A DNA stretch of 64,000 nt, from assembly GCA_025359205.1 (NCBI GenBank), contig JANYHD010000029.1:1-64000 (forward strand), given 5' to 3'. The position numbers and the translations under genes are program-made. The DNA is from Gammaproteobacteria bacterium. GTDB taxonomy: Bacteria > Pseudomonadota > Gammaproteobacteria > Steroidobacterales > Steroidobacteraceae. The notes beneath the pieces are model-generated. The model ran no database searches. It was not told the origin of the DNA and saw nothing but the letters and a program-made list of their open reading frames with translations. Shown here in pieces: positions 1-64,000 of this stretch. The first letter of the stretch is position 1; every line of letters starts with the position of its first letter.

Positions 1-20
1 TGTAAGGTCTCAGGACTTCG
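1..20 (+). repeat. left terminal inverted repeat of IS481 element
   Basis: Begins TGTAAGGTCTCAGG and matches the reverse complement of bases 990-1009 at about 14 of 20 positions. It lies downstream of the transposase stop codon. Confidence 0.75.
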
Positions 21-951
21 CTGACATTCCGGCAGAGGCTTTTCTGGCCAAGAGCCGCTCGTATGGCGTCTGCCCATCAAGGGCTCCGTGAGGCCGATGG
101 TAATTGTAATAGTCCTCCCATTCTTTGAGCTTATCGTTGAACAAGTGGACGTCGTCGCCAATGCTGTCCTTGTCGAGCAGCTGGTAAAATTCTTGCTCAT
201 CAACGCGGTGTGAGCGTTCGACCTTGCCGTTCAGGCGGGGTGTTTTGGGCCGGATGTAGACGTGGCGGATGTCCTGCCCCTCCAAGTGCCAGTGGAAGTT
301 GGACTGGAACTCGGCGCCGTTGTCTGTCTGGATTACCAGGACTCTGAAGGGAAGCCGTCGGATGACCTCGTCCACGAAGCTAATCGCTGACTTCTGGTTG
401 CAGACGTCGTAGATCTTGAGCACACGGATGCGCGTGCAGTCGTCGATCGCTGTGAACTGATACAGGCGCTTTCTAGATCCGGCGATGCGTTCCAGGAATT
501 TAACGTCGATTTGCAGGCGGTGTCCTGGCTGTGGCTTCTCGTATCGATGCCAGGGACGGCCTGTCGGCTGACGCTTGTGATTGGCCGGTAACCGGCCCAT
601 CCCGTAGCGGATCAGGATACGATGGGCTGTGGAGCGCGCCACGTGGATCTCGTGGAAGCGATGCAGGTAGCTCGCGATCCGACCAGCCCCAAATTTATAT
701 CTCTCGCGCAAATACAGGATCTTGGAGATCACCACGCGGGAAGTGGCTCTGGGAAAGTGTAGAGGAGCTCGGGGGCGATCGCACAGGCCAGCCTCACCGT
801 GACTCTTGTACCTTGCTTTCCATTTATAGAAGGTTTGGCGAGAGAGACCATAGTGCCGACACGTGTGAGCAACCCCGCGTGGCACCTCATCGGCTTGACG
901 CAGCACCCTCAAACGCCAGGCCACCAATCGGTTCTGTTCGTTCTTGTTCAT
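10..951 (-). CDS. IS481-family DDE transposase
   Basis: Transposase of 313 residues that would catalyse cut-and-paste or copy movement of the surrounding element. An N-terminal helix-turn-helix lies at about residues 27-45 (TCRHYGLSRQTFYKW). The rve integrase core follows, with the acidic triad visible as D149 (QIDVKF), D210 (QTDNGAEF) and E245 (NGKVERSHR). The C-terminal YYNYHRPHGALDGQTP motif is typical of IS481/IS3-type enzymes. No frameshift or stop interrupts it, so it may be active. The stop codon lies only nine bases from the element end. Confidence 0.93.
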   Translation of the reverse strand: MNKNEQNRLVAWRLRVLRQADEVPRGVAHTCRHYGLSRQTFYKWKARYKSHGEAGLCDRPRAPLHFPRATSRVVISKILYLRERYKFGAGRIASYLHRFHEIHVARSTAHRILIRYGMGRLPANHKRQPTGRPWHRYEKPQPGHRLQIDVKFLERIAGSRKRLYQFTAIDDCTRIRVLKIYDVCNQKSAISFVDEVIRRLPFRVLVIQTDNGAEFQSNFHWHLEGQDIRHVYIRPKTPRLNGKVERSHRVDEQEFYQLLDKDSIGDDVHLFNDKLKEWEDYYNYHRPHGALDGQTPYERLLARKASAGMSAKS

Positions 952-989
952 GGGCTCCTCCTGGGATGGGAACGGAGCCAGAATGTCAC

Positions 990-1009
990 CTTAGTTCTGG
1001 GACTTCACA
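990..1009 (-). repeat. right terminal inverted repeat of IS481 element
   Basis: Read on the minus strand it begins TGTGAAGTCCCAGAAC, matching the left end. It lies about 40 bases upstream of the transposase start and probably overlaps its promoter. Confidence 0.75.
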
Positions 1010-1045
1010 TTCAAGCAGCGGCGAAAACCCCTCGGTACCCGCAAG

Positions 1046-1339
1046 TCAATCGCGCAATTGCTGCGGAGTTGGCAATCGGCGCTTGTGGATCAGCGTCAAC
1101 ACGAAGACATCCTTGCCCCGAACCAGGTAAATGAGCCGCCATGAATGAACGGGCACCTCGCGGATCTTCGCATCACCGAGTTCCGGAACGATTCGTCCAA
1201 CGCGCGGAGTGGCGGTCAGTTGCGACGCGCGATCCAGGAACTCCAGCACGACCGGTTTGGCGTTGAGAGGCGAGTCCTTGCGGATGTACTCGTGGATCGC
1301 TTTCAGGTCGGCCCGGGCGCGTGCAGACCAGCGGAGCAC
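1046..1339 (-). CDS. RelE/ParE-family toxin of a type II toxin-antitoxin pair
   Basis: A 97-residue protein of the RelE/ParE superfamily. ParE members poison gyrase and RelE members cut mRNA; the target here cannot be assigned. Visible family features are the N-terminal LRWSARARADLKAIHEYI helix region, the central RVGRIVPELG and REVPVHSWRLIYLV strands, and a C-terminal VFVLTLIHKRRLP strand. It lies five bases downstream of a small antitoxin-like gene, so the two are probably translated together with the antitoxin first. The location next to an insertion sequence suits a mobile accessory module. Confidence 0.88.
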   Translation of the reverse strand: MLRWSARARADLKAIHEYIRKDSPLNAKPVVLEFLDRASQLTATPRVGRIVPELGDAKIREVPVHSWRLIYLVRGKDVFVLTLIHKRRLPTPQQLRD

Positions 1340-1344
1340 GGGTT

Positions 1345-1530
1345 CTACCAGGTCTCGATCTCGCGGGCGAGTTCTTCGGCGGAGGAAGTATTGCCGGCGT
1401 CGACGTCTTTCAGGCCCCGCTGCACCTTGTCGAGCACGTAGAGCCGATAGACGATCTCGTCGAGCGGCACGTCATCGGGTAGCTGTTCGATAGCCTGTAT
1501 CGCGTCCTGTTTGGCGGTGTGTGCGTGCAT
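1345..1530 (-). CDS. antitoxin of the RelE/ParE pair
   Basis: A 61-residue acidic protein starting at the ATG at 1530 (MHAHTAKQDAIQAIEQLPDD). The open frame extends to 1638, but the upstream part (about 36 residues) looks non-coding and reads poorly as protein. The pattern LPDDVPLDEIVYRLYVLDKVQRG is typical of small antitoxins that precede ParE-like toxins: a short helical DNA-binding or dimer part, then a toxin-wrapping tail (SSAEELAREIETW). It is the first gene of a two-gene operon. Its start is uncertain because no clear ribosome-binding site is visible. The 294 bases between this start and the next gene at 1825 hold no gene that I can support. Confidence 0.75.
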   Translation of the reverse strand: MHAHTAKQDAIQAIEQLPDDVPLDEIVYRLYVLDKVQRGLKDVDAGNTSSAEELAREIETW

Positions 1531-1824
1531 CGTGGATTCAACTATCCACCATTCCGGTGAGACCATCAACAGGGCGCGCGGCGGCGCCAGAGAACGTAGC
1601 GAAAACGTAGCGTTTCTTGCGCTTCCATGCGCTTTCATGCCACCGTAGCGTGAGGGCGGGCCTGCTATGTGGTTGAAAACAAAAGCCTAGCTATTCATCC
1701 TTGCCACTTCGAGCCAGGTGGTCGGCGGTTCGAAGGTCCTACCGGTCACATGGGTAACGGATTATTCGGACGGAGTACTCTGTAACCCAGGCGCTCAAAC
1801 GGGCAGAGGTTAACGAGAACGGCC

Positions 1825-2778
1825 ATGGCGACACACCACCAACCGCTGGGCGGCAACCAGATGCCGCGCTTTGCAGGCCCCGCGACCATGATGCGCCTGC
1901 CGCAATTTGCATCCGCCGCCGGGCTCGATGCCTGTTTTGTCGGCGTGCCGCTCGACATCGGCACTTCGCTCCGCGCCGGTGCCCGCTTCGGACCGCGCGA
2001 CATCCGCCAGAACTCGGTGCTGATCCGTCCCTATCTCATGGCGACGCGCGCGCGGCCCTTTGACTCGCTGCAGGTGGCCGATATCGGCGACGTCGCGATC
2101 AACACCTTCAACCTGGAAAAGTCCATCCCGATCATCGAACGGGCCTACGACGAGATTCTTGGTCACGGCTGCGTGCCGCTCACGATGGGCGGCGATCACA
2201 CCATCGTGCTGCCGATCCTGCGTGCGATGTACCGCAAGCACGGCCCCGTCGGCCTGGTGCACGTCGACGCGCACGCCGACGTCAACGACGAGATGTTCGG
2301 TGAACGCATCGCCCACGGCACCCCGTTCCGGCGCGCGGTCGAGGAAGGACTGCTGGACTGCAAACGCGCGGTGCAGATCGGGTTGCGCGCCACCGGCTAT
2401 GGGCCGGACGATTTTGACTGGACGCGGCGGCAGGGCATGCGTGTCGTGCAGGCCGAGGAATGCTGGCATCGCTCGCTGGTGCCGCTGATGACCGAGGTGC
2501 GCGCGCAGCTCGGCAAGGGCCCGGTGTATATGAGCTTCGACATTGATGGACTCGATCCGGCTTTTGCGCCGGGAACCGGCACGCCGGAGATCGGCGGATT
2601 GACGACCATCCAGGGCATGGAGATCATCCGCGGCTGCACCGGCCTCGACCTGGTCGGCTGTGACCTGGTCGAAGTCTCGCCACCCTACGATCCCTTCGGT
2701 ACCACTTCACTCCTGGCGGCCAACCTGCTCTACGAGATGCTGTGCGCGCTGCCGGGCGTGAAGCGCGGAGTCGGTTGA
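1825..2778 (+). CDS. agmatinase / guanidinobutyrase-type ureohydrolase
   Basis: A 317-residue arginase-superfamily enzyme that hydrolyses a guanidino compound to urea and an amine. The manganese-binding motifs are all present: GGDHT (122-126), DAHADVND (148-155) and SFDIDGLDP (237-245). Length and the N-terminal MPRFAGPATMMRLP stretch resemble agmatinase SpeB and guanidinobutyrase GbuA proteins; motifs cannot separate agmatine from 4-guanidinobutyrate as substrate. No arginine decarboxylase or regulator lies beside it, so the pathway context is missing. It is followed by sdaA in the same direction about 157 bases away, and may stand alone. Confidence 0.9.
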   Translation: MATHHQPLGGNQMPRFAGPATMMRLPQFASAAGLDACFVGVPLDIGTSLRAGARFGPRDIRQNSVLIRPYLMATRARPFDSLQVADIGDVAINTFNLEKSIPIIERAYDEILGHGCVPLTMGGDHTIVLPILRAMYRKHGPVGLVHVDAHADVNDEMFGERIAHGTPFRRAVEEGLLDCKRAVQIGLRATGYGPDDFDWTRRQGMRVVQAEECWHRSLVPLMTEVRAQLGKGPVYMSFDIDGLDPAFAPGTGTPEIGGLTTIQGMEIIRGCTGLDLVGCDLVEVSPPYDPFGTTSLLAANLLYEMLCALPGVKRGVG

Positions 2779-2935
2779 CGGACAGTGGGCACTGCTGACG
2801 GTATTGGGACCACGGCCGTCGCACTGGAGCCATACGCCGGCCGCCTTCGGGCATAGTCTAGTGTCGCGGCAAGGAAGCGGGTTTTGGGCGAGCGCTACAT
2901 TCGCCGGGCCGCGGCGGCGACAGGCGGTTATCTCC

Positions 2936-4300
2936 ATGAACCTCAGCGTCTTCGAAATCTTCAAGATCGGGATCGGTCCGTCGAGTTCGCACACCATGGG
3001 CCCGATGAACGCGGCCCGCGCCTTCGTCGAGTCACTGCAGTCGCAGCGGCTGCTCGCGCGCACCGCAAGCCTGACCGCCGAGCTGTTCGGGTCGCTGGCG
3101 CTGACCGGGCGCGGGCACTGCACGGACCGCGCGATTCTGCTTGGCCTCGAGGGCATGCGGCCGGAATCGATCGATTCCACCAGGGTCGAGCCAACTGTCG
3201 AGCGTATCCGCAGTGCGAAGCAGCTGCGACTGGGCGGCGAACGGGAAATTGTGTTCGACGAGGCACGGCACCTGCTATTCCATCACGACCAGGTGCTGCC
3301 GGGTCACTCGAACGGCATGCGTTTCACGGCCCAGGATGCCGCGGGCGTGACGCTGCTGCGCGAGGAGTACTACAGCATCGGCGGCGGCTTCATCATCAAG
3401 GAAGGCGAGGCCGCGGGCGCCGGAACGCAGCGCGCGCAGGCGCCCTACGAATTCGACTCGGCCGCCGAGCTGCTCGAGCACGGCAAGAAGCATGGCCTGG
3501 AAATTCATGAGCTGATGATGACGCGCGAGCGTACCTGGCGCAGCGACGCCGAAATCCGCCAGGGCCTGCTCGAGTTATGGCGCGTGATGCGCGAGTGCGT
3601 GCAGCGCGGCTTCCATGCGCAGGGGTTGCTGCCCGGCGTGCTCAAGGTGCGCCGGCGCGCGCCGAAGCTGTACCGGCAGCTCGAATCCGGTGATGCGAGT
3701 GACCCGATGCACGCGATGGACTGGGTCAATGCCTTTGCGCTGGCGGTCAATGAAGAAAACGCCGCGGGCGGACAGATGGTCACAGCGCCGACCAACGGCG
3801 CGGCCGGCATCGTTCCGGCGGTGTTGCATTACTATCAGCGCTTCGAGTCTGGCGCGGACGAGGATGGCGTGATCCGCTTCCTGCTCTCCGCGGCCGCGAT
3901 CGGCATGCTCTATAAGAAGAATGCCTCGATTTCAGGCGCCGAGATGGGTTGCCAGGGCGAGGTGGGGGTGGCCTGCTCGATGGCGGCGGCGGGACTGGTA
4001 TCGGCGCTGCACGGCACCAATGAGCAGATCGAAAATGCTGCGGAAATCGGCATGGAGCACAACCTCGGCCTGACCTGCGATCCGGTCGCCGGGCTTGTGC
4101 AGATTCCCTGCATCGAACGAAATGCGATGGGCTCGCTCAAGGCAATCAGCGCGGCGCGGCTGGCGCTCCATGGCGACGGTTCGCACAAGGTCTCGCTCGA
4201 CCAGGTCATCAACACCATGCGCCAGACCGGCCACGACATGGGCACGATCTACAAGGAAACCTCGCAGGGCGGCCTCGCGGTCAACGTTCCGGAGTGCTGA
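2936..4300 (+). CDS. sdaA: L-serine ammonia-lyase, iron-sulfur, single-chain
   Basis: Converts L-serine to pyruvate and ammonia in the cytoplasm using a [4Fe-4S] cluster. The ATG at 2936 gives 454 residues, the usual family length; the frame runs open further upstream but that part looks non-coding. The N-terminus [20 protein letters not shown] is the family signature. Cluster cysteines are visible in [20 protein letters not shown] and [12 protein letters not shown] in the C-terminal half. Its TGA stop abuts the stop of convergent tdh with no base between (TGATCA). Together with tdh and kbl it forms a serine/threonine/glycine catabolic cluster. Confidence 0.96.
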
Positions 4301-5335
4301 TCAGGCGGCGTTCTCCCAGTCGAGGATGACTTTGCCGCTTTGGCCGGACGCCATGACTTCGAAGCCTTCCTGAAAGCGGCCGATCGGCAGGCGGTGGGTG
4401 ATCACCGGGCCGATATCCAGCCCGGACTGCAGCATGGCCGACATCTTGTACCAGGTCTCGAACATCTCGCGGCCGTATACGCCTTTGAGCATCAGGCCCT
4501 TGAAGATCACCTCGTCCCACTTGATGCCGGTTTCGGCCGGCATGATTCCCAGCAGCGCCACGCTGCCGCCGTGATGCATGGTCTGCAGCATCTGGCGGAA
4601 TGCGGCCGGCGCGCCGCTCATCTCGAGCCCGACATCGAAGCCCTCTTCCATGCCGAGTTGCGCCATCGCGTCCTCGAGTTTCTCGCTGCGCACGTCGATC
4701 GCCAGTGACGCGCCCATCCTGCGCGCGAGCGCGAGGCGGTAAGGGTTGACGTCGGTGATGACGACGTGGCGCGCACCGACGTGGCGCGCGATCGCCACCG
4801 CCATGACGCCGATCGGACCCGCGCCCGAGATCAGCACGTCTTCACCCACGACATTGAATGACAGCGCCGTGTGCGTGGCATTGCCGAGCGGGTCGAGGAT
4901 CGAGGCAATCTCGTCGCTAATGACTGGCGGCAGCTTGAATACGTTTGAGGCTGGCAGCGACATGAATTCCGCGAAGCAGCCCGGCCGGTTGACGCCGACG
5001 CCAACCGTGTTGCGGCACAGGTGGCGGCGGCCGGCGCGGCAGTTGCGGCAGAAGCCGCAGGTCACATGGCCTTCGCCCGAGACGCGATCACCGAGCTTGA
5101 GCCCGCGCACCTCGCTGCCCATCTCGACGATTTCGCCGCAGTACTCGTGCCCGACCGCCATTGGCACCTTGATAGTGCGCTGCGCCCACTCGTCCCAGTG
5201 GTAGATGTGCATATCGGTGCCGCAGATCGCGGTCTTCTTCATGCGGATCAGCACATCGTTGTGGCCGATGGAGGGCTTGGCCACTTCCGCCATCCAGATG
5301 CCGGGTTCCGCCTGCGCCTTGACCAGTGCCTTCAT
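4301..5335 (-). CDS. tdh: L-threonine 3-dehydrogenase
   Basis: A 344-residue zinc-dependent MDR dehydrogenase that oxidises L-threonine to 2-amino-3-ketobutyrate with NAD. Catalytic zinc ligands C38 (AICGTD) and H63-E64 (GHEYCG) are present. The structural zinc cysteines C93, C96, C99 and C107 are present, as is the nucleotide-binding GAGPIGVMA. The unstable product is handed to Kbl, encoded immediately upstream. The start codon overlaps the kbl stop in an ATGA arrangement, so the two are translationally coupled. Confidence 0.97.
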
Positions 5336-6591
5336 GATTTTTCGCCCAGGATGCCAAATTCGCGGCCTGCCGTCGTGAATGCGGCGACCGCCTGATCGAG
5401 ATGCGCACGGGAATGTGCCGCCGTGAGCTGCGTGCGGATGCGCGCCTTGCCCACGGGCACCACCGGGAACGAGAAGCCGATGACGTAGACGCCGAGCTCG
5501 AGCAGCCGGTTGGCCATGCGCGTGGCGAGCGCAGCGTCGCCGAGCATGACCGGCACGATCGGATGCTCGCCCGGCACCAGTGTGAAGCCGGCCGCCTGCA
5601 TCTGCGCACGGAAATGGCTGGCGTTCCCGGCCAGTTGGCGGCGCAGCGCGTCGCCGGACTCAATCAGGTCGAGCACGGCCAGCGTGGTCGCGGCCACCAC
5701 CGGCGCAATGGAATTCGAGAACAGGTAGGGGCGCGAGCGCTGACGCAACCACTCGATCAGGGTGCGCGGGCCCGCGATGTAGCCGCCGGAGGCGCCGCCG
5801 AGCGCCTTGCCGAGCGTGCCGGTGAGCAGGTCGACGCGGCTCATCACCCCCGCCAGCTCGTGCGTGCCGCGCCCGTGCGCGCCGATGAACCCGGTTGCAT
5901 GCGAGTCGTCCACGGCGAGGATCGCGCGGTAGCGCTCCGCCAGCGCGCTAATCTCTCCCAGCGGCGCGAAGGTGCCGTCCATCGAAAATACGCCGTCGGT
6001 GATGATGAGCCGCGTGCGGGCATCGTGCGACTCGACCAGGCGCGCCTCGAGCTCGCCGAGGTCGCGGTTGGCGTAACGCAGGCGCCGCGCCTTGCACAGG
6101 CGGATCCCATCGATGATTGAGGCGTGGTTGAGCGCATCCGAGATCACGGCGTCCTGCTCGTCGAGCAGCGTTTCGAACAGTCCACCGTTGGCGTCGAAGC
6201 ACGAGGAATAAAGGATCGTGGACTCGGTGCCCAGGAAGGCCGACAGGCGCGCCTCCAGTTCGGCGTGAATGCCCTGCGTGCCACAGATGAAGCGCACCGA
6301 GGCACAGCCATAGCCGTAACGATCTAGCGCCGCGTGCGCGGCGGCGATGACCGCCGGGTGACTGGCGAGGCCGAGGTAGTTGTTCGCGCACAGGTTTATA
6401 ACCTCGCGTCCCCCAACGCGGATCACGGCGCCCTGCGGCGAGTCGAGCAGCCGTTCAGCCTTGTAGGTGCCTGCCGCGCGGAGTCCCTCGAGCTGCGAGT
6501 GGAGCTGCGTGGTCAGGGCATCGATGGCGCGCTGGGAATGCGGCAAGTTTGTCTGCTGCCAGGTGAAACGGTACGGTATCCTGCCCTGCAA
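5332..6591 (-). CDS. kbl: glycine C-acetyltransferase (2-amino-3-ketobutyrate CoA ligase)
   Basis: PLP enzyme that splits 2-amino-3-ketobutyrate with CoA into glycine and acetyl-CoA. Alpha-oxoamine synthase features are clear: [15 protein letters not shown], the [10 protein letters not shown] region and the PLP lysine in [13 protein letters not shown]. It is the first gene of a kbl-tdh operon. The start is unresolved. The TTG at 6591 gives 419 residues, about 20 more than E. coli Kbl. The TTG at 6546 ([11 protein letters not shown]) gives a family-like length and leaves room for a promoter against the divergent transporter gene. Confidence 0.95.
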
Positions 6592-6626
6592 TCACAGTGC
6601 CGGCAACTGATGAGTCCCAGCAACCC

Positions 6627-7847
6627 ATGACCAGGCCCGTCGGCGCTCGCTGGCTCAACCGCACGGTCGTCGGCATCGGGCTCGCTTCGCTGTTCAGCGA
6701 CTGGTCGCACGAGATCGCATCCACGCTGCTGCCCGCGTTCCTGGCGAGCTTCGGCGCCGCCGCCGCCTGGCTCGGCATGATCGAAGGCTGTGCGGACGGC
6801 GCGGCGAGCTTCACCAAGATGGCCTCCGGCTACTACACCGACCGATTGGCACGGCGCAAACCCATCGCAGTCGCGGGCTACGTGGTGACCGCTCTGGGGA
6901 CGGCGGCCATCGCCCTGACGACCAGTGCATGGCAGGTGCTGCTCGCGCGGTCTGCGGCCTGGCTCGGGCGCGGCGTGCGCACACCGGTCCGCAAGGCGCT
7001 GCTCGCGGCCGCGGTGACACGCGAGACCTACGGCCGCGCCTTCGGCTTCGAGCGCATGATGGACACCTGCGGCGCCATCGTCGGCCCGCTCACCGCGGTA
7101 TTGCTACTGCAGGCGCTGCGGCACGACTACGCGCGGATCTTCGCATTGACGCTTATCCCTGGTTTGGCGGCGGCGCTGCTGATGGCCTTTGCGGTGCAGG
7201 AACGGCGGCGCACGGCCGTTTCACACCTCGGCTTTGCGCTGAGCCTGCGCGCGCTGCCGGCGCCCTTCCGCGCGCTGCTGCTGGCCGTGGGACTGTTCGG
7301 ACTCGGTGATTTCGCCCATACCATGCTGATCCTGCTGGCGGTGCAAAAACTCCTGCCGGTACTTGGCGCGGCGCGCGCTGCCACGCTCGCGACTGCGCTC
7401 TACGTCCTGCACAACGTGCTCTACGCTGCATTTGCGATGGTTGGCGGCATGCTGGCTGATCGCGTGAACAAGGCCACGCTGCTCGCCGGCGCCTACTTTC
7501 TCGCCGCCGCGATGGCGCTCGGCATCGTGTTCCTGCCGCTGAACCTGTGGACGCTGGGAGCGATCTTCATAGTAGGCGGCATCTATGTCGCGCTCGAGGA
7601 GACGCTGGAAGACTCGTTGTGCGCGCAGCTGGTCGGCGACAGGCAGCACGGCGTGGCCTTCGGTACCCTGGCGACGGTCAACGGCATCGGCGACCTGGTT
7701 TCGAGCGTGGTGGTCGGCACGCTGTGGACGCTGTACGGCACGAGCACGGCTTTCGCCTACAGCGCCGTGCTGTTTGTCGCGGGCGGCCTGCTGGTGCTGC
7801 GGCTGGCCCCCGTTGCAGACGAAGGTGGACATGCGCGCGCGCAGTGA
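6627..7847 (+). CDS. MFS transporter
   Basis: A major-facilitator protein of about 406 residues with roughly 11-12 hydrophobic segments. The loop after the second segment (YYTDRLARRKPIAVAGY) and the symmetry-related GGMLADRVNK loop in the second half match the MFS cytoplasmic motif. The substrate is unknown. The ATG at 6627 is preferred over the GTG at 6597 because the upstream copy would leave only five bases to the divergent kbl start. Neither has a strong ribosome-binding site. The next gene, a secreted protease, starts four bases after its stop, suggesting co-transcription. Confidence 0.85.
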   Translation: MTRPVGARWLNRTVVGIGLASLFSDWSHEIASTLLPAFLASFGAAAAWLGMIEGCADGAASFTKMASGYYTDRLARRKPIAVAGYVVTALGTAAIALTTSAWQVLLARSAAWLGRGVRTPVRKALLAAAVTRETYGRAFGFERMMDTCGAIVGPLTAVLLLQALRHDYARIFALTLIPGLAAALLMAFAVQERRRTAVSHLGFALSLRALPAPFRALLLAVGLFGLGDFAHTMLILLAVQKLLPVLGAARAATLATALYVLHNVLYAAFAMVGGMLADRVNKATLLAGAYFLAAAMALGIVFLPLNLWTLGAIFIVGGIYVALEETLEDSLCAQLVGDRQHGVAFGTLATVNGIGDLVSSVVVGTLWTLYGTSTAFAYSAVLFVAGGLLVLRLAPVADEGGHARAQ

Positions 7848-7851
7848 CACA

Positions 7852-8892
7852 ATGGCGCCTGTGAAGTATCAGTCACTCATGCTGCCGCTCCTGATCGTCG
7901 CCGGCGGCGTCACGCTGGCCCATGCGGAGGCCAGCGACACCAGCCCCGCGCCTGCGGCCGTGCCCCAGCCCGCCGTTGCACCTGAAGCGGCGGCGCCTGC
8001 AGCGGCGCCGGCGCCAACGAATGTCGATAGCAGCGACATCACCGAGATCGTGATCCAGGCGCCCGAACCACGCTACGTGGCTCCGACCCGCCGCGACCAG
8101 ATCGGCCGCATCTGGGCGCCGGTGTTCATCAACGGCAAAGGCCCGTTCCGCCTGGTGCTCGATTCGGGCGCCAGCCGCTCCGGCGTCACCGCCAAAGTGG
8201 CCGCGGCGCTGGGCATCAAGCCGGATGATTCGCACCCGGTCAGGTTGCGCGCAGTTACCGGTAGCGCGACCGTGGCGACGATTCATGTGGATTCACTCCA
8301 GGTCGGCGATCTGCTGGTCAATGATTCGAGGTTGCCGATCCTGGCCGATGCGCTCGGCGGTGCCGACGGGATACTCGGCAACGAAGGGCTGGCCGACCAG
8401 CGGGTGTATATCGATTTTCGCCACGACTTGATCATCATCTCCCGCTCGCACGGCCGGCCGGCTGCGGCAGGCTTCATGACCGTGCCGTTTACGCTCGAGC
8501 GCGGGCGCTTGCTGGTAACGGACGTGCAGCTGGGGTGGGTGCATGCCAAGGCCATCATCGACACCGGTGGCCAGATCACGGTCGCCAACATGGCGCTGCG
8601 CGATGCGCTGATACGCCGCAATAGCAAGGAACATTTCTCGGTCGATCAGATCGAGGGCGTCACCAATGACATCCAGGATGGCGAAGGCCGCCGCGCGCCG
8701 CCGATCAGGTTCGGGCCGATCCAGATTCAAAGTAAGCGCATGACCTTCGCGGACATGCGCATCTTTGAATACTGGAAGATGACCAAGGAACCGTCCGTCC
8801 TGATCGGTATGGACGCGCTCGGCCTGCTCGACACGCTCATCATCGACTACCGCCGGCATGAACTCATGCTGCGGATGCGCGACGACTCCTGA
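7852..8892 (+). CDS. secreted retropepsin-like aspartyl protease family protein
   Basis: A 346-residue protein with an N-terminal signal peptide (hydrophobic core LMLPLLIVAGG, likely cleavage after AHA near residue 25). A disordered Ala/Pro-rich linker runs to about residue 58. Two aspartyl-protease half-sites follow in one chain: LVLDSGAS with D104 and AIIDTGG with D237. It is therefore a single-chain two-domain enzyme of the retropepsin-like periplasmic type, unlike viral homodimers. Such proteins are widespread and mostly uncharacterised; the substrate is unknown. The ATG at 7852 lies four bases after the transporter stop, so the two may form an operon. Confidence 0.82.
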   Translation: MAPVKYQSLMLPLLIVAGGVTLAHAEASDTSPAPAAVPQPAVAPEAAAPAAAPAPTNVDSSDITEIVIQAPEPRYVAPTRRDQIGRIWAPVFINGKGPFRLVLDSGASRSGVTAKVAAALGIKPDDSHPVRLRAVTGSATVATIHVDSLQVGDLLVNDSRLPILADALGGADGILGNEGLADQRVYIDFRHDLIIISRSHGRPAAAGFMTVPFTLERGRLLVTDVQLGWVHAKAIIDTGGQITVANMALRDALIRRNSKEHFSVDQIEGVTNDIQDGEGRRAPPIRFGPIQIQSKRMTFADMRIFEYWKMTKEPSVLIGMDALGLLDTLIIDYRRHELMLRMRDDS

Positions 8893-8937
8893 CGCGCGGC
8901 GCGACGGCGGCGTGAGCCGGGCTGGAACCGGCCCCGC

Positions 8938-9606
8938 TTAATTGGCGACGACGACCCCGTCTACCACCTGCACCGCGGCGCCGACCGCCAGCGTCGGCTC
9001 GTTTGCCTGGCTCACGGTGGTTTCCGTGCCGTTGTCGAGCCGCACCTTGATGTCGTAGTGCGTAGTGGCGCGGACTTTCTTTTCGATCTTGTTGCCCAGC
9101 AGCGCGCCGCCGGCAGCGCCGGCAATCTTGGCGAGTGTCTTGCCGTTGCCACCACCAATCTGGTTGCCGACCACGAGTCCTGCCAGTCCACCAGCGACGG
9201 CGCCGATGGCCGTGCCCTTGCCTTCTTCCTTCACGGGCGTGATGGACTCGATGACGCCGCAGTTACTGCACACCGTCATGGGCCTCCGCGGCGGCGCCGG
9301 TGTTGCGCTGGCGGTCGTGCCGGAACCAGAGTTGCTGGTCGAGGCGCGGTGCGCCTTGTGAACGGCTTTCTTCGGTGCAGGCGCCGGCGCTGGCGCAGGC
9401 GCCGGGGTAGGAGTCGCCTCGGGTGCGGGAGCAGCTGCGGGCGCGGCTGCGGGCGTGGCCGCGGCGGCGGGTGCGGCTGCTGAATTCGGAGCTGCTTCCG
9501 GCGTGGCGGGCGCCGGCGCCTGGCTGCAGGCCGCAAGGGCGGTCAGAACACCGGTGACACATGCCAGCCGTGCAAGTCTGGTGGTCGCGAAATTCAGGTT
9601 GTTCAT
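8938..9606 (-). CDS. glycine-zipper outer-membrane lipoprotein
   Basis: A 222-residue lipoprotein. The start at 9606 gives a lipobox LAAC with the acylated cysteine at residue 27. A long low-complexity Ala/Pro linker follows (about residues 30-105, including a PAPAPAPAPAPKK run), then CSNCGVIESITPV. A glycine-zipper 2TM domain comes next (GTAIGAVAGGLAGLVVGNQIGGG...AGAAGGALLG), as in SlyB/Rcp-type proteins. The C-terminal part (TTHYDIKVRLDNGTETTV) is a small beta domain found with this zipper. It probably spans the periplasm and sits in the outer membrane; no specific function is known. It is transcribed divergently from the ABC ATPase gene. Confidence 0.85.
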   Translation of the reverse strand: MNNLNFATTRLARLACVTGVLTALAACSQAPAPATPEAAPNSAAAPAAAATPAAAPAAAPAPEATPTPAPAPAPAPAPKKAVHKAHRASTSNSGSGTTASATPAPPRRPMTVCSNCGVIESITPVKEEGKGTAIGAVAGGLAGLVVGNQIGGGNGKTLAKIAGAAGGALLGNKIEKKVRATTHYDIKVRLDNGTETTVSQANEPTLAVGAAVQVVDGVVVAN

Positions 9607-9723
9607 GTTGACTGACTCGATTGCCGCGGGATTGGCTGCGCAATCTACCGCAATCGCGCGCGGACGCAAGATGCGCCGGCACGCCTGTCGCCAGTTGCAG
9701 ACGCATTTGCGATCATCCGTTCG

Positions 9724-11238
9724 ATGAATCGCCCGCGCTGGCCGCACCACCGACACCTGTCCCTAAACCTGGTGCGCGTCGATTTATGGCGTAGCGGCCG
9801 GCGCATACTGCACGAGCTGTCGTGGCGTATCCGCGCGGGACAGAACTGGGTACTCCAGGGTGCCAACGGCGCCGGCAAGACCCAGCTGCTGAAACTCATT
9901 GCCGGTGACGTGTGGCCGCAGCCGCGGCCGTGCACGCAGCGCCTTTATCTTTGGTGCGGTGAGCGCAGCGCCGAACCCCAAGGCGTCAAGGAGGAAATCG
10001 CTTACCTTGGTGCCGAGCGGCAGGATCGCTACGAGCACTACCGCTGGAATTACCGGGTCACTGCGATCGTCGGCACCGGCCTCGCGCGCAGCGACGTGCC
10101 CTTGCGCACACTGACGGCGGTTGAGCGGATGCGGGTCACGCGGCTGCTGCGGCGCCTGGGAATCGACACGTTGGCGGAGCGAAGATTCCTGGCGCTTTCG
10201 CAGGGTGAGCGCCGCCTGGTGCTGCTGGCGCGCGCACTGGCGTCGAAGCCCGCACTGCTACTGCTCGATGAGCCGCTCAATGGGCTCGATGCCGCAAACC
10301 GCGTGCGCGTGCTGGCGGTGCTGGCGAGTCTTGGGCGTTCCGGGCCGCCGTGGATCTACGCCACGCACAGGCTTGAGGAAGCACCCGCCGGCGCGACGCA
10401 CCTGGCATCACTGCGCAACGGGCGCCTGCGCACCGGGCGCTGGCGGCGCGGCGCGACGCCGCGCGCCGCGCTGCGGCGCCCCGGCGATGCATCGGCCAGG
10501 CAGGCCGGCCGCGCGCCACGAGCGCGGACGGCGTTGCTCGGACTGCAAAACGCTACGGTCTGGCGTGGCGGAGCGGCCGCGCTGCGTCAGGTGTCGCTGC
10601 AGATCTGCGCAGGTGATGGCTGGGTCGTGCATGGCGCCAACGGCAGCGGCAAATCGACGCTGCTGGCTACGCTGTACGGTGATCACGGGGTGGCCAACGC
10701 GGGCGAGACCCTGCGGCCGGGGCATTCGCCGGGCCTGCCGCTGCATGAATTCCAGCGGCGCATCGGACGGGTTTCGCCGGAGTTGCAGGCCGCGCTGCCC
10801 AGGGCGCTGACGGCGCAGGAGTGCGTGGTCGCCGGGCTCCGTGGCGCCTATGGGCTCGACGGCGCGCCGCGGGCGGCCGAGCGCCGCGCCGCGGCGGCCG
10901 CACTCCGCAGGGCTGGAGCGCTGCGCCAGGCCCGGCGCGCCTGCGGCGATTTGTCGTACGGCCAGGCGCGCCGCGTGCTGTTTGCGCGCGCGCTGGCGGC
11001 GCACCCTGATATCTTGCTCCTCGACGAACCCTACACCGGTCTCGACGCACCGACACGCACGCGGTTGCGCGCGCTGGTTGATAGACTTTGCGCCATGGGA
11101 CAAACCATCGTGATCGCCACCCACCACGTGGACGACTGGCCCCGCCGGGTCACGCACGAGCTGGAGTTGGACGCAGGCCGCGTCATTTACTGCGGGGCCG
11201 TGCGGCGGCAGGGCGCATCCCGGGGGCGGAGAAGCTAG
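9724..11238 (+). CDS. twin-ATPase ABC protein (ModF-like)
   Basis: A 504-residue protein with two fused ABC ATPase domains and no membrane segment. The first Walker A is GANGAGKTQ (about 46-54), with signature LSQGERR and Walker B LLLLDEPLNGLD. The second Walker A is GANGSGKST, with a weaker signature LSYGQARR and Walker B ILLLDEPYTGLD. The family resembles ModF/PhrA-type proteins, whose role is unclear. No permease partner is adjacent. Its TAG stop shares its last base with the GTG start of the next gene, which implies tight translational coupling to that unusual hydrolase-like protein. Confidence 0.85.
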   Translation: MNRPRWPHHRHLSLNLVRVDLWRSGRRILHELSWRIRAGQNWVLQGANGAGKTQLLKLIAGDVWPQPRPCTQRLYLWCGERSAEPQGVKEEIAYLGAERQDRYEHYRWNYRVTAIVGTGLARSDVPLRTLTAVERMRVTRLLRRLGIDTLAERRFLALSQGERRLVLLARALASKPALLLLDEPLNGLDAANRVRVLAVLASLGRSGPPWIYATHRLEEAPAGATHLASLRNGRLRTGRWRRGATPRAALRRPGDASARQAGRAPRARTALLGLQNATVWRGGAAALRQVSLQICAGDGWVVHGANGSGKSTLLATLYGDHGVANAGETLRPGHSPGLPLHEFQRRIGRVSPELQAALPRALTAQECVVAGLRGAYGLDGAPRAAERRAAAAALRRAGALRQARRACGDLSYGQARRVLFARALAAHPDILLLDEPYTGLDAPTRTRLRALVDRLCAMGQTIVIATHHVDDWPRRVTHELELDAGRVIYCGAVRRQGASRGRRS

Positions 11239-12113
11239 TGGGTCGCCGGGGCTACTGGTGGCTGCTCGCGCTGGCTACGCTGCTGGCGGCCGCTGGCGCG
11301 TGGCGGTGGCATCGCTCCATTGCTGTTGACGCAGGCACCATGGCGGCCGGGACGGTGGCAGTCGATGGCGGCGATGGCGGTGGCTTGCCACGTGCCGATG
11401 CTGCCGCGGAAGGTTTCGAGCGCCAGCCGCTGGAGCTGGCGCGGGCCTGGGCCACCGCGAAGCACGCACGCGCACTGCTGATTACGCGCCACGGCCACCT
11501 GGTGAGTGAGCAGTACGACGGCATCGACGCTGACAGCCTGGTGGACGGGGGCGAATTGGCTGACACGCTGGTGCAACTGGCCGCCGCCATCGCGGTTGCG
11601 CAGAACGGGCAGGTCGCGCCGCCAACGGCACCGGCGGATCCAGCACAACTTGCTGCCGCGATTGCCAGGGCGAGCGGTCGCAGCTATGCGCAGTTCCTGG
11701 CGCGCAACATCTGGCAACCGCTCAATGCGGCGCCGGCTCAATGGTCGGCAGCGAGCATGCGCGCCCGCAGCAGCGACTGGCTGCGCATCGCGGACCTGCT
11801 GCTGTACGACGGTCGTTTTGAAGGCACGCAAGTCGTGCCTGCAGGCTGGGTGCAGCGGCTTGCGCGCCCTGCGGCTGCCGTGGGTGCTGAGCCCTTCGCG
11901 GACCCAAGCATGTACCGCCTGCGCGGTCTGGGCGCCACGCGCCTGTGGCTGTCGCCACATTTCGAGCTGGCCATACTGTGCGTGGCGGATGCTGGCGAGG
12001 CGCCGGCGCTCGCCGCCGACGAAACGCGTTTGCCCAACATGGTGATCCGCGCGTTGCGTGATCGTCCGGGCGTAAGCGGCACGGGTCTCAATGACCTGGT
12101 GCCGGGTCATTGA
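11238..12113 (+). CDS. catalytically degenerate serine-hydrolase (beta-lactamase fold) protein
   Basis: A 291-residue protein beginning at GTG 11238 with an N-terminal membrane anchor (YWWLLALATLLAAAGAW, about residues 6-22). The C-terminal half matches the 6-aminohexanoate-dimer-hydrolase / class C beta-lactamase fold: FLARNIWQPL, the helix SDWLRIADLLLYDGRF and VVPAGWVQRL. The expected nucleophile motif SxxK is replaced by GGEL around residues 104-107. The His/Lys-Gly-Gly loop reads GLGATRLW at about 230-237, and no YxN tyrosine motif is evident. I infer a pseudoenzyme, possibly a binding or regulatory protein. It overlaps the ABC ATPase stop by one base. Confidence 0.6.
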   Translation: MGRRGYWWLLALATLLAAAGAWRWHRSIAVDAGTMAAGTVAVDGGDGGGLPRADAAAEGFERQPLELARAWATAKHARALLITRHGHLVSEQYDGIDADSLVDGGELADTLVQLAAAIAVAQNGQVAPPTAPADPAQLAAAIARASGRSYAQFLARNIWQPLNAAPAQWSAASMRARSSDWLRIADLLLYDGRFEGTQVVPAGWVQRLARPAAAVGAEPFADPSMYRLRGLGATRLWLSPHFELAILCVADAGEAPALAADETRLPNMVIRALRDRPGVSGTGLNDLVPGH

Positions 12114-12137
12114 CGGGCCTTTGGCGGGGGAGAGGGC

Positions 12138-12662
12138 ATGATCCATGCGTTCGAGGGCAAGTGGCTGCACACCGTCAGCGATAACTACTACATTGCCGCC
12201 GGCGCACAACTGATCGGGGATGTGCGGCTGGGCGAGGGCGCCAGCGTCTGGTTCAACGCGGTGCTGCGCGCCGACGACGAGCGCATCGAGATCGGCGACG
12301 GTAGCAATGTGCAGGACGCCACCGTGATCCATTGCGACGTTGGCATGCCGACGCTGGTGGGCCGCAACGTGACGATCGGGCATCGCGTGCTGCTGCACGG
12401 TTGTTCGATCGGTGACGAATCGCTCATCGGCAACGGCGCGATCGTGCTCGACGGTGCGCGGATCGGCAGCCGCTGCCTGGTCGGCGCGGGCGCGTTGATC
12501 ACCCCCGGCAAGGAGATCCCGGACGGTAGCGTGGTGCTGGGCGCCCCCGCGCGCGTAGTCCGTCCCACCGGCGCGCGCGAGCTGGCCATGATCGAACAGG
12601 GTGCGCGTTCATACCAGGAGCGCATTCGGCGCTATCAGCGGGAGATGGTCAATGACCGATAG
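12138..12662 (+). CDS. gamma-carbonic anhydrase-like hexapeptide-repeat protein
   Basis: A 174-residue left-handed beta-helix protein of the YrdA/PaaY/gamma-carbonic-anhydrase group. Hexapeptide repeats run through the chain (IGDVRLGEGASVW, VGRNVTIGHRVLLHGC, IGNGAIVLDGARIG, VGAGALITPG). Metal-site histidines are visible in IHCDVG, IGHRVLLHG and neighbouring residues, as expected for a trimeric zinc protein. Enzymatic activity in this subgroup is often unproven. It shares its last 11 bases with the start of the membrane-fusion-protein gene, so it heads or closely couples to the ABC export operon. Confidence 0.9.
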   Translation: MIHAFEGKWLHTVSDNYYIAAGAQLIGDVRLGEGASVWFNAVLRADDERIEIGDGSNVQDATVIHCDVGMPTLVGRNVTIGHRVLLHGCSIGDESLIGNGAIVLDGARIGSRCLVGAGALITPGKEIPDGSVVLGAPARVVRPTGARELAMIEQGARSYQERIRRYQREMVNDR

Positions 12663-13938
12663 TGGCAGTGAGCAGAGCAGTGCGGGCGCGCGCAGCGAAC
12701 TGCTGGGAAAACTGCGGATTGACGCAGCAGCGCGCGACGCGCCCGCTGCTGGTGCGGGCGCCTGGCGGCGCTGGCCGGTGCTGGCTGCACTGGTGGTGGT
12801 GGCGCTGGCGCTGATCGGCTTCGCTTGGTGGAAACTCAGGGGCCAGACCTACACGGTGGAGCTCGCCACGGCGGTGGCGCCGAGCAGCGCGCAGGGACCG
12901 GCCGCGATCCTGCAGGCGAGCGGCTATGTGACCGCGCGGCGCCAGGCCACGGTCTCGGCGCAGATCACCGGTACGCTGAAGGAAGTTCTGATCGAGGAAG
13001 GCGAACACGTGCGGGTCGGGCAGGTGCTGGCGCGGCTCGACGATTCGGCGCTGCAGGCGAGCGTCGCGCAGTCGCGCGCGCTGCTCGCCGCAGCCGAAGC
13101 GCTGGCGCTGCAGATCGAAGCGCAGCTCGCGCAGGCGCGCCGCGACGCGCAGCGCGACCAGGACCTGATCGAACGCCAGCTGGTCTCAAAGCAGTCGCTG
13201 GAGGCGGCAATGACGCAGCAGGCGACGCTGGAGGCGCAACTGCAGGTGCAGCAGCGGCAGATCACGGTAGCGGAGGCGGCGCTGCGCGGCGCGCAGGTGC
13301 AGCTCGCCTATTGTACGGTGCGCGCCCCGTTCGCCGGTGTAATCGTCGCCAAGGCCGCGCAGGCCGGCGAGATCATCTCGCCCATCTCGGCCGGCGGCGG
13401 CTTTACGCGCACTGGAGTCGGCACCATCGTCGACATGGATTCGCTCGAGATTGAGGTCGATGTGAACGAGGCCTACATCAATCGCGTGCAGGCGGGGCAG
13501 CGTACGCAGGCGCTGCTCGACGCGTATCCGGATTGGAATATCCCCGCGCACGTCGTGGCCATCATTCCGACTGCGGATCGTAACAAAGCGACCGTCAAGG
13601 TGCGGGTCGGGCTCGACCAGAAGGATCCACGCATTCTTCCCGACATGGGCGTTCGAGTATCCTTCCTCGAGCCGCAGCAGAACCGTGGCGCGCCAGCGCT
13701 CGCTGTCGCCGGTGTGCTGGTGCCGGCCAGCGCGGTGGTCAGCGCTGGCGAAGGCGCCGTTGGCAGTGTAGTTTACGCGGTCGAAAACGGGCATGCGCAC
13801 TCCCGCCCGGTCACGCCGGGACAGGTCTATGGCGACCTGCGTTCGGTGGCTGGCATCGAGGCGGGAATCAAGGTGGTGCGCGCGCCGCCCGCGGGGCTGG
13901 TCGACGGCGCGCGGGTCACGTCAGCCGGGGACAGGTGA
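12652..13938 (+). CDS. periplasmic adaptor (HlyD/MacA-like membrane fusion protein)
   Basis: A 428-residue adaptor of a tripartite export system. The ATG at 12652 gives a cytoplasmic stub, one transmembrane helix (PVLAALVVVALALIGFAWW, about residues 43-61) and a lipoyl half-motif (ASGYVTARRQATVSAQITGT). A long coiled-coil hairpin follows (about 120-210, rich in Ala/Gln/Arg), then the second lipoyl half (YCTVRAPFAGVIVAK) and the beta-barrel domain. It links the inner-membrane ABC permeases encoded downstream to an outer-membrane channel not found in the window. The gene overlaps its upstream neighbour and is followed by the ATPase gene. Confidence 0.92.
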   Translation: MTDSGSEQSSAGARSELLGKLRIDAAARDAPAAGAGAWRRWPVLAALVVVALALIGFAWWKLRGQTYTVELATAVAPSSAQGPAAILQASGYVTARRQATVSAQITGTLKEVLIEEGEHVRVGQVLARLDDSALQASVAQSRALLAAAEALALQIEAQLAQARRDAQRDQDLIERQLVSKQSLEAAMTQQATLEAQLQVQQRQITVAEAALRGAQVQLAYCTVRAPFAGVIVAKAAQAGEIISPISAGGGFTRTGVGTIVDMDSLEIEVDVNEAYINRVQAGQRTQALLDAYPDWNIPAHVVAIIPTADRNKATVKVRVGLDQKDPRILPDMGVRVSFLEPQQNRGAPALAVAGVLVPASAVVSAGEGAVGSVVYAVENGHAHSRPVTPGQVYGDLRSVAGIEAGIKVVRAPPAGLVDGARVTSAGDR

Positions 13939-13943
13939 AAGTC

Positions 13944-14639
13944 ATGAATACGCTGGTCCATCTGCAGAATGTCAGCAAGACCTACACGCGTGGCGTGCAG
14001 AAGGTCGAGGTGCTGCATGGCATCAACCTCGATATCGCGGCCGGCGATTTCGTCGCCCTGATGGGGCCATCCGGCTCCGGCAAGACTACGCTTTTGAACC
14101 TGATCGGCGGTCTGGATGCTCCCAGCGGCGGGAGCATCGACGTGGGTGGCGAGCGCATCGACCAGCTGTCCGAGAACGCGCTGGCGAAATGGCGTTCGGC
14201 CCATGTCGGGTTCGTGTTCCAGTTCTACAACCTGCTCGCGACCCTCTCGGCGCGCCGCAACGTGGAACTGCCGCTGCTGCTCACGCGTCTGTCGGGCGCG
14301 CAACGGCGCGCGCGCGCCGACATCGCGCTGCAGCTCGTGGGGCTGGCTGACCGGGCTGCCCACAAGCCGGGCGAACTATCGGGCGGACAGCAGCAACGCG
14401 TGGCAATCGCGCGCGCCATCGTTTCCGATCCGGCGCTGCTGGTGTGCGACGAACCCACCGGCGATCTCGACCGCCAGTCGGCGGCTGAGGTGCTGACCCT
14501 GCTGCAGCAGCTGAATCGTGATCACGGCAAGACCGTCATCATTGTGACGCATGATCCGAAGGCGGCGGAATTCGCGCGCCACACCGTCTACCTCGACAAG
14601 GGCGCGCTGGCCGATGCCGGCGTGCGTCCGGCCGCGTGA
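13944..14639 (+). CDS. ABC transporter ATP-binding protein (MacB/LolD type)
   Basis: A 231-residue ATPase powering the export system. Walker [10 protein letters not shown], signature LSGGQQQR, Walker [13 protein letters not shown] and the switch histidine (VTHD) are intact. The family (LolD, FtsE, MacB N-domain) drives mechanotransmission rather than substrate passage through the membrane. The ATG at 13944 follows an AGGTGA ribosome-binding sequence that overlaps the upstream stop. A GTG at 13935 is also possible. Its TGA overlaps the GTG start of the first permease. Confidence 0.93.
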
Positions 14640-15799
14640 AGTACTTACAGTTGGTTTGGGCAGCGCTGCTACGCCGCAAGATGCGGACGCTGTTTACGCT
14701 GCTGTCCGTGGTCGCGGCCTTCCTGCTGTTCGGACTGCTTGATTCGGTGCGTGGCGCCTTTGCGGGCGCGGGCAGCAGCGTCAACGGCCTGAACCGGCTG
14801 GTGACGATCTCCAAGATCACTTTCACGATGCAGCTGCCCAAGAGCCTGCTGGAGCGCTACCGGGCGGTGCCGGGCGTGGCCGATGTGACCTATGCCAACT
14901 GGTTCGGCGGTATTTACCAGGATCCGAAGAATTTCTTCGCCAACGAGGCCGTGTCGCCGAATTTCATTGATGCCTATCCCGAATGGCGGCTGAGCGCCGC
15001 ACAGCGCGCTGCCTTTCGCAATACTCGCACCGGCGCTGTGGTGGGCGCAAGGCTCGCGCAGCAGTTTCACTGGAAGATCGGCGATCGCATTCCGCTCCAA
15101 GGCACGATCTTTCCGCAGAAAGACGGCAACAACACCTGGACCTTCGATCTGGTCGGCATCTACACCGTGGCAGACCCGAAGCAGAAGGCGCAGGAAAACG
15201 CGCTGCTGTTCAACTGGGATTACTTTGACGAGGCGCGCGCCTTCGGCAACGGTAGTGTGGGCTGGTACGTGGTCAGGGTGGCCGATCCCGCGCGCGCCGA
15301 TGCGATCGCGCAGGCGATCGATGCGATATCCGTCAATTCCGACCATGAGACGAAGACGCAAAGCGAGCGCGCCTTCCAGCTTGCCTTCGTCAGCCAGTTC
15401 GGCGACATCGGCCTGATTGTCGGCGCCATCATGGCCGCCGTGTTCTTTACGCTGGTGCTGCTGACCGGAAATACCATGGCGCAGGCCGTGCGCGAGCGCA
15501 TACCGGAGCTGGCGATACTCAAGACTATTGGTTTTACCAGTGGCAGCGTGCTGGGGTTGCTGCTGGCCGAGGCGGTGCTGTTGCTGGTATGCGGCGGCGT
15601 GATCGGCTTGTTGCTGGCGGGCAGCGTTGCGGCCGGGCTCGAGGCGGCTGCCGGATTCGTATTCCCGCCGATCGTCTCGTCGTTGGCCGTCTGGGCCCGC
15701 TCGCTCGGGCTGATGCTGCTGATCGGCGTCGTGGTCGGAGCGCTGCCGGCCTACCGCGGTTTGCGCCTGCGCGTCGTCGACGCGCTGGCCGGGCGGTAA
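14636..15799 (+). CDS. ABC transporter permease, FtsX/MacB type (first of two)
   Basis: A 387-residue permease with the type VII ABC layout: one N-terminal helix (about 17-37), a large periplasmic domain (about 40-265, MacB-PCD-like) and three C-terminal helices. The cytoplasmic loop ERIPELAILKTIGFTSGSVLGLLLAEA is the characteristic FtsX-domain sequence that contacts the ATPase. The GTG start overlaps the ATPase stop by four bases. It is clearly different in length and periplasmic sequence from the next permease, so the membrane part is probably a heterodimer. Confidence 0.9.
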   Translation: MKYLQLVWAALLRRKMRTLFTLLSVVAAFLLFGLLDSVRGAFAGAGSSVNGLNRLVTISKITFTMQLPKSLLERYRAVPGVADVTYANWFGGIYQDPKNFFANEAVSPNFIDAYPEWRLSAAQRAAFRNTRTGAVVGARLAQQFHWKIGDRIPLQGTIFPQKDGNNTWTFDLVGIYTVADPKQKAQENALLFNWDYFDEARAFGNGSVGWYVVRVADPARADAIAQAIDAISVNSDHETKTQSERAFQLAFVSQFGDIGLIVGAIMAAVFFTLVLLTGNTMAQAVRERIPELAILKTIGFTSGSVLGLLLAEAVLLLVCGGVIGLLLAGSVAAGLEAAAGFVFPPIVSSLAVWARSLGLMLLIGVVVGALPAYRGLRLRVVDALAGR

Positions 15800-15805
15800 A
15801 TCAAT

Positions 15806-17137
15806 ATGGCGAAGCGCCGCAGCAGGTGGATCGCGCTGGTCGGATGGTTGGGCCTGTGGGCCCTGCTGATTCTTGCGCTGCTGCTGCTGATGGCGGTGCC
15901 TGGCTGGCTGCTGCCGCTGCTGATGGTGCCGCTGGTGATCTGGCTGCTGGCCACGCGCGTTGGCCGGCAAGCCTGGTCGGCGACCGAAGTGGCCATTTCA
16001 ACCATCCCGCAACGCCTGGGTTCCTCATCAGTCGTGGTCGTGGGCATTGCCGGCGTGGTCGGCGTGCTGGTTGCGCTGCTGGCCATGGCCGCCGGGTTCG
16101 CGGCTACCTTGCGCCAGAGTGGTAGCGAGGACACGGCGATCGTGCTGCGCGCTGGCGCGCAGACGGAACTCAATTCCGTGATCGACCACGATACCGTGGC
16201 GCTGATCGCGCAATTGCCCATGGTGCGCCATACGGCGGCCGGGCAACCGATCGCTTCGAGCGAGCTGGTGGTCGTGGCGGCACTGCCCAAGCGCAGCACC
16301 GGGCTCGATGCCAACGTCGAAGTGCGCGGCGTGAGTGAGCGCGCGTGGGAGTTGCGGCCGAAGCTGCGCCTGGTAGCCGGACGCAAGTTCAGCCCTGGCC
16401 TGCGTGAGCTGATCGTTGGTAAGCGCGCGCGCGAACAGTTTGCTGGCGTCGCGATTGGTTCCACGCTCAAGCTCAATGGCGAGCCCTGGCAGGTCGTGGG
16501 TGAGTTCGAGTCCGGCGACGCCGCGGAATCGGACCTGTGGGGCGATGTCGAGGTCGTAGGCCCCACGTACCGGCGCGGTAGCAGTTCGACTTCTGTCACG
16601 GTGCAGCTGACCGACGCCAGCGCCTTCGAAGCCTTCAAGGCCGCGCTGGCCACTGATCCGCGCGTCAAGGTCGACGTCAAGACCACGCGTGCCTATTTCA
16701 GTGACCAGTCGGCGCAGTTGACGAAACTGATTGATGTGCTCGGCACGTCCATCGGCCTGATCATGGCCATCGGGGCCGTATTCGGCGCCCTCAACAGCAT
16801 GTACGCCGCCGTGGCTGCGCGCACGCGCGAGATCGCGACGCTTCGCGCCGTCGGCTTTCGCGCGCTGCCGGTGGTGGTTTCGGTCATGCTCGAGACCATG
16901 CTGCTGGCGACGCTCGGCGGCGCCGTCGGCGCGGCTATTGCCTGGTTGCTGTTCAACAACTACACGGCGTCCACGCTGGGCGCGAATTTCACGCAGATCG
17001 TTTTTGCCTTCCAGGTCACGCCCGAACTGCTATGGCGCGGCCTGAAGTGGGCGCTGGCGATCGGGCTGCTGGGCGGCCTGTTTCCTGCGCTGCGCGCGGC
17101 GCGCATGTCCGTGACCGAGGGATTGCGGGAGCTGTAG
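15806..17137 (+). CDS. ABC transporter permease, FtsX/MacB type (second of two)
   Basis: A 443-residue permease and last gene of the export operon. It carries an extra N-terminal pair of hydrophobic segments (about residues 10-52) before the standard FtsX helix (VVVVGIAGVVGVLVALLAM). A periplasmic domain and three C-terminal helices follow. The contact loop ARTREIATLRAVGFRALPVVVSVMLE is present. The extra helix pair is absent from the first permease. The gene starts six bases after its neighbour. A substrate cannot be read from the sequence; related operons export antibiotics, peptides or lipids. Confidence 0.9.
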   Translation: MAKRRSRWIALVGWLGLWALLILALLLLMAVPGWLLPLLMVPLVIWLLATRVGRQAWSATEVAISTIPQRLGSSSVVVVGIAGVVGVLVALLAMAAGFAATLRQSGSEDTAIVLRAGAQTELNSVIDHDTVALIAQLPMVRHTAAGQPIASSELVVVAALPKRSTGLDANVEVRGVSERAWELRPKLRLVAGRKFSPGLRELIVGKRAREQFAGVAIGSTLKLNGEPWQVVGEFESGDAAESDLWGDVEVVGPTYRRGSSSTSVTVQLTDASAFEAFKAALATDPRVKVDVKTTRAYFSDQSAQLTKLIDVLGTSIGLIMAIGAVFGALNSMYAAVAARTREIATLRAVGFRALPVVVSVMLETMLLATLGGAVGAAIAWLLFNNYTASTLGANFTQIVFAFQVTPELLWRGLKWALAIGLLGGLFPALRAARMSVTEGLREL

Positions 17138-17176
17138 CGCACGCGGGTCGATCGCGGCGGCCAGTGCGGCGGTCGG

Positions 17177-18079
17177 TCAGGAAAATCCGATGCTGGCCTC
17201 GAATGCGATCGCGGCGCTGCCCTCGATCTGTACGCTGCTGATGGCGGTACCAGCGCGGTGCATGAGCACGTTCACGGCGCCGGGCCGGCCCAGATGATGT
17301 CCCTGTCTGCCAGTGAATCCCATCCGTTCCTGGCGTTGCGGCACGAACCCGAGCGAGTGCAGGTGCATGGCGAGCAACGCGTGAGCATTGCCGCTGACCG
17401 GGTCCTCGTCGATGCCGATGGCGGGGCAGAACATGCGCGCCTCGGTATCACAATCCGGAACGGCGGGCGAGCGCGTGTAGATGAAAAAGCCGGGCGGGCA
17501 GCCATCAGCTGAAAGCGCAGCCAGCCGTGCCAGGTCCGGATGGAGTCGCGCCAGGATGGCGCCGTCGCGCACGGCAATCAGGGCGCGCGCGCCACGCTCG
17601 CCCGCGATGATGGCGGGACAAAGCGGGTCGAGATCAGCTGCTACGAGGCCGAGCGCTGCGAGCAGCGCATCGATTTTGGTGCCTGCGAACGGCCCCTGCA
17701 GCGGCGGCGGCGGCTGGCTGAAGAAATATCGCGGGCCCTGCGCACCCTCGAGGCGACCAGTCGCGAAGATGCCGTTGCGCTGTTTCTGCCGGTGGCAGGG
17801 CGGCAGTCCCAGCGCGGCGCGCACCGCCTGCACGGCGATGGTTGCATGGCCAACGAAGGCCGTCTCGGCGCGCGGCGTGAAGAAACGTACGCGCAGATCG
17901 TGGTCTGGTGCGTCGGCGGGTAGTACGAAGGCGGTGTCGCCGCCGCGCAGCTCACGGGAGATGGCCTGCAGTTCCTGCTCTTCAAGCCGCTCTGCGTCGA
18001 GTACCACGCTGGCGGGGTTGCCGGCGAATACCTGCGAGGTGAAGGCATCAACCTGGAATATGCGGACGCGCCGGGTCAT
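17177..18079 (-). CDS. PhzF-family epimerase/isomerase
   Basis: A 300-residue protein of the PhzF/YddE family, with a diaminopimelate-epimerase-like fold in two halves. The start at 18079 (MTRRVRIFQVDAFTSQVFAGNPA) is the family N-terminus; the frame is open a little further upstream. Conserved FAGNPASVV, LRFFTP-like VRFFTPRAETAFVGHAT and the second-half DEDPVSGNAH are visible. No phenazine genes are nearby, so a specific role is unknown. It is transcribed divergently from the thiamine operon and ends about 40 bases from the permease stop. Confidence 0.9.
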   Translation of the reverse strand: MTRRVRIFQVDAFTSQVFAGNPASVVLDAERLEEQELQAISRELRGGDTAFVLPADAPDHDLRVRFFTPRAETAFVGHATIAVQAVRAALGLPPCHRQKQRNGIFATGRLEGAQGPRYFFSQPPPPLQGPFAGTKIDALLAALGLVAADLDPLCPAIIAGERGARALIAVRDGAILARLHPDLARLAALSADGCPPGFFIYTRSPAVPDCDTEARMFCPAIGIDEDPVSGNAHALLAMHLHSLGFVPQRQERMGFTGRQGHHLGRPGAVNVLMHRAGTAISSVQIEGSAAIAFEASIGFS

Positions 18080-18150
18080 CGTGGGTGTGCTTGGTGATGG
18101 GAAACGCATGGTAACCCGGCGCAACCGCCGCGCCGCGGGCGATGTGCGGC

Positions 18151-18179
18151 TTGCAATGCAGGTGCAAGCCTAGGATAGT
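18151..18179 (+). promoter_or_regulatory. candidate sigma-70 promoter of the thiamine operon
   Basis: A possible -35 TTGCAA (18151-18156) is separated by 17 bases from a possible -10 GATAGT (18174-18179). Each matches four of six consensus bases. Transcription would begin near 18186, just before the aptamer. The match is modest and the call rests mainly on position. Confidence 0.35.
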
Positions 18180-18189
18180 TTGCGCTGCA

Positions 18190-18283
18190 AACCTTGGGGT
18201 GGTCCTGAATGGGGCCTGAGATGCCGGCGCTACCGGCGAACCCGTTGAACCTGATCCGGTTAGTACCGGCGTAGGGAGCAGGT
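18190..18283 (+). promoter_or_regulatory. TPP riboswitch (THI element)
   Basis: The thi-box consensus is clear: CTTGGGGTG at the 5' side, CCTGAGATG, then ACCCGTTGAACCTGATCCGG, TTAGTACCGGCGTAGGGA and a closing AGCAGGT that can pair with AACCT at the start. It lies directly before a TonB receptor gene. The receptor start codon (TTG, 18286) is three bases past the aptamer, and its likely Shine-Dalgarno GGGAG lies inside the conserved GTAGGGA. TPP binding should therefore hide the ribosome site directly and lower expression of the operon when thiamine diphosphate is plentiful. Confidence 0.95.
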
Positions 18284-18285
18284 CC

Positions 18286-20421
18286 TTGAATCAGCTAATT
18301 GGTTTTATTGCTGCAATTGCAGCCGCTGCCTCCATGTCACCGGTCGTCCTCGCGGCGCCCGCGCCGCTTGCTGCCGCCGCGACCGCGGACCCGCTCGAGG
18401 AGATCGTCATCAGCGCGGGCCTGCGCGCCATGCGGCTGCGCGAGCTGCCGCAGAGCGTCACGGTGCTCGATCGCGCCAGCCTGCAGAGCGCCGGTGTGCA
18501 GCACCTCGAGGACGTGCTCGGCCTGGTGCCGGGCCTAAGCTGGGCTTCGGGCACCTCGCGGCCTCGTTATTTCCAGCTGCGCGGCATCGGCGAGACCGAG
18601 CAGTACCAGGGCGCACCCAATCCATCGGTCGGCTTCCTGATCGACGACATCGATTTTTCCGGCGTGGGCATGCCCGCGACCCTGTACGACCTCGACCGCG
18701 TCGAAGTGTTGCGCGGGCCCGACAGCACGGTCTATGGCGCCAATGCGCTCGCGGGGCTGATCAGCCTGCGCAGCCGCGACCCGGGCAGGGCCTTCGAAGC
18801 TGGCAGCGAAGTAACCGTGGGTGACTACGGAACCGCGGCACTTGGATTCGCGGCTGGCGATGGCCGCGCTGACGGTACCGCGGGCTGGCGTGTGGCCGCA
18901 CAACGTTTCCGGAGCGATGGCTTCAGGCGCAACGCCTACCTCGGCCGCAACGATACCAACGGCTATGACGAGAGCACCGTGCGCGGCAAGCTGGTGTGGG
19001 ACCCCTTCCCGGGGACGCATGCCGCGCTGACGCTGCTGTACGCGGATCTCGTCAATGGCTACGACGCCTGGTCGGTCGACAACTCGCGCGTCACGCAGTC
19101 GAACCAGCCCGGTCTCGATGCGCAGCGCTCGAGCGGCGCCGCGCTACGTGTGAGGCATGCTACTGGCGCGGGCGAGTGGCTGAGCATCAGCAGCGCCGCA
19201 GTCTCGCACATCGACTATTCCTTCGATGGCGACTGGGGCAACGACACCTTCTGGGGCGTCAACGCGCCCTATGATTATTTCGAACAGCACCTGCGCACGC
19301 GCCGCACGCTGGCGCAGGACCTGCGCTACATCGGCGACGACACGCAGCGTCTGTTTGGCCGGCTGCGTCCCGTGGTGGGCGTGTACGTGCTGCGGCTGCG
19401 CGAGACTGATGCGCAGCTCGACACCTGGAATGATCAATACTACGTGCCCGGTCAGAGCCTGCTGTACAGCGATTACCAGGCGATCAACCTCGCGCTCTAC
19501 GGCTCGCTCGAAATGCGCGCCGGCCGGCACGGCACCCTCACGCTGGGCATGCGCTACGAGCAGCGTCGCGCGGACTATGCCGACAGCTCCGACCTGCCGT
19601 TTCCGCGCTCGCTCGATCGCATGCCGGGTGGCAATCTCTCGTGGCTGTGGGATGCAGATGCGACACGCCAGTACTACGCGACCGTGTCGCGCGGCTACAA
19701 GGCGGGCGGATTCAACATTGGCGCCGACATCGATCCCTCGCAGCGGCACTTCCGTGCCGAGTCGCTGTGGAACGCGGAGCTCGGCCTGCGCCGGCATAGC
19801 CGCGATGGCGCGCTGGCCTTGCAGGCCGACGTGTACGCGATGCGCCGCAGCGCCATGCAGGTGTACAGCTCGCGGCAGCTCTATCCGAACAATCCGGTGA
19901 GCTATGTGTTCCTCACCACCAACGCCGCACACGGCGACAACATCGGTGTGGAAAGCGAGCTGCAGTGGCGACCGGCGGCGCGCTGGACGCTGTCGGCGGG
20001 CCTGGCGCTGCAGAGCACGCGCTACCTGGGCTACGTCTCCACGGACGGCGGCAGCGCACTCGACCTGCGCGGCCGCGCCCAGGCCTACGCGCCCTCCTGG
20101 CAGTGCAATCTTGCTGCGAGCTACACGCATCCCAGCGGTGGTTTTGCGCGCCTCGACCTGCAGGCGCAGGACGGCTACTACTTCAGCGCCAGCCACGATC
20201 AGCGCGCGGCGCAGCGCACGCTCGTCAACCTGCGCGTGGGCTGGAAGCGGCGGGGCTGGACCGCGAGCCTGTGGGCGCGCAACCTGTTCGACTCCCACTA
20301 CGCCGTACAAGGGTTCTATTTTGGCGACGAGCCGCCCGTTTTTTCGACCCGACTGTACCTGCAGAACGGCGACCCGCGGCAATTGGGCGCAACCGTGAGC
20401 TACGCACTTGGCGCTCCTTAG
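18286..20421 (+). CDS. TonB-dependent receptor, probable thiamine outer-membrane transporter
   Basis: A 711-residue outer-membrane receptor. A signal peptide covers about residues 1-30. A TonB box EEIVISA comes next, then the plug domain (LPQSVTVLDRASLQSAG, DVLGLVPGLSW, RVEVLRGPDSTVYGANALAG) and a 22-strand barrel ending in an aromatic/hydrophobic C-terminus. Substrate assignment as thiamine rests on the TPP riboswitch in its leader and on the following PnuT and kinase genes, not on the protein itself. The start is a TTG spaced from a Shine-Dalgarno inside the aptamer. The end overlaps pnuT by 14 bases. Confidence 0.88.
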   Translation: MNQLIGFIAAIAAAASMSPVVLAAPAPLAAAATADPLEEIVISAGLRAMRLRELPQSVTVLDRASLQSAGVQHLEDVLGLVPGLSWASGTSRPRYFQLRGIGETEQYQGAPNPSVGFLIDDIDFSGVGMPATLYDLDRVEVLRGPDSTVYGANALAGLISLRSRDPGRAFEAGSEVTVGDYGTAALGFAAGDGRADGTAGWRVAAQRFRSDGFRRNAYLGRNDTNGYDESTVRGKLVWDPFPGTHAALTLLYADLVNGYDAWSVDNSRVTQSNQPGLDAQRSSGAALRVRHATGAGEWLSISSAAVSHIDYSFDGDWGNDTFWGVNAPYDYFEQHLRTRRTLAQDLRYIGDDTQRLFGRLRPVVGVYVLRLRETDAQLDTWNDQYYVPGQSLLYSDYQAINLALYGSLEMRAGRHGTLTLGMRYEQRRADYADSSDLPFPRSLDRMPGGNLSWLWDADATRQYYATVSRGYKAGGFNIGADIDPSQRHFRAESLWNAELGLRRHSRDGALALQADVYAMRRSAMQVYSSRQLYPNNPVSYVFLTTNAAHGDNIGVESELQWRPAARWTLSAGLALQSTRYLGYVSTDGGSALDLRGRAQAYAPSWQCNLAASYTHPSGGFARLDLQAQDGYYFSASHDQRAAQRTLVNLRVGWKRRGWTASLWARNLFDSHYAVQGFYFGDEPPVFSTRLYLQNGDPRQLGATVSYALGAP

Positions 20422-21007
20422 CGAAGCCCTGGGCGCGCTGCGCGCCAACGGGCTCGAGGCCGTGGCCGTCGCCACCGGCCTCGCCTACGTGCTGCTGATC
20501 CTGTGCCGCAATCGCCTGGGCTGGGTGGCCGGCGCCATCAGTTCGACAATCTACGTGCTCATCGCCGCGCGCTCGCGGCTGCCAATGCAGTCCGTCCTGA
20601 ATGCCTACTATGTTGTGATGGCCGTGTATGGCTGGATCAGCTGGACGCGCAACGCCGAGGAGCAGGGCGGGCGCATCTTCCGCTGGCCGCTGCGCCGTCA
20701 CCTGCTGGCGGTCATGCTCATACTGGCCGTGAGCGCGTTGAGCGCGCGCCTGCTGGCGACACTCACCCAGGACGATTGGCCGCTGCTGGATGCGGTGACG
20801 ACCTGGACGAGTTTCCTCGCCACCTGGCTGGTCGCGCGTTCGGTGCTTGAGAACTGGTGCTACTGGATTGCTGCCGACCTGATCATGGTGTTCCTGTACC
20901 TGCGGCAGGGCCATGCGCCTACGGCCGGACTGTTCGCCAGCTATATCGTCGTGGCGAGCCTGGGCTTGCGCTCCTGGCTGCGGCGTTACCGCCAGCAACA
21001 ACCGTGA
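20408..21007 (+). CDS. pnuT: PnuT, thiamine transporter of the PnuC family
   Basis: A 199-residue inner-membrane protein with about seven helices. PnuC/PnuT family sequence is visible: GLAYVLLILCRNRLGWVAGAIS, NAYYVVMAVYGWISW and ENWCYWIAADLIMVFLY. PnuC proteins import nicotinamide riboside and PnuT proteins import thiamine. The riboswitch and neighbours point to thiamine. Transport is by facilitated diffusion, with trapping by phosphorylation, which fits the kinase encoded next. The TTG start lies within the end of the receptor gene. The stop overlaps the kinase GTG start. Confidence 0.88.
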   Translation: MALLSEALGALRANGLEAVAVATGLAYVLLILCRNRLGWVAGAISSTIYVLIAARSRLPMQSVLNAYYVVMAVYGWISWTRNAEEQGGRIFRWPLRRHLLAVMLILAVSALSARLLATLTQDDWPLLDAVTTWTSFLATWLVARSVLENWCYWIAADLIMVFLYLRQGHAPTAGLFASYIVVASLGLRSWLRRYRQQQP

Positions 21008-21858
21008 ACGCGGCGGCGGAGCTGGTGCCACCGGCCGCGGCGCTGGCGCTCGTGCCCGGCCTCGAATCTGGTGCCGCGCCGATCCGTCTTGAGCGCCTCG
21101 TTGGCGGCAGCGTCAACGACAGCTGGCGTGTCGATACTTCGCAAGGCCGGTTCGTGCTGCGCGTTGATGGTCCGGTCGGGCAGCGGCCCGGCGTCGAACG
21201 CGCGCGTGAGCGCAGGATCCATGAGCTCGCGGCACGCGCCGGGCTGGCGCCGCCTGCGCTGTTGTGGGCGCATGCCGTGGGCGCGCAGGTGCGCGAGTTC
21301 CTGGAAGGCCGCGTCTGGCAGGAACACGACATGCTGCAGCCGGATCAGCTGCAACGCCTGGGCGCGCGCCTCGCGCAGCTGCACGCCATTGAGCCGCCGG
21401 GCGAAGTGGCGCCATTCGATCCGGGCGCCTATGCGCAGCAATACCTGCAGCTGATCGACACCGCGGTCACCGTGGCCGCGGATGAGCGCGCACGCGCGAG
21501 CGCGATTGCGATTGCGAACGGCGCCGCCGCCGCGGTGCGCGCCGCGGCCGCACGGGTTGCCGGCCACGGCGTGCGGCCGGCGATCATCCACGGTGACCTG
21601 ACGCACGCGAACGTGCTCGATGGCCGGCAGCTGTGGCTGCTGGACTGGGAGTACGCGCAGCGCGCTGATCCGGTCTATGACGTGGCCTGCGTGCTGGCAT
21701 ATTGCCCCGCGGCAAAGCCGCAGGCGCCGCAGCTGCTGGCCGCAGCGGGCCTGGCCGGGGAGGGCCCGCGCGGCCGCCTGGCGGATGCCATTCTCGTCTA
21801 CGAGGGCCTGACCCGGCTGTGGCACCTGGCGCGAGGCACTGGCGTCCACGTCGGCTGA
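21004..21858 (+). CDS. ThiK-like thiamine kinase (choline-kinase fold)
   Basis: A 284-residue phosphotransferase of the APH/choline-kinase family. An ATP-site strand lies near GGSVNDSWRV. The catalytic loop is HGDLTHANVL (H196, D198, N203). The magnesium-binding site is LLDWEYA (D214). Its position as third gene of the TPP-controlled operon suggests that it phosphorylates incoming thiamine, trapping it. Related enzymes act on choline or aminoglycosides, so function is inferred from context. The GTG start at 21004 overlaps the pnuT stop; the longer open frame upstream lies inside pnuT and is not used. Confidence 0.82.
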   Translation: MNAAAELVPPAAALALVPGLESGAAPIRLERLVGGSVNDSWRVDTSQGRFVLRVDGPVGQRPGVERARERRIHELAARAGLAPPALLWAHAVGAQVREFLEGRVWQEHDMLQPDQLQRLGARLAQLHAIEPPGEVAPFDPGAYAQQYLQLIDTAVTVAADERARASAIAIANGAAAAVRAAAARVAGHGVRPAIIHGDLTHANVLDGRQLWLLDWEYAQRADPVYDVACVLAYCPAAKPQAPQLLAAAGLAGEGPRGRLADAILVYEGLTRLWHLARGTGVHVG

Positions 21859-21900
21859 TCGGCAAACTAGCGCGCCCCGAACAGTCCCGTGGAGTGGTTC

Positions 21901-22218
21901 ATGCCGATGCTGCGTGTCGTCAATCGTGATGGAGTCGAATTGCAGGTCCAGGCGCCGGATGCGGGCGTGCTGATGGAGCCGTTGCGCGACATGGACGATG
22001 GCGTTACGGCGATCTGCGGCGGCATGTGCTCGTGCGCGACCTGCCATGTGTACGTGGACGAAACCTGGGTGCCGAAGCTCCCCAAGCCCATGTCCGACGA
22101 GACCGACATGATCAGGGACCTCGTGTCCTACCGCCCGGCCACCTCACGGCTCTCGTGCCAGATTCCATTGAGCGCAGCGCTCGAGGGTCTGCGCGTCACG
22201 ATCGCGCCGGACGAATAG
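21901..22218 (+). CDS. [2Fe-2S] ferredoxin, adrenodoxin type
   Basis: A 105-residue plant/adrenodoxin-fold ferredoxin. Cluster ligands are C39, C45, C48 (ICGGMCSCATC) and C86 (RLSCQI), with one extra cysteine, C43. The spacing fits vertebrate-type and bacterial P450 or Isc-associated ferredoxins. No partner reductase or P450 is encoded nearby, so its electron acceptor is unknown. The ATG at 21901 is chosen because GGAG lies six bases upstream; ATG 21907 and GTG 21889 are alternatives. Confidence 0.9.
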   Translation: MPMLRVVNRDGVELQVQAPDAGVLMEPLRDMDDGVTAICGGMCSCATCHVYVDETWVPKLPKPMSDETDMIRDLVSYRPATSRLSCQIPLSAALEGLRVTIAPDE

Positions 22219-22231
22219 GACGCGCGCAGGC

Positions 22232-22693
22232 ATGCAATCCAAACTGTTCATGGCCCTACTGATGCTCGCGGCGCTGGTGGCCGTGGTGCGCGTGTATGTG
22301 ACGGTGCGCCGCCTGCGCCAGAACCGGTCCGAGGACTGGGACGAGCGCCTGGTCAAGAACCTGCGCACGCAGGGCGGCGACCCGTTCAATCCCTGCGAAG
22401 TGGATTTCTTCTTCGACCTGCCGGACCAGGGCGCCTGCGAACAGGTGGCGGCCCTGCTCGGGGCGCGTGGTTACAGCGTTGATTTCCGCCGTGTCGATCC
22501 CGAGCGGGGCGATCGTTATACGCTGCACGCGCTCAAGTCGCAGCGCGTCTCGGTGCCTGGCATGCAGGAGACGACGCGGGAATTCGCGGCGCTGGCCGCG
22601 CAGCACAGCGGCCGCTACGACGGCTGGGCCACGGCAGGCATTACGCGTGCCGCTGCGCGCCGCGACGACAGCGGCGCCGGCAAGCGACGCTAG
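22232..22693 (+). CDS. RraB-like RNase E regulator with N-terminal membrane helix
   Basis: A 153-residue protein whose residues 35-135 match the RraB family of ribonuclease E inhibitors ([35 protein letters not shown]). E. coli RraB is soluble, but this protein starts with a hydrophobic helix ([18 protein letters not shown], about residues 6-23). It is therefore probably anchored to the inner membrane, where the RNase E degradosome also resides. Inhibition of RNase E is inferred from the family. It ends tail-to-tail with gpmA, overlapping by four bases. Confidence 0.8.
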
Positions 22694-23442
22694 GCGCGCT
22701 TCTCGGTCTGGCGGCGCACGGCTTCAGCCGCCGCCTTCACCGCCTCCGCGTCGCCCAGGTAGCGGCTGGAGCGCGCGCCGAGCTTTGCATCCAGCTCGTA
22801 CAACAGCGGGATCCCGGTGGGAATGTTCAGCTCGACAATGGCGTCTTCCGACAGCCCGTCGAGCATCTTCACCAGCGCGCGCAGGCTGTTGCCGTGAGCG
22901 ACGATCATGACGTCACGGTCGGCGCGCAGCTGCGGCGCGATGCGCTGCTCCCAGCAGGGCAGCACGCGCGCGAGCGTGTCCTTGAGCGACTCGGTCGAAG
23001 GCAGTTGCTGCGCTGGCACCTGCGCGTAGCGCCGGTCGAAGCGCGGATGACGCGGGTCGTCCGCACCCAGCGGGGGCGGCGGTGTGTCATAGCTGCGCCG
23101 CCAGACCTGCACCTGCGCGGCGCCGTATTGCGCCACGGTCTGCGCCTTGTCGAGGCCCTGCAGCGCGCCGTAGTGGCGTTCGTTGAGGCGCCAGTCGCGT
23201 TCGACCTGGAGCCACAGCAGGTCGAGCTCCTCGAGGATCAGCCATTCCGTGCGGATCGCGCGCTTGAGTACCGAGGTGTACACCATCTGCGGCACCAGCC
23301 CGGCGCGCGCAATTTCGCGTCCGGCCGCACGGGCTTCTTCCACGCCCTGGGGCGAGAGATCGACGTCGGTCCAGCCAGTGAACAGGTTCTCGAGATTCCA
23401 CGTGCTCTGGCCGTGACGCACGAGCAGCAATTTTCCGGACAC
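22690..23442 (-). CDS. gpmA: 2,3-bisphosphoglycerate-dependent phosphoglycerate mutase
   Basis: A 250-residue glycolytic and gluconeogenic enzyme interconverting 3- and 2-phosphoglycerate. The phosphohistidine motif [10 protein letters not shown] (H10), [10 protein letters not shown] and the second histidine in [10 protein letters not shown] are present. A GTG start at 23442 is preceded by AGGAG located over the stop of the glutamate dehydrogenase gene, two bases away, so the two genes are almost certainly co-transcribed. Its stop overlaps the convergent rraB-like stop. Confidence 0.96.
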
Positions 23443-23444
23443 GA

Positions 23445-26400
23445 TTACTCCTGCTGTGAAAGATTGCGCAGCGCCTCGGCGCCGGCCATCAGCGCCGCCA
23501 AGTCAGGTGCGGCGCTGGCGCGCAGTTCGCGCAGCGTCTGGAACCACTGCTGGCCGGGCGCGCCGAGCCGCTCGATCCAGCGCGCGCGCGCGGCGCCATC
23601 GCCGGAGCGCTCGCGTAGCGCGCGTCGCGCCAGTTCCCGCTGGCCGTCGAGGCAGGCCGTATACAGCCGCTCGCGCGCCACGGCCTGCCAGCTGCCGGAA
23701 GTGCGCAGCAGGCGGATGGCTTCGGCCAGCCAGTCGATGCCGAGCGCGGCCGCCGTCGCGAAATATTGCGTGGCAACCGCGGCGAGCGGGCGACGCAGCT
23801 CGTTCGCGATTGCCGCCAGGTCAGGGGTCGCGCGCATGGAGGAAAGCGCCGCTAGGCGCGCTGCCAGCGCGGCCGGCAGTCGTGCGGCTTGCTGTTGGGC
23901 GTACAGATCCTGGTAGCGCGCGCCGGCAATGCCGGGCAGCACCGCCGGCAGCAATCGCTCCATTTCATGAAAGGCTGGCGTCAAGCGCGCGACTTCGACG
24001 CCGATGTCGACATGGCGACCGGTAGTGCGCGCCAACAGCAGGCGGCGCGTGAGCTGCTCGACATAGTCGCGCGTTGCCAGCAGCGCCTCATATTGCGCCT
24101 CCGCCGGCACGCGGTTGTCGAGCGCCTCGATGGCCACCCACAGCCCGCGCAGGCCCGCGCTGTCGCGCGCCACGGTGTACGCGCGGGCGACTGCGGCGGT
24201 GTCGGCGCCGGTCTGCGAAGCCATGCGCGTCACGAAACCCGGATCCATGCGGTTGAGGATGCTGTTGGTGGTCGCAGTCGCGATCAGTTCGCTGCGCAAG
24301 CGATGATGGGCGATGCGCTGCGCGAAGCGGCGGCGCCACCGCTGTGGGAAATAGCGCTCGAGCTCGCCGGCGAGATAGGGATCGTCGGCAACATCGGCCT
24401 CGGTCAGCGCATGGTTGAGCGCGATCTTGCCGTAGGCGAGCAGCACCGCGAGTTCCGGCCGTGTCAGGCCGCGCCCGCGCACGATGCGTTCCTCGATCTC
24501 GGTGTCGCTGGGGAGGAATTCCAGGGCCCGGTTGAGCTCGCCCTCGCGCTCGAGCAGCCGCAACAACTGCTGGTGATCGCCGAGATCGGCAGCGCTGCGC
24601 CGCTCGAGCAGGCTGATCGCCTGGCTCTGCAGGTAATTGTTGCGCAGCACCTGTTCAGCGACTTCGTCGGTGACGCTGGCCAGCAACGCGCGGCGGCGCG
24701 CCCCCGTGGGCGCCGGGCCGCCGAACTTGCCCGCCAGCATGATCTTGAGGTTCACCTCGATGTCGGAGGTATTGACGCCGGCCGAGTTGTCGACGAAGTC
24801 GGTGTTGATGCGGCCGCCGGACTGCGCGTATTCGATGCGGCCGCGTTGTGAGCAGCCCAGATTGCCGCCTTCGCCCAGCACGCGCGCGCGCAACTCGGCG
24901 CCATTGACGCGCACTGCGTCGTTGGCGCGATCGCCGATTTCGCCATGGCTCTCATCGCTGGCCTTGACGTAGGTGCCGATGCCGCCATTCCATAAAAGGT
25001 CGATACGGAGCCGGAGGATGGCCCGCACCACATCCTGCGGAGCGGCGCGCTCGTGCTCGAGCCCCAACAGGGAGCGCGCCTGCGGCGTGAGTGCCACGCT
25101 CTTTTGTGAGCGGTCGAGAATCACACCGCCCGCGGACAGGCAGCCCTGATCGTAGTTGGCCCAGCTCGAGCGCGGCAGGCGGAACAGGCGCGCACGCTCG
25201 CGCAGGCTCCGCCGCGCGTCGGGCTCAGGGTCAATGAAGATGTGCCGGTGATCGAAGGCCGCCACCAGGCGGATGTGCGGCGAGAGCAGCATGCCATTGC
25301 CGAACACGTCGCCCGACATGTCGCCGATGCCGGCGGCGGTGAAGGGCTTGCGCATGATGTCGAGGCCGAGTTCGCGGAAATGCCGCTTGACGCATTCCCA
25401 GGCGCCACGTGCCGTGATGCCCATCTTTTTATGGTCGTAGCCAGCCGAGCCGCCCGAAGCGAATGCGTCGCCGAGCCAGAAGCCGTACTCGGCCGAAATC
25501 GCGTTGGCGACATCGGAGTAGCTGGCTGTGCCTTTATCAGCCGCGACCACCAGGTATGGGTCGTCGCCGTCGCGGCGGCGCACCTGCGGTGGCGGCACGA
25601 CTGCGCCGTCGACGATGTTGTCGGTCACATCCAGCAGGCAGCGTATGTAGGACTGGTAGCACTCGAGCACTTCGCGCGCTCGCTCGTCGGGCGGCGCGCC
25701 GGCACGCAGCCGGCGGGCGACGAAGCCGCCCTTGGCGCCGACCGGTACGATGAGCGTGTTCTTGACGTGCTGCGCCTTCATCAGGCCCAGCACTTCAGTG
25801 CGGAAATCCTCCGGGCGTTCGGACCAGCGGATGCCGCCGCGCGCGATCAGGCCGCGGCGCATGTGCACGCCCTCGACGCGCGTGCCGTGCACGAAGATCT
25901 CAAAATCCGGGCGCGGCTCGGGCAGCCCGGGGATCGCGCGCGGCTGCAGCTTGAAGGCCAGCGGCCGCCCGGCGTCGCCGCCGCGGAAGTAATTGCTGCG
26001 GAGCGTGGCGAGCACCAGCGCCATGAAGCTGCGCAGGATGCGATCGTCGTCCGGATTGCGCACCTCGCTGATGGCGTGGTGCAGCCGGCGCTCGATGGCG
26101 GCGGCATCGCGCTGCGCGCGCCGGTCGGTGGTGGCCGGATCGAGGCGCCGTTCGAACAGGCGCCACAGGTCGCGGGCGATGTGCCCGTGCGCGTGCAGCA
26201 CGCGTTCCATGTAGGCCTGGCTGAACGGCAACCCGGTCTGCAGCAGGTAGCGACAGCAGGCGCGCAGCATGCGCGTCTGCGGCACCGTCAGCCCGGCACT
26301 GACGATGAGCCGGTGGAAACCGTCGCTGTCGAGCTCGCCGGCCAGCACGCCGGTGTATGCGATGTTGAGCTGCGTCTCGAGTGCCTGGCCGTCGGCCGCG

Positions 26401-28184
26401 TGCAGTCCGGGCGCCTCGAGTTCGAAATCCTGGATCCAGGCCACGCCGCCATTGTGCGGGCGGATTTCATAGGGCCGCTCGGCAATGATGCGCAGGCCGA
26501 AACTCTCCAGGATCGGCAGCGCCTCGGAGATGGGCAGCGGTTCGCCGTGGCGGAGCAGGCGCAGATGGGCGCGCGTGTGCTCGGCGCTGGGCGGCAGGTG
26601 CAGGCGCAGGTGTCCGGCGCCGGCGGCCTGCGCGCCGTCCAGATCGGCCATGTCCTGCACGGCCTGCGCGGGCTTCACGTCCTGCTTGTAGGCCGCCGGG
26701 AAGGCGTGCGCAAAGCGCCGATCAAGCGCGGCGGCAGTGGCCTCGTCGTGGCGACGCAGCAGCGCCGCGTGTACCCGCTCGCGCCAGGTGACCAGCGCGG
26801 CGTCCAGCTCGCGCTCGAGCGCGCGCCGCCTGACCGTGGGCTCGGCATCGCCCGTGACGCGCACGGTCACGTGCAGCTGCGCGAGCGGCGCGTCGCCGAC
26901 GGCGAGCGAGGAATCGAGCTGGCCGCCGCCGAGCGCCTGCTTGAGCACGGCCGCGATGCGCTGCAGGGCATCGCTGTCCAGCCGTTCGCGCCCGAGGTAC
27001 ACCAGACATGACCAGAAGTGCCGCAGCTTGTCACGGCGCATCACCAGGCACACGCCGCGCGCGCGCTCATGCAGCGCCAGCACTGCGCGCGCGCAGCGGC
27101 GCAGGTCGGTGGCGGAAGCCTGGAACAGTTCGTCGCGCGGCAGGTTCTCGAGGATGCTGACCAGCCGCTTGCCGTCGTGGCTCGAGGGACGGAACGGGAA
27201 GGAACCGATGACCCGCGCCACCTTCGCGCGCAGCAGCGGTACGCTGCGCGGATCGGCGTGATAGGTGTTTGAAGTCCACAGGCCGCGGAACTGCGCTTCG
27301 CCGCGCAATTTGCCGCGCGCGTCGTATTCCTTGATGGCGACGACGTCGAGATAACCGGGCCGGTGCACGGTGGAGCGATGGTTCGACTTGGTGACTACCA
27401 GCAGCTCGTGTGCTGCCTGGAGCGGTGCCAGCGCCGGCGGCGGCATGTTACGCACGATGCCGAGTTCGGTGCCGGCGATCGGTAGCAGTCGCGCGCCGCC
27501 CGGCGTGCGCCGCACCCGGCTGCGGCGAAAGCCGAGGAAAGTGAAGTGGTTTTCCTCCATGTACTCGAGCAGCGCGGCGCTCTCGCGGACGACGGCAGAC
27601 GGAAATGGCGGCGGACGATCGCGTAGTTGCGTGCAGATGGCCCTGGCAGCCTGGCGCATCGCCGGCCAGTCGGCGCAGGCGTGGCGCACGTCCGCCAGCG
27701 CCATGCGCAGTCGGCCCTGCAGCGCTTCGGCTTCCTGTGCGCCGGAAATGCGATCGATGCGCAGGTACTGCCAGGACTCGTTGACCGGCGCGTGGGCGCC
27801 GTGGCGCTCACCGAAGCGCAGCAGCCGGCCGCCCGCGCCGCGCACCGCGCCCAAGATTGGATGCGCGATGAGCTGGACGCTGTGACCTGTTTCGCTCAGC
27901 GCGAGGTTCAGCGTATCGACGAGGAAGGGCATGTCGTCGGCGATCAGCTCGACGACCGAATAGGTGTGCCCGTGGCCACCCAGCAGCGGCGGGCTGCTCA
28001 CGCGCACCAGCATTTGCCCGGGCGCGCGGCGCGCACCTAAGCGCAGCTGCGCCGCGGCCGCGTCGCGCAATGTCACGGCGCCGGCTGAGCGCCAGTCGCC
28101 CGGTGGGAGGCTGGTGCGCCAGGCGCGCAGCAGGCGCGCCTCGAGTAGCCGCTGACGCGGGCCGCGCGCTTGCGCTTTCTTCAT
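23445..28184 (-). CDS. gdhB: NAD-specific glutamate dehydrogenase, large (about 180 kDa) type
   Basis: A very large enzyme (1579 residues from the ATG at 28184) that deaminates glutamate to 2-oxoglutarate with NAD. The N-terminal half holds ACT-like regulatory domains ([20 protein letters not shown]). The catalytic core is visible as [50 protein letters not shown] and [13 protein letters not shown]. The length is close to Pseudomonas and Stenotrophomonas homologues. Family members are regulated allosterically by arginine, aspartate or citrate. It lies two bases upstream of gpmA on the same strand. An upstream in-frame start at 28268 is possible but reads like non-coding sequence. Confidence 0.95.
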
Positions 28185-28234
28185 GCTGCCCGGTCCCCCA
28201 TGTGCGAATCGTACCATTACCGGCGGCGCGCCGA

Positions 28235-29374
28235 TCAGTGCGCGCCCGACGGCTGCACGTCCCTGCAATGCGCGCGCGCCAGGTAGGACTCGCTCTGCAT
28301 CTCGACCAGGCGGCTGGCCGTGCGGCGGAATTCGAATGCCAGGCGTTCGCCGCAGTACAGGCCCGCGGGGGCGGCCGCCGCGGCCACGACCAGCTTCACG
28401 CCCCGGTCATAGAATTCATCGACGAGGCTGATCAGCCGCCGGGCTGGATCGTCCTGCGACCCGTCGAGCACCGGTATGTCGGAAAGAAACACCGTGTGGA
28501 AGCTGTCCGCCAGCAAGGCGTAGTCCGCCGTGCTGCGCGTGCCGCCACACAGCGTCGCGAAACTGAACCAGACCACGCCGCCGGCGCGGCGTTGCGCGGT
28601 GACGTGGCGGCCACCGAGGTCGAGGTGACGCGAGGACTCGCCATGCGCGCCGGCCAGTTCCGCGTACAGCGCTGCGAGCCGCGCGGCGGTCGCCGGATCG
28701 CCACGGTCGAGATAGATCGGCGCCTGGCGCAACTGCCGCAGGCGGTAGTCGGTGCCGGCGTCGACCTCGAGCAGGTCGAGGTGTTGCTCGAGCAGCGTGA
28801 TCGCTGGCAGGAAGCGTGCGCGTTGCAGGCCGTCGCGATACAGGCCCGCGGGCGGCACGTTCGAGGTGAACACCAGCGTGACGCCTTCGCGCAGCATGGC
28901 CTCGAACAGCGTGCCCAGCAACATGGCGTCGGCAATATCGTCGACCTGCAGTTCGTCGATGCACCACACGCTGGCGCGTCGCGCCATGCGCCGCGCCACG
29001 ATCAGCAGCGGTGACTCGTGGCCGCGAATCACTGCCAGCGCAGCATGTATTTCGCGCATGAGCTGGTGGAAGTGCTGGCGCCGGCGCGGGCTGCCGCCCA
29101 GTGAATCGTAGCAGAGGTCCATCAGCCAGGTCTTGCCGCGACCGACTCCGCCCCACAGGTACACGCCCCGCGGCGCGTCGTCGGCGCCGCGCGGCCACAG
29201 GCGCCGGCGGAGCCGCCCGAGCAGGCCGAGCCGCGCTTGCCGCGCCATGAGCTCGGTGCGCAGCCGCTCCAGGCGCGCCACCGCTGCGAGCTGCGCGGGA
29301 TCGCTGTGCCAGCCGCGCTCGCGCAGCTCGCGTTCGTACAGCCTCGCAAGGCCACTGGCGCCGCGCTCGCGCAT
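28235..29374 (-). CDS. zapE: cell-division ATPase ZapE (AFG1 family)
   Basis: A 379-residue AFG1-like P-loop ATPase. Walker A GGVGRGKT lies at residues 75-82, Walker B is SVWCIDELQVDDIAD, and sensor regions follow (LVFTSNVPP, PARRLISLVDEFYDRG). In E. coli ZapE associates with the division ring and destabilises FtsZ polymers. The start at 29374 (MRERGASGLARLYEREL) is chosen by family N-terminus; the frame stays open upstream into the next gene. It begins five bases after the ETF-QO stop, so it is probably co-transcribed with it. Confidence 0.93.
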   Translation of the reverse strand: MRERGASGLARLYERELRERGWHSDPAQLAAVARLERLRTELMARQARLGLLGRLRRRLWPRGADDAPRGVYLWGGVGRGKTWLMDLCYDSLGGSPRRRQHFHQLMREIHAALAVIRGHESPLLIVARRMARRASVWCIDELQVDDIADAMLLGTLFEAMLREGVTLVFTSNVPPAGLYRDGLQRARFLPAITLLEQHLDLLEVDAGTDYRLRQLRQAPIYLDRGDPATAARLAALYAELAGAHGESSRHLDLGGRHVTAQRRAGGVVWFSFATLCGGTRSTADYALLADSFHTVFLSDIPVLDGSQDDPARRLISLVDEFYDRGVKLVVAAAAAPAGLYCGERLAFEFRRTASRLVEMQSESYLARAHCRDVQPSGAH

Positions 29375-29379
29375 CTTCA

Positions 29380-31002
29380 CTACAGGTTCTGGTAGTTGGG
29401 ACCGGACCCGCCCTCGGGCGTGGTCCAGGTGATGAGCTGGTACGGATCCTTGATGTCGCAGGCCTTGCAGTGCACGCAATTGGCGGCGTTGATTTGCAGC
29501 CGGCGCGTGCCATCTTCGGCGGTCAGGATTTCATAAACCGCGGCCGGGCAGAAACGCGTGCAGGGGTTGCCGTATTCGCGCGCGCAGCGATCGGCGCAAA
29601 TGCTGGTGTCGGCGACGTGCAGGTGCACGGGCTGGTTTTCCTCGTGCGCGGTCGAGGCCAGGTAGACGGCCGCGGTCCGATCGCGCGGCGGCAGAGTGCG
29701 CTCCGGCCAGTCGGCGCGGGGCACGGCCGGCGCGCCCGGTGGATCCAGCTTCCGCAGCGTCTGGTCATTGGCGGTGTGGCGCAGCGTCCAGGGCGTGCGG
29801 CCGCCGAGCGCCGTTTCCAGCGCCGCATTCGCCAGGCCCAGCCACAGCCCGCGTTTGAAACCGGGCTTGATGTTGCGCACCGCCTGCAGCGAGCGGCCGC
29901 CGGGCGAGGCGCGCCACGCGGCATCGTAGCCGGCCGGCACGGCATGCGCGTGCAGGTGCTCGGCGGCCAGCATCCCCGAGCGCATCGCCTGGTGGATGCC
30001 CTTGATGCGCGCTGCGTCGAGCGTGCCGGCCGCGTCGCCGATCAGCAGCGCGCCCGGCATTTCCATACAGGGGAGCGCTTGGGCGCCGCCCGCGGCGATG
30101 GCGCGCGCGCCGTAGGCGAGCAGTTCGGCGCCCTCGAGCAGCGCACGTAGCGTGCGATGGTTCTTGAGCTGCTGGAAAGCCTCGAAGGGCCGGAACTGCG
30201 GGTCGCGATAATCGAGGCCAACCACCAGCCCGACATAGACGCGATCCTGGTCGAGGTGATAGATGAAGCCGCCGCCGAAAGTGTCGCGCGGCATCGGCCA
30301 GCCAATGGTGTGTTGCACCAGGCCGGCGCTGGCTCGCCCCGCTGGTAATTGCCACAATTCCTTGAAGCCGAGCGCGAAGGTGGGCGGTGAGCGATCGGCG
30401 TCCAGTTTGTAGCGTGCAATGAGTTGCTTGCTGATGCTGCCGCGGCAACCTTCCGCGAACACCGTGACTGGGGCATGGATCTCGGCGCCGAGCGTGTAGT
30501 GCGGTCCGGCGCTGCCATCGCGCGCGCGTCCCATGTCACCCAGCTGCACGCCGCGGACTGCGCCGGCTTCGTTGTACAGGGCCTCGCTCGCGGCGAAGCC
30601 AGTAAAGATGTCGACGCCGGCGGCCTCGGCTTTTGCACCCAGCCATGGGACGAGCTGCGAGATCGAGACGATGAAATTTCCATGATTGCGCTGCTGCGGC
30701 GGCGTTGGCATGCGGTAGCTGCCACGCGCGGTCAGGAAGCGGAACTCGTCGCGCTGCACCGGCACGCAGGTCGGCGGCGGCGCGGCGCGCCAGTCGGGCA
30801 CCAGCGCGTCGAGCGCCACCGGGTCGAGCACGGCCCCCGAGAGTGAATGGGCTCCCAGGCTCGCCGCTTTCTCGACCACGCACACGGAACGCTCTGGATT
30901 CAATTGCCGCAGCCGCAGCGCGCAGGCGAGGCCCGCAGGTCCGGCGCCGACGATCGCCATGTCGTAGTCCATCACGTCACGCTCGCTCGCGCCCGCGCTC
31001 AT
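29380..31002 (-). CDS. electron transfer flavoprotein-ubiquinone oxidoreductase
   Basis: A 540-residue membrane-associated enzyme that passes electrons from ETF to ubiquinone. An N-terminal FAD-binding AIVGAGPAGLACALRL, the SLGAHSLSGAVLDP motif and a C-terminal [4Fe-4S] ferredoxin-like domain (CADRCAREYGNPCTRFCPA with INAANCVHCKACDIKDP) are all present. The usual C-terminus ends in GSGPNYQNL. No ETF subunits or acyl-CoA dehydrogenases lie in the window. It overlaps plsC by four bases and precedes zapE by five, forming a plsC-etfQO-zapE transcription unit. Confidence 0.96.
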   Translation of the reverse strand: MSAGASERDVMDYDMAIVGAGPAGLACALRLRQLNPERSVCVVEKAASLGAHSLSGAVLDPVALDALVPDWRAAPPPTCVPVQRDEFRFLTARGSYRMPTPPQQRNHGNFIVSISQLVPWLGAKAEAAGVDIFTGFAASEALYNEAGAVRGVQLGDMGRARDGSAGPHYTLGAEIHAPVTVFAEGCRGSISKQLIARYKLDADRSPPTFALGFKELWQLPAGRASAGLVQHTIGWPMPRDTFGGGFIYHLDQDRVYVGLVVGLDYRDPQFRPFEAFQQLKNHRTLRALLEGAELLAYGARAIAAGGAQALPCMEMPGALLIGDAAGTLDAARIKGIHQAMRSGMLAAEHLHAHAVPAGYDAAWRASPGGRSLQAVRNIKPGFKRGLWLGLANAALETALGGRTPWTLRHTANDQTLRKLDPPGAPAVPRADWPERTLPPRDRTAAVYLASTAHEENQPVHLHVADTSICADRCAREYGNPCTRFCPAAVYEILTAEDGTRRLQINAANCVHCKACDIKDPYQLITWTTPEGGSGPNYQNL

Positions 31003-31766
31003 GCCTTCACTCCCGCTGCGTCAATTTCGCCAGTGGCCGCAAGGATGGCGGCGCGCGCTGCGTCGCGCAAGGCCGCGGCACCGTCCGGGTGATTCGGCTC
31101 GGGGACCAGTATCCCGAGACCGGTAACGGATATCAGCCCGGGCCTGGGCAGGATGCTGCCTGGGGCCAGGCAGTGGCGCGTGCCCAGGATCGCCAGCGGC
31201 GCTATCGGGGCGCCGGCGCGTTCCGCCGCAGCAAAGGCGCCGGTGTGGAAGCGCAGTAGCCCGGGCTCGTGCAGGAAGGTGCCTTCGGGGAAGAAGGCCA
31301 GCGAGCTGCCACGCGCGGCACTGCGGATGACGCGCAAGGCATCGCGCGAACCACCGGATTGGTTGCCGCGCGTCACGAACTGCACGCTGATCCGCCGCAG
31401 CAGGAACCCGGCCAGCGGCACTGCGGCCATTTCACGCTTGATAACGAAATCAAAGCGCGGCGGCAGCGCGGCTGCCAGCACTACGCCATCGAGATAGCTG
31501 CAGTGGTTGGCGACGACGATGCAGGGGTCGGGGAGCGGCACAGGCCAGCGCACGCGCACCGGCATGCCCATCAGCGTCAGCGAGAGTCGGGCGCTCCAGC
31601 GGATCAGGCGCCGGCGGCCGGCGAGGGTGGGGATGAACGCCAGCAGTGGGAGCGAGAGCAGGGCGAGCAGCAGGAAGGCCGCGGCGGCGTAGAGGCCATA
31701 AATGAACCTGATTGGCAGCAACAAGGCGTCCACCGTGGTGCGCTGCGGCGAGGCGGTCGGCGTCAC
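30999..31766 (-). CDS. plsC: 1-acyl-sn-glycerol-3-phosphate acyltransferase family protein
   Basis: A 255-residue membrane-bound acyltransferase that makes phosphatidic acid from lysophosphatidic acid, or acts on a related lysolipid. The N-terminal hydrophobic segment (LLLPIRFIYGLYAAAAFLLLALLSLPLLAF) lies before the catalytic NHCSYLDG (HX4D). The substrate-binding FFPEGTF follows. It is the first gene of a three-gene unit and shares a 143-base divergent region with xerD that contains two CRP-like sites. Confidence 0.88.
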   Translation of the reverse strand: MTPTASPQRTTVDALLLPIRFIYGLYAAAAFLLLALLSLPLLAFIPTLAGRRRLIRWSARLSLTLMGMPVRVRWPVPLPDPCIVVANHCSYLDGVVLAAALPPRFDFVIKREMAAVPLAGFLLRRISVQFVTRGNQSGGSRDALRVIRSAARGSSLAFFPEGTFLHEPGLLRFHTGAFAAAERAGAPIAPLAILGTRHCLAPGSILPRPGLISVTGLGILVPEPNHPDGAAALRDAARAAILAATGEIDAAGVKA

Positions 31767-31794
31767 GGTTTTTGCTGCTTCAATCGCTGTTTTG

Positions 31795-31810
31795 TGTGAT
31801 CCAGGTCACC
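31795..31810. promoter_or_regulatory. CRP-like operator, near-perfect
   Basis: TGTGATCCAGGTCACC matches the CRP consensus TGTGA-N6-TCACA at nine of ten specified bases. It lies 29 bases upstream of the plsC start, between plsC and xerD. A perfect copy lies 38 bases further right. The regulator could be CRP, Vfr or Clp; none is encoded here. Confidence 0.55.
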
Positions 31811-31832
31811 CTATGTTAACCGTTGGCGTGGT

Positions 31833-31848
31833 TGTGAGTCCCATCACA
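31833..31848. promoter_or_regulatory. CRP-like operator, perfect half-sites
   Basis: TGTGAGTCCCATCACA has both half-sites exactly as in the CRP consensus. It is 62 bases upstream of the chosen xerD start and 67 bases upstream of plsC, so it could act on either gene. Its partner site begins 38 bases to the left. Confidence 0.6.
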
Positions 31849-31909
31849 CCGTCCGGTGGGGCCCCCTTTGCATACTGCGGACCTGAGGCAATCCGCCAGC
31901 GCACCAGGA

Positions 31910-32845
31910 ATGGCATTGAGCAGACACGCAACTGTGACCGCCGAGCCGGCCCCCGAAATTGTCGATCCGATCATCGGGCGCTTCCTCGATGCGGTATGGA
32001 TGGAGCGCGGGCTCTCGCCGAATACGCTGGCCGCGTACCGCGCCGACCTGATCGCGCTGTCGCGTTGGCTCGCCCAGCGCAATATCGTACTGGCGCGCAC
32101 CGGGCGCGCCGACGTGCTGGCCTTCATCGCTGCGCGCGCGGCCGGCGGTTCACGGCCGCGCTCGACCGCGCGCCAGCTCTCTTCTTTTCGCCGTTTCTTC
32201 CGCTACCTGATGCGCGAGGGCGTGGTGCGCGAGGATCCGACCGCGCAGATTGCCATGCCGCGCATTGGTCGCTCGCTGCCGAAGTCACTGACCGAGGCCG
32301 AGGTCGAATCGCTCCTGATGGCGCCGACTGTCAGTGATCCGCTCGGCAACCGCGACCGCACCATGCTGGAAGTGCTCTACGCCACTGGACTCCGTGTCTC
32401 CGAGCTGGTCAGCCTGCGCGTCGACAACGTGAACATGAACCAGGGCGTTCTGCGCGTACTGGGCAAGGGTAACCGCGAGCGGCTCATTCCGTTGGGCGAG
32501 GAAGCCGTGCGCTGGCTCGGCGCCTTCGTCGGCAGCCCGCGCGCCGAGATCCTGCTCGACCGCAGCACCGACTACCTGTTTCCGACTCGCCGCGGCGATC
32601 GCATGACGCGGCAGGCCTTCTGGCACATCATCAAGCGCTACGCCCGCAAGGCGAGCGTCAATAACGACCTTTCGCCGCATACGCTCCGTCACGCCTTCGC
32701 GACCCACCTACTGAACCACGGCGCCGACCTGCGCGTGGTGCAGATGCTGCTCGGCCACAGTGACCTGTCGACCACGCAGATCTACACGCATGTGGCGCGC
32801 GAACGCATGAAGGAACTGCACGCCGAGCATCATCCGCGGGGCTGA
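31910..32845 (+). CDS. xerD: tyrosine recombinase XerD
   Basis: A 311-residue site-specific recombinase resolving chromosome dimers at dif with XerC and FtsK. An N-terminal SAM-like core-binding domain (RFLDAVWMERGLSPNTLAAYRADL) is followed by the catalytic domain. Catalytic residues are visible in order: R (ATGLRVSEL), K (VLGKGNRERL), HxxR (LSPHTLRHAF), H (LLGHSDLSTTQ) and the nucleophile Y (QIYTHV). The ATG at 31910 gives the family length; GTG 31856 would add 18 residues overlapping the operator region. Confidence 0.95.
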   Translation: MALSRHATVTAEPAPEIVDPIIGRFLDAVWMERGLSPNTLAAYRADLIALSRWLAQRNIVLARTGRADVLAFIAARAAGGSRPRSTARQLSSFRRFFRYLMREGVVREDPTAQIAMPRIGRSLPKSLTEAEVESLLMAPTVSDPLGNRDRTMLEVLYATGLRVSELVSLRVDNVNMNQGVLRVLGKGNRERLIPLGEEAVRWLGAFVGSPRAEILLDRSTDYLFPTRRGDRMTRQAFWHIIKRYARKASVNNDLSPHTLRHAFATHLLNHGADLRVVQMLLGHSDLSTTQIYTHVARERMKELHAEHHPRG

Positions 32846-32916
32846 CCCCGGCCGCGGCTAAGCCAGCGCCTAAGCCTGCGGCGGCCTGTACCGCGCTCTG
32901 TTAAACTCAGGGGTCT

Positions 32917-33723
32917 ATGAAATCAACCAATAGTCTGCGCTGGTGCCTGGCGGCCGTGTTGAGCGGCGCGGCATTGGCGTTGCGCGCGGCGAGCGCACCC
33001 GCGCCATCGGCACCGCCAACCGCTCCCGCCGCCGCCGCCGCCGTGATGACGCCGCTCGAGGCCGAGCTGGCCGCAGTGGCCTCACACTTGCCCGGCGCGC
33101 ATCCCGGTGACCTGCGCACCACCCCGATCCCGGGCATCTATGAATTTCGCCAGGGCGCCGAGCTGGTGTACGTGACGGCGGACGGCCGCTATGGCTTCGC
33201 TGGCGACCTGTACCGGCTCGCCGACCGCAGCAATCTCAGCGACGCGCGGCGGCGTGAACTGCGCCTGGACCTGATCCGCGCGGTGCCCGAATCGTCGATG
33301 GTGGTGTTCGCGCCGCCGCAGACCCGGTACACGATCACGGTCTTCACCGATGTCGATTGCACCTACTGCCGCGCGTTGCACAAGCAGATTGCCGAGTACA
33401 ACCGCCTCGGCGTGAAGGTGCGCTACCTGTTCTTCCCGCGCAGCGGACCGAACACCGAGAGCTGGTCGAAGGCGGAGCAGGTCTGGTGCTCGGCCGACCG
33501 CCAGGCGGCCCTGACGCAGGCGAAGCTCGGCGTCGCGCTGAAATCCGCGGTGTGCAAGCCCAATCCCGTCGCCGAGCAGTACGCGCTCGGGCGCGCAATC
33601 GGTCTCACTGGCACTCCAGGCATCGTCACGGAATCAGGCGATCTGCTGCCGGGCTACGCGCCGCCCGACGAGTTGGTGCAGGAACTGCAGCGGGACAAGA
33701 TCCAGGGCAAGCCGCCGGGCTAG
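32917..33723 (+). CDS. dsbC: periplasmic disulfide isomerase DsbC
   Basis: A 268-residue periplasmic thiol:disulfide isomerase. The signal peptide is cleaved near ALRAASA (about residue 26), followed by an Ala/Pro-rich linker. An N-terminal dimerisation domain (IPGIYEFRQGAELVYVTADGRYGFAGDLY) precedes a thioredoxin fold with the active site C148-T-Y-C151 and the cis-proline TGTPG. E. coli uses CGYC; CTYC is a frequent variant. It follows xerD in the same direction, an arrangement common in gammaproteobacteria (xerD-dsbC). It converges on fdxA with 29 bases between. Confidence 0.94.
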   Translation: MKSTNSLRWCLAAVLSGAALALRAASAPAPSAPPTAPAAAAAVMTPLEAELAAVASHLPGAHPGDLRTTPIPGIYEFRQGAELVYVTADGRYGFAGDLYRLADRSNLSDARRRELRLDLIRAVPESSMVVFAPPQTRYTITVFTDVDCTYCRALHKQIAEYNRLGVKVRYLFFPRSGPNTESWSKAEQVWCSADRQAALTQAKLGVALKSAVCKPNPVAEQYALGRAIGLTGTPGIVTESGDLLPGYAPPDELVQELQRDKIQGKPPG

Positions 33724-33752
33724 GGCGCCGGGTACAGGGCCCGAGGCGCAGC

Positions 33753-34076
33753 TCAGCGCTCCAGCATACCGAGCTTGTCGGGCTTGCCGTCCCATTCCTT
33801 GGCGTCGGCCGGCGGCGTGCCGCGCTCGGAAATGACCGGCCACTGCTTGGCGAGCTCGGCATTCAGCGCCGTGAATTTTTCCTGGCCGGCGGGCAGCTCT
33901 TCCTCGGAATAGATCGCCTCGGCCGGACATTCCGGCTCACACAGCGTGCAATCGATGCATTCATCCGGGTCGATGACCAGGAAGTTCGGGCCGACGTGAA
34001 AGCAATCCACGGGGCAGACTTCCACGCAATCCATGTATTTGCACTTGATGCAGTTTTCGGTGACGACGAAGGTCAT
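33753..34076 (-). CDS. fdxA: seven-iron ferredoxin FdxA
   Basis: A 107-residue ferredoxin with one [3Fe-4S] and one [4Fe-4S] cluster. The cysteine pattern [21 protein letters not shown] and [12 protein letters not shown] matches the Azotobacter/Pseudomonas FdxA family, including the long C-terminal helix tail ([21 protein letters not shown]). It is a cytoplasmic low-potential electron carrier whose partners are unknown here. It sits alone on the minus strand, convergent with dsbC. Confidence 0.95.
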
Positions 34077-34199
34077 TGAGGCTCCGGATCAAACGGGGCG
34101 CGGCTCGGCGCAGCGGGGAACGCGCTATTGTGCCAAAGGTCCCCGCCAGCGCAAGCGGCGGATGCGCCAGCGCATTCGGCGGGCGGGCGGGCCTACCGA

Positions 34200-34748
34200 T
34201 CAGTGCGCCCGGCGCTCTATATCGTGAAAATGGATGTGCTCGACCTGCTCCCGCCGGTCAGCGAGGTAGCGCTCGAGGGCGAAGTGGATGCTGGCAAAGG
34301 CGATGTCATCCCAGGGAATTTCGCTCTCCTGGAACAGGGCCGTTTCCAGGCTTTCGGCGCCAGAGGCGTGCTGGGCATTGCGCATGCGGGCGCGGAACAT
34401 CACGTGCACCTGGGCCGCGTGCAGCACGTTGACCACGCTGAGCAGCGTGCCCACTTCGACCTCGGCCAGGGCCTCCTCCTGGGTCTCGCGCGCCGCTGCG
34501 GCATGCATCGATTCGCCGATCTCGAGGAAGCCCGCGGGCGCGGTCCAGTAGCCGCGGCGCGGTTCAATCGCGCGCCGGCACAGCAGGATGCGTCCCTCCC
34601 ACGCGGGCACGCAGCCGACCACGACGCGGGGATTCTCGTAGTGCACCGTGCCGCAGCTATCGCACACGGCGCGCGGCAATTGGTCGCCTTCCGGGACCCG
34701 CCGGCTCACGGCGTGCCCGCAGTTGCTGCAGAACCTGATCGTTGACAT
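34200..34748 (-). CDS. Nudix hydrolase with N-terminal zinc ribbon
   Basis: A 182-residue NADH-pyrophosphatase-like Nudix protein. A zinc-ribbon with four cysteines (FCSNCGHAV and VCDSCGTVHY) is followed by the Nudix box GFLEIGESMHAAAARETQEE, with its catalytic RE-x-x-EE. The box lacks the usual glycine after the EE pair. The substrate is a nucleoside diphosphate derivative by family; it cannot be specified. The start at 34748 (MSTIRFCSNCG) is used because the upstream open frame would run into a palindrome and tRNA promoter region. Confidence 0.88.
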   Translation of the reverse strand: MSTIRFCSNCGHAVSRRVPEGDQLPRAVCDSCGTVHYENPRVVVGCVPAWEGRILLCRRAIEPRRGYWTAPAGFLEIGESMHAAAARETQEEALAEVEVGTLLSVVNVLHAAQVHVMFRARMRNAQHASGAESLETALFQESEIPWDDIAFASIHFALERYLADRREQVEHIHFHDIERRAH

Positions 34749-34767
34749 GGTGGCCTGTAATCGGGGG

Positions 34768-34788
34768 ATTCGGGTATCGTACCCGAAT
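34768..34788. repeat. perfect 9-bp inverted repeat upstream of tRNA-Leu
   Basis: ATTCGGGTA-TCG-TACCCGAAT is a perfect palindrome with a three-base centre. It lies seven bases before the tRNA 5' end and 19 bases beyond the divergent Nudix start. It could be an operator or a leader hairpin removed during tRNA processing. It has no T-tract and is not a typical terminator. Confidence 0.7.
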
Positions 34789-34795
34789 TGCCCAC

Positions 34796-34880
34796 GGCCT
34801 CGTGGCGGAACTGGTAGACGCAGTCGACTCAAAATCGACCGGGCTTGCCCATCTCGGTTCGACTCCGAGCGAGGCCACCA
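34796..34880 (+). tRNA. tRNA-Leu (anticodon CAA)
   Basis: A complete 85-base cloverleaf with encoded CCA. The acceptor stem GGCCTCG pairs with CGAGGCC. The anticodon stem GTCGA/TCGAC encloses loop CTCAAAA, giving anticodon CAA (34830-34832), which reads UUG codons. A long variable arm (GGGCTTGCCCATC) marks a class II tRNA. The T-arm CTCGG-TTCGACT-CCGAG is intact. queA starts ten bases after the CCA, so the tRNA and queA may share a transcript. Confidence 0.97.
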
Positions 34881-34890
34881 ATCTCCAAAG

Positions 34891-37052
<2,162 letters not shown>

Positions 37053-37066
37053 TGCCGCCCTTTTTC

Positions 37067-37089
37067 GCACCCGGGCTGGCACCGGGTGC
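37067..37089 (+). promoter_or_regulatory. 8-bp hairpin in the yajC leader
   Basis: GCACCCGG pairs perfectly with CCGGGTGC around a seven-base loop, between tgt and yajC. Five T residues precede rather than follow it, so it is not an intrinsic terminator on the plus strand. It could modulate yajC-secDF expression or stabilise a processed mRNA end. Confidence 0.4.
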
Positions 37090-37125
37090 CCCGACAACCG
37101 AAGCCAACAACCTGAAGGTCTGCCC

Positions 37126-37455
37126 ATGGATTCCCTGATTTCACCGGCCTACGCACAGGCAGCGGGTGCGCCCGCCGGAGCCGGCTACGGCCAGATCCTC
37201 ATCCTGGTCGTGTTCGTTGCGATCTTCTACTTCATGCTGATCCGGCCGCAGCAGAAGCGCCAGAAGGAGCTGCAGGCAATGCTCTCCAAGCTGGCGAATG
37301 GCGACGAGGTCGTCACCAGCGGCGGCATACTCGGCCGGATCACCGATGTGGGTGAAAGCTTCGTCACGCTCGAAGTGGCCGACGGCGTGCGCATCCGCGT
37401 GCAGCGCGCCCAGATCTCGCAGCTCATGCCCAAGGGCACGCTGAAGGGCGCCTGA
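37126..37455 (+). CDS. yajC: preprotein translocase subunit YajC
   Basis: A 109-residue inner-membrane accessory subunit of the Sec translocon, working with SecDF. One transmembrane segment (ILILVVFVAIFYFMLI, about 24-39) is followed by RPQQKRQKE and a cytoplasmic beta domain (GDEVVTSGGILGRITDV). The ATG at 37126 fits the family N-terminus (MDSLISPAYAQ); the frame is open upstream into tgt but that part is not coding. It is four bases before secD. Confidence 0.95.
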   Translation: MDSLISPAYAQAAGAPAGAGYGQILILVVFVAIFYFMLIRPQQKRQKELQAMLSKLANGDEVVTSGGILGRITDVGESFVTLEVADGVRIRVQRAQISQLMPKGTLKGA

Positions 37456-37458
37456 GTC

Positions 37459-39330
37459 ATGCTGGAATTCCCGCGCTGGAAGTACGTGCTGGTCGGGCTG
37501 GTCCTGCTGCTGGCGCTGGTGTTCGCGCTGCCGAATTTCTTCGGCACCGACCCGGCGCTGCAGGTGGCCCGCAAGAACCGCCTGCCCATGGACGATTTCG
37601 CGCGCCAGTCGGTCGAGCAGGTGCTGGCCGGCCATGCCGCCCCGTTTCGCGGTTCTTACATCGATGACGGCAAGCTGATCGTGCGCTTTGCCAGCGTTAC
37701 CGACCAGCTCAAGGCGCGCGACGCGGTCAACGAGAACATGGCGGCCGACTATGTTTCCGCGCTGACCACGGCTTCGCGCGCACCGGCGGCGCTGCGCAAA
37801 TTCGGCCTGCGGCCCATGCCGCTGGGCCTGGACCTGCGTGGTGGCCTGTACCTGCTCTACCAGGTCGACGTGAATGGCGCGGTGGCGCAGCTGCTCGAAA
37901 GCGACGACCAGGGGTTCCGCCGCACGCTCGCCAGCGCCAACCTTCCATTCACCGACATCACCACGTATACCGGCAGCAAGAGCAACATTCCGAACGCGCT
38001 GCGCGTGATCCTGCCCTCGGGCGCCGACGTTGGCGCGGTGCGCGATGCGCTGCGCAAGGCGAACTCCACACTGACCTTCAGCGTCGGCAGCGGCGGCACG
38101 GGGCCCACTGTCGAGATGGAGATGACGCAGGCGCAGGTGCAGGAGCGCCAGGACTACGCGCTGCAGAAGAACATCACCACGCTCCGCAACCGCGTCAACG
38201 AGCTGGGCGTGTCCGAGCCGATCGTGACGCAGCAGGGCATCGATCGCATTAACGTGCAGCTGCCAGGCGTGCAGAACTCGGCCGAGGTCAAGGACATCCT
38301 CGGCAAGGTGGCCACGCTCGAGTTCAGGCTCGAGGATTCGCAGAACAGCGCCATCGAAGCCAAGCAGCGCGGCCGCGCGCCGCTCGGCTCAAAGCTCTAC
38401 GACATGGAGGGGCGTCCGATACTGCTCAAGCGCGAGCTGATCGCCACGGGCGACCAGCTGACCAACGCCACCTCGAGCGCCGGCAGTGAGGGCCCGGAGG
38501 TCAACGTCACGCTTAATGGCCCGGGCGGCGACTCGATGCTGCGCAACACGCGCCTGAACGTGAAGAAGCGCATGGCCGTGGTGTACATCGAAAAGAGCCG
38601 CGAGACCCACACGGTCGACGGGCAGAAGACCACGCGCGATGTCACGACTGAGAAGATCATCAGCCTGGCGACCATCCAGTCGGTGCTGAGCAACCAGTTC
38701 AGGATCACGGGGCTCACCGCGGTCGAGGCGCGCGAACTGGCGCTGCTGATGCGTTCGGGCTCGCTGTCGGCGCCGATCTTCGCGGTCGAGGAGCGCACCA
38801 TCGGCCCGAGCCTGGGCGCCGAGAACATCCGCATGGGCGTGCAGGCGCTGGTGATAGGCATGCTGGCGGTGTTCGCGTTCATGGCGCTGTACTACCAGCG
38901 CTTCGGCTGGGTGGCGAATCTGGTACTGCTCGCCAACGTGGTGCTGCTCACGGCCCTGCTATCGATGATCCGTGAGACCCTTTCCCTTCCCGGCATCGCC
39001 GGCATCATCCTCACGGTCGGCATCGCCGTGGACGCCAACGTGCTGATCTACGAGCGCATCCGCGAGGAACTGCGCAACGGCGTGTCGCCGCAGACGGCGA
39101 TCCGCGCCGGCTTCGAGAAGGCCTTCTCGGCGATCCTCGATTCGAACGTCACGGCGGCGATTGCCGGTATCGTGCTGTGGGTAATCGGGCGCGGCGCGAT
39201 CCGAGTCTTCGCGGTGGTTCTGACTTTCGGCATTGCCACTTCGATGTTCACCTCGCTCATGGGAAGCAGGGCGTTGATCACCCTCATGTACGGTGGGCGC
39301 CGCAAGATCGATCGCCTGTCGATTGGTTAA
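37459..39330 (+). CDS. secD: protein translocase subunit SecD
   Basis: A 623-residue inner-membrane protein of the RND superfamily that uses the proton gradient to pull translocating proteins into the periplasm. It has an N-terminal helix (WKYVLVGLVLLLALVFALPNFF), large periplasmic P1 domains with PLGLDLRGGLYLLYQVD, and five C-terminal helices. The conserved LPGIAGIILTVGIAVDANVLIYERIREEL holds the proton-path aspartate. Co-transcribed with yajC and secF. Confidence 0.97.
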   Translation: MLEFPRWKYVLVGLVLLLALVFALPNFFGTDPALQVARKNRLPMDDFARQSVEQVLAGHAAPFRGSYIDDGKLIVRFASVTDQLKARDAVNENMAADYVSALTTASRAPAALRKFGLRPMPLGLDLRGGLYLLYQVDVNGAVAQLLESDDQGFRRTLASANLPFTDITTYTGSKSNIPNALRVILPSGADVGAVRDALRKANSTLTFSVGSGGTGPTVEMEMTQAQVQERQDYALQKNITTLRNRVNELGVSEPIVTQQGIDRINVQLPGVQNSAEVKDILGKVATLEFRLEDSQNSAIEAKQRGRAPLGSKLYDMEGRPILLKRELIATGDQLTNATSSAGSEGPEVNVTLNGPGGDSMLRNTRLNVKKRMAVVYIEKSRETHTVDGQKTTRDVTTEKIISLATIQSVLSNQFRITGLTAVEARELALLMRSGSLSAPIFAVEERTIGPSLGAENIRMGVQALVIGMLAVFAFMALYYQRFGWVANLVLLANVVLLTALLSMIRETLSLPGIAGIILTVGIAVDANVLIYERIREELRNGVSPQTAIRAGFEKAFSAILDSNVTAAIAGIVLWVIGRGAIRVFAVVLTFGIATSMFTSLMGSRALITLMYGGRRKIDRLSIG

Positions 39331-39341
39331 AGGAGAGCCAG

Positions 39342-40277
39342 GTGGAATTTTTCCGGAAAGCCACGAACTTTCCCTTCATGTCGACCCGCAAGCTCTGGTA
39401 CGGGCTGTCGGTGGCGCTGATGGTGATCTCCATCGGGTCGCTCATCGTGCGGGGACTCAATCTCGCTGTCGATTTCACCGGCGGCGTGCAAGTGCAGGCG
39501 GGCTTCACCAATGCCGTAAATGTCGACGCATTGCGCACCGGCCTTGAGGGCGCGGGTTTCCGCGAACCGCAGGTGCAGATTCTCGGTTCCTCGCGCGAGG
39601 CAGCGATCCGTCTGCCGCCGCAGACCGGGCAGACGGGCGATGTGATCCGCGCGCGCGTCGATGGGGTGCTACATGCAATCGATCCGAAGGCCGAGGTCAC
39701 CAGCCTCGACGTGGTGGGCTCACAGGTGGGTGATGAACTCAAGAGCGGGGCGTTCAAGGCACTGATGGCGACGCTCGGCCTGATCTTCATCTACATCGCC
39801 TTGCGCTTCCACACCTGGCGCCTGTCGCTGGGTGCAATCCTTGCGGTATTGCATGACCCGATTCTGGTGCTGGGCGCCTTCTCGCTGTGGCAGACGTCCT
39901 TCGACCTGCCGGTGGTATCGGGGATGCTCGCGGTCATTGGCTATTCGCTCAACGATACGGTGGTGGTATTCGATCGTATCCGCGAGCGTTTCGAAGGCAG
40001 CCGCCGGCTCGAGCCGGTCGCGGTACTCGACCAGTCGATCAACCAGACCCTCTCGCGCACGATCATGACCAAGGTGGTCACGCTGATCGTGGTCGTGGCG
40101 CTGTACGTACTGGGCGGCCCGGCACTCAAGGGTTTCTCGGAAGCGCTGATCATCGGCATTCTCGCCGGTACCTACTCGTCGATCTACATCTCGAGCGCCA
40201 TCGCGCTCGATTGCGGCTTGAAGGCCGAGCACCTGCTGGCGACCGCCATCAAGAAACCGGTGGACGACCTGCCCTGA
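39342..40277 (+). CDS. secF: protein translocase subunit SecF
   Basis: A 311-residue partner of SecD with six helices. The N-terminal FTGGVQVQ and the conserved AVIGYSLNDTVVVFDRIRERFE are visible. The GTG at 39342 is chosen because a strong AGGAG (39331-39335) lies six bases upstream; an earlier in-frame opening lies inside secD. It is followed three bases later by terC. Confidence 0.97.
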   Translation: MEFFRKATNFPFMSTRKLWYGLSVALMVISIGSLIVRGLNLAVDFTGGVQVQAGFTNAVNVDALRTGLEGAGFREPQVQILGSSREAAIRLPPQTGQTGDVIRARVDGVLHAIDPKAEVTSLDVVGSQVGDELKSGAFKALMATLGLIFIYIALRFHTWRLSLGAILAVLHDPILVLGAFSLWQTSFDLPVVSGMLAVIGYSLNDTVVVFDRIRERFEGSRRLEPVAVLDQSINQTLSRTIMTKVVTLIVVVALYVLGGPALKGFSEALIIGILAGTYSSIYISSAIALDCGLKAEHLLATAIKKPVDDLP

Positions 40278-40279
40278 AC

Positions 40280-41008
40280 ATGCTCGCCGATCCGGCCACC
40301 TGGGTGGCCTTCGCAACGCTCTCGGTGCTCGAGGTCGTGCTCGGCATCGACAACGTGATTTTCCTCGCGATCCTGGTCGGGCGGCTCCCGCCGCAGCGCC
40401 AGCCGCGCGCGCGCATCGTCGGCCTCGCCCTCGCGATGCTGACGCGCATGGCGCTGCTGTTCTCGATCGTTTGGCTGACGCGCCTGACCCAGCCCTGGTT
40501 CGCGCTGCTCGGGCAGCAGATCTCGGGTCGCGACCTGATCCTCGCTGGCGGCGGCCTGTTCCTGCTGGCCAAGAGCGTGCTTGAGATCCATCACACGCTG
40601 GAGGGTGCCGGCAGCGCGCGCGGCGCGCGCGCCGCGGTCAACTTCGTGGCCATCGTGGTGCAGATCGCGCTGATCGACATCGTGTTCTCGCTCGATTCGG
40701 TGTTCACCGCCGTCGGGTTGGCGCGCCCCGACCAGGTGCCGGTGATGGCTGCGGCCATCGTCATGTCGATCATCGTGATGATGTGGCTGTCGGGGCCAAT
40801 CGCCGCTTTCGTCGAGACGCACCCTACGATCAAGATACTCGCGCTGGCCTTCCTGATACTGGTGGGCGTGGCACTGCTCGCCGAGGGCATGGATTTCCAC
40901 ATCCCCAAGGGCTACCTGTATTTCGCGATGGCTTTCTCGGTGCTGGTCGAGATGATCAACATCCGGTTGCGCAAGCTTCTCGACGCCCGGCGCGTGCGCC
41001 GCGGCTGA
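40280..41008 (+). CDS. TerC-family integral membrane protein
   Basis: A 242-residue membrane protein with about seven helices. The TerC signatures are LEVVLGIDNVIFLAIL and the repeat-related LIDIVFSLDSVFTAVGL, each carrying an acidic residue in a membrane segment as in metal-ion exporters of this superfamily. Family members export manganese or affect metal loading of secreted enzymes. It starts three bases after secF, so it may be co-expressed with the secretion machinery. It ends one base from the stop of the convergent GNAT gene. Confidence 0.9.
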   Translation: MLADPATWVAFATLSVLEVVLGIDNVIFLAILVGRLPPQRQPRARIVGLALAMLTRMALLFSIVWLTRLTQPWFALLGQQISGRDLILAGGGLFLLAKSVLEIHHTLEGAGSARGARAAVNFVAIVVQIALIDIVFSLDSVFTAVGLARPDQVPVMAAAIVMSIIVMMWLSGPIAAFVETHPTIKILALAFLILVGVALLAEGMDFHIPKGYLYFAMAFSVLVEMINIRLRKLLDARRVRRG

Positions 41009-41009
41009 C

Positions 41010-41498
41010 TTAAGGGCCTGCGCGCGCCGCTGCAAGCTGCCGCAAGGGTTCGCCGCGCAGGCGGTAGATGCACCATTCGTCCATGGCCACGGCGCCCAGT
41101 CCCAGGTAGAAATCGATCGCCAGCCGGTTCCACTTCAGAGCCGACCATTCGAGCCGTGCGCAGCCGCGCTCGACGGCCAGCCGCGCCAGCTGCTGCAGCA
41201 GCGCCTTGCCCACGCCGCGCGCGCGGAACGCGGGATCGACGTACAGGTCTTCCAGGTAGATCCCGGGCTGCGCCAGGAAGGTCGAGTAGTTGTGGAAGTA
41301 CAGCGCGAAGCCCGCGCTCTGGCCGTCGCAATCCGCCAGCATCACTTCGGCGTAGCGCCGCTCGCCGAACAAGGTTGCGAGCAACGCCGCCTCGGTGGCG
41401 ACCACTTCGGATTGCAGCCGCTCGTATTCGCCCAGCGCGCGTATGAAGCGCAGGATTTGCGGCGTGTCGGCGGGGACGGCGGCGCGGAGCGTAACCAT
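41010..41498 (-). CDS. GNAT-family N-acetyltransferase
   Basis: A 162-residue acetyltransferase. The acetyl-CoA-binding motif is in LYVDPAFRARGVGKALLQQL, preceded by PGIYLEDLYV. The pattern with a C-terminal NRLAIDFYLGLGA and MDEWCIYRL resembles diamine (spermidine/spermine-like) N-acetyltransferases, but the substrate is unproven. The ATG at 41498 (MVTLRAAVPAD) fits the family; ATG 41507 would add three residues. Confidence 0.88.
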   Translation of the reverse strand: MVTLRAAVPADTPQILRFIRALGEYERLQSEVVATEAALLATLFGERRYAEVMLADCDGQSAGFALYFHNYSTFLAQPGIYLEDLYVDPAFRARGVGKALLQQLARLAVERGCARLEWSALKWNRLAIDFYLGLGAVAMDEWCIYRLRGEPLRQLAAARAGP

Positions 41499-41514
41499 GC
41501 CCTGCATTGTAGGG

Positions 41515-42003
41515 CTAGCCAGGCGCGGGTACCTGCGGCGCTGGCGCGGGCGGAGCTGGCGTCGCGACCGCTGGTGTCGGTGGGGCCGCGGCTGCCGGCG
41601 CCGCACGCTTTGGCTTGCGGGGCGGCGGGCCGTCGCTGGCCACGAGGCTGGTGAAGGCGCAGCGCCCGCTATCGCGCGTGTACACCTCACTCCAGCGGTC
41701 GAGTTCACCAGCCGCGCCGAACTTGAAGCGCAGGGCCTCGTGAAACGGCAGCCCGAAGCAGGGCGCGAAGAACCGCGCGTAGTACCACTTGTGATCGCGC
41801 GACAGGATCCACAGGCCGCGGTCGCCATCGGCCGCCCAGTCCTCGATGCCGTGGCGATCAGCGAAGGGGATGGTGACGTTCTGGGACGGCGTGAGCTTGT
41901 CCGTGCCGGCGAAGGCCGCCGCAGCGAGTGCCGTGGCGACCAGCGCCGCGGCGGCTACGGCAAACGGGTGGGCGGTCGGTAGTCGCAGGCGCGTCGGGTG
42001 CAT
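41515..42003 (-). CDS. secreted protein of unknown function
   Basis: A 162-residue protein with a signal peptide (PFAVAAAALVATALAAAAFA, cleavage near residue 33). A domain of about 90 residues (TIPFADRHGIEDWAADGDRGLWILSRDHKWYYARFFAPCFGLPF) includes two cysteines (PCFGL and GRCAFTS) that could form a disulfide. The tail is an Ala/Pro-rich low-complexity stretch of about 40 residues. It resembles an uncharacterised gammaproteobacterial secreted family (DUF6491-like, from memory). It lies eight bases downstream of no other coding start; its neighbours do not suggest a role. Confidence 0.7.
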   Translation of the reverse strand: MHPTRLRLPTAHPFAVAAAALVATALAAAAFAGTDKLTPSQNVTIPFADRHGIEDWAADGDRGLWILSRDHKWYYARFFAPCFGLPFHEALRFKFGAAGELDRWSEVYTRDSGRCAFTSLVASDGPPPRKPKRAAPAAAAPPTPAVATPAPPAPAPQVPAPG

Positions 42004-42066
42004 GGCGAATTCCTCTCGGGTATTCAGGAACCTAAAGGGCTTCGACCGCTGCGCCGCCCGCGAGTT

Positions 42067-43530
42067 TCACTTCCGGGGCGGGTGTGCGTGCTCGCGCAGC
42101 TTGCTGTGATGGCGGCTGTAGAGGAAATAGACCACCAGGCCCACCGCGGTCCAGCCCACCAGCCGGTACCAGGTTCCGGGGCCGAGGCGTGCGGCCATGG
42201 TGCCGCAAAACAAAACGCCGCCCAGGGCGTTGAACCAGATCCACTTCACGCGGAACGGCCGATGCAGCGTCGGTCGCGTGTAGCGCAGCACCAGCACTCC
42301 GATGCACACCATCATGAAGGCGATCAGCGTGCCGATCGAGACCAGCTCGGCGAGCAAGTCGATGGGGAGGAGCCCCGCCATGATCGCGCCGACGCTACCG
42401 ACCAGCGCGGTGGCGACATAGGGCGTGCGGAAGCGCGGATGCACCTTGCCCAGCCCCAGCGGCAGCAGGCCGTCGCGCGACATCGCCAACAGTATGCGCG
42501 CCTGGCCCAGGATCATCACCAGGATCACCGAAGTGAGTCCGGCGAGCGCGCCGAAGCTCACGAAGATGCTCAGCCAGCGCAGCTGCGGGTGCGCCTCCAT
42601 CGCCGCGGCCACCGGTGCCGCGTCGTTGAGCTGCTGGTAGGGCATCAGCCCGGTGAGCGTGCCGGCCATCAGGATATAAAGCAGCGTGCAGATCGCCAGG
42701 CCCATCAGCAGGCCGAAGGGCATGTCGCGCTGCGGGTTGCGCGCTTCCTGCGCCGCCGTCGACACGGAGTCGAAGCCGACGTAGGCGAAGAAGATCACGC
42801 CCGAGGCGCGCAGGATGCCCGACCAGCCGAACTGCCCGGCCAGACCGGTGTTGGGCGGGATAAAGGGATGCCAGTTCGCGACGTTGATGTGGCTGGCGCC
42901 GAAGCCGATGACCGCGATGATCACCGTGACCTTGATCACCACGACGATGGTGTTGACGAAGGCCGACTGCGAGATGCCGATGTAGCAGATGGTGGCAGCC
43001 AGGAGCGCGATGAACACCGCCGGCAGATTCAGCAGCGATCCGGTGGCGACGATATGCACGGTGTCGGGGCTGGCGAACGGCGCAGCCGTCAACGCGGCCG
43101 GCAGGAAGTCCATGTGGAAGTGATCGAAGATCTTCATGAAGTAGCGCGCCCAGCCGACCGCCACGGTGCCGACTGCGAACAGGTACTCGAGCAGCAGGTT
43201 CCAGCCGACAAACCAGGCGGCGAACTCGCCGAGCGTCGCGTAGCTGTAGGTGTAGGCGCTGCCGGCAAGCGGCACCATCGAGGCGAATTCGGCGTAGCAC
43301 AGCCCGGCAAAGAAGCTGCCAATGCCGGCGATGATGAACGACAGCACAATCGCAGGGCCAGCGTGCTGCGCCGCCTCAAGGCCAGTGAGCACGAAGATGC
43401 CAGTGCCGATGGTGCAGCCGACGCCCAGCAGCGTGAGCTGCCAGGGCCCGAGCGCGCGCTTGAGCTGCGAGTCGCGGTGCTCGGCGTCGATATGCTCGAA
43501 CGACTTGGTTGCGAGCAGTTGCTTGATCAT
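42067..43530 (-). CDS. amino acid permease, APC family (CAT-like)
   Basis: A 487-residue transporter with about twelve helices. The family signature LGVGCTIGTGIFVLTG in helix 1 carries the substrate-binding glycine motif. FFAYVGFDSVSTAAQEARNPQRDMP and the helix-8 region GLTSVILVMILGQARILLAMSRDGLLP are typical of cationic amino-acid transporter-like proteins. The substrate cannot be assigned. The start overlaps the suhB stop by four bases. Confidence 0.92.
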   Translation of the reverse strand: MIKQLLATKSFEHIDAEHRDSQLKRALGPWQLTLLGVGCTIGTGIFVLTGLEAAQHAGPAIVLSFIIAGIGSFFAGLCYAEFASMVPLAGSAYTYSYATLGEFAAWFVGWNLLLEYLFAVGTVAVGWARYFMKIFDHFHMDFLPAALTAAPFASPDTVHIVATGSLLNLPAVFIALLAATICYIGISQSAFVNTIVVVIKVTVIIAVIGFGASHINVANWHPFIPPNTGLAGQFGWSGILRASGVIFFAYVGFDSVSTAAQEARNPQRDMPFGLLMGLAICTLLYILMAGTLTGLMPYQQLNDAAPVAAAMEAHPQLRWLSIFVSFGALAGLTSVILVMILGQARILLAMSRDGLLPLGLGKVHPRFRTPYVATALVGSVGAIMAGLLPIDLLAELVSIGTLIAFMMVCIGVLVLRYTRPTLHRPFRVKWIWFNALGGVLFCGTMAARLGPGTWYRLVGWTAVGLVVYFLYSRHHSKLREHAHPPRK

Positions 43531-44372
43531 GTGGCGTCACTCCCTGAACCGCTGGCCGCGGCGCTGCCGCCGGACTTTACACCGACTGCGGGCGCGCCGA
43601 CGAGCGGGGCAAAGGCCGCCAGCAGCGCGGCATGGATACGCGGTGTGCCGGCGCAGACGTCGTCGCCATGCTGGTAAGGCTCGCCGTTGATGCGGCTGAT
43701 GAGGCCGCCGGCCTCGGTGATCAGCAGCGCTCCGGCGGCGGTATCCCAGGGCTTGAGCCCCAGTTCCCAGAAGCCATCGACACGCCCCGCGGCGACATAG
43801 GCAAGGTCCAACGCAGCAGAGCCGGGGCGGCGCACTCCTGCCACCTGCGGCATGACGATCCGCAGCATCTCGAGGTAGGTGTCGAGATCGGCGTTGGCGC
43901 GAAACGGGAAGCCGGTGGCCAGCAGCGCTCCCTCGAGCCCACGCCGCTTGCTGACGCGGATGCGGCGGCTGTCAAGCTGCGCGCCGACGCCGCGCGTGGC
44001 GGTGAACAGCTCCTGGCGCAGCACGTCGTACACGGTGGCGACCTCGAGCCGGCCGCGCACTTCGCAGGCGATCGAGACCGCGTAGACCGGAAAGCCGTGC
44101 AGGAAATTGGTGGTGCCGTCGAGCGGGTCGATGATCCAGCGGGTTTCGTTGTCGCCGCTGGCGCCGCTTTCCTCGGCCAGCACCGCGTGCGCCGGGTAGT
44201 GGTGGCGGATGATGCCGATGATTTCCTGCTCGGCGGCCCGGTCGACCTCGGTGACGTAGTCGTGCCGGTCCTTGGCGTGGATTTCGATGCTCTCGAGCTT
44301 GGGCAGGCTGCGCGCGATCACTTCCCCGGCGCGCCGTGCAGCCCGCACGGCGATATTCAGCAATGGATGCAT
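43527..44372 (-). CDS. suhB: inositol-1-monophosphatase / Nus factor SuhB
   Basis: A 281-residue magnesium-dependent phosphatase; in E. coli SuhB also joins the rRNA antitermination complex. Metal-binding motifs are AEESG, WIIDPLDGTTNFLHG and KPWDTAAGALLI. The ATG at 44372 (MHPLLNIAVRAARRAGEVI) is the family N-terminus. A C-terminal Gly/Ala/Ser tail of about 20 residues is longer than usual. It is divergent from trmJ with only 22 bases between start codons, so promoters must overlap. Confidence 0.95.
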   Translation of the reverse strand: MHPLLNIAVRAARRAGEVIARSLPKLESIEIHAKDRHDYVTEVDRAAEQEIIGIIRHHYPAHAVLAEESGASGDNETRWIIDPLDGTTNFLHGFPVYAVSIACEVRGRLEVATVYDVLRQELFTATRGVGAQLDSRRIRVSKRRGLEGALLATGFPFRANADLDTYLEMLRIVMPQVAGVRRPGSAALDLAYVAAGRVDGFWELGLKPWDTAAGALLITEAGGLISRINGEPYQHGDDVCAGTPRIHAALLAAFAPLVGAPAVGVKSGGSAAASGSGSDAT

Positions 44373-44394
44373 AGTCAACTAGAATAGCAGCCTT

Positions 44395-45144
44395 ATGACG
44401 GCACTGCCGATCCGCATCGTCCTCGTCGACACCTCGCATTCCGGCAATATCGGTGCCGCGGCGCGCGCCATGAAGAACATGGAGCTGACCGAACTGGCGT
44501 TGGTGCGGCCGCGGCAGTTTCCGCACCCGGACGCGCTGGCGCGTGCATCCGGCGCCGACGATGTGCTGGCCAGCGCGCGCGTATCCGGCACGCTGACTGA
44601 GGCGCTCGCGGGCTGTGGCCTGGTGCTGGCCGCAACGTCGCGCGCGCGCGATCACTACCACCGCGTGCTCGACGTGCGCGAAGCCGCGGCTCGCGCCGTG
44701 GCCGAGTGCGTGAATTCACCGGTGGCCATCGTGTTCGGCGGCGAACACAGCGGTCTCAGCAACGAGGATCTGGCGCCCGCGCATGCGCTGCTGCGCATCC
44801 CGACCGGCGCCGAGTACGCCTCGCTCAATCTGGCGATGGCGGTGCAGGTGGTCGCCTACGAGATCCTGCGCGCCCGCGGCGGCGTCGCTGCTGGTGCGAC
44901 GGAGCGCGAGCAGCCGTTGGCCGATCCGCCGGCGATGGCGCGGCTCTACGCACACCTGGAGGCGGTGCTCGAGGAGATCGATTTCCGCGATCGCACCCAG
45001 CAGGGCACCAACCTGATGAATCGCTTCCGCCGCTTCCTGCAACGCGCGGAACTCGACACCAATGAAGTGAACATCCTGCGCGGCCTGCTCACCGCCGTGC
45101 AGCAGCGCCGCCGGCGTGCGGGTGTATCGGTGCCGCCCGCATGA
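44395..45144 (+). CDS. trmJ: tRNA (cytidine/uridine-2'-O-)-methyltransferase TrmJ
   Basis: A 249-residue SPOUT methyltransferase that 2'-O-methylates position 32 of tRNAs. The knotted SAM-binding region is visible as IVLVDTSHSGNIGAAARAMK, IVFGGEHSGLSNEDL and IPTGAEYASLNLAMAVQVVAYE. A helical C-terminal extension (FRRFLQRAELDTNEVNILRGLLTAV) supports the dimer. It precedes the Isc genes, as in many gammaproteobacteria, and its stop overlaps the iscS start. Confidence 0.95.
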   Translation: MTALPIRIVLVDTSHSGNIGAAARAMKNMELTELALVRPRQFPHPDALARASGADDVLASARVSGTLTEALAGCGLVLAATSRARDHYHRVLDVREAAARAVAECVNSPVAIVFGGEHSGLSNEDLAPAHALLRIPTGAEYASLNLAMAVQVVAYEILRARGGVAAGATEREQPLADPPAMARLYAHLEAVLEEIDFRDRTQQGTNLMNRFRRFLQRAELDTNEVNILRGLLTAVQQRRRRAGVSVPPA

Positions 45145-46652
45145 GCAAGACCCGTCCGGTTTACCTCGACTACGCCGCCACCACGCCGATCGACGCGCGT
45201 GTCGCCGAGCGCATGGCCGAATGCCTGACGGCCGAGGGCACGTTCGGCAACCCGGCCTCGACGCACGCCTACGGGCGCGCGGCGCGGGCGCGCGTCGAGG
45301 CGGCGCGCACGCAGGTCGCCGCGCTGATCGGCGCGCGCACCAGCGACGTGATCTTCACCTCCGGTGCGACCGAGGCGAACAACCTCGCGATCCTGGGACT
45401 GGCGCGCGGCGCACGTGCGGCGCGCGGGGCGCAGGCGGTGCACGTGATCACGGCGCGCACCGAGCACAAGGCGGTGCTCGACCCGTGCCGGCAACTCGAG
45501 CGCGAGGGCTTTGCTGTCACCTTCCTGACGCCAGTCGAAGAAGGCCGCGTCATGCCCGAGCAGCTGCGCGCTGCGCTCCGTCCCGAGACCGTGCTGGTTT
45601 CGCTGATGCATGCCAACAACGAGACCGGCGCGATCCAGGATGTCGCGGCCTTCGGCGCGCTGTGCCGGGCGCACGGTGCGGCGCTGCACGTGGATGCGGC
45701 GCAGTCGGCCGGCAAGCTGCCAATCGACGTGCAGGCGATGGGCATCGACCTGCTCTCATTTACGGCCCACAAGCTGTACGGACCCAAGGGCGTTGGTGCG
45801 CTGTACGTGCAGCAGGGGCGGCGCGTGGCCCTGCAACCGCTCATGTACGGCGGCGGCCACGAGCGCGGCCTGCGCTCGGGCACGCTGGCCGTGCACCAGA
45901 TCGTCGGCTTCGGTGCGGCCTGCGAGCTCGCCTTGCAGCTCATGGGCGCCGAGGCCACGCGCCAGGCGGCATTGCGCGCGCGCCTGTGGGCTGGCGTTGG
46001 CGCGCTCCCGGGCGCGCTCCTCAACAGCCCGACCGTGCATGCGCTCCCTGGCGTGCTCAATGTGTCCTTCGCCGGTATCGAGGGCGAGAGCCTGCTGTTT
46101 GGATTGACCGAACTGGCCCTGGCGAGCGGCTCGGCCTGCAATTCAGACAGTGAGGAGCCCTCCTACGTGCTGCGCGCGATTGGGCGTGATCGCGAAACCG
46201 CCCAAAGCGCCTTGCGCTTCAGCCTGGGGCGCGGTACCCGCAGCGAGGACATCGACATCGCCATTGCCGCGGTGCAGCGCGAGGTGCTGCGCCTGCGATT
46301 GCTCGCTACGGACGCCACCGCGGCCGGTGGGGCCGCATTGGCTGGCGCGGCCAGCGGCGAGGCGGGCACCCGCGAGCAGGGCACTTGGGTCCGGTTTATG
46401 TTGAAAGCAGCCAACGGCAGGATAGCCAGCGCCAGCTATCAGGCCTATGGCTGCCCGCAGACCCTGGCGGTCTGCGAGTGGCTCGCAGGCCAGCTCCCGG
46501 GGTGCCCTTGGGCCGATCCGGGGGTGGGCGGGGCGCTGGACTGGGTCGAGGCCATGCAATTGCCGGCCGATCGCCTGACGCGGCTCCTGATCATCGAGGA
46601 TGCCCTGCGCGCGGCGTTAGCCGCCGCACAGCGCCAGGTCGCCCCGGGGTAG
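45141..46652 (+). CDS. iscS: cysteine desulfurase IscS fused to a degenerate IscU-like domain
   Basis: A 503-residue protein, about 100 longer than E. coli IscS. Residues 1-390 are a class V PLP cysteine desulfurase with PLP lysine K211 (TAHKLYGPKG) and persulfide cysteine C333 (ASGSACNSDSEEPSYVLRA). After an Ala/Gly linker, residues about 412-500 align with the scaffold IscU: WVRFMLKAANGRIASASYQA, YGCPQTLA (C438) and IIEDALRAALAA. Of the IscU cluster ligands only the YGC cysteine is kept; the positions of IscU C37, D39, H105 and C106 read Q, T, R and L. It probably cannot hold a cluster itself and may accept sulfur or modulate the desulfurase. Overlaps trmJ by four bases. Confidence 0.88.
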   Translation: MSKTRPVYLDYAATTPIDARVAERMAECLTAEGTFGNPASTHAYGRAARARVEAARTQVAALIGARTSDVIFTSGATEANNLAILGLARGARAARGAQAVHVITARTEHKAVLDPCRQLEREGFAVTFLTPVEEGRVMPEQLRAALRPETVLVSLMHANNETGAIQDVAAFGALCRAHGAALHVDAAQSAGKLPIDVQAMGIDLLSFTAHKLYGPKGVGALYVQQGRRVALQPLMYGGGHERGLRSGTLAVHQIVGFGAACELALQLMGAEATRQAALRARLWAGVGALPGALLNSPTVHALPGVLNVSFAGIEGESLLFGLTELALASGSACNSDSEEPSYVLRAIGRDRETAQSALRFSLGRGTRSEDIDIAIAAVQREVLRLRLLATDATAAGGAALAGAASGEAGTREQGTWVRFMLKAANGRIASASYQAYGCPQTLAVCEWLAGQLPGCPWADPGVGGALDWVEAMQLPADRLTRLLIIEDALRAALAAAQRQVAPG

Positions 46653-46682
46653 TACAATGGCGGTCGCAGGAATACCTATCCC

Positions 46683-47006
46683 ATGAGCATCTCACTGACA
46701 GCTTCCGCGGCCGATCGGGTCCGCAGCCACCTGGCCAGCCGGGGGCGCGGTCTCGGGTTGCGGCTTGGGATCAAGACCACCGGCTGCTCCGGGTTCAGCT
46801 ATGTCATCGACTATGCCGATGCGGCGGCCCCGAACGACCTCGTGTTCGAGGACCAGGGGGTCAAGGTGTTCGTCGATCCCGCGAGTTTCCCCATGCTCGA
46901 TGGCACGCAGGTCGATTTCGTCCGCAAGGGGCTGAACGAGGCCTTCCAGTTCGCCAACCCGAACGTCAAGGCTGAATGCGGCTGCGGCGAGAGCTTCACG
47001 GTCTAA
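46683..47006 (+). CDS. iscA: iron-sulfur cluster assembly protein IscA
   Basis: A 107-residue A-type carrier that delivers clusters or iron to target proteins. The three ligand cysteines are in TGCSGFSY and ECGCGESF, with the usual spacing to the C-terminus. It lies 30 bases after the iscS fusion. No iscR, iscU, hscB, hscA or iscX gene is present around it, so this is a reduced isc locus. A ribosome-binding AGGA lies about 11 bases upstream of the ATG. Confidence 0.93.
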
Positions 47007-47116
47007 AAAACCTTTTCCTTCCGGGACTTCCGCCGGCTACGTGATTGCTGGACGAGGCCCTGAACGGCTAAACTTGCCGGCCCTTTTCACATGGCCTGTC
47101 CTCCAGGAGTAAGCTG

Positions 47117-47545
47117 ATGGCGCTCGAGCGCACCCTGTCGATTGTCAAACCCGACGGCGTAGCCCGCAACCTGATCGGCGACGTCTACCACCGCTTCGAG
47201 CTTGCCGGACTGCGCATCGTCGCGGCCCGCATGTTGCACCTGTCGACCGCGCAGGCCGAGGCCTTCTACGAAGTGCACCGCGAGCGCCCGTTCTACCAGG
47301 ACCTGGTGCGCTACATGAGCTCGGGTCCGGTGATCGCGCAGGTGCTCGAGGGCGACAACGCCATCGCGCGTAACCGCGACATCATGGGCGCCACTGATCC
47401 GAAGAAAGCTGCGCCTGGCACCATCCGCGCCGATCTCGCGCAGAGCATCGAGGCCAATGTCGTGCACGGTTCCGACGCGAGCGAGACCGCGGCGCGCGAG
47501 ATCAGCTTCTTCTTCAGCGGCACGGAAATCTGCCCCCGCCCTTAA
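47117..47545 (+). CDS. ndk: nucleoside diphosphate kinase
   Basis: A 142-residue enzyme balancing nucleoside triphosphates by a phosphohistidine intermediate, H117 in [12 protein letters not shown]. The N-terminus [15 protein letters not shown] and the [20 protein letters not shown] segment are diagnostic. AGGAG lies seven bases before the ATG. A possible promoter (TTGCTG at 47045, TAAACT at 47069, spacer 18) lies upstream. The gene is followed three bases later by rlmN. Confidence 0.97.
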
Positions 47546-47547
47546 AG

Positions 47548-48645
47548 GTGCTTGCCAGCTTGGACACGCGCGTCAATCTGCTCGGACTCCCGCCATCGGA
47601 ACTGGAATCCTGGGTGCAGGCGGTGGGCTCGCGCCCGTTCCGCGCGCGCCAGCTGCAGCATTGGCTGTACAAGCGCGGCGTGGCGGAATTCGATGCCATG
47701 ACGGACCTGGCGAAGGATTTCCGCGCCCAGCTCGCCGCGCAGGCGCAAGTCAGGTTGCCCGAGATCGTACTGGCGCGCCAGTCGGCCGACGGCACGCGCA
47801 AGTGGCTGCTGCGCGCGGATGCGTCGCAGGCCTTCGAGATGGTGTTTATTCCCGAGACTGACCGGGGCACGCTGTGCATTTCATCGCAGGTGGGCTGCGT
47901 GCTTGATTGCACCTTCTGCTCGACCGCGCGGCAGGGCTTCAACCGCAATCTCACCACCGCCGAGATCGTCGGCCAGGTGTGGCTCGCCAACCGCGAGCTC
48001 GGCTTCGAGCCCGGCGGCGAACGGCTTGTGACCAACGTTGTGTTCATGGGCATGGGCGAACCGCTCGCGAATTTCCGCAACGTGGTGCCCGCAACGCAGA
48101 TCCTGCTGCACGATTCCTGCTTCGACCTGTCGCGGCGGCGCGTGACGCTGTCGACCGCCGGGCTCGTGCCACAGATCTACAAGCTCGCGGAAGTGAGTAA
48201 TGTCGCGCTGGCCGTCTCGCTGCATGCCGCCGACGATGCGCTGCGTGACACGCTGGTGCCGATCAACCGGGTGCACCCGATCGCCGAGCTGCTCGAGGCC
48301 TGCTGGCATTACCTCGACGAGCAGAATGGACGCAGCGTAACCTTCGAATACGTGATGCTCGATGGCATCAATGATTCGCCGGCACAGGCGCGTGCGCTGG
48401 CGCAGCTGCTGGCAGACCGGCCAGCCAAGGTCAACATGATTCCATTCAACCCCTTCCCCGGCACCCAGTACCGGCGTTCCAGCGACGCGGCCATCTGGCA
48501 ATTCCGCGATGAATTGCTCAAGCGCGGCGTGATGGCGACAGTGCGCCGCACGCGCGGCGAGGACATCGACGCCGCCTGCGGGCAACTGGTCGGCCGCGTG
48601 CAGGACCGCACCACGGCCCGCATCGGCGCGCGGGTGCGGGCGTGA
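47548..48645 (+). CDS. rlmN: dual-specificity rRNA/tRNA methyltransferase RlmN
   Basis: A 365-residue radical-SAM enzyme that makes 2-methyladenosine at 23S rRNA A2503 and tRNA A37. The [4Fe-4S] motif is C117-x3-C121-x2-C124 (GCVLDCTFCS). Conserved FMGMGEPLAN, SLHAADDALRD and the C-terminal RRTRGEDIDAACGQL, with the methyl-carrying cysteine, are intact. A GTG start lies two bases after the ndk stop. The stop overlaps pilW. Confidence 0.96.
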   Translation: MLASLDTRVNLLGLPPSELESWVQAVGSRPFRARQLQHWLYKRGVAEFDAMTDLAKDFRAQLAAQAQVRLPEIVLARQSADGTRKWLLRADASQAFEMVFIPETDRGTLCISSQVGCVLDCTFCSTARQGFNRNLTTAEIVGQVWLANRELGFEPGGERLVTNVVFMGMGEPLANFRNVVPATQILLHDSCFDLSRRRVTLSTAGLVPQIYKLAEVSNVALAVSLHAADDALRDTLVPINRVHPIAELLEACWHYLDEQNGRSVTFEYVMLDGINDSPAQARALAQLLADRPAKVNMIPFNPFPGTQYRRSSDAAIWQFRDELLKRGVMATVRRTRGEDIDAACGQLVGRVQDRTTARIGARVRA

Positions 48646-49412
48646 ACGCCTTGCGCGCCGTGGTGCGCGCCGTGGCGCTGCTGTGCGCAAGCGCGTGGCT
48701 TTGCGGCTGCGCCAGCACCGAAGGTGGTGAGGGAAGCGCGGCCACTGCCGCCGCCGCCAACCTGCAGCTCGGTTCCGCCTATCTGCAGCAGGGCAACCTG
48801 CCGATCGCCAAGGACAAGCTCGAGCGCGCCGTCAAGCAGGCGCCGCGTGATCCGGCGGTGCACGGCCTGCTGGCGATGCTTTACCAGCGCCTGGGCGACG
48901 ACAAGCGCGCCGAGAGTGAATATCGCGCCGCGCTGTCGCTGGCGCCGCGTGATCCGGAGCAGCTCAACAACTATGCCGTGTTCCTGTGCGGCGTGGGCCG
49001 GGTGGATGAAGGCGTGAACCGCTTCCAGCAGGCGGCGCGCAACCGGCTGTACAGCACGCCCTGGGCGGCCGATACGAATGCGGGCGTGTGCCTGCGCGGT
49101 GCGAAGCGCGACGCCGAGGCGGAGCCGCTGTTCGTGCATGCATTGCAAGTTCGGGCCGACTATGCCGAGGCGGCGGTGCAACTCGCCGACTTGCGGCTCA
49201 ACCACGACCGTGCGGCCGAGGGCTATCGCGGCATCAGCGATTTTCTCAAGGCCAACCCGGCGAACCCTGAACTGCTGCTGCTCGGATGGCGCGCGGCGCG
49301 CGCGCAGCAGGACGGGGTCGCTGCGGCGCAGATGGCCTGGCGACTGCAGACCGATTTCCCCGACAGCGAGCAGGCGCATTCGGTCGCGGCGCTGATCGGC
49401 ACCAAGAAATAG
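48642..49412 (+). CDS. pilW: type IV pilus biogenesis lipoprotein PilW/PilF
   Basis: A 256-residue outer-membrane lipoprotein with six or so tetratricopeptide repeats. The signal peptide ends in lipobox LCGC with the acylated cysteine at residue 23. TPR sequence is clear in LQLGSAYLQQGNLPIAKDKLERAV and DPAVHGLLAMLYQRLGDDKRAESEYRAAL. PilF-type proteins pilot the PilQ secretin. The locus rlmN-pilW-rodZ is the standard gammaproteobacterial context. The GTG start overlaps the rlmN stop by four bases. Confidence 0.9.
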   Translation: MNALRAVVRAVALLCASAWLCGCASTEGGEGSAATAAAANLQLGSAYLQQGNLPIAKDKLERAVKQAPRDPAVHGLLAMLYQRLGDDKRAESEYRAALSLAPRDPEQLNNYAVFLCGVGRVDEGVNRFQQAARNRLYSTPWAADTNAGVCLRGAKRDAEAEPLFVHALQVRADYAEAAVQLADLRLNHDRAAEGYRGISDFLKANPANPELLLLGWRAARAQQDGVAAAQMAWRLQTDFPDSEQAHSVAALIGTKK

Positions 49413-49415
49413 TCG

Positions 49416-50224
49416 ATGGCCAACGCGGCAGCCAACGAGCCCGATACCGCCGGCGCCCGCCTGGCGGGCGCGAGACTGCGCGCCGGGCTCACGCTCGAAC
49501 AGGTCGCCGAAAAACTCCGGCTCGATCGCAGCACGGTGGTGGCGCTGGAGGCCGACGATCATCGCGCCATCGGCGCCGCGGTGTTCGTGCGCGGGTTCCT
49601 GCGCCGTTATGCCGCGCTGGTCGGTGAGCCGGCGGCTGAGATCGAAGCCTTGTATGCACGGCGTCCGGATGCGGAACTTCGACCTGACCTTTCGAAGACG
49701 GGCATGCATCGCATCGAAGCGGCCGCGCACGGCTCCAGGCTCGGCCTCGTGCCCGCTGTGATTGCAGCAGTGGTGCTGAGCATCGTCGGCGCCGTCTGGT
49801 GGGCCATGCGCACCAAGCCTCAGCCCTATACGGTGGTCAGCGAGGAGCACACGCAGACCTTACCCGCGGCGCCCGCCGCCGCAGTTCCGGCACCCGCCGC
49901 TGGTGCGGCGGCCTCGCCGGCGGCGACTGCGGTAGGCGCCGATGCGCAATCGGCGCTGCTACCGCGACGGCACCTGCAGCTGCAGTTCAACGGCGAATGC
50001 TGGGTCGAGCTCTACGACGCACGCGGCTACCGCCTGTTCTTCGGCTTCGGTCACGCCGGCACCACGCAGGATCTGGCGGGCATCCCGCCGTTTCGCTTCG
50101 TGCTCGGCAATGCCGCGGCAGTCGCCGTGAGTTTCGAGGGCGCGCCCGTCGGCATGCCTGAGACGCCCCCCGGCGCGCGCGTGCGCTTCCTGGTCAATGG
50201 CAATGGCGTCGTGGCGGGTGTGCA

Positions 50225-50228
<4 letters not shown>
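49416..50228 (+). CDS. rodZ: cytoskeletal protein RodZ
   Basis: A 270-residue bitopic membrane protein that links MreB to cell-wall synthesis. An N-terminal HTH domain (LRAGLTLEQVAEKLRLDRSTVVALE, about 20-48) contains FVRGFLRRYAALVG. One transmembrane helix lies at about 109-130, followed by an Ala/Pro-rich periplasmic linker and a C-terminal beta domain (WVELYDARGYRLFFG). It is shorter than E. coli RodZ (337). The gene ends within four bases of hisS, so the ispG gene normally found between them is absent. Confidence 0.9.
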
Positions 50229-51501
<1,273 letters not shown>

Positions 51502-51517
<16 letters not shown>

Positions 51518-52143
51518 ACGAGCAGGAGCAGTGGGAGTTCGTACGCACCTGGGTGCGCCAGAACGGCCCGTGGGTGGTGGCTGGCGTGGCGCTCGCGGCC
51601 GCGGGGCTGTGGGGCTGGAAGACCTGGCAGGCGCACAAGGAAACCGGGCTCTTGGCCGCCAACAGCCAATACGAACAGCTCGTCACGGCTTTCGGGAAGA
51701 ATGACCGAGCGACCGTCGTGACACTCGCCGACAAATTAGTCGCCGAACATCCGCGTACAGGCTACGCCGAGCAGGCGCAGCTGGCCGCGGTGCGCATGGA
51801 AGTGGAGAACGGCGAACTGCCGGCTGCCCTGGCGCGCCTGCAGCGGGTCGCTGCCGGGACCTCCGATGCGGAACTGGCGCTGGTCGTGCGGCTGCGCATC
51901 GCGCGCCTGCAGATCGAGCAACACCAGGCCGACGCCGCGCTGGCCACGCTGGCGGCGGGCGAGGCGGGCGCCTTCGCCGGCCGCTACGCCGAAGTGCGTG
52001 GTGACGCCTTGCTGTCCAAGGGCGATCGCGCCGGCGCGCTGAAGGCCTATCGTGAAGCGCAGGCGGCGCAGGCCGCGCAGGCTGCCGGCTCGTCCGGCGA
52101 CGACCTGCTGACGCTCAAGATCAACGAACTGACGCGCTCCTAG
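51502..52143 (+). CDS. yfgM: YfgM-like inner-membrane ancillary SecYEG/chaperone protein
   Basis: A 213-residue protein with an N-terminal helix (GPWVVAGVALAAAGLWGWKTW) and a periplasmic TPR-like domain. In E. coli YfgM associates with PpiD at the SecYEG exit. The GTG at 51502 is chosen because AGGAGG (51492-51497) lies four bases upstream; the ATG at 51514 would be 16 bases away. A short low-complexity AQAAQAA stretch sits near the C-terminus. It lies between hisS and bamB, as in E. coli. Confidence 0.9.
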
Positions 52144-52150
52144 GAATCCC

Positions 52151-53311
52151 ATGACCCGACGCATTGTGACCCTGGCGGCCGCGGCGCTCGCGCTGACGAC
52201 GCTCGTGGCTTGTTCGTCCTCGTCCACGAAGAAGAAAAATACGGACAAGCCAACGGCGCTGGTGAATATCACCGCCCGGTTCCAACCGGTGCGCGTGTGG
52301 AGCACGACGCTGGGCAAATCCGAACCCAAGCTGCGGCTGGGCCTCGCCCCGGAAATCGACGCCAACCGCGTGTACGGGGCAGGTCCACACGGCGAAGTGG
52401 TGGCGCTCGATCTCGCCACGGGGCGTCGCGTGTGGGAGAAGCAGCTCAAGTTGGCCCTGTCGGGCGGCCCCGGAGCCGGCAACGGCCTGGTGCTGGTTTG
52501 CAGCAGCGGCGGCACCGTAGTGGCCCTGAATGCCGCCGACGGTGCAGAGCGCTGGCGCACTGAACTGAATTCCGAGCTGCTCGCCGCGCCGGTGATCACC
52601 TCCGACCTGGCGGTCGTGCGCACGGTCGACGGCAAGCTCTACGGCCTGGAAGCAGCCGACGGCAAGCAGCGCTGGGTCACCGACCAGCAGGTGCCGCGCC
52701 TCACGCTGCGCGGCACCAGCCGGCCCGTGGTCTCCGGTGAGCTGGTTTATTCAGGTTTCGACAACGGCCGCCTGATGGCGGTCACGCTGGCCGGAGGCAC
52801 GACCGCCTGGGACATCGCCGTCGGTCAACCGCGTGGCAGCAGCGAGCTGCAGCGCCTCATCGACGTCGATTCACCGGCGTCCCTCGATGGCGACGACATC
52901 TTCGCCGTGGCCTTCCAGGGCCACGCTGTGCGCCTGGCCCGCGACAGCGGCCGCGAGATCTGGGCGCACGAGATTTCCAGCTACCGCGGGCTCGCGGCTG
53001 ATTCGCTCGGCGTCTACGTTTCGACGGCCGACGGCCACGTAGTGAGGCTCGATCGCGCCAGCGGCGCGGAACGCTGGCGGCAGAAGGCGCTGGAGCGCCG
53101 CTCGCTGACGGCGCCGGCGCTGCAGGGCAACAGCGTCGTGGTGGCCGATTACCAGGGCATTATCCACTGGCTCAGCATGGACGACGGTGCGTTCCTCGCG
53201 CGCGCCAAAGCCAGCGCGCGCATCACCAGCGCGCCGCAGGTCGCGGGTGACCTGGTGGTGGTGCAGACCGACAAGGGGGCGATCGAAGCGTGGCGAGCGC
53301 CCGCGAAGTGA
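52151..53311 (+). CDS. bamB: outer-membrane protein assembly lipoprotein BamB
   Basis: A 386-residue eight-bladed beta-propeller lipoprotein of the BAM complex. The lipobox is LVAC with the acylated cysteine at residue 21, followed by a Ser/Lys-rich linker. PQQ-like blade repeats recur (VYGAGPHGEVVALDLATGRRVWEK, GGTVVALNAADGAERWRTEL, DGKLYGLEAADGKQRWV). It lies seven bases after yfgM and nine before der, the classic order. Confidence 0.95.
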   Translation: MTRRIVTLAAAALALTTLVACSSSSTKKKNTDKPTALVNITARFQPVRVWSTTLGKSEPKLRLGLAPEIDANRVYGAGPHGEVVALDLATGRRVWEKQLKLALSGGPGAGNGLVLVCSSGGTVVALNAADGAERWRTELNSELLAAPVITSDLAVVRTVDGKLYGLEAADGKQRWVTDQQVPRLTLRGTSRPVVSGELVYSGFDNGRLMAVTLAGGTTAWDIAVGQPRGSSELQRLIDVDSPASLDGDDIFAVAFQGHAVRLARDSGREIWAHEISSYRGLAADSLGVYVSTADGHVVRLDRASGAERWRQKALERRSLTAPALQGNSVVVADYQGIIHWLSMDDGAFLARAKASARITSAPQVAGDLVVVQTDKGAIEAWRAPAK

Positions 53312-53320
53312 TCCCGCACC

Positions 53321-54700
53321 ATGCTTCCCGTGGTGGCAATTGTCGGCCGGCCGAATGTCGGCAAGTCGACGCTCTTTAATGCGCTGACGCGCACGCGCGA
53401 CGCCATCGTCGCCGACATTCCGGGAGTCACGCGCGACCGCCAGTACGGCTACGCGCGCATCGGCGCCATACCCTGCGTGCTCATCGATACCGGGGGACTG
53501 GTCGACAAGCCCAGCGGCATCGAAGCGCAGATGCGCACGCAGACCGAGAAGGCGGTTGCCGAGAGCGATCGCATCATTTTCCTGGCCGACGCCCGCGCTG
53601 GCCTCACCGCCCAGGATCGCTATGTTGCCGATGAGCTGCGGCGCTCGGGCAAAGCAGTCACGGTGGCGATCAACAAGGCCGAGGGCCTGGACGCGGACAT
53701 GGTGGCGGCGGATTTCCAGGTGCTCGGCATGGGCGCGCCGCACCCGATCGCGGCGGCGCACGGCCAGGGTTGCCGTGAGCTCATCGACGCCGTGCTCGAG
53801 GGCATGGCTGCGGGCACCGCGCCGCAGGATGACACCAGTGCGATTCGTGTCGCCATCATCGGCCGGCCAAACGTGGGCAAATCGACCCTGGTCAACCGCC
53901 TGCTCGGCGAAGAGCGCGTGATCGCCAGCGACCAGCCGGGCACCACCCGCGATTCGATCATGGTGCCGTTCCAGCGCGACGGGCGCGATTTCCTGCTAGT
54001 GGACACCGCCGGCGTGCGCCGCCGCTCAAAGGTGGAAGATGCCATCGAACGCGTCAGCGTGGCGCGCACGCTGCAGGCGATCGCCGAGGCACACGCCGTG
54101 GTCATGGTGCTCGACGCGCACGACAACATCGGCGAACAGGACGCGAGCGTGCTCGGCCAGGCGCTCGAGCGCGGCCGCGTACTGCTGATCGCGATCAACA
54201 AATGGGACGGGATTCCCACCGACCAGCGCGACGAGATCCGCCGCCAGCTCTCGCTCAAGCTCGACTTCGTGCCCTATGCACCGCACCATTTCATCTCGGC
54301 ACGCCATGGCACCGGCGTCGGCGAACTGGCGCGTGACCTGGTGCGCGGCTTCGACGCGGCGATGCGCGCCATGTCCACGCCGCAACTCACCAAGGTGCTG
54401 GAGAAAGCAATCGAGGCGCACCAGCCGCCGCTGGTGAAGGGACGGCGCATCAAGCTGCGCTACGCCCACCAGGGCGGGCGCAACCCGCCCCGCATCATCA
54501 TCCACGGCAACCAGACGGTGTCGGTGCCCGAGTCGTACCGCCGCTACCTGGCCAACGTCTACCGCGAGGCCTTCGATCTGTACGCCACGCCTGTGGCCGT
54601 CGATTTCCGCACCGACGCCAATCCCTATGACCGTCTCAGGGCCGGGAAGCGCCGCCCGCGGGCCGCAGGAACAATGCCGGGTCGACGAAAGCGCGGTTGA
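53321..54700 (+). CDS. der: ribosome-assembly GTPase Der (EngA)
   Basis: A 459-residue protein with two tandem GTPase domains and a KH-like C-terminal domain, required for 50S ribosome maturation. The first P-loop is GRPNVGKSTL (about 9-18) and the second repeats it exactly near residue 185. G3 motifs are DTGG and DTAG; G4 motifs are NKAE and NKWD. The C-terminal KH domain ends in a basic tail (GKRRPRAAGTMPGRRKRG). Its last 65 bases overlap the 3' end of the convergent M23 peptidase gene. Confidence 0.96.
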   Translation: MLPVVAIVGRPNVGKSTLFNALTRTRDAIVADIPGVTRDRQYGYARIGAIPCVLIDTGGLVDKPSGIEAQMRTQTEKAVAESDRIIFLADARAGLTAQDRYVADELRRSGKAVTVAINKAEGLDADMVAADFQVLGMGAPHPIAAAHGQGCRELIDAVLEGMAAGTAPQDDTSAIRVAIIGRPNVGKSTLVNRLLGEERVIASDQPGTTRDSIMVPFQRDGRDFLLVDTAGVRRRSKVEDAIERVSVARTLQAIAEAHAVVMVLDAHDNIGEQDASVLGQALERGRVLLIAINKWDGIPTDQRDEIRRQLSLKLDFVPYAPHHFISARHGTGVGELARDLVRGFDAAMRAMSTPQLTKVLEKAIEAHQPPLVKGRRIKLRYAHQGGRNPPRIIIHGNQTVSVPESYRRYLANVYREAFDLYATPVAVDFRTDANPYDRLRAGKRRPRAAGTMPGRRKRG

Positions 54701-55496
54701 GCGCCACGGCGAAGTGCAGGTGCGGACCGGTCACGCGGCCGGTGGCCCCGACCGCGCCGATGATCTCGCCAGCCGCCACGTGCTGGCCGGATTGCACCTC
54801 GATCTTCGAGAGATGGCAGTACATGGTGATGAGCCCTGCGCCATGGTCGATCAGCACCGTGTTGCCGTTGAAGAAGTAGGCGCCCGTGTCGGCGATCACG
54901 CCCGCCGCTGCCGCGTGCACCGGCGTGCCGGTGCTCGCGGCGATGTCCATGCCGCTGTGCGGATCGCGCGCGGCACCATTGAAAAAACGCCGCAGGCCAA
55001 AGGAGCTCGAGCGCGCCCCGTTGACCGGCGCTGCCAGGCGCAGCGTCGCAGGCGTCGTGTCCGAGAACGCGGCCACCGCGGCGTGGATCCGCTCGTGCTC
55101 CGCGGCGACGCGCGCCAGATCAGTGGCCGACAGATCCACCTGGGCCGGCGCCACGCGGAGCCGCTGCGTGCGGTAGTGCGCCGCGCGCACCACGAACGCG
55201 AGCGTCGCCGACGCCTGCCCCGGACGCTCGATGCGGATTTCGGCCGGGCCCGGTTGCTGCGACAGTGGCAGCCCGACGATCGCCAGCCATTCGCCTGCGC
55301 CGTGCTTGCCCGATGGCAGGAGCATGACCGGCGCATCGCCAAACCAGGCTTGCGGTGCAGCGGAACTTCCTGGCCTTGCCGTGACGTGCAGCACGACGAC
55401 GCCGCCGGGCACCGCACGGGTGCGTGGCAAGCTCGGAGCCGCCGCGGCGTCCGCTGCCAACGCCGCGAGCAGCAGGCACGTGAGCGCCCGGCTCAT
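54636..55496 (-). CDS. M23-family (LytM-like) peptidase
   Basis: A 286-residue secreted protein with a signal peptide (about 1-20). An N-terminal Ig-like/beta domain precedes a C-terminal M23 domain (about 155-275). Zinc ligands and catalytic residues are H180 and D184 (HSGMD), H228 (YCHLS) and H261 (PHLHF). All are present, so it is probably an active peptidoglycan endopeptidase. The gene overlaps der at the 3' end and shares four bases with xseA upstream, so it is likely co-transcribed with xseA. Confidence 0.92.
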   Translation of the reverse strand: MSRALTCLLLAALAADAAAAPSLPRTRAVPGGVVVLHVTARPGSSAAPQAWFGDAPVMLLPSGKHGAGEWLAIVGLPLSQQPGPAEIRIERPGQASATLAFVVRAAHYRTQRLRVAPAQVDLSATDLARVAAEHERIHAAVAAFSDTTPATLRLAAPVNGARSSSFGLRRFFNGAARDPHSGMDIAASTGTPVHAAAAGVIADTGAYFFNGNTVLIDHGAGLITMYCHLSKIEVQSGQHVAAGEIIGAVGATGRVTGPHLHFAVALNRAFVDPALFLRPAGGASRP

Positions 55497-56794
55497 GCGC
55501 GCTTGCCGGTCACGCGCGCGATGAGCACGCCGTCGGTCAGGCGCGCCTCGATGTCGGAGCCGATGCGCAGTTCGTCACTACTGCGTACTAGTGCGCCGTT
55601 GTCAGCTCGGGTGACGATGGCGAAGCCGCGCTCGAGCGTGGCCAGCGGGCTCACCGCGTGCAGTGCGCGCGCGGCCAGCTCGACGCGGGCGAACGCGGCG
55701 GTCGCCGTGCGGGTCCAGGCCGCATGCAGTCGCGTGCCGAGCGGCGTGAGCGGGGCCATGGCCGTGCGCAGCTGGGCCTCGAGCGAGCGGCGCAGGCGCA
55801 ATTCCAGTTCGTCGAGGCGCTGCGCGTGCTGCGACAGCCGCGCGCCCGGGTGCGCACGCTGCAGGCGCTCCCGGCGCGTACGCAGCTGCGCGGCGTCGTC
55901 CGTGAGCTTGCGCCGCATGGCGCCGGCAAAGCGCTGTGCCAGGAGCGCGAGCCGCTGCAGCCATTGGCGCCGGTCGGGCACCACGAGCTGCGCGGCCGCG
56001 GTCGGCGTCGGCGCGCGCACGTCGGCCGCGAAGTCAGCGATCGTGACGTCGGTCTCGTGGCCGATGCCCGCGACCACCGGCAGGGTGCAGCGGGCGATGG
56101 CGCGCGCGACGCGCTCGTCGTTGAATGCCCACAGGTCTTCGAGCGAGCCGCCGCCACGCGCCAGGATCAGCACCTGGCACTCAGCCCGCTCGCTGGCCAG
56201 GTCGAGGGCTGCGGCGATGGCGGGCGCGGCTGCCGCGCCCTGCACCGGCACTGGGTAGATGATCACCGCAGCGGCGGGGAAACGCTGCGCCAGCACGTGC
56301 AAAATGTCGCGGATCGCGGCCCCGCTGGGCGAAGTGATCACGCCCACGCGGGCCGGAGCGGCCGGCAAGGGGCGCTTGCGCTCAGCAGCGAACAGGCCTT
56401 CGGCGCTGAGGCGCGCGCGCAGTTCTTCGAAGGCCCGCTGCAGCGCGCCGGCCCCGGCGTCCTCGAGGTGTTCGACCAGCAGCTGGTAGTCGCCGCGCGG
56501 CTCGTACAGGCTGACGCGGCCGCGCGCCAGCACCAGTTGTCCGTCGCGCGGCGTGAAACGCGCCAGCAGGTTCCGTTGCCGGAACATGGCGCAGCGCAGT
56601 TGTGCGTCGCGGTCTTTGAGCGAGAAATACCAGTGTCCCGAAGCAGGCCGGGAGAAATTGGACACCTCGGCCTGCACCCAGACCGCGCCCAGGCCCGCCT
56701 CGAGCAGCAGCCGCGCCTCGCGGTTGAGGCGCGCCACGCTGTATATGTCGCGTCCGCCAGCTGCCGCTGGCTCCCGCGTGCCCGACTCGTGCAT
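55493..56794 (-). CDS. xseA: exodeoxyribonuclease VII large subunit
   Basis: A 433-residue subunit of exonuclease VII, which degrades single-stranded DNA. The N-terminal OB-fold (YSVARLNREARLLLEAGLGAVWVQAEVSNFSRPASGHWYF) and the catalytic-domain segments VGVITSPSGAAIRDIL, ILARGGGSLEDLWAFNDE and ARAIARCTLPVVAGIGHETDVTIADF are diagnostic. The coiled-coil C-terminal region is Arg/Ala/Leu-rich. No small subunit gene (xseB) is nearby. Divergent from guaB. Confidence 0.95.
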   Translation of the reverse strand: MHESGTREPAAAGGRDIYSVARLNREARLLLEAGLGAVWVQAEVSNFSRPASGHWYFSLKDRDAQLRCAMFRQRNLLARFTPRDGQLVLARGRVSLYEPRGDYQLLVEHLEDAGAGALQRAFEELRARLSAEGLFAAERKRPLPAAPARVGVITSPSGAAIRDILHVLAQRFPAAAVIIYPVPVQGAAAAPAIAAALDLASERAECQVLILARGGGSLEDLWAFNDERVARAIARCTLPVVAGIGHETDVTIADFAADVRAPTPTAAAQLVVPDRRQWLQRLALLAQRFAGAMRRKLTDDAAQLRTRRERLQRAHPGARLSQHAQRLDELELRLRRSLEAQLRTAMAPLTPLGTRLHAAWTRTATAAFARVELAARALHAVSPLATLERGFAIVTRADNGALVRSSDELRIGSDIEARLTDGVLIARVTGKRA

Positions 56795-56806
56795 GGCCTA
56801 TTCTAG

Positions 56807-59942
<3,136 letters not shown>

Positions 59943-60330
59943 GGGGCCGGCCACCGACGAACACCAGTTCGCCTTCCACCTCCGGTGCCAGATCCACCCG
60001 CGTGCCGATGATCGCCTCGTCCCCGAGCTTGATAGGCGTGTCCTTGCCGCGCTTCGACAGAACCACGCCCGATTTCGATTCGTCCAGCTCCTTCGCCATG
60101 AATTTCACCGGCTGAACGTAACTCTGTTCGCCGGTCGGCTTCAGTCCGTTGCGCTCGAACTGCGCGGTCACATACTCAACCGCTTTCCTGTGCCCGGGCG
60201 ATCCGGGATCACGTCCCCGTAGATCGTCCGAAGCGAGGAAGGAAACGCATCACCACCATCGTATCCCGTCAAAAGCGGTGGCGGCGCACAGCGACAGCGC
60301 GGCGCACAACATTACAGCGGCATATTTCAT
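59943..60330 (-). pseudogene. M28-family metallopeptidase, N-terminal fragment with in-frame stop
   Basis: The minus-strand frame begins at ATG 60330 with a signal peptide (MKYAAVMLCAALSLCAATA). It reads DGIRWW, then meets TGA at 60250-60252, then resumes in the same frame as CVSFLASDDLRGRDPGSPGH, with AVEYVTAQFERNGLKP following. The pattern is the N-terminus of bacterial secreted M28 peptidases (LASDDLxGRxxGSPG). It breaks off near 59955, after ELVFVG, where island sequence meets guaA. The catalytic domain is absent. Its ATG overlaps the stop of the upstream synthase-like gene (ATGA), so it was once in an operon with it. Confidence 0.75.
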
Positions 60331-62735
60331 TTGCCGGAATACTGCATGATCGCCTGTGACAGCAGATTCAGCTGCTCCGGCGACCCCGTAATGGCCCCCT
60401 CCGGCGGCTTGCGGTAGTACAGCATCCTGCGGTAAAGGCCGTCCGCCAAATTCGCATTGATGCCCCAGCCGGCCAGATAGCTGAGCTTCAGATCGTCATC
60501 AGTAGTGAGCGGCGCGCCGTCGGTCCACTTCTTCAGATCCACCGCCGCGCCCGACCACATGGAAAGCAGGTCGATCACCGAAGTGATGCCTACATCGCGC
60601 AGCGACCGCCGCACCGGCTCCATGTCGGGCTGCGCATAGCGCGCTTCCACCGCGTCCAGATCGATCTTCAGCGGCTCCAGCTGGCCCATGAACACCGTGT
60701 CGTAACCCAGGCCGTCGCGGTTGTTTGCCCACACCGTTCCGTACGGGAAGGCATCGAAGAACGTCGCCAGTTCGCTGCGGAACGTAATCTCATCGGTCTC
60801 ATACAGCGGCACATACAGGGTGAAGTAGCCGCCGGGGTTGAGATGCCGCTTCACCGCCTCGAAGTACTCACGGGAATACAGCGCCGCCGTACCTTTGATG
60901 AACACGTCGAGCGGATCGGATGCGATAATGTCGAACTTCTCGGTCGACGTCATCAGGTAGTGCCGCGCGTCGTCGAAAGTCACCATGGTCTTCGGGTTCA
61001 GATAGACGCGGTAGTTCTGGTCGCCGAAGAACTTGGTCGACGCCGGCGGAATCTCCGGCTCAATCTCGCAGACGCGGATTTTCTCGATATTCGGATACCG
61101 CGTAAACGTGCCCGCCGAAACGCCCGCACCGAATCCGATTCCCAGCACGCTCTTTGCTTTCGGGTGCAGCAGCCCTGGCAGATGTCCCAACATGCGCTGC
61201 AGCTTCATATCGAAGATCTCCGTGGTGGCCTCCACATGCCCGTTGACGTTCACAAAGATGGTGCCGTTGTTCCATTTCGTGATCGCCACCGACGAATTCC
61301 GCCCTTCGCGAAGGTACAGAATTTCCGATTGTCCTTGATTCGTCTTCATCTGCCGGCCATAGGCAATTAGATCGCCCGGAACCGGCTTCACCGCCAGCGC
61401 CAGCGTGAGCGCTGCGGCTGACACCGCCAGCCCGGCGATTTTCGCCGATCCGCTGCGTGCCGTGGCCACCAGCGCAATCGCGCCGCTTGCGACCGCGGTA
61501 ATCAGCATCACCCGCTCCGACATCTGCGCTCCGATTCCGGGCAGCAGAATCAGGCTCACAAGCAGCGCGCCCACGATTCCGCCCAGCGTGTTCGCCGCAT
61601 AAACGGCGCCCGCGGTCTGCCCCGAATCCTCGCGTTCTCCGGCCACCGCGGCGCACGCCAGCGGGAAGCTCGCTCCCCACAGCAGCGTCCCCGGCAGAAT
61701 CGCGACAATCACCCGTTGCAGGTCCAGCAGGTACATATGCCACGGATCGGTCGTCTGCAGAACATCGTCGCTCCAGAACGGCAGAACCTGGTTGATGAAC
61801 GCCGAGGTCCAGACGATGGCCAGCGCCAGCAGCACTTGACACCATCCCAGCGCCGTCACCGCCCGCACGCGCTTCAGCAGCCAGCTGCCGCCCGCGCTTC
61901 CGATCGCAAGACCCGCAAGGAACACCGCCAGAATGATGGCGAACACATAAACCGTACCCAGCAGCAGATAGCCGAGCAGGCGTGTCCACACCACTTCGGC
62001 GCCCAGCGCCGTAGCCCCCGACAAGGCGATGGTCAGATACACAATTCTCGCGGAGCGATCCGCCGGAGCCGCGCTCGCTGCAGCCAACGGCCCTTCCTGG
62101 GAATCGTCTGGCGCCATGCGCGGCGCCACAACCCACGCCAGCGCCGCAACCGCCAGATTGATCGCCACAGCGGCCAGGGTCGCGGTGGTCATACTGAAAT
62201 TCCGCAACAGGTAGAAGCCCGCCAGCAGGCAACCGACCACCGCTCCCACCGTGTTGCCGCCGTACAGGTAGCCCCACCATGCCACGCCCGAAGGTGTGCC
62301 TTTGATCCAGCGCACAATCGCCGGCAGCGAAGCGCCCATCAAAATCGTGGGAGGCAACAGACACCCTCCCGCCAGAAAGCCGCGCATCAGCATGCCGTCC
62401 AGCCCGCTCCCCGCCGCCGAGACGTACACGCGGTTCAGCAGCGGCAGCGTTATCAGCGTGAGCAGCGCAAACACCGCGATCCCGGCCTCAAGACCGGCAT
62501 ACACCCGCAGGGGATGCTGCGTCCAGCGGCGGCGCGGTAACCACAGGCTCCCTATACAGAGGCCGCCCATATAGGTCGCGAGCAAAATCCCCATCGAAAT
62601 CGATGTGGAGCCGATGGCCAGCTGCAGCAGCTGGTACCACACCACTTCATAAATTAGAGCCGCGCAGCCCGAAGCGGCGAACAGCAGCAGAAGGATGAAA
62701 TACAGCGGGGTGCGTGACGAACTGGGCTGGTCCAA
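60327..62735 (-). CDS. fused MFS-like / spermidine-synthase-like membrane protein
   Basis: An 802-residue intact protein. Residues about 10-470 hold around fourteen hydrophobic helices in two related halves (ASGCAALIYEVVWYQLLQLAIG and ATALGAEVVWTRLLGYLLLG are the repeat-related starts). The C-terminal part has a Rossmann methyltransferase-type domain (VLGIGFGAGVSAGTFTRYP, CEIEPEIPPAS, DDARHYLMTS, FDIIASDPLDVF) like spermidine synthase. The function of these fused proteins is unknown; polyamine synthesis is unproven. It lies in the foreign segment, between remnants of the TIGR03437 gene upstream and the M28 gene downstream. Confidence 0.85.
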   Translation of the reverse strand: MDQPSSSRTPLYFILLLLFAASGCAALIYEVVWYQLLQLAIGSTSISMGILLATYMGGLCIGSLWLPRRRWTQHPLRVYAGLEAGIAVFALLTLITLPLLNRVYVSAAGSGLDGMLMRGFLAGGCLLPPTILMGASLPAIVRWIKGTPSGVAWWGYLYGGNTVGAVVGCLLAGFYLLRNFSMTTATLAAVAINLAVAALAWVVAPRMAPDDSQEGPLAAASAAPADRSARIVYLTIALSGATALGAEVVWTRLLGYLLLGTVYVFAIILAVFLAGLAIGSAGGSWLLKRVRAVTALGWCQVLLALAIVWTSAFINQVLPFWSDDVLQTTDPWHMYLLDLQRVIVAILPGTLLWGASFPLACAAVAGEREDSGQTAGAVYAANTLGGIVGALLVSLILLPGIGAQMSERVMLITAVASGAIALVATARSGSAKIAGLAVSAAALTLALAVKPVPGDLIAYGRQMKTNQGQSEILYLREGRNSSVAITKWNNGTIFVNVNGHVEATTEIFDMKLQRMLGHLPGLLHPKAKSVLGIGFGAGVSAGTFTRYPNIEKIRVCEIEPEIPPASTKFFGDQNYRVYLNPKTMVTFDDARHYLMTSTEKFDIIASDPLDVFIKGTAALYSREYFEAVKRHLNPGGYFTLYVPLYETDEITFRSELATFFDAFPYGTVWANNRDGLGYDTVFMGQLEPLKIDLDAVEARYAQPDMEPVRRSLRDVGITSVIDLLSMWSGAAVDLKKWTDGAPLTTDDDLKLSYLAGWGINANLADGLYRRMLYYRKPPEGAITGSPEQLNLLSQAIMQYSGK

Positions 62736-62771
62736 ATGTTTCTCCGAAGACTGCAGCGTAGCACGGGCCCG

Positions 62772-62998
62772 CTACTTGATGGCTATGGTTGTAGCCGCGG
62801 TAACAACCGCTCCGGGCTCGGTGGAGGGCACGCTCGACATCAGCGCGACAGTCGGCACCGCGCTTCCCGAGGGAACCGTCGTCGGAATCCGCACGTTGAT
62901 CTGCCACAGGCCCACCAGCGTCGGCGTCAGGCCTGAAAACAGCACGTTTTCCGACGGTATCCCCACCGCTGTTCCGTTGGCGGTGGAGGCGATCAGAA
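62772..62998 (-). pseudogene. C-terminal fragment of a TIGR03437-type protein
   Basis: About 75 residues ending at TAG 62772. The sequence ILIASTANGTAVGIPSENVLF then FSGLTPTLVGLWQINVRIP and PSGSAVPTV matches the Solibacter-type C-terminal domain (consensus GLxPGLVGxxQxNVxIP) known from memory as TIGR03437, which occurs mainly in Acidobacteria. The upstream part is replaced by an IS91-like fragment joined in frame near 63000, so the open frame 62772-63179 is a chimera and not a native gene. Confidence 0.7.
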
Positions 62999-63230
62999 TC
63001 CGGGGTAGCTCGGTCTGGTACTGCTCCGGGGCCGTACGCTCCAGGTGCGAGGGAATCTTCGCGATGACCTGCGGCTTCTCGACGCTGGCGATGATCTTAA
63101 GCGTGCCGCCGCAGCGGGCGCAGTTCTCGATCTGGATGCCGAACACGCGCTTCAGCCGCCGCGCCCAGCTCATCGCCACGTGCCGCGGTGTCGGCGGCTG
63201 GCCCGGGATCGCGGGCGGCGGCTTTGCTCA
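62999..63230 (-). mobile_element. IS91-family transposase C-terminal remnant
   Basis: The minus-strand peptide MSWARRLKRVFGIQIENCARCGG and LKIIASVEKPQVIAKIPSHL matches the end of IS91-like transposases, which carry a CxxC zinc motif followed by LKIIA and a short C-terminus (HLERTAPEQYQTELP). Upstream in frame PPPAIPGQPPTPRHVA precedes it, then a TGA near 63229 ends the readable remnant. Only about 75 residues survive. It is joined directly to the TIGR03437 fragment. Confidence 0.65.
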
Positions 63231-63302
63231 CGCGAAAGGGCCTGGCACGGACAGGTGGTTTGAGTTTCCTATCCGCCGTCAAGCGCTGCCTTGGCGCGGG
63301 AT

Positions 63303-63419
63303 GCTGGCCTCATCCGCCCTGTGATGGACCGGGTCTTCCCGTTCGAATCAATCAATGAGGCCATGGCATACGTCGAAGGAGGGCGTGCAAAAGACATGGT
63401 TGTCGTCAGGGTGAGATAG
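63303..63419 (+). pseudogene. C-terminal fragment of an MDR-family oxidoreductase
   Basis: The frame AGLIRPVMDRVFPFESINEA then MAYVEGGRAKDMVVVRVR and TAG (63417-63419) is the typical C-terminus of zinc-independent alcohol dehydrogenase/quinone reductases. Only about 38 residues remain; the upstream frame loses resemblance near 63300. It is a broken end with no start and lies on the opposite strand to its neighbours. Confidence 0.6.
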
Positions 63420-63555
63420 TAAAGTCGAAAGGGTCTTCGCCTACTCTTCGATCTCATTCGGCCTGCTAAACGTGTTGTCGTACATTCGGACGGACATTCG
63501 AGTTGCTGGTTCGTTGAAAATCATTGTAGACAGTAAGTTACGACGCCAGGAGATT

Positions 63556-63570
63556 ATCGAGTGGGAGTGA
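63556..63570 (+). repeat. second copy of the guaA 3'-end repeat (putative att)
   Basis: ATCGAGTGGGAGTGA, identical over 15 bases to guaA positions 59928-59942, including the stop codon. Identity stops abruptly on both sides. It marks the probable right boundary of the integrated segment. Confidence 0.7.
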
Positions 63571-63625
63571 TTCTTGGCCTTTCGCCCTCTATTGCCCTCA
63601 AGCAAATCGATCTGACGGTAAAAAT

Positions 63626-64000
63626 GGGTTCTGGTGCAGCGGCGGGCATGCGCCCACTATTCTGGCTCTTCTTAGGAGCCCACAATGACCCGACCCCCAG
63701 CCCGTGACGCCATGTACCGTGGCCGTGTCTTTGACGCGGAGATCATCGAGCCGTGCATGCGCTGGTACATCACCTACCGGCTGAGCTATCGGGATCTCGT
63801 GGCCATGATGGCCGAGCGGGGCGTGTAGGTGTCGCACACAACAATTCTGCGCTGGGTGATTCGGTACGTAGCGGAGTTCGAGAAGCGGTGGCACCGCTTC
63901 GCGCGCCGTATCGGCTCGTCTTGGAGGGTCGGTGAGATTTACGTCTGTATTCGTGGCACGTGGCACTATCTCTATCGCGCCGTCGATAGGCAGGGCATGA
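63626..64000 (+). mobile_element. IS6-family insertion sequence, truncated by the window edge
   Basis: A possible left inverted repeat GGGTTCTGGTGCAGC (63626-63640) lies about 45 bases before a transposase start, matching the GG-TCTG-TGCA pattern of IS6-family ends. The right end is outside the window. The transposase inside is inactivated. About 55 bases separate it from the guaA repeat copy. Confidence 0.6.
63685..64000 (+). pseudogene. IS6-family transposase, interrupted and partial
   Basis: The frame from ATG 63685, with AGGAG just upstream, reads MTRPPARDAMYRGRVFDAEI and WYITYRLSYRDLVAMMAERGV. TAG at 63826-63828 (codon 48) interrupts it, after which VSHTTILRWVIRYV continues in frame. 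The first catalytic aspartate region, expected as RVDETYV, reads RVGEIYV (codon 83, D to G). A nonsense mutation and a lost catalytic residue mark it as dead. It continues beyond the window at AVDRQGM. Confidence 0.85.

Follow-up and report, generated by a model that had tools for sequence, protein, structure and literature searches.

How the residues of the scaffold protein IscU are divided among sulfur transfer, metal binding and release by the chaperone is still debated, and one of its motifs, LPPVK, is the site bound by HscA. The contacts of IscU with the cysteine desulfurase IscS in Escherichia coli are reported as Y3, Y11, G38, V40, K42, K59-G64 and K103; the complex is described as requiring the C-terminal tail of IscS together with K103 and helix alpha1 of IscU, and the substitution K103E in IscU disrupts the binding (PMC2854127). 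For the human protein ISCU2, the persulfide acceptor is reported to be C138, and C95 remains unpersulfidated even in the C138S variant, despite lying 3.4 Angstrom from the donor persulfide; C95 binds iron, which the authors name as one possible reason for its failure to accept sulfur (PMC11021402). With a constant numbering offset of 32, C138 and C95 of ISCU2 correspond to C106 and C63 in the E. coli numbering used below.

The window analysed here is a stretch of 64,000 nucleotides from a gammaproteobacterium of the order Steroidobacterales. At 45141-46652 on the forward strand, which carries all the window features described below, it holds a single uninterrupted frame of 503 amino acids in which IscS is fused to a degenerate IscU (iscS-U*). 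Residues 1-386 (45141..46298) form an IscS-type (class V, PLP) cysteine desulfurase domain, matched by the Pfam profile Aminotran_5 over residues 7-372 with 266.3 bits; two NCBIfam IscS models also match it, at 495 bits (equivalog cut-off 548) and 477.4 bits (equivalog cut-off 643.2), both short of the cut-off. Five residues of this domain are invariant in a 34-row alignment that includes the window: H109, D185 and Q188, the catalytic His, Asp and Gln, and K211 and C333, the PLP lysine and the loop cysteine (C333 codon at 46137-46139). A linker of about residues 387-400 (46299..46340), with pLDDT below 50 at residues 393-400 in a monomer model of the full length, leads to the degenerate IscU domain at residues 401-495 (46341..46625, the PF01592 match). 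Within the motif YGCPQTL of this domain, C438 (46452..46454) aligns with C63 of E. coli IscU. A second cysteine, C445, lies seven residues further on (the two spanning 46452-46475), and 27 of the 86 degenerate domains counted below have a cysteine at that position.

The upstream frame at the trmJ position (44395..45144, SpoU methylase family; SpoU_methylase 94.5 bits, Pfam) is overlapped by the iscS start by 4 bases. Immediately downstream of the fusion lies iscA (46683..47006; TIGR02011 158.2 bits, cut-off 150.6), followed by ndk (47117..47545; NDK 191.1 bits, Pfam) and rlmN (47548..48645; RlmN_N 70.9 bits and Radical_SAM, Pfam), and the places of trmJ, ndk and rlmN agree with a conserved gene order. 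The original prediction had described a reduced isc locus in which only iscA follows, and we likewise find no separate iscU, hscA, hscB or iscR between trmJ and rlmN in the window.

The tail domain is a descendant of IscU itself, so that the IscU-derived domain proposed to be built into this desulfurase is borne out by the family profile, by the predicted fold and by its recurrence in the same place across the order. NifU_N covers residues 401-495 with 24.1 bits for the tail alone versus 19.8 bits in the whole protein (Pfam cut-off 22), and with 22.8 bits at 46341-46625 in a six-frame search. No NCBIfam model exceeds its cut-off on the tail domain, the iscU model TIGR01999 reaching 19.1 bits, far under its cut-off of 192.4. 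The SufU equivalog TIGR01994 has no match to the tail at E <=1, and scores 123.7 bits (cut-off 92.5) on the separate SufU of the same genome. When the PDB was searched with a profile built from 31 members of the family (one row with a mistyped start), E. coli IscU structures were recovered at E values of 3e-23 and 1.6e-22 and the best SufU at 6.1e-6.

The fold comparison agrees with this. AlphaFold2, run with 37 sequences, gives a confident model of the tail (pLDDT 90.4, pTM 0.81) with three strands and three helices, and the top 33 PDB matches to it in Foldseek all belong to scaffolds of the IscU family. Human ISCU2 in a persulfide-transfer complex comes first (E 4.1e-8, TM 0.78); the human protein reaches TM 0.80 and E. 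coli IscU TM 0.76, and SufU ranks lower, at TM 0.62. The VIA Z scores follow the same order (human ISCU2 15.5, E. coli IscU 13.5, best SufU 9.9). The alignment rows used for the structure work were 21 of 24 for the fused form, 12 of 13 for split IscS and 36 of 40 for the tail, near-copies having been dropped. An origin of the tail from SufU is rejected, since both the profile and the predicted fold are closer to IscU. SufE is absent from the profile matches listed and from the best 50 of Foldseek and of VIA, an absence that excludes nothing. The C-terminal domains of lipoate ligases share the IscU-like fold, with a VIA Z of about 8 against the tail model.

Of 60 genomes examined in the order, the window's own included, 57 have a degenerate IscU; the search found 56, and in the 57th (G041) iscS and iscA flank a version of 124 aa. 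No such domain was found in the remaining three genomes (G014, which is 72% complete, G028 and G047). Of the 56 loci, 55 have iscS upstream on the same strand, the exception (L044) being cut off within the domain by the end of a contig, and 55 have iscA downstream, L015 being without a detected iscA. The order suhB-trmJ-iscS-U*-iscA-ndk-rlmN-pilF recurs, within the limits of each stretch, in most of 28 loci compared, one of which (L167) is a stretch beyond the window; the exceptions are genome G278, which differs at L161 and L162, and L165, where iscA was not detected. In E. coli the isc operon lies at the corresponding place and iscU stands between iscS and iscA, which makes the degenerate domain iscU by position.

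Beyond the order, a search of the class matched 173 of 276 genomes, and most of the matches listed score like canonical IscU. Among the best 30 loci of this search we observed degenerate forms outside the order in G094, G120, G179, G237 and G278, and partial forms in G261 and G063, with second matches in G120 and G179 standing outside the counts. A sample of the phylum (299 genomes, E 1e-24) returned matches only in G000 and G120, at a threshold by which weaker degenerate forms would be missed. G278 has a fused degenerate IscU near trmJ, with no iscA found adjacent, and elsewhere in its genome a canonical isc cluster and HscB, implying that loss of the ISC system is not a precondition for the degenerate gene.

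The fusion itself is found in 19 of the 56 loci of the order, and fused and split states are both present within the window's own genus. On a quick IscS tree of 98 rows, which left out 3 rows without IscS and 6 short rows and leaves 35 of its 95 inner branches unresolved, the distribution of the two states needs at least 7 changes, 3 of them forced by well-supported branches. The basic design is a conserved pair of separate genes, and the fusion is a variation on it that recurs. The original prediction of a scaffold domain built into IscS is in this respect too narrow, given the fraction of fused loci and the number of changes between the states.

To count residues lost and kept, we reduced 123 loci with the domain by 16 identical cores to 107, consisting of 86 degenerate domains, 19 canonical ones and 2 intermediates (L128 and L147); loci fetched for SUF, HscB or SufU matches and re-fetched copies were excluded beforehand, and G041 is not among the 86. 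At the positions of the five ligands C37, D39, C63, H105 and C106 of E. coli IscU, the aligned window tail reads Q, T, C, T and R. The earlier reading of a ligand-poor domain with C438 as the sole ligand left is thus correct, as are Q and T at C37 and D39, but the R and L it placed at H105 and C106 were one residue off. Each of the five ligands is present in 19/19 canonical rows; the 86 degenerate domains keep C37 and D39 in none, H105 in 1, C106 in 2 and C63 in 83, and C63 ranks among the seven alignment columns that are most conserved in the family. Because a pattern scan requiring GCP had supplied 25 of the 86 rows, C63 was recounted without them and found in 58/61. The three domains lacking C63 are L025 (fused, same genus), L058 and L125. 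In L025 (G006, tail at about 1516-1761) the site reads FAAGPV; GR remains at 105/106, as does the cysteine that follows the site by seven positions. L037 and L055 are intermediates that still hold C106. L128 (G261) and L147 (G063) have lost C37 and D39 with H105 and C106 present, L147 also being without C63, and HscB is not over cut-off in either genome.

Around the remaining cysteine the active site looks rebuilt when the sequences are compared, with G64 replaced by P in 85/86 domains and R at the C106 position in 65/86; in the five degenerate domains outside the order, R106 and H65 each occur in 0/5. The positions facing IscS are largely kept: K or R stands at docking position 103 in 82/86 domains, G62 is found in 83/86 and G38 in 61/86, and the V40 contact position is mostly W or R in the degenerate family. 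The exact LPPVK motif occurs in 0/86 degenerate versus 19/19 canonical domains. On the side of the desulfurase, the C-tail motif of IscS is complete in 17/17 canonical versus 0/46 split loci, and a remnant, SP[LVI]W, is found in 2/46 split loci and in 0/39 fused ones after the core, the split locus L080 running into unread bases. With the E. coli-type C-tail absent, docking to IscS may differ in this family. Helix alpha1 is aligned in 46/46 split forms, mostly with a Y/L..V/T...F pattern, and is missing in 24/39 fused forms.

HscB is over cut-off in 0/60 genomes of the order and in 1/14 controls, presumably E. coli; in a set of 24, it is over cut-off in 11/11 genomes with canonical IscU and in G278, and in 0/6 genomes of the order and 0/6 others whose isc place is occupied by a degenerate or partial form. 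The loss of LPPVK thus runs parallel to that of HscB. The IscR equivalog is over cut-off in 0/60 genomes of the order versus 1/14 controls. The SufB profile matches in 60/60 genomes of the order and is over cut-off in 55, the remaining 5 matches being short, partial or SufD-like, in genomes that are 72-91% complete. SUF had been named beforehand as the other system with which such a desulfurase could act, and the window's own genome has a suf cluster with a SUF regulator and sufB, C, D, S, U and T, in which SufD scores 179 bits, under the equivalog cut-off of 222; the one other NifU_N match of this genome beyond the window is SufU. PF00266 has 11 matches in the same genome, and of two examined beyond SufS and IscS one is Aminotran_5 (Pfam). 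The window's own genome, 97.4% complete, yielded no TusA (PF01206). Across the order TusA is over cut-off in 8/60 genomes versus 12/13 canonical-IscU genomes, a count in which some genomes of the order are incomplete (down to 72%) and 2 of the 52 TusA-less genomes show weak matches. TusA is present in 6/7 genomes outside the order with degenerate or partial IscU, so that the link between TusA loss and the domain is weak and may reflect shared ancestry; replacement of TusA as the sole reason for the domain is rejected on the same ground.

The loss of the metal-binding residues and the occasional fusion suggest that this IscU derivative handles sulfur rather than building clusters. We put the chances at about even that it is a metal-free derivative of IscU kept as an IscS-bound, single-cysteine acceptor or relay of sulfur, with SUF building the clusters. 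On this reading IscU stayed in its ancestral place between iscS and iscA, presumably after HscB and IscR had been lost and SUF had taken over; it has shed its metal- and chaperone-binding parts and kept the part facing IscS together with C438. As a relay it would occupy the IscU site on the desulfurase, where C333 on the mobile loop may hand its persulfide to C438, and C438 in turn would pass sulfur to IscA or to sulfur-carrying enzymes otherwise served by TusA. In the lineage of the window a covalent tether may have replaced the N-terminal docking helix of IscU, the loss of helix alpha1 from many fused forms and from none of the split ones (0/46) making it appear as if the covalent link took over its job. 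With the metal gone, the iron obstacle seen at C95 of ISCU2 would be gone as well, which makes C438 a plausible acceptor. Against a relay stand the loss in the family of C106, the position of the ISCU2 acceptor, and the absence of C63 in 3/86 domains. The missing C-tail of IscS, the W or R at V40, the lack of R106 and H65 outside the order, the TusA kept by most genomes with such forms there, the two systems side by side in G278 and the faster change of the tail also weigh against it. More tentatively, we propose that the order possesses a metal-free persulfide carrier derived from IscU, fused to IscS several times and feeding IscA and TusA-type clients, which would add a third acceptor type to IscU and TusA, in a three-part IscS/U*/IscA system working alongside SUF.

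The main rival to the relay is that the domain has a docking or regulatory role without sulfur chemistry of its own, filling the IscU site, shaping or gating the C333 loop and blocking or selecting other acceptors, with C438 mostly structural. This possibility, which we judge somewhat doubtful, is consistent with the retention of the domain in the three cases without C63, one of them fused and from the same genus, with the conservation of K/R103 and G62, and with the report that IscU and TusA of E. coli compete for IscS and alter its activity (PMC11302665). It agrees less well with the place of C63 among the seven most conserved columns, and if the role were purely structural, the new P64 and the R106 frequent within the order would be hard to account for. 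The near-universal C63 could also mean that the domain is still a scaffold, binding a cluster through C438 and cysteines of another subunit, such as a second copy or IscA, encoded immediately downstream in 55/56 loci. We regard this as improbable in view of the loss of four of the five ligands in nearly all members, the lack of any HscB over cut-off in the 60 genomes and the presence of a SUF system, with SufB over cut-off in most of them.

The original prediction spoke of a scaffold relic, and a decaying, functionless remnant carried along by its neighbours would account for the lost ligands. Among 10 pairs from five congeners, dN/dS is 0.14-0.35 for the tail, 0.13-0.20 for IscS and 0.04-0.16 for IscA, and the tail evolves faster than both other genes in 10/10 pairs, as a relic might; three of the 60 genomes, one of them only 72% complete, also gave no domain. 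The same values show that the tail is under purifying selection, and with a domain present in 57/60 genomes, a fold predicted with confidence, C63 in 83/86 and the following P in 85/86, the domain does not look like a relic: the fusion and the domain both recur in relatives, where the tail is not an unconserved, low-complexity sequence. We therefore reject a functionless relic, which we consider very improbable, on the grounds of selection and conservation. The joining of two genes by misassembly or a frame shift has to be considered for a window that, like most of its relatives, comes from a draft assembly, the named relatives being metagenome-assembled. It is rejected as extremely improbable because there are 39 distinct fused sequences, and the fused frame stays open in five congeneric genomes despite a silent divergence (pS) of 0.34-0.46 in the IscS part.

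Compared with known systems, the degenerate domain is nearest to IscU, its likely ancestor, with which it shares the fold, the gene place between iscS and iscA, C63, K103 and the EDA helix, and from which it differs in lacking C37, D39, H105, C106, LPPVK and an HscB partner, in its frequent fusion to IscS and, in the window, in the missing N-terminal helix. SufU, a protein of the U type, accepts sulfur from a desulfurase and keeps its metal ligands; it belongs to the same superfamily, but the degenerate domain is nearer to IscU in profile and fold and occurs in a genome with a separate SufU. SufE, which has one cysteine on an IscU-like fold and SufS rather than IscS as its partner, would work alike if the relay reading holds. 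So would TusA, which accepts sulfur from IscS on a single cysteine, has Cys-Pro at its active site and folds differently from IscU. In SufDSU one chain combines a desulfurase with a U-type protein and SufD. TusA is reported to bind elsewhere on IscS than IscU does (PMC2854127). SufDSU is named in oxymonads (PMC10703272), and in contrast to the fusion described here it is eukaryotic, of the SUF type and includes SufD. Mycobacterium tuberculosis has a lone iscS from an isc operon that was cut down, with SUF building the clusters, and differs in that the abstract of that study describes no IscU derivative or fusion (PMC10848736). None of the open-access papers listed describes such a degenerate IscU or its fusion to IscS, and it may be in print elsewhere, for instance in subscription papers or preprints. 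In these genomes the metal- and chaperone-binding parts of IscU have been naturally removed together, with the IscS-facing part and one cysteine kept, across many genera. Degenerate IscUs are thus natural separation-of-function forms, with intermediates that retain C106 or both H105 and C106, and in the fusion, desulfurase and acceptor are covalently fixed to each other, which suits structure work.
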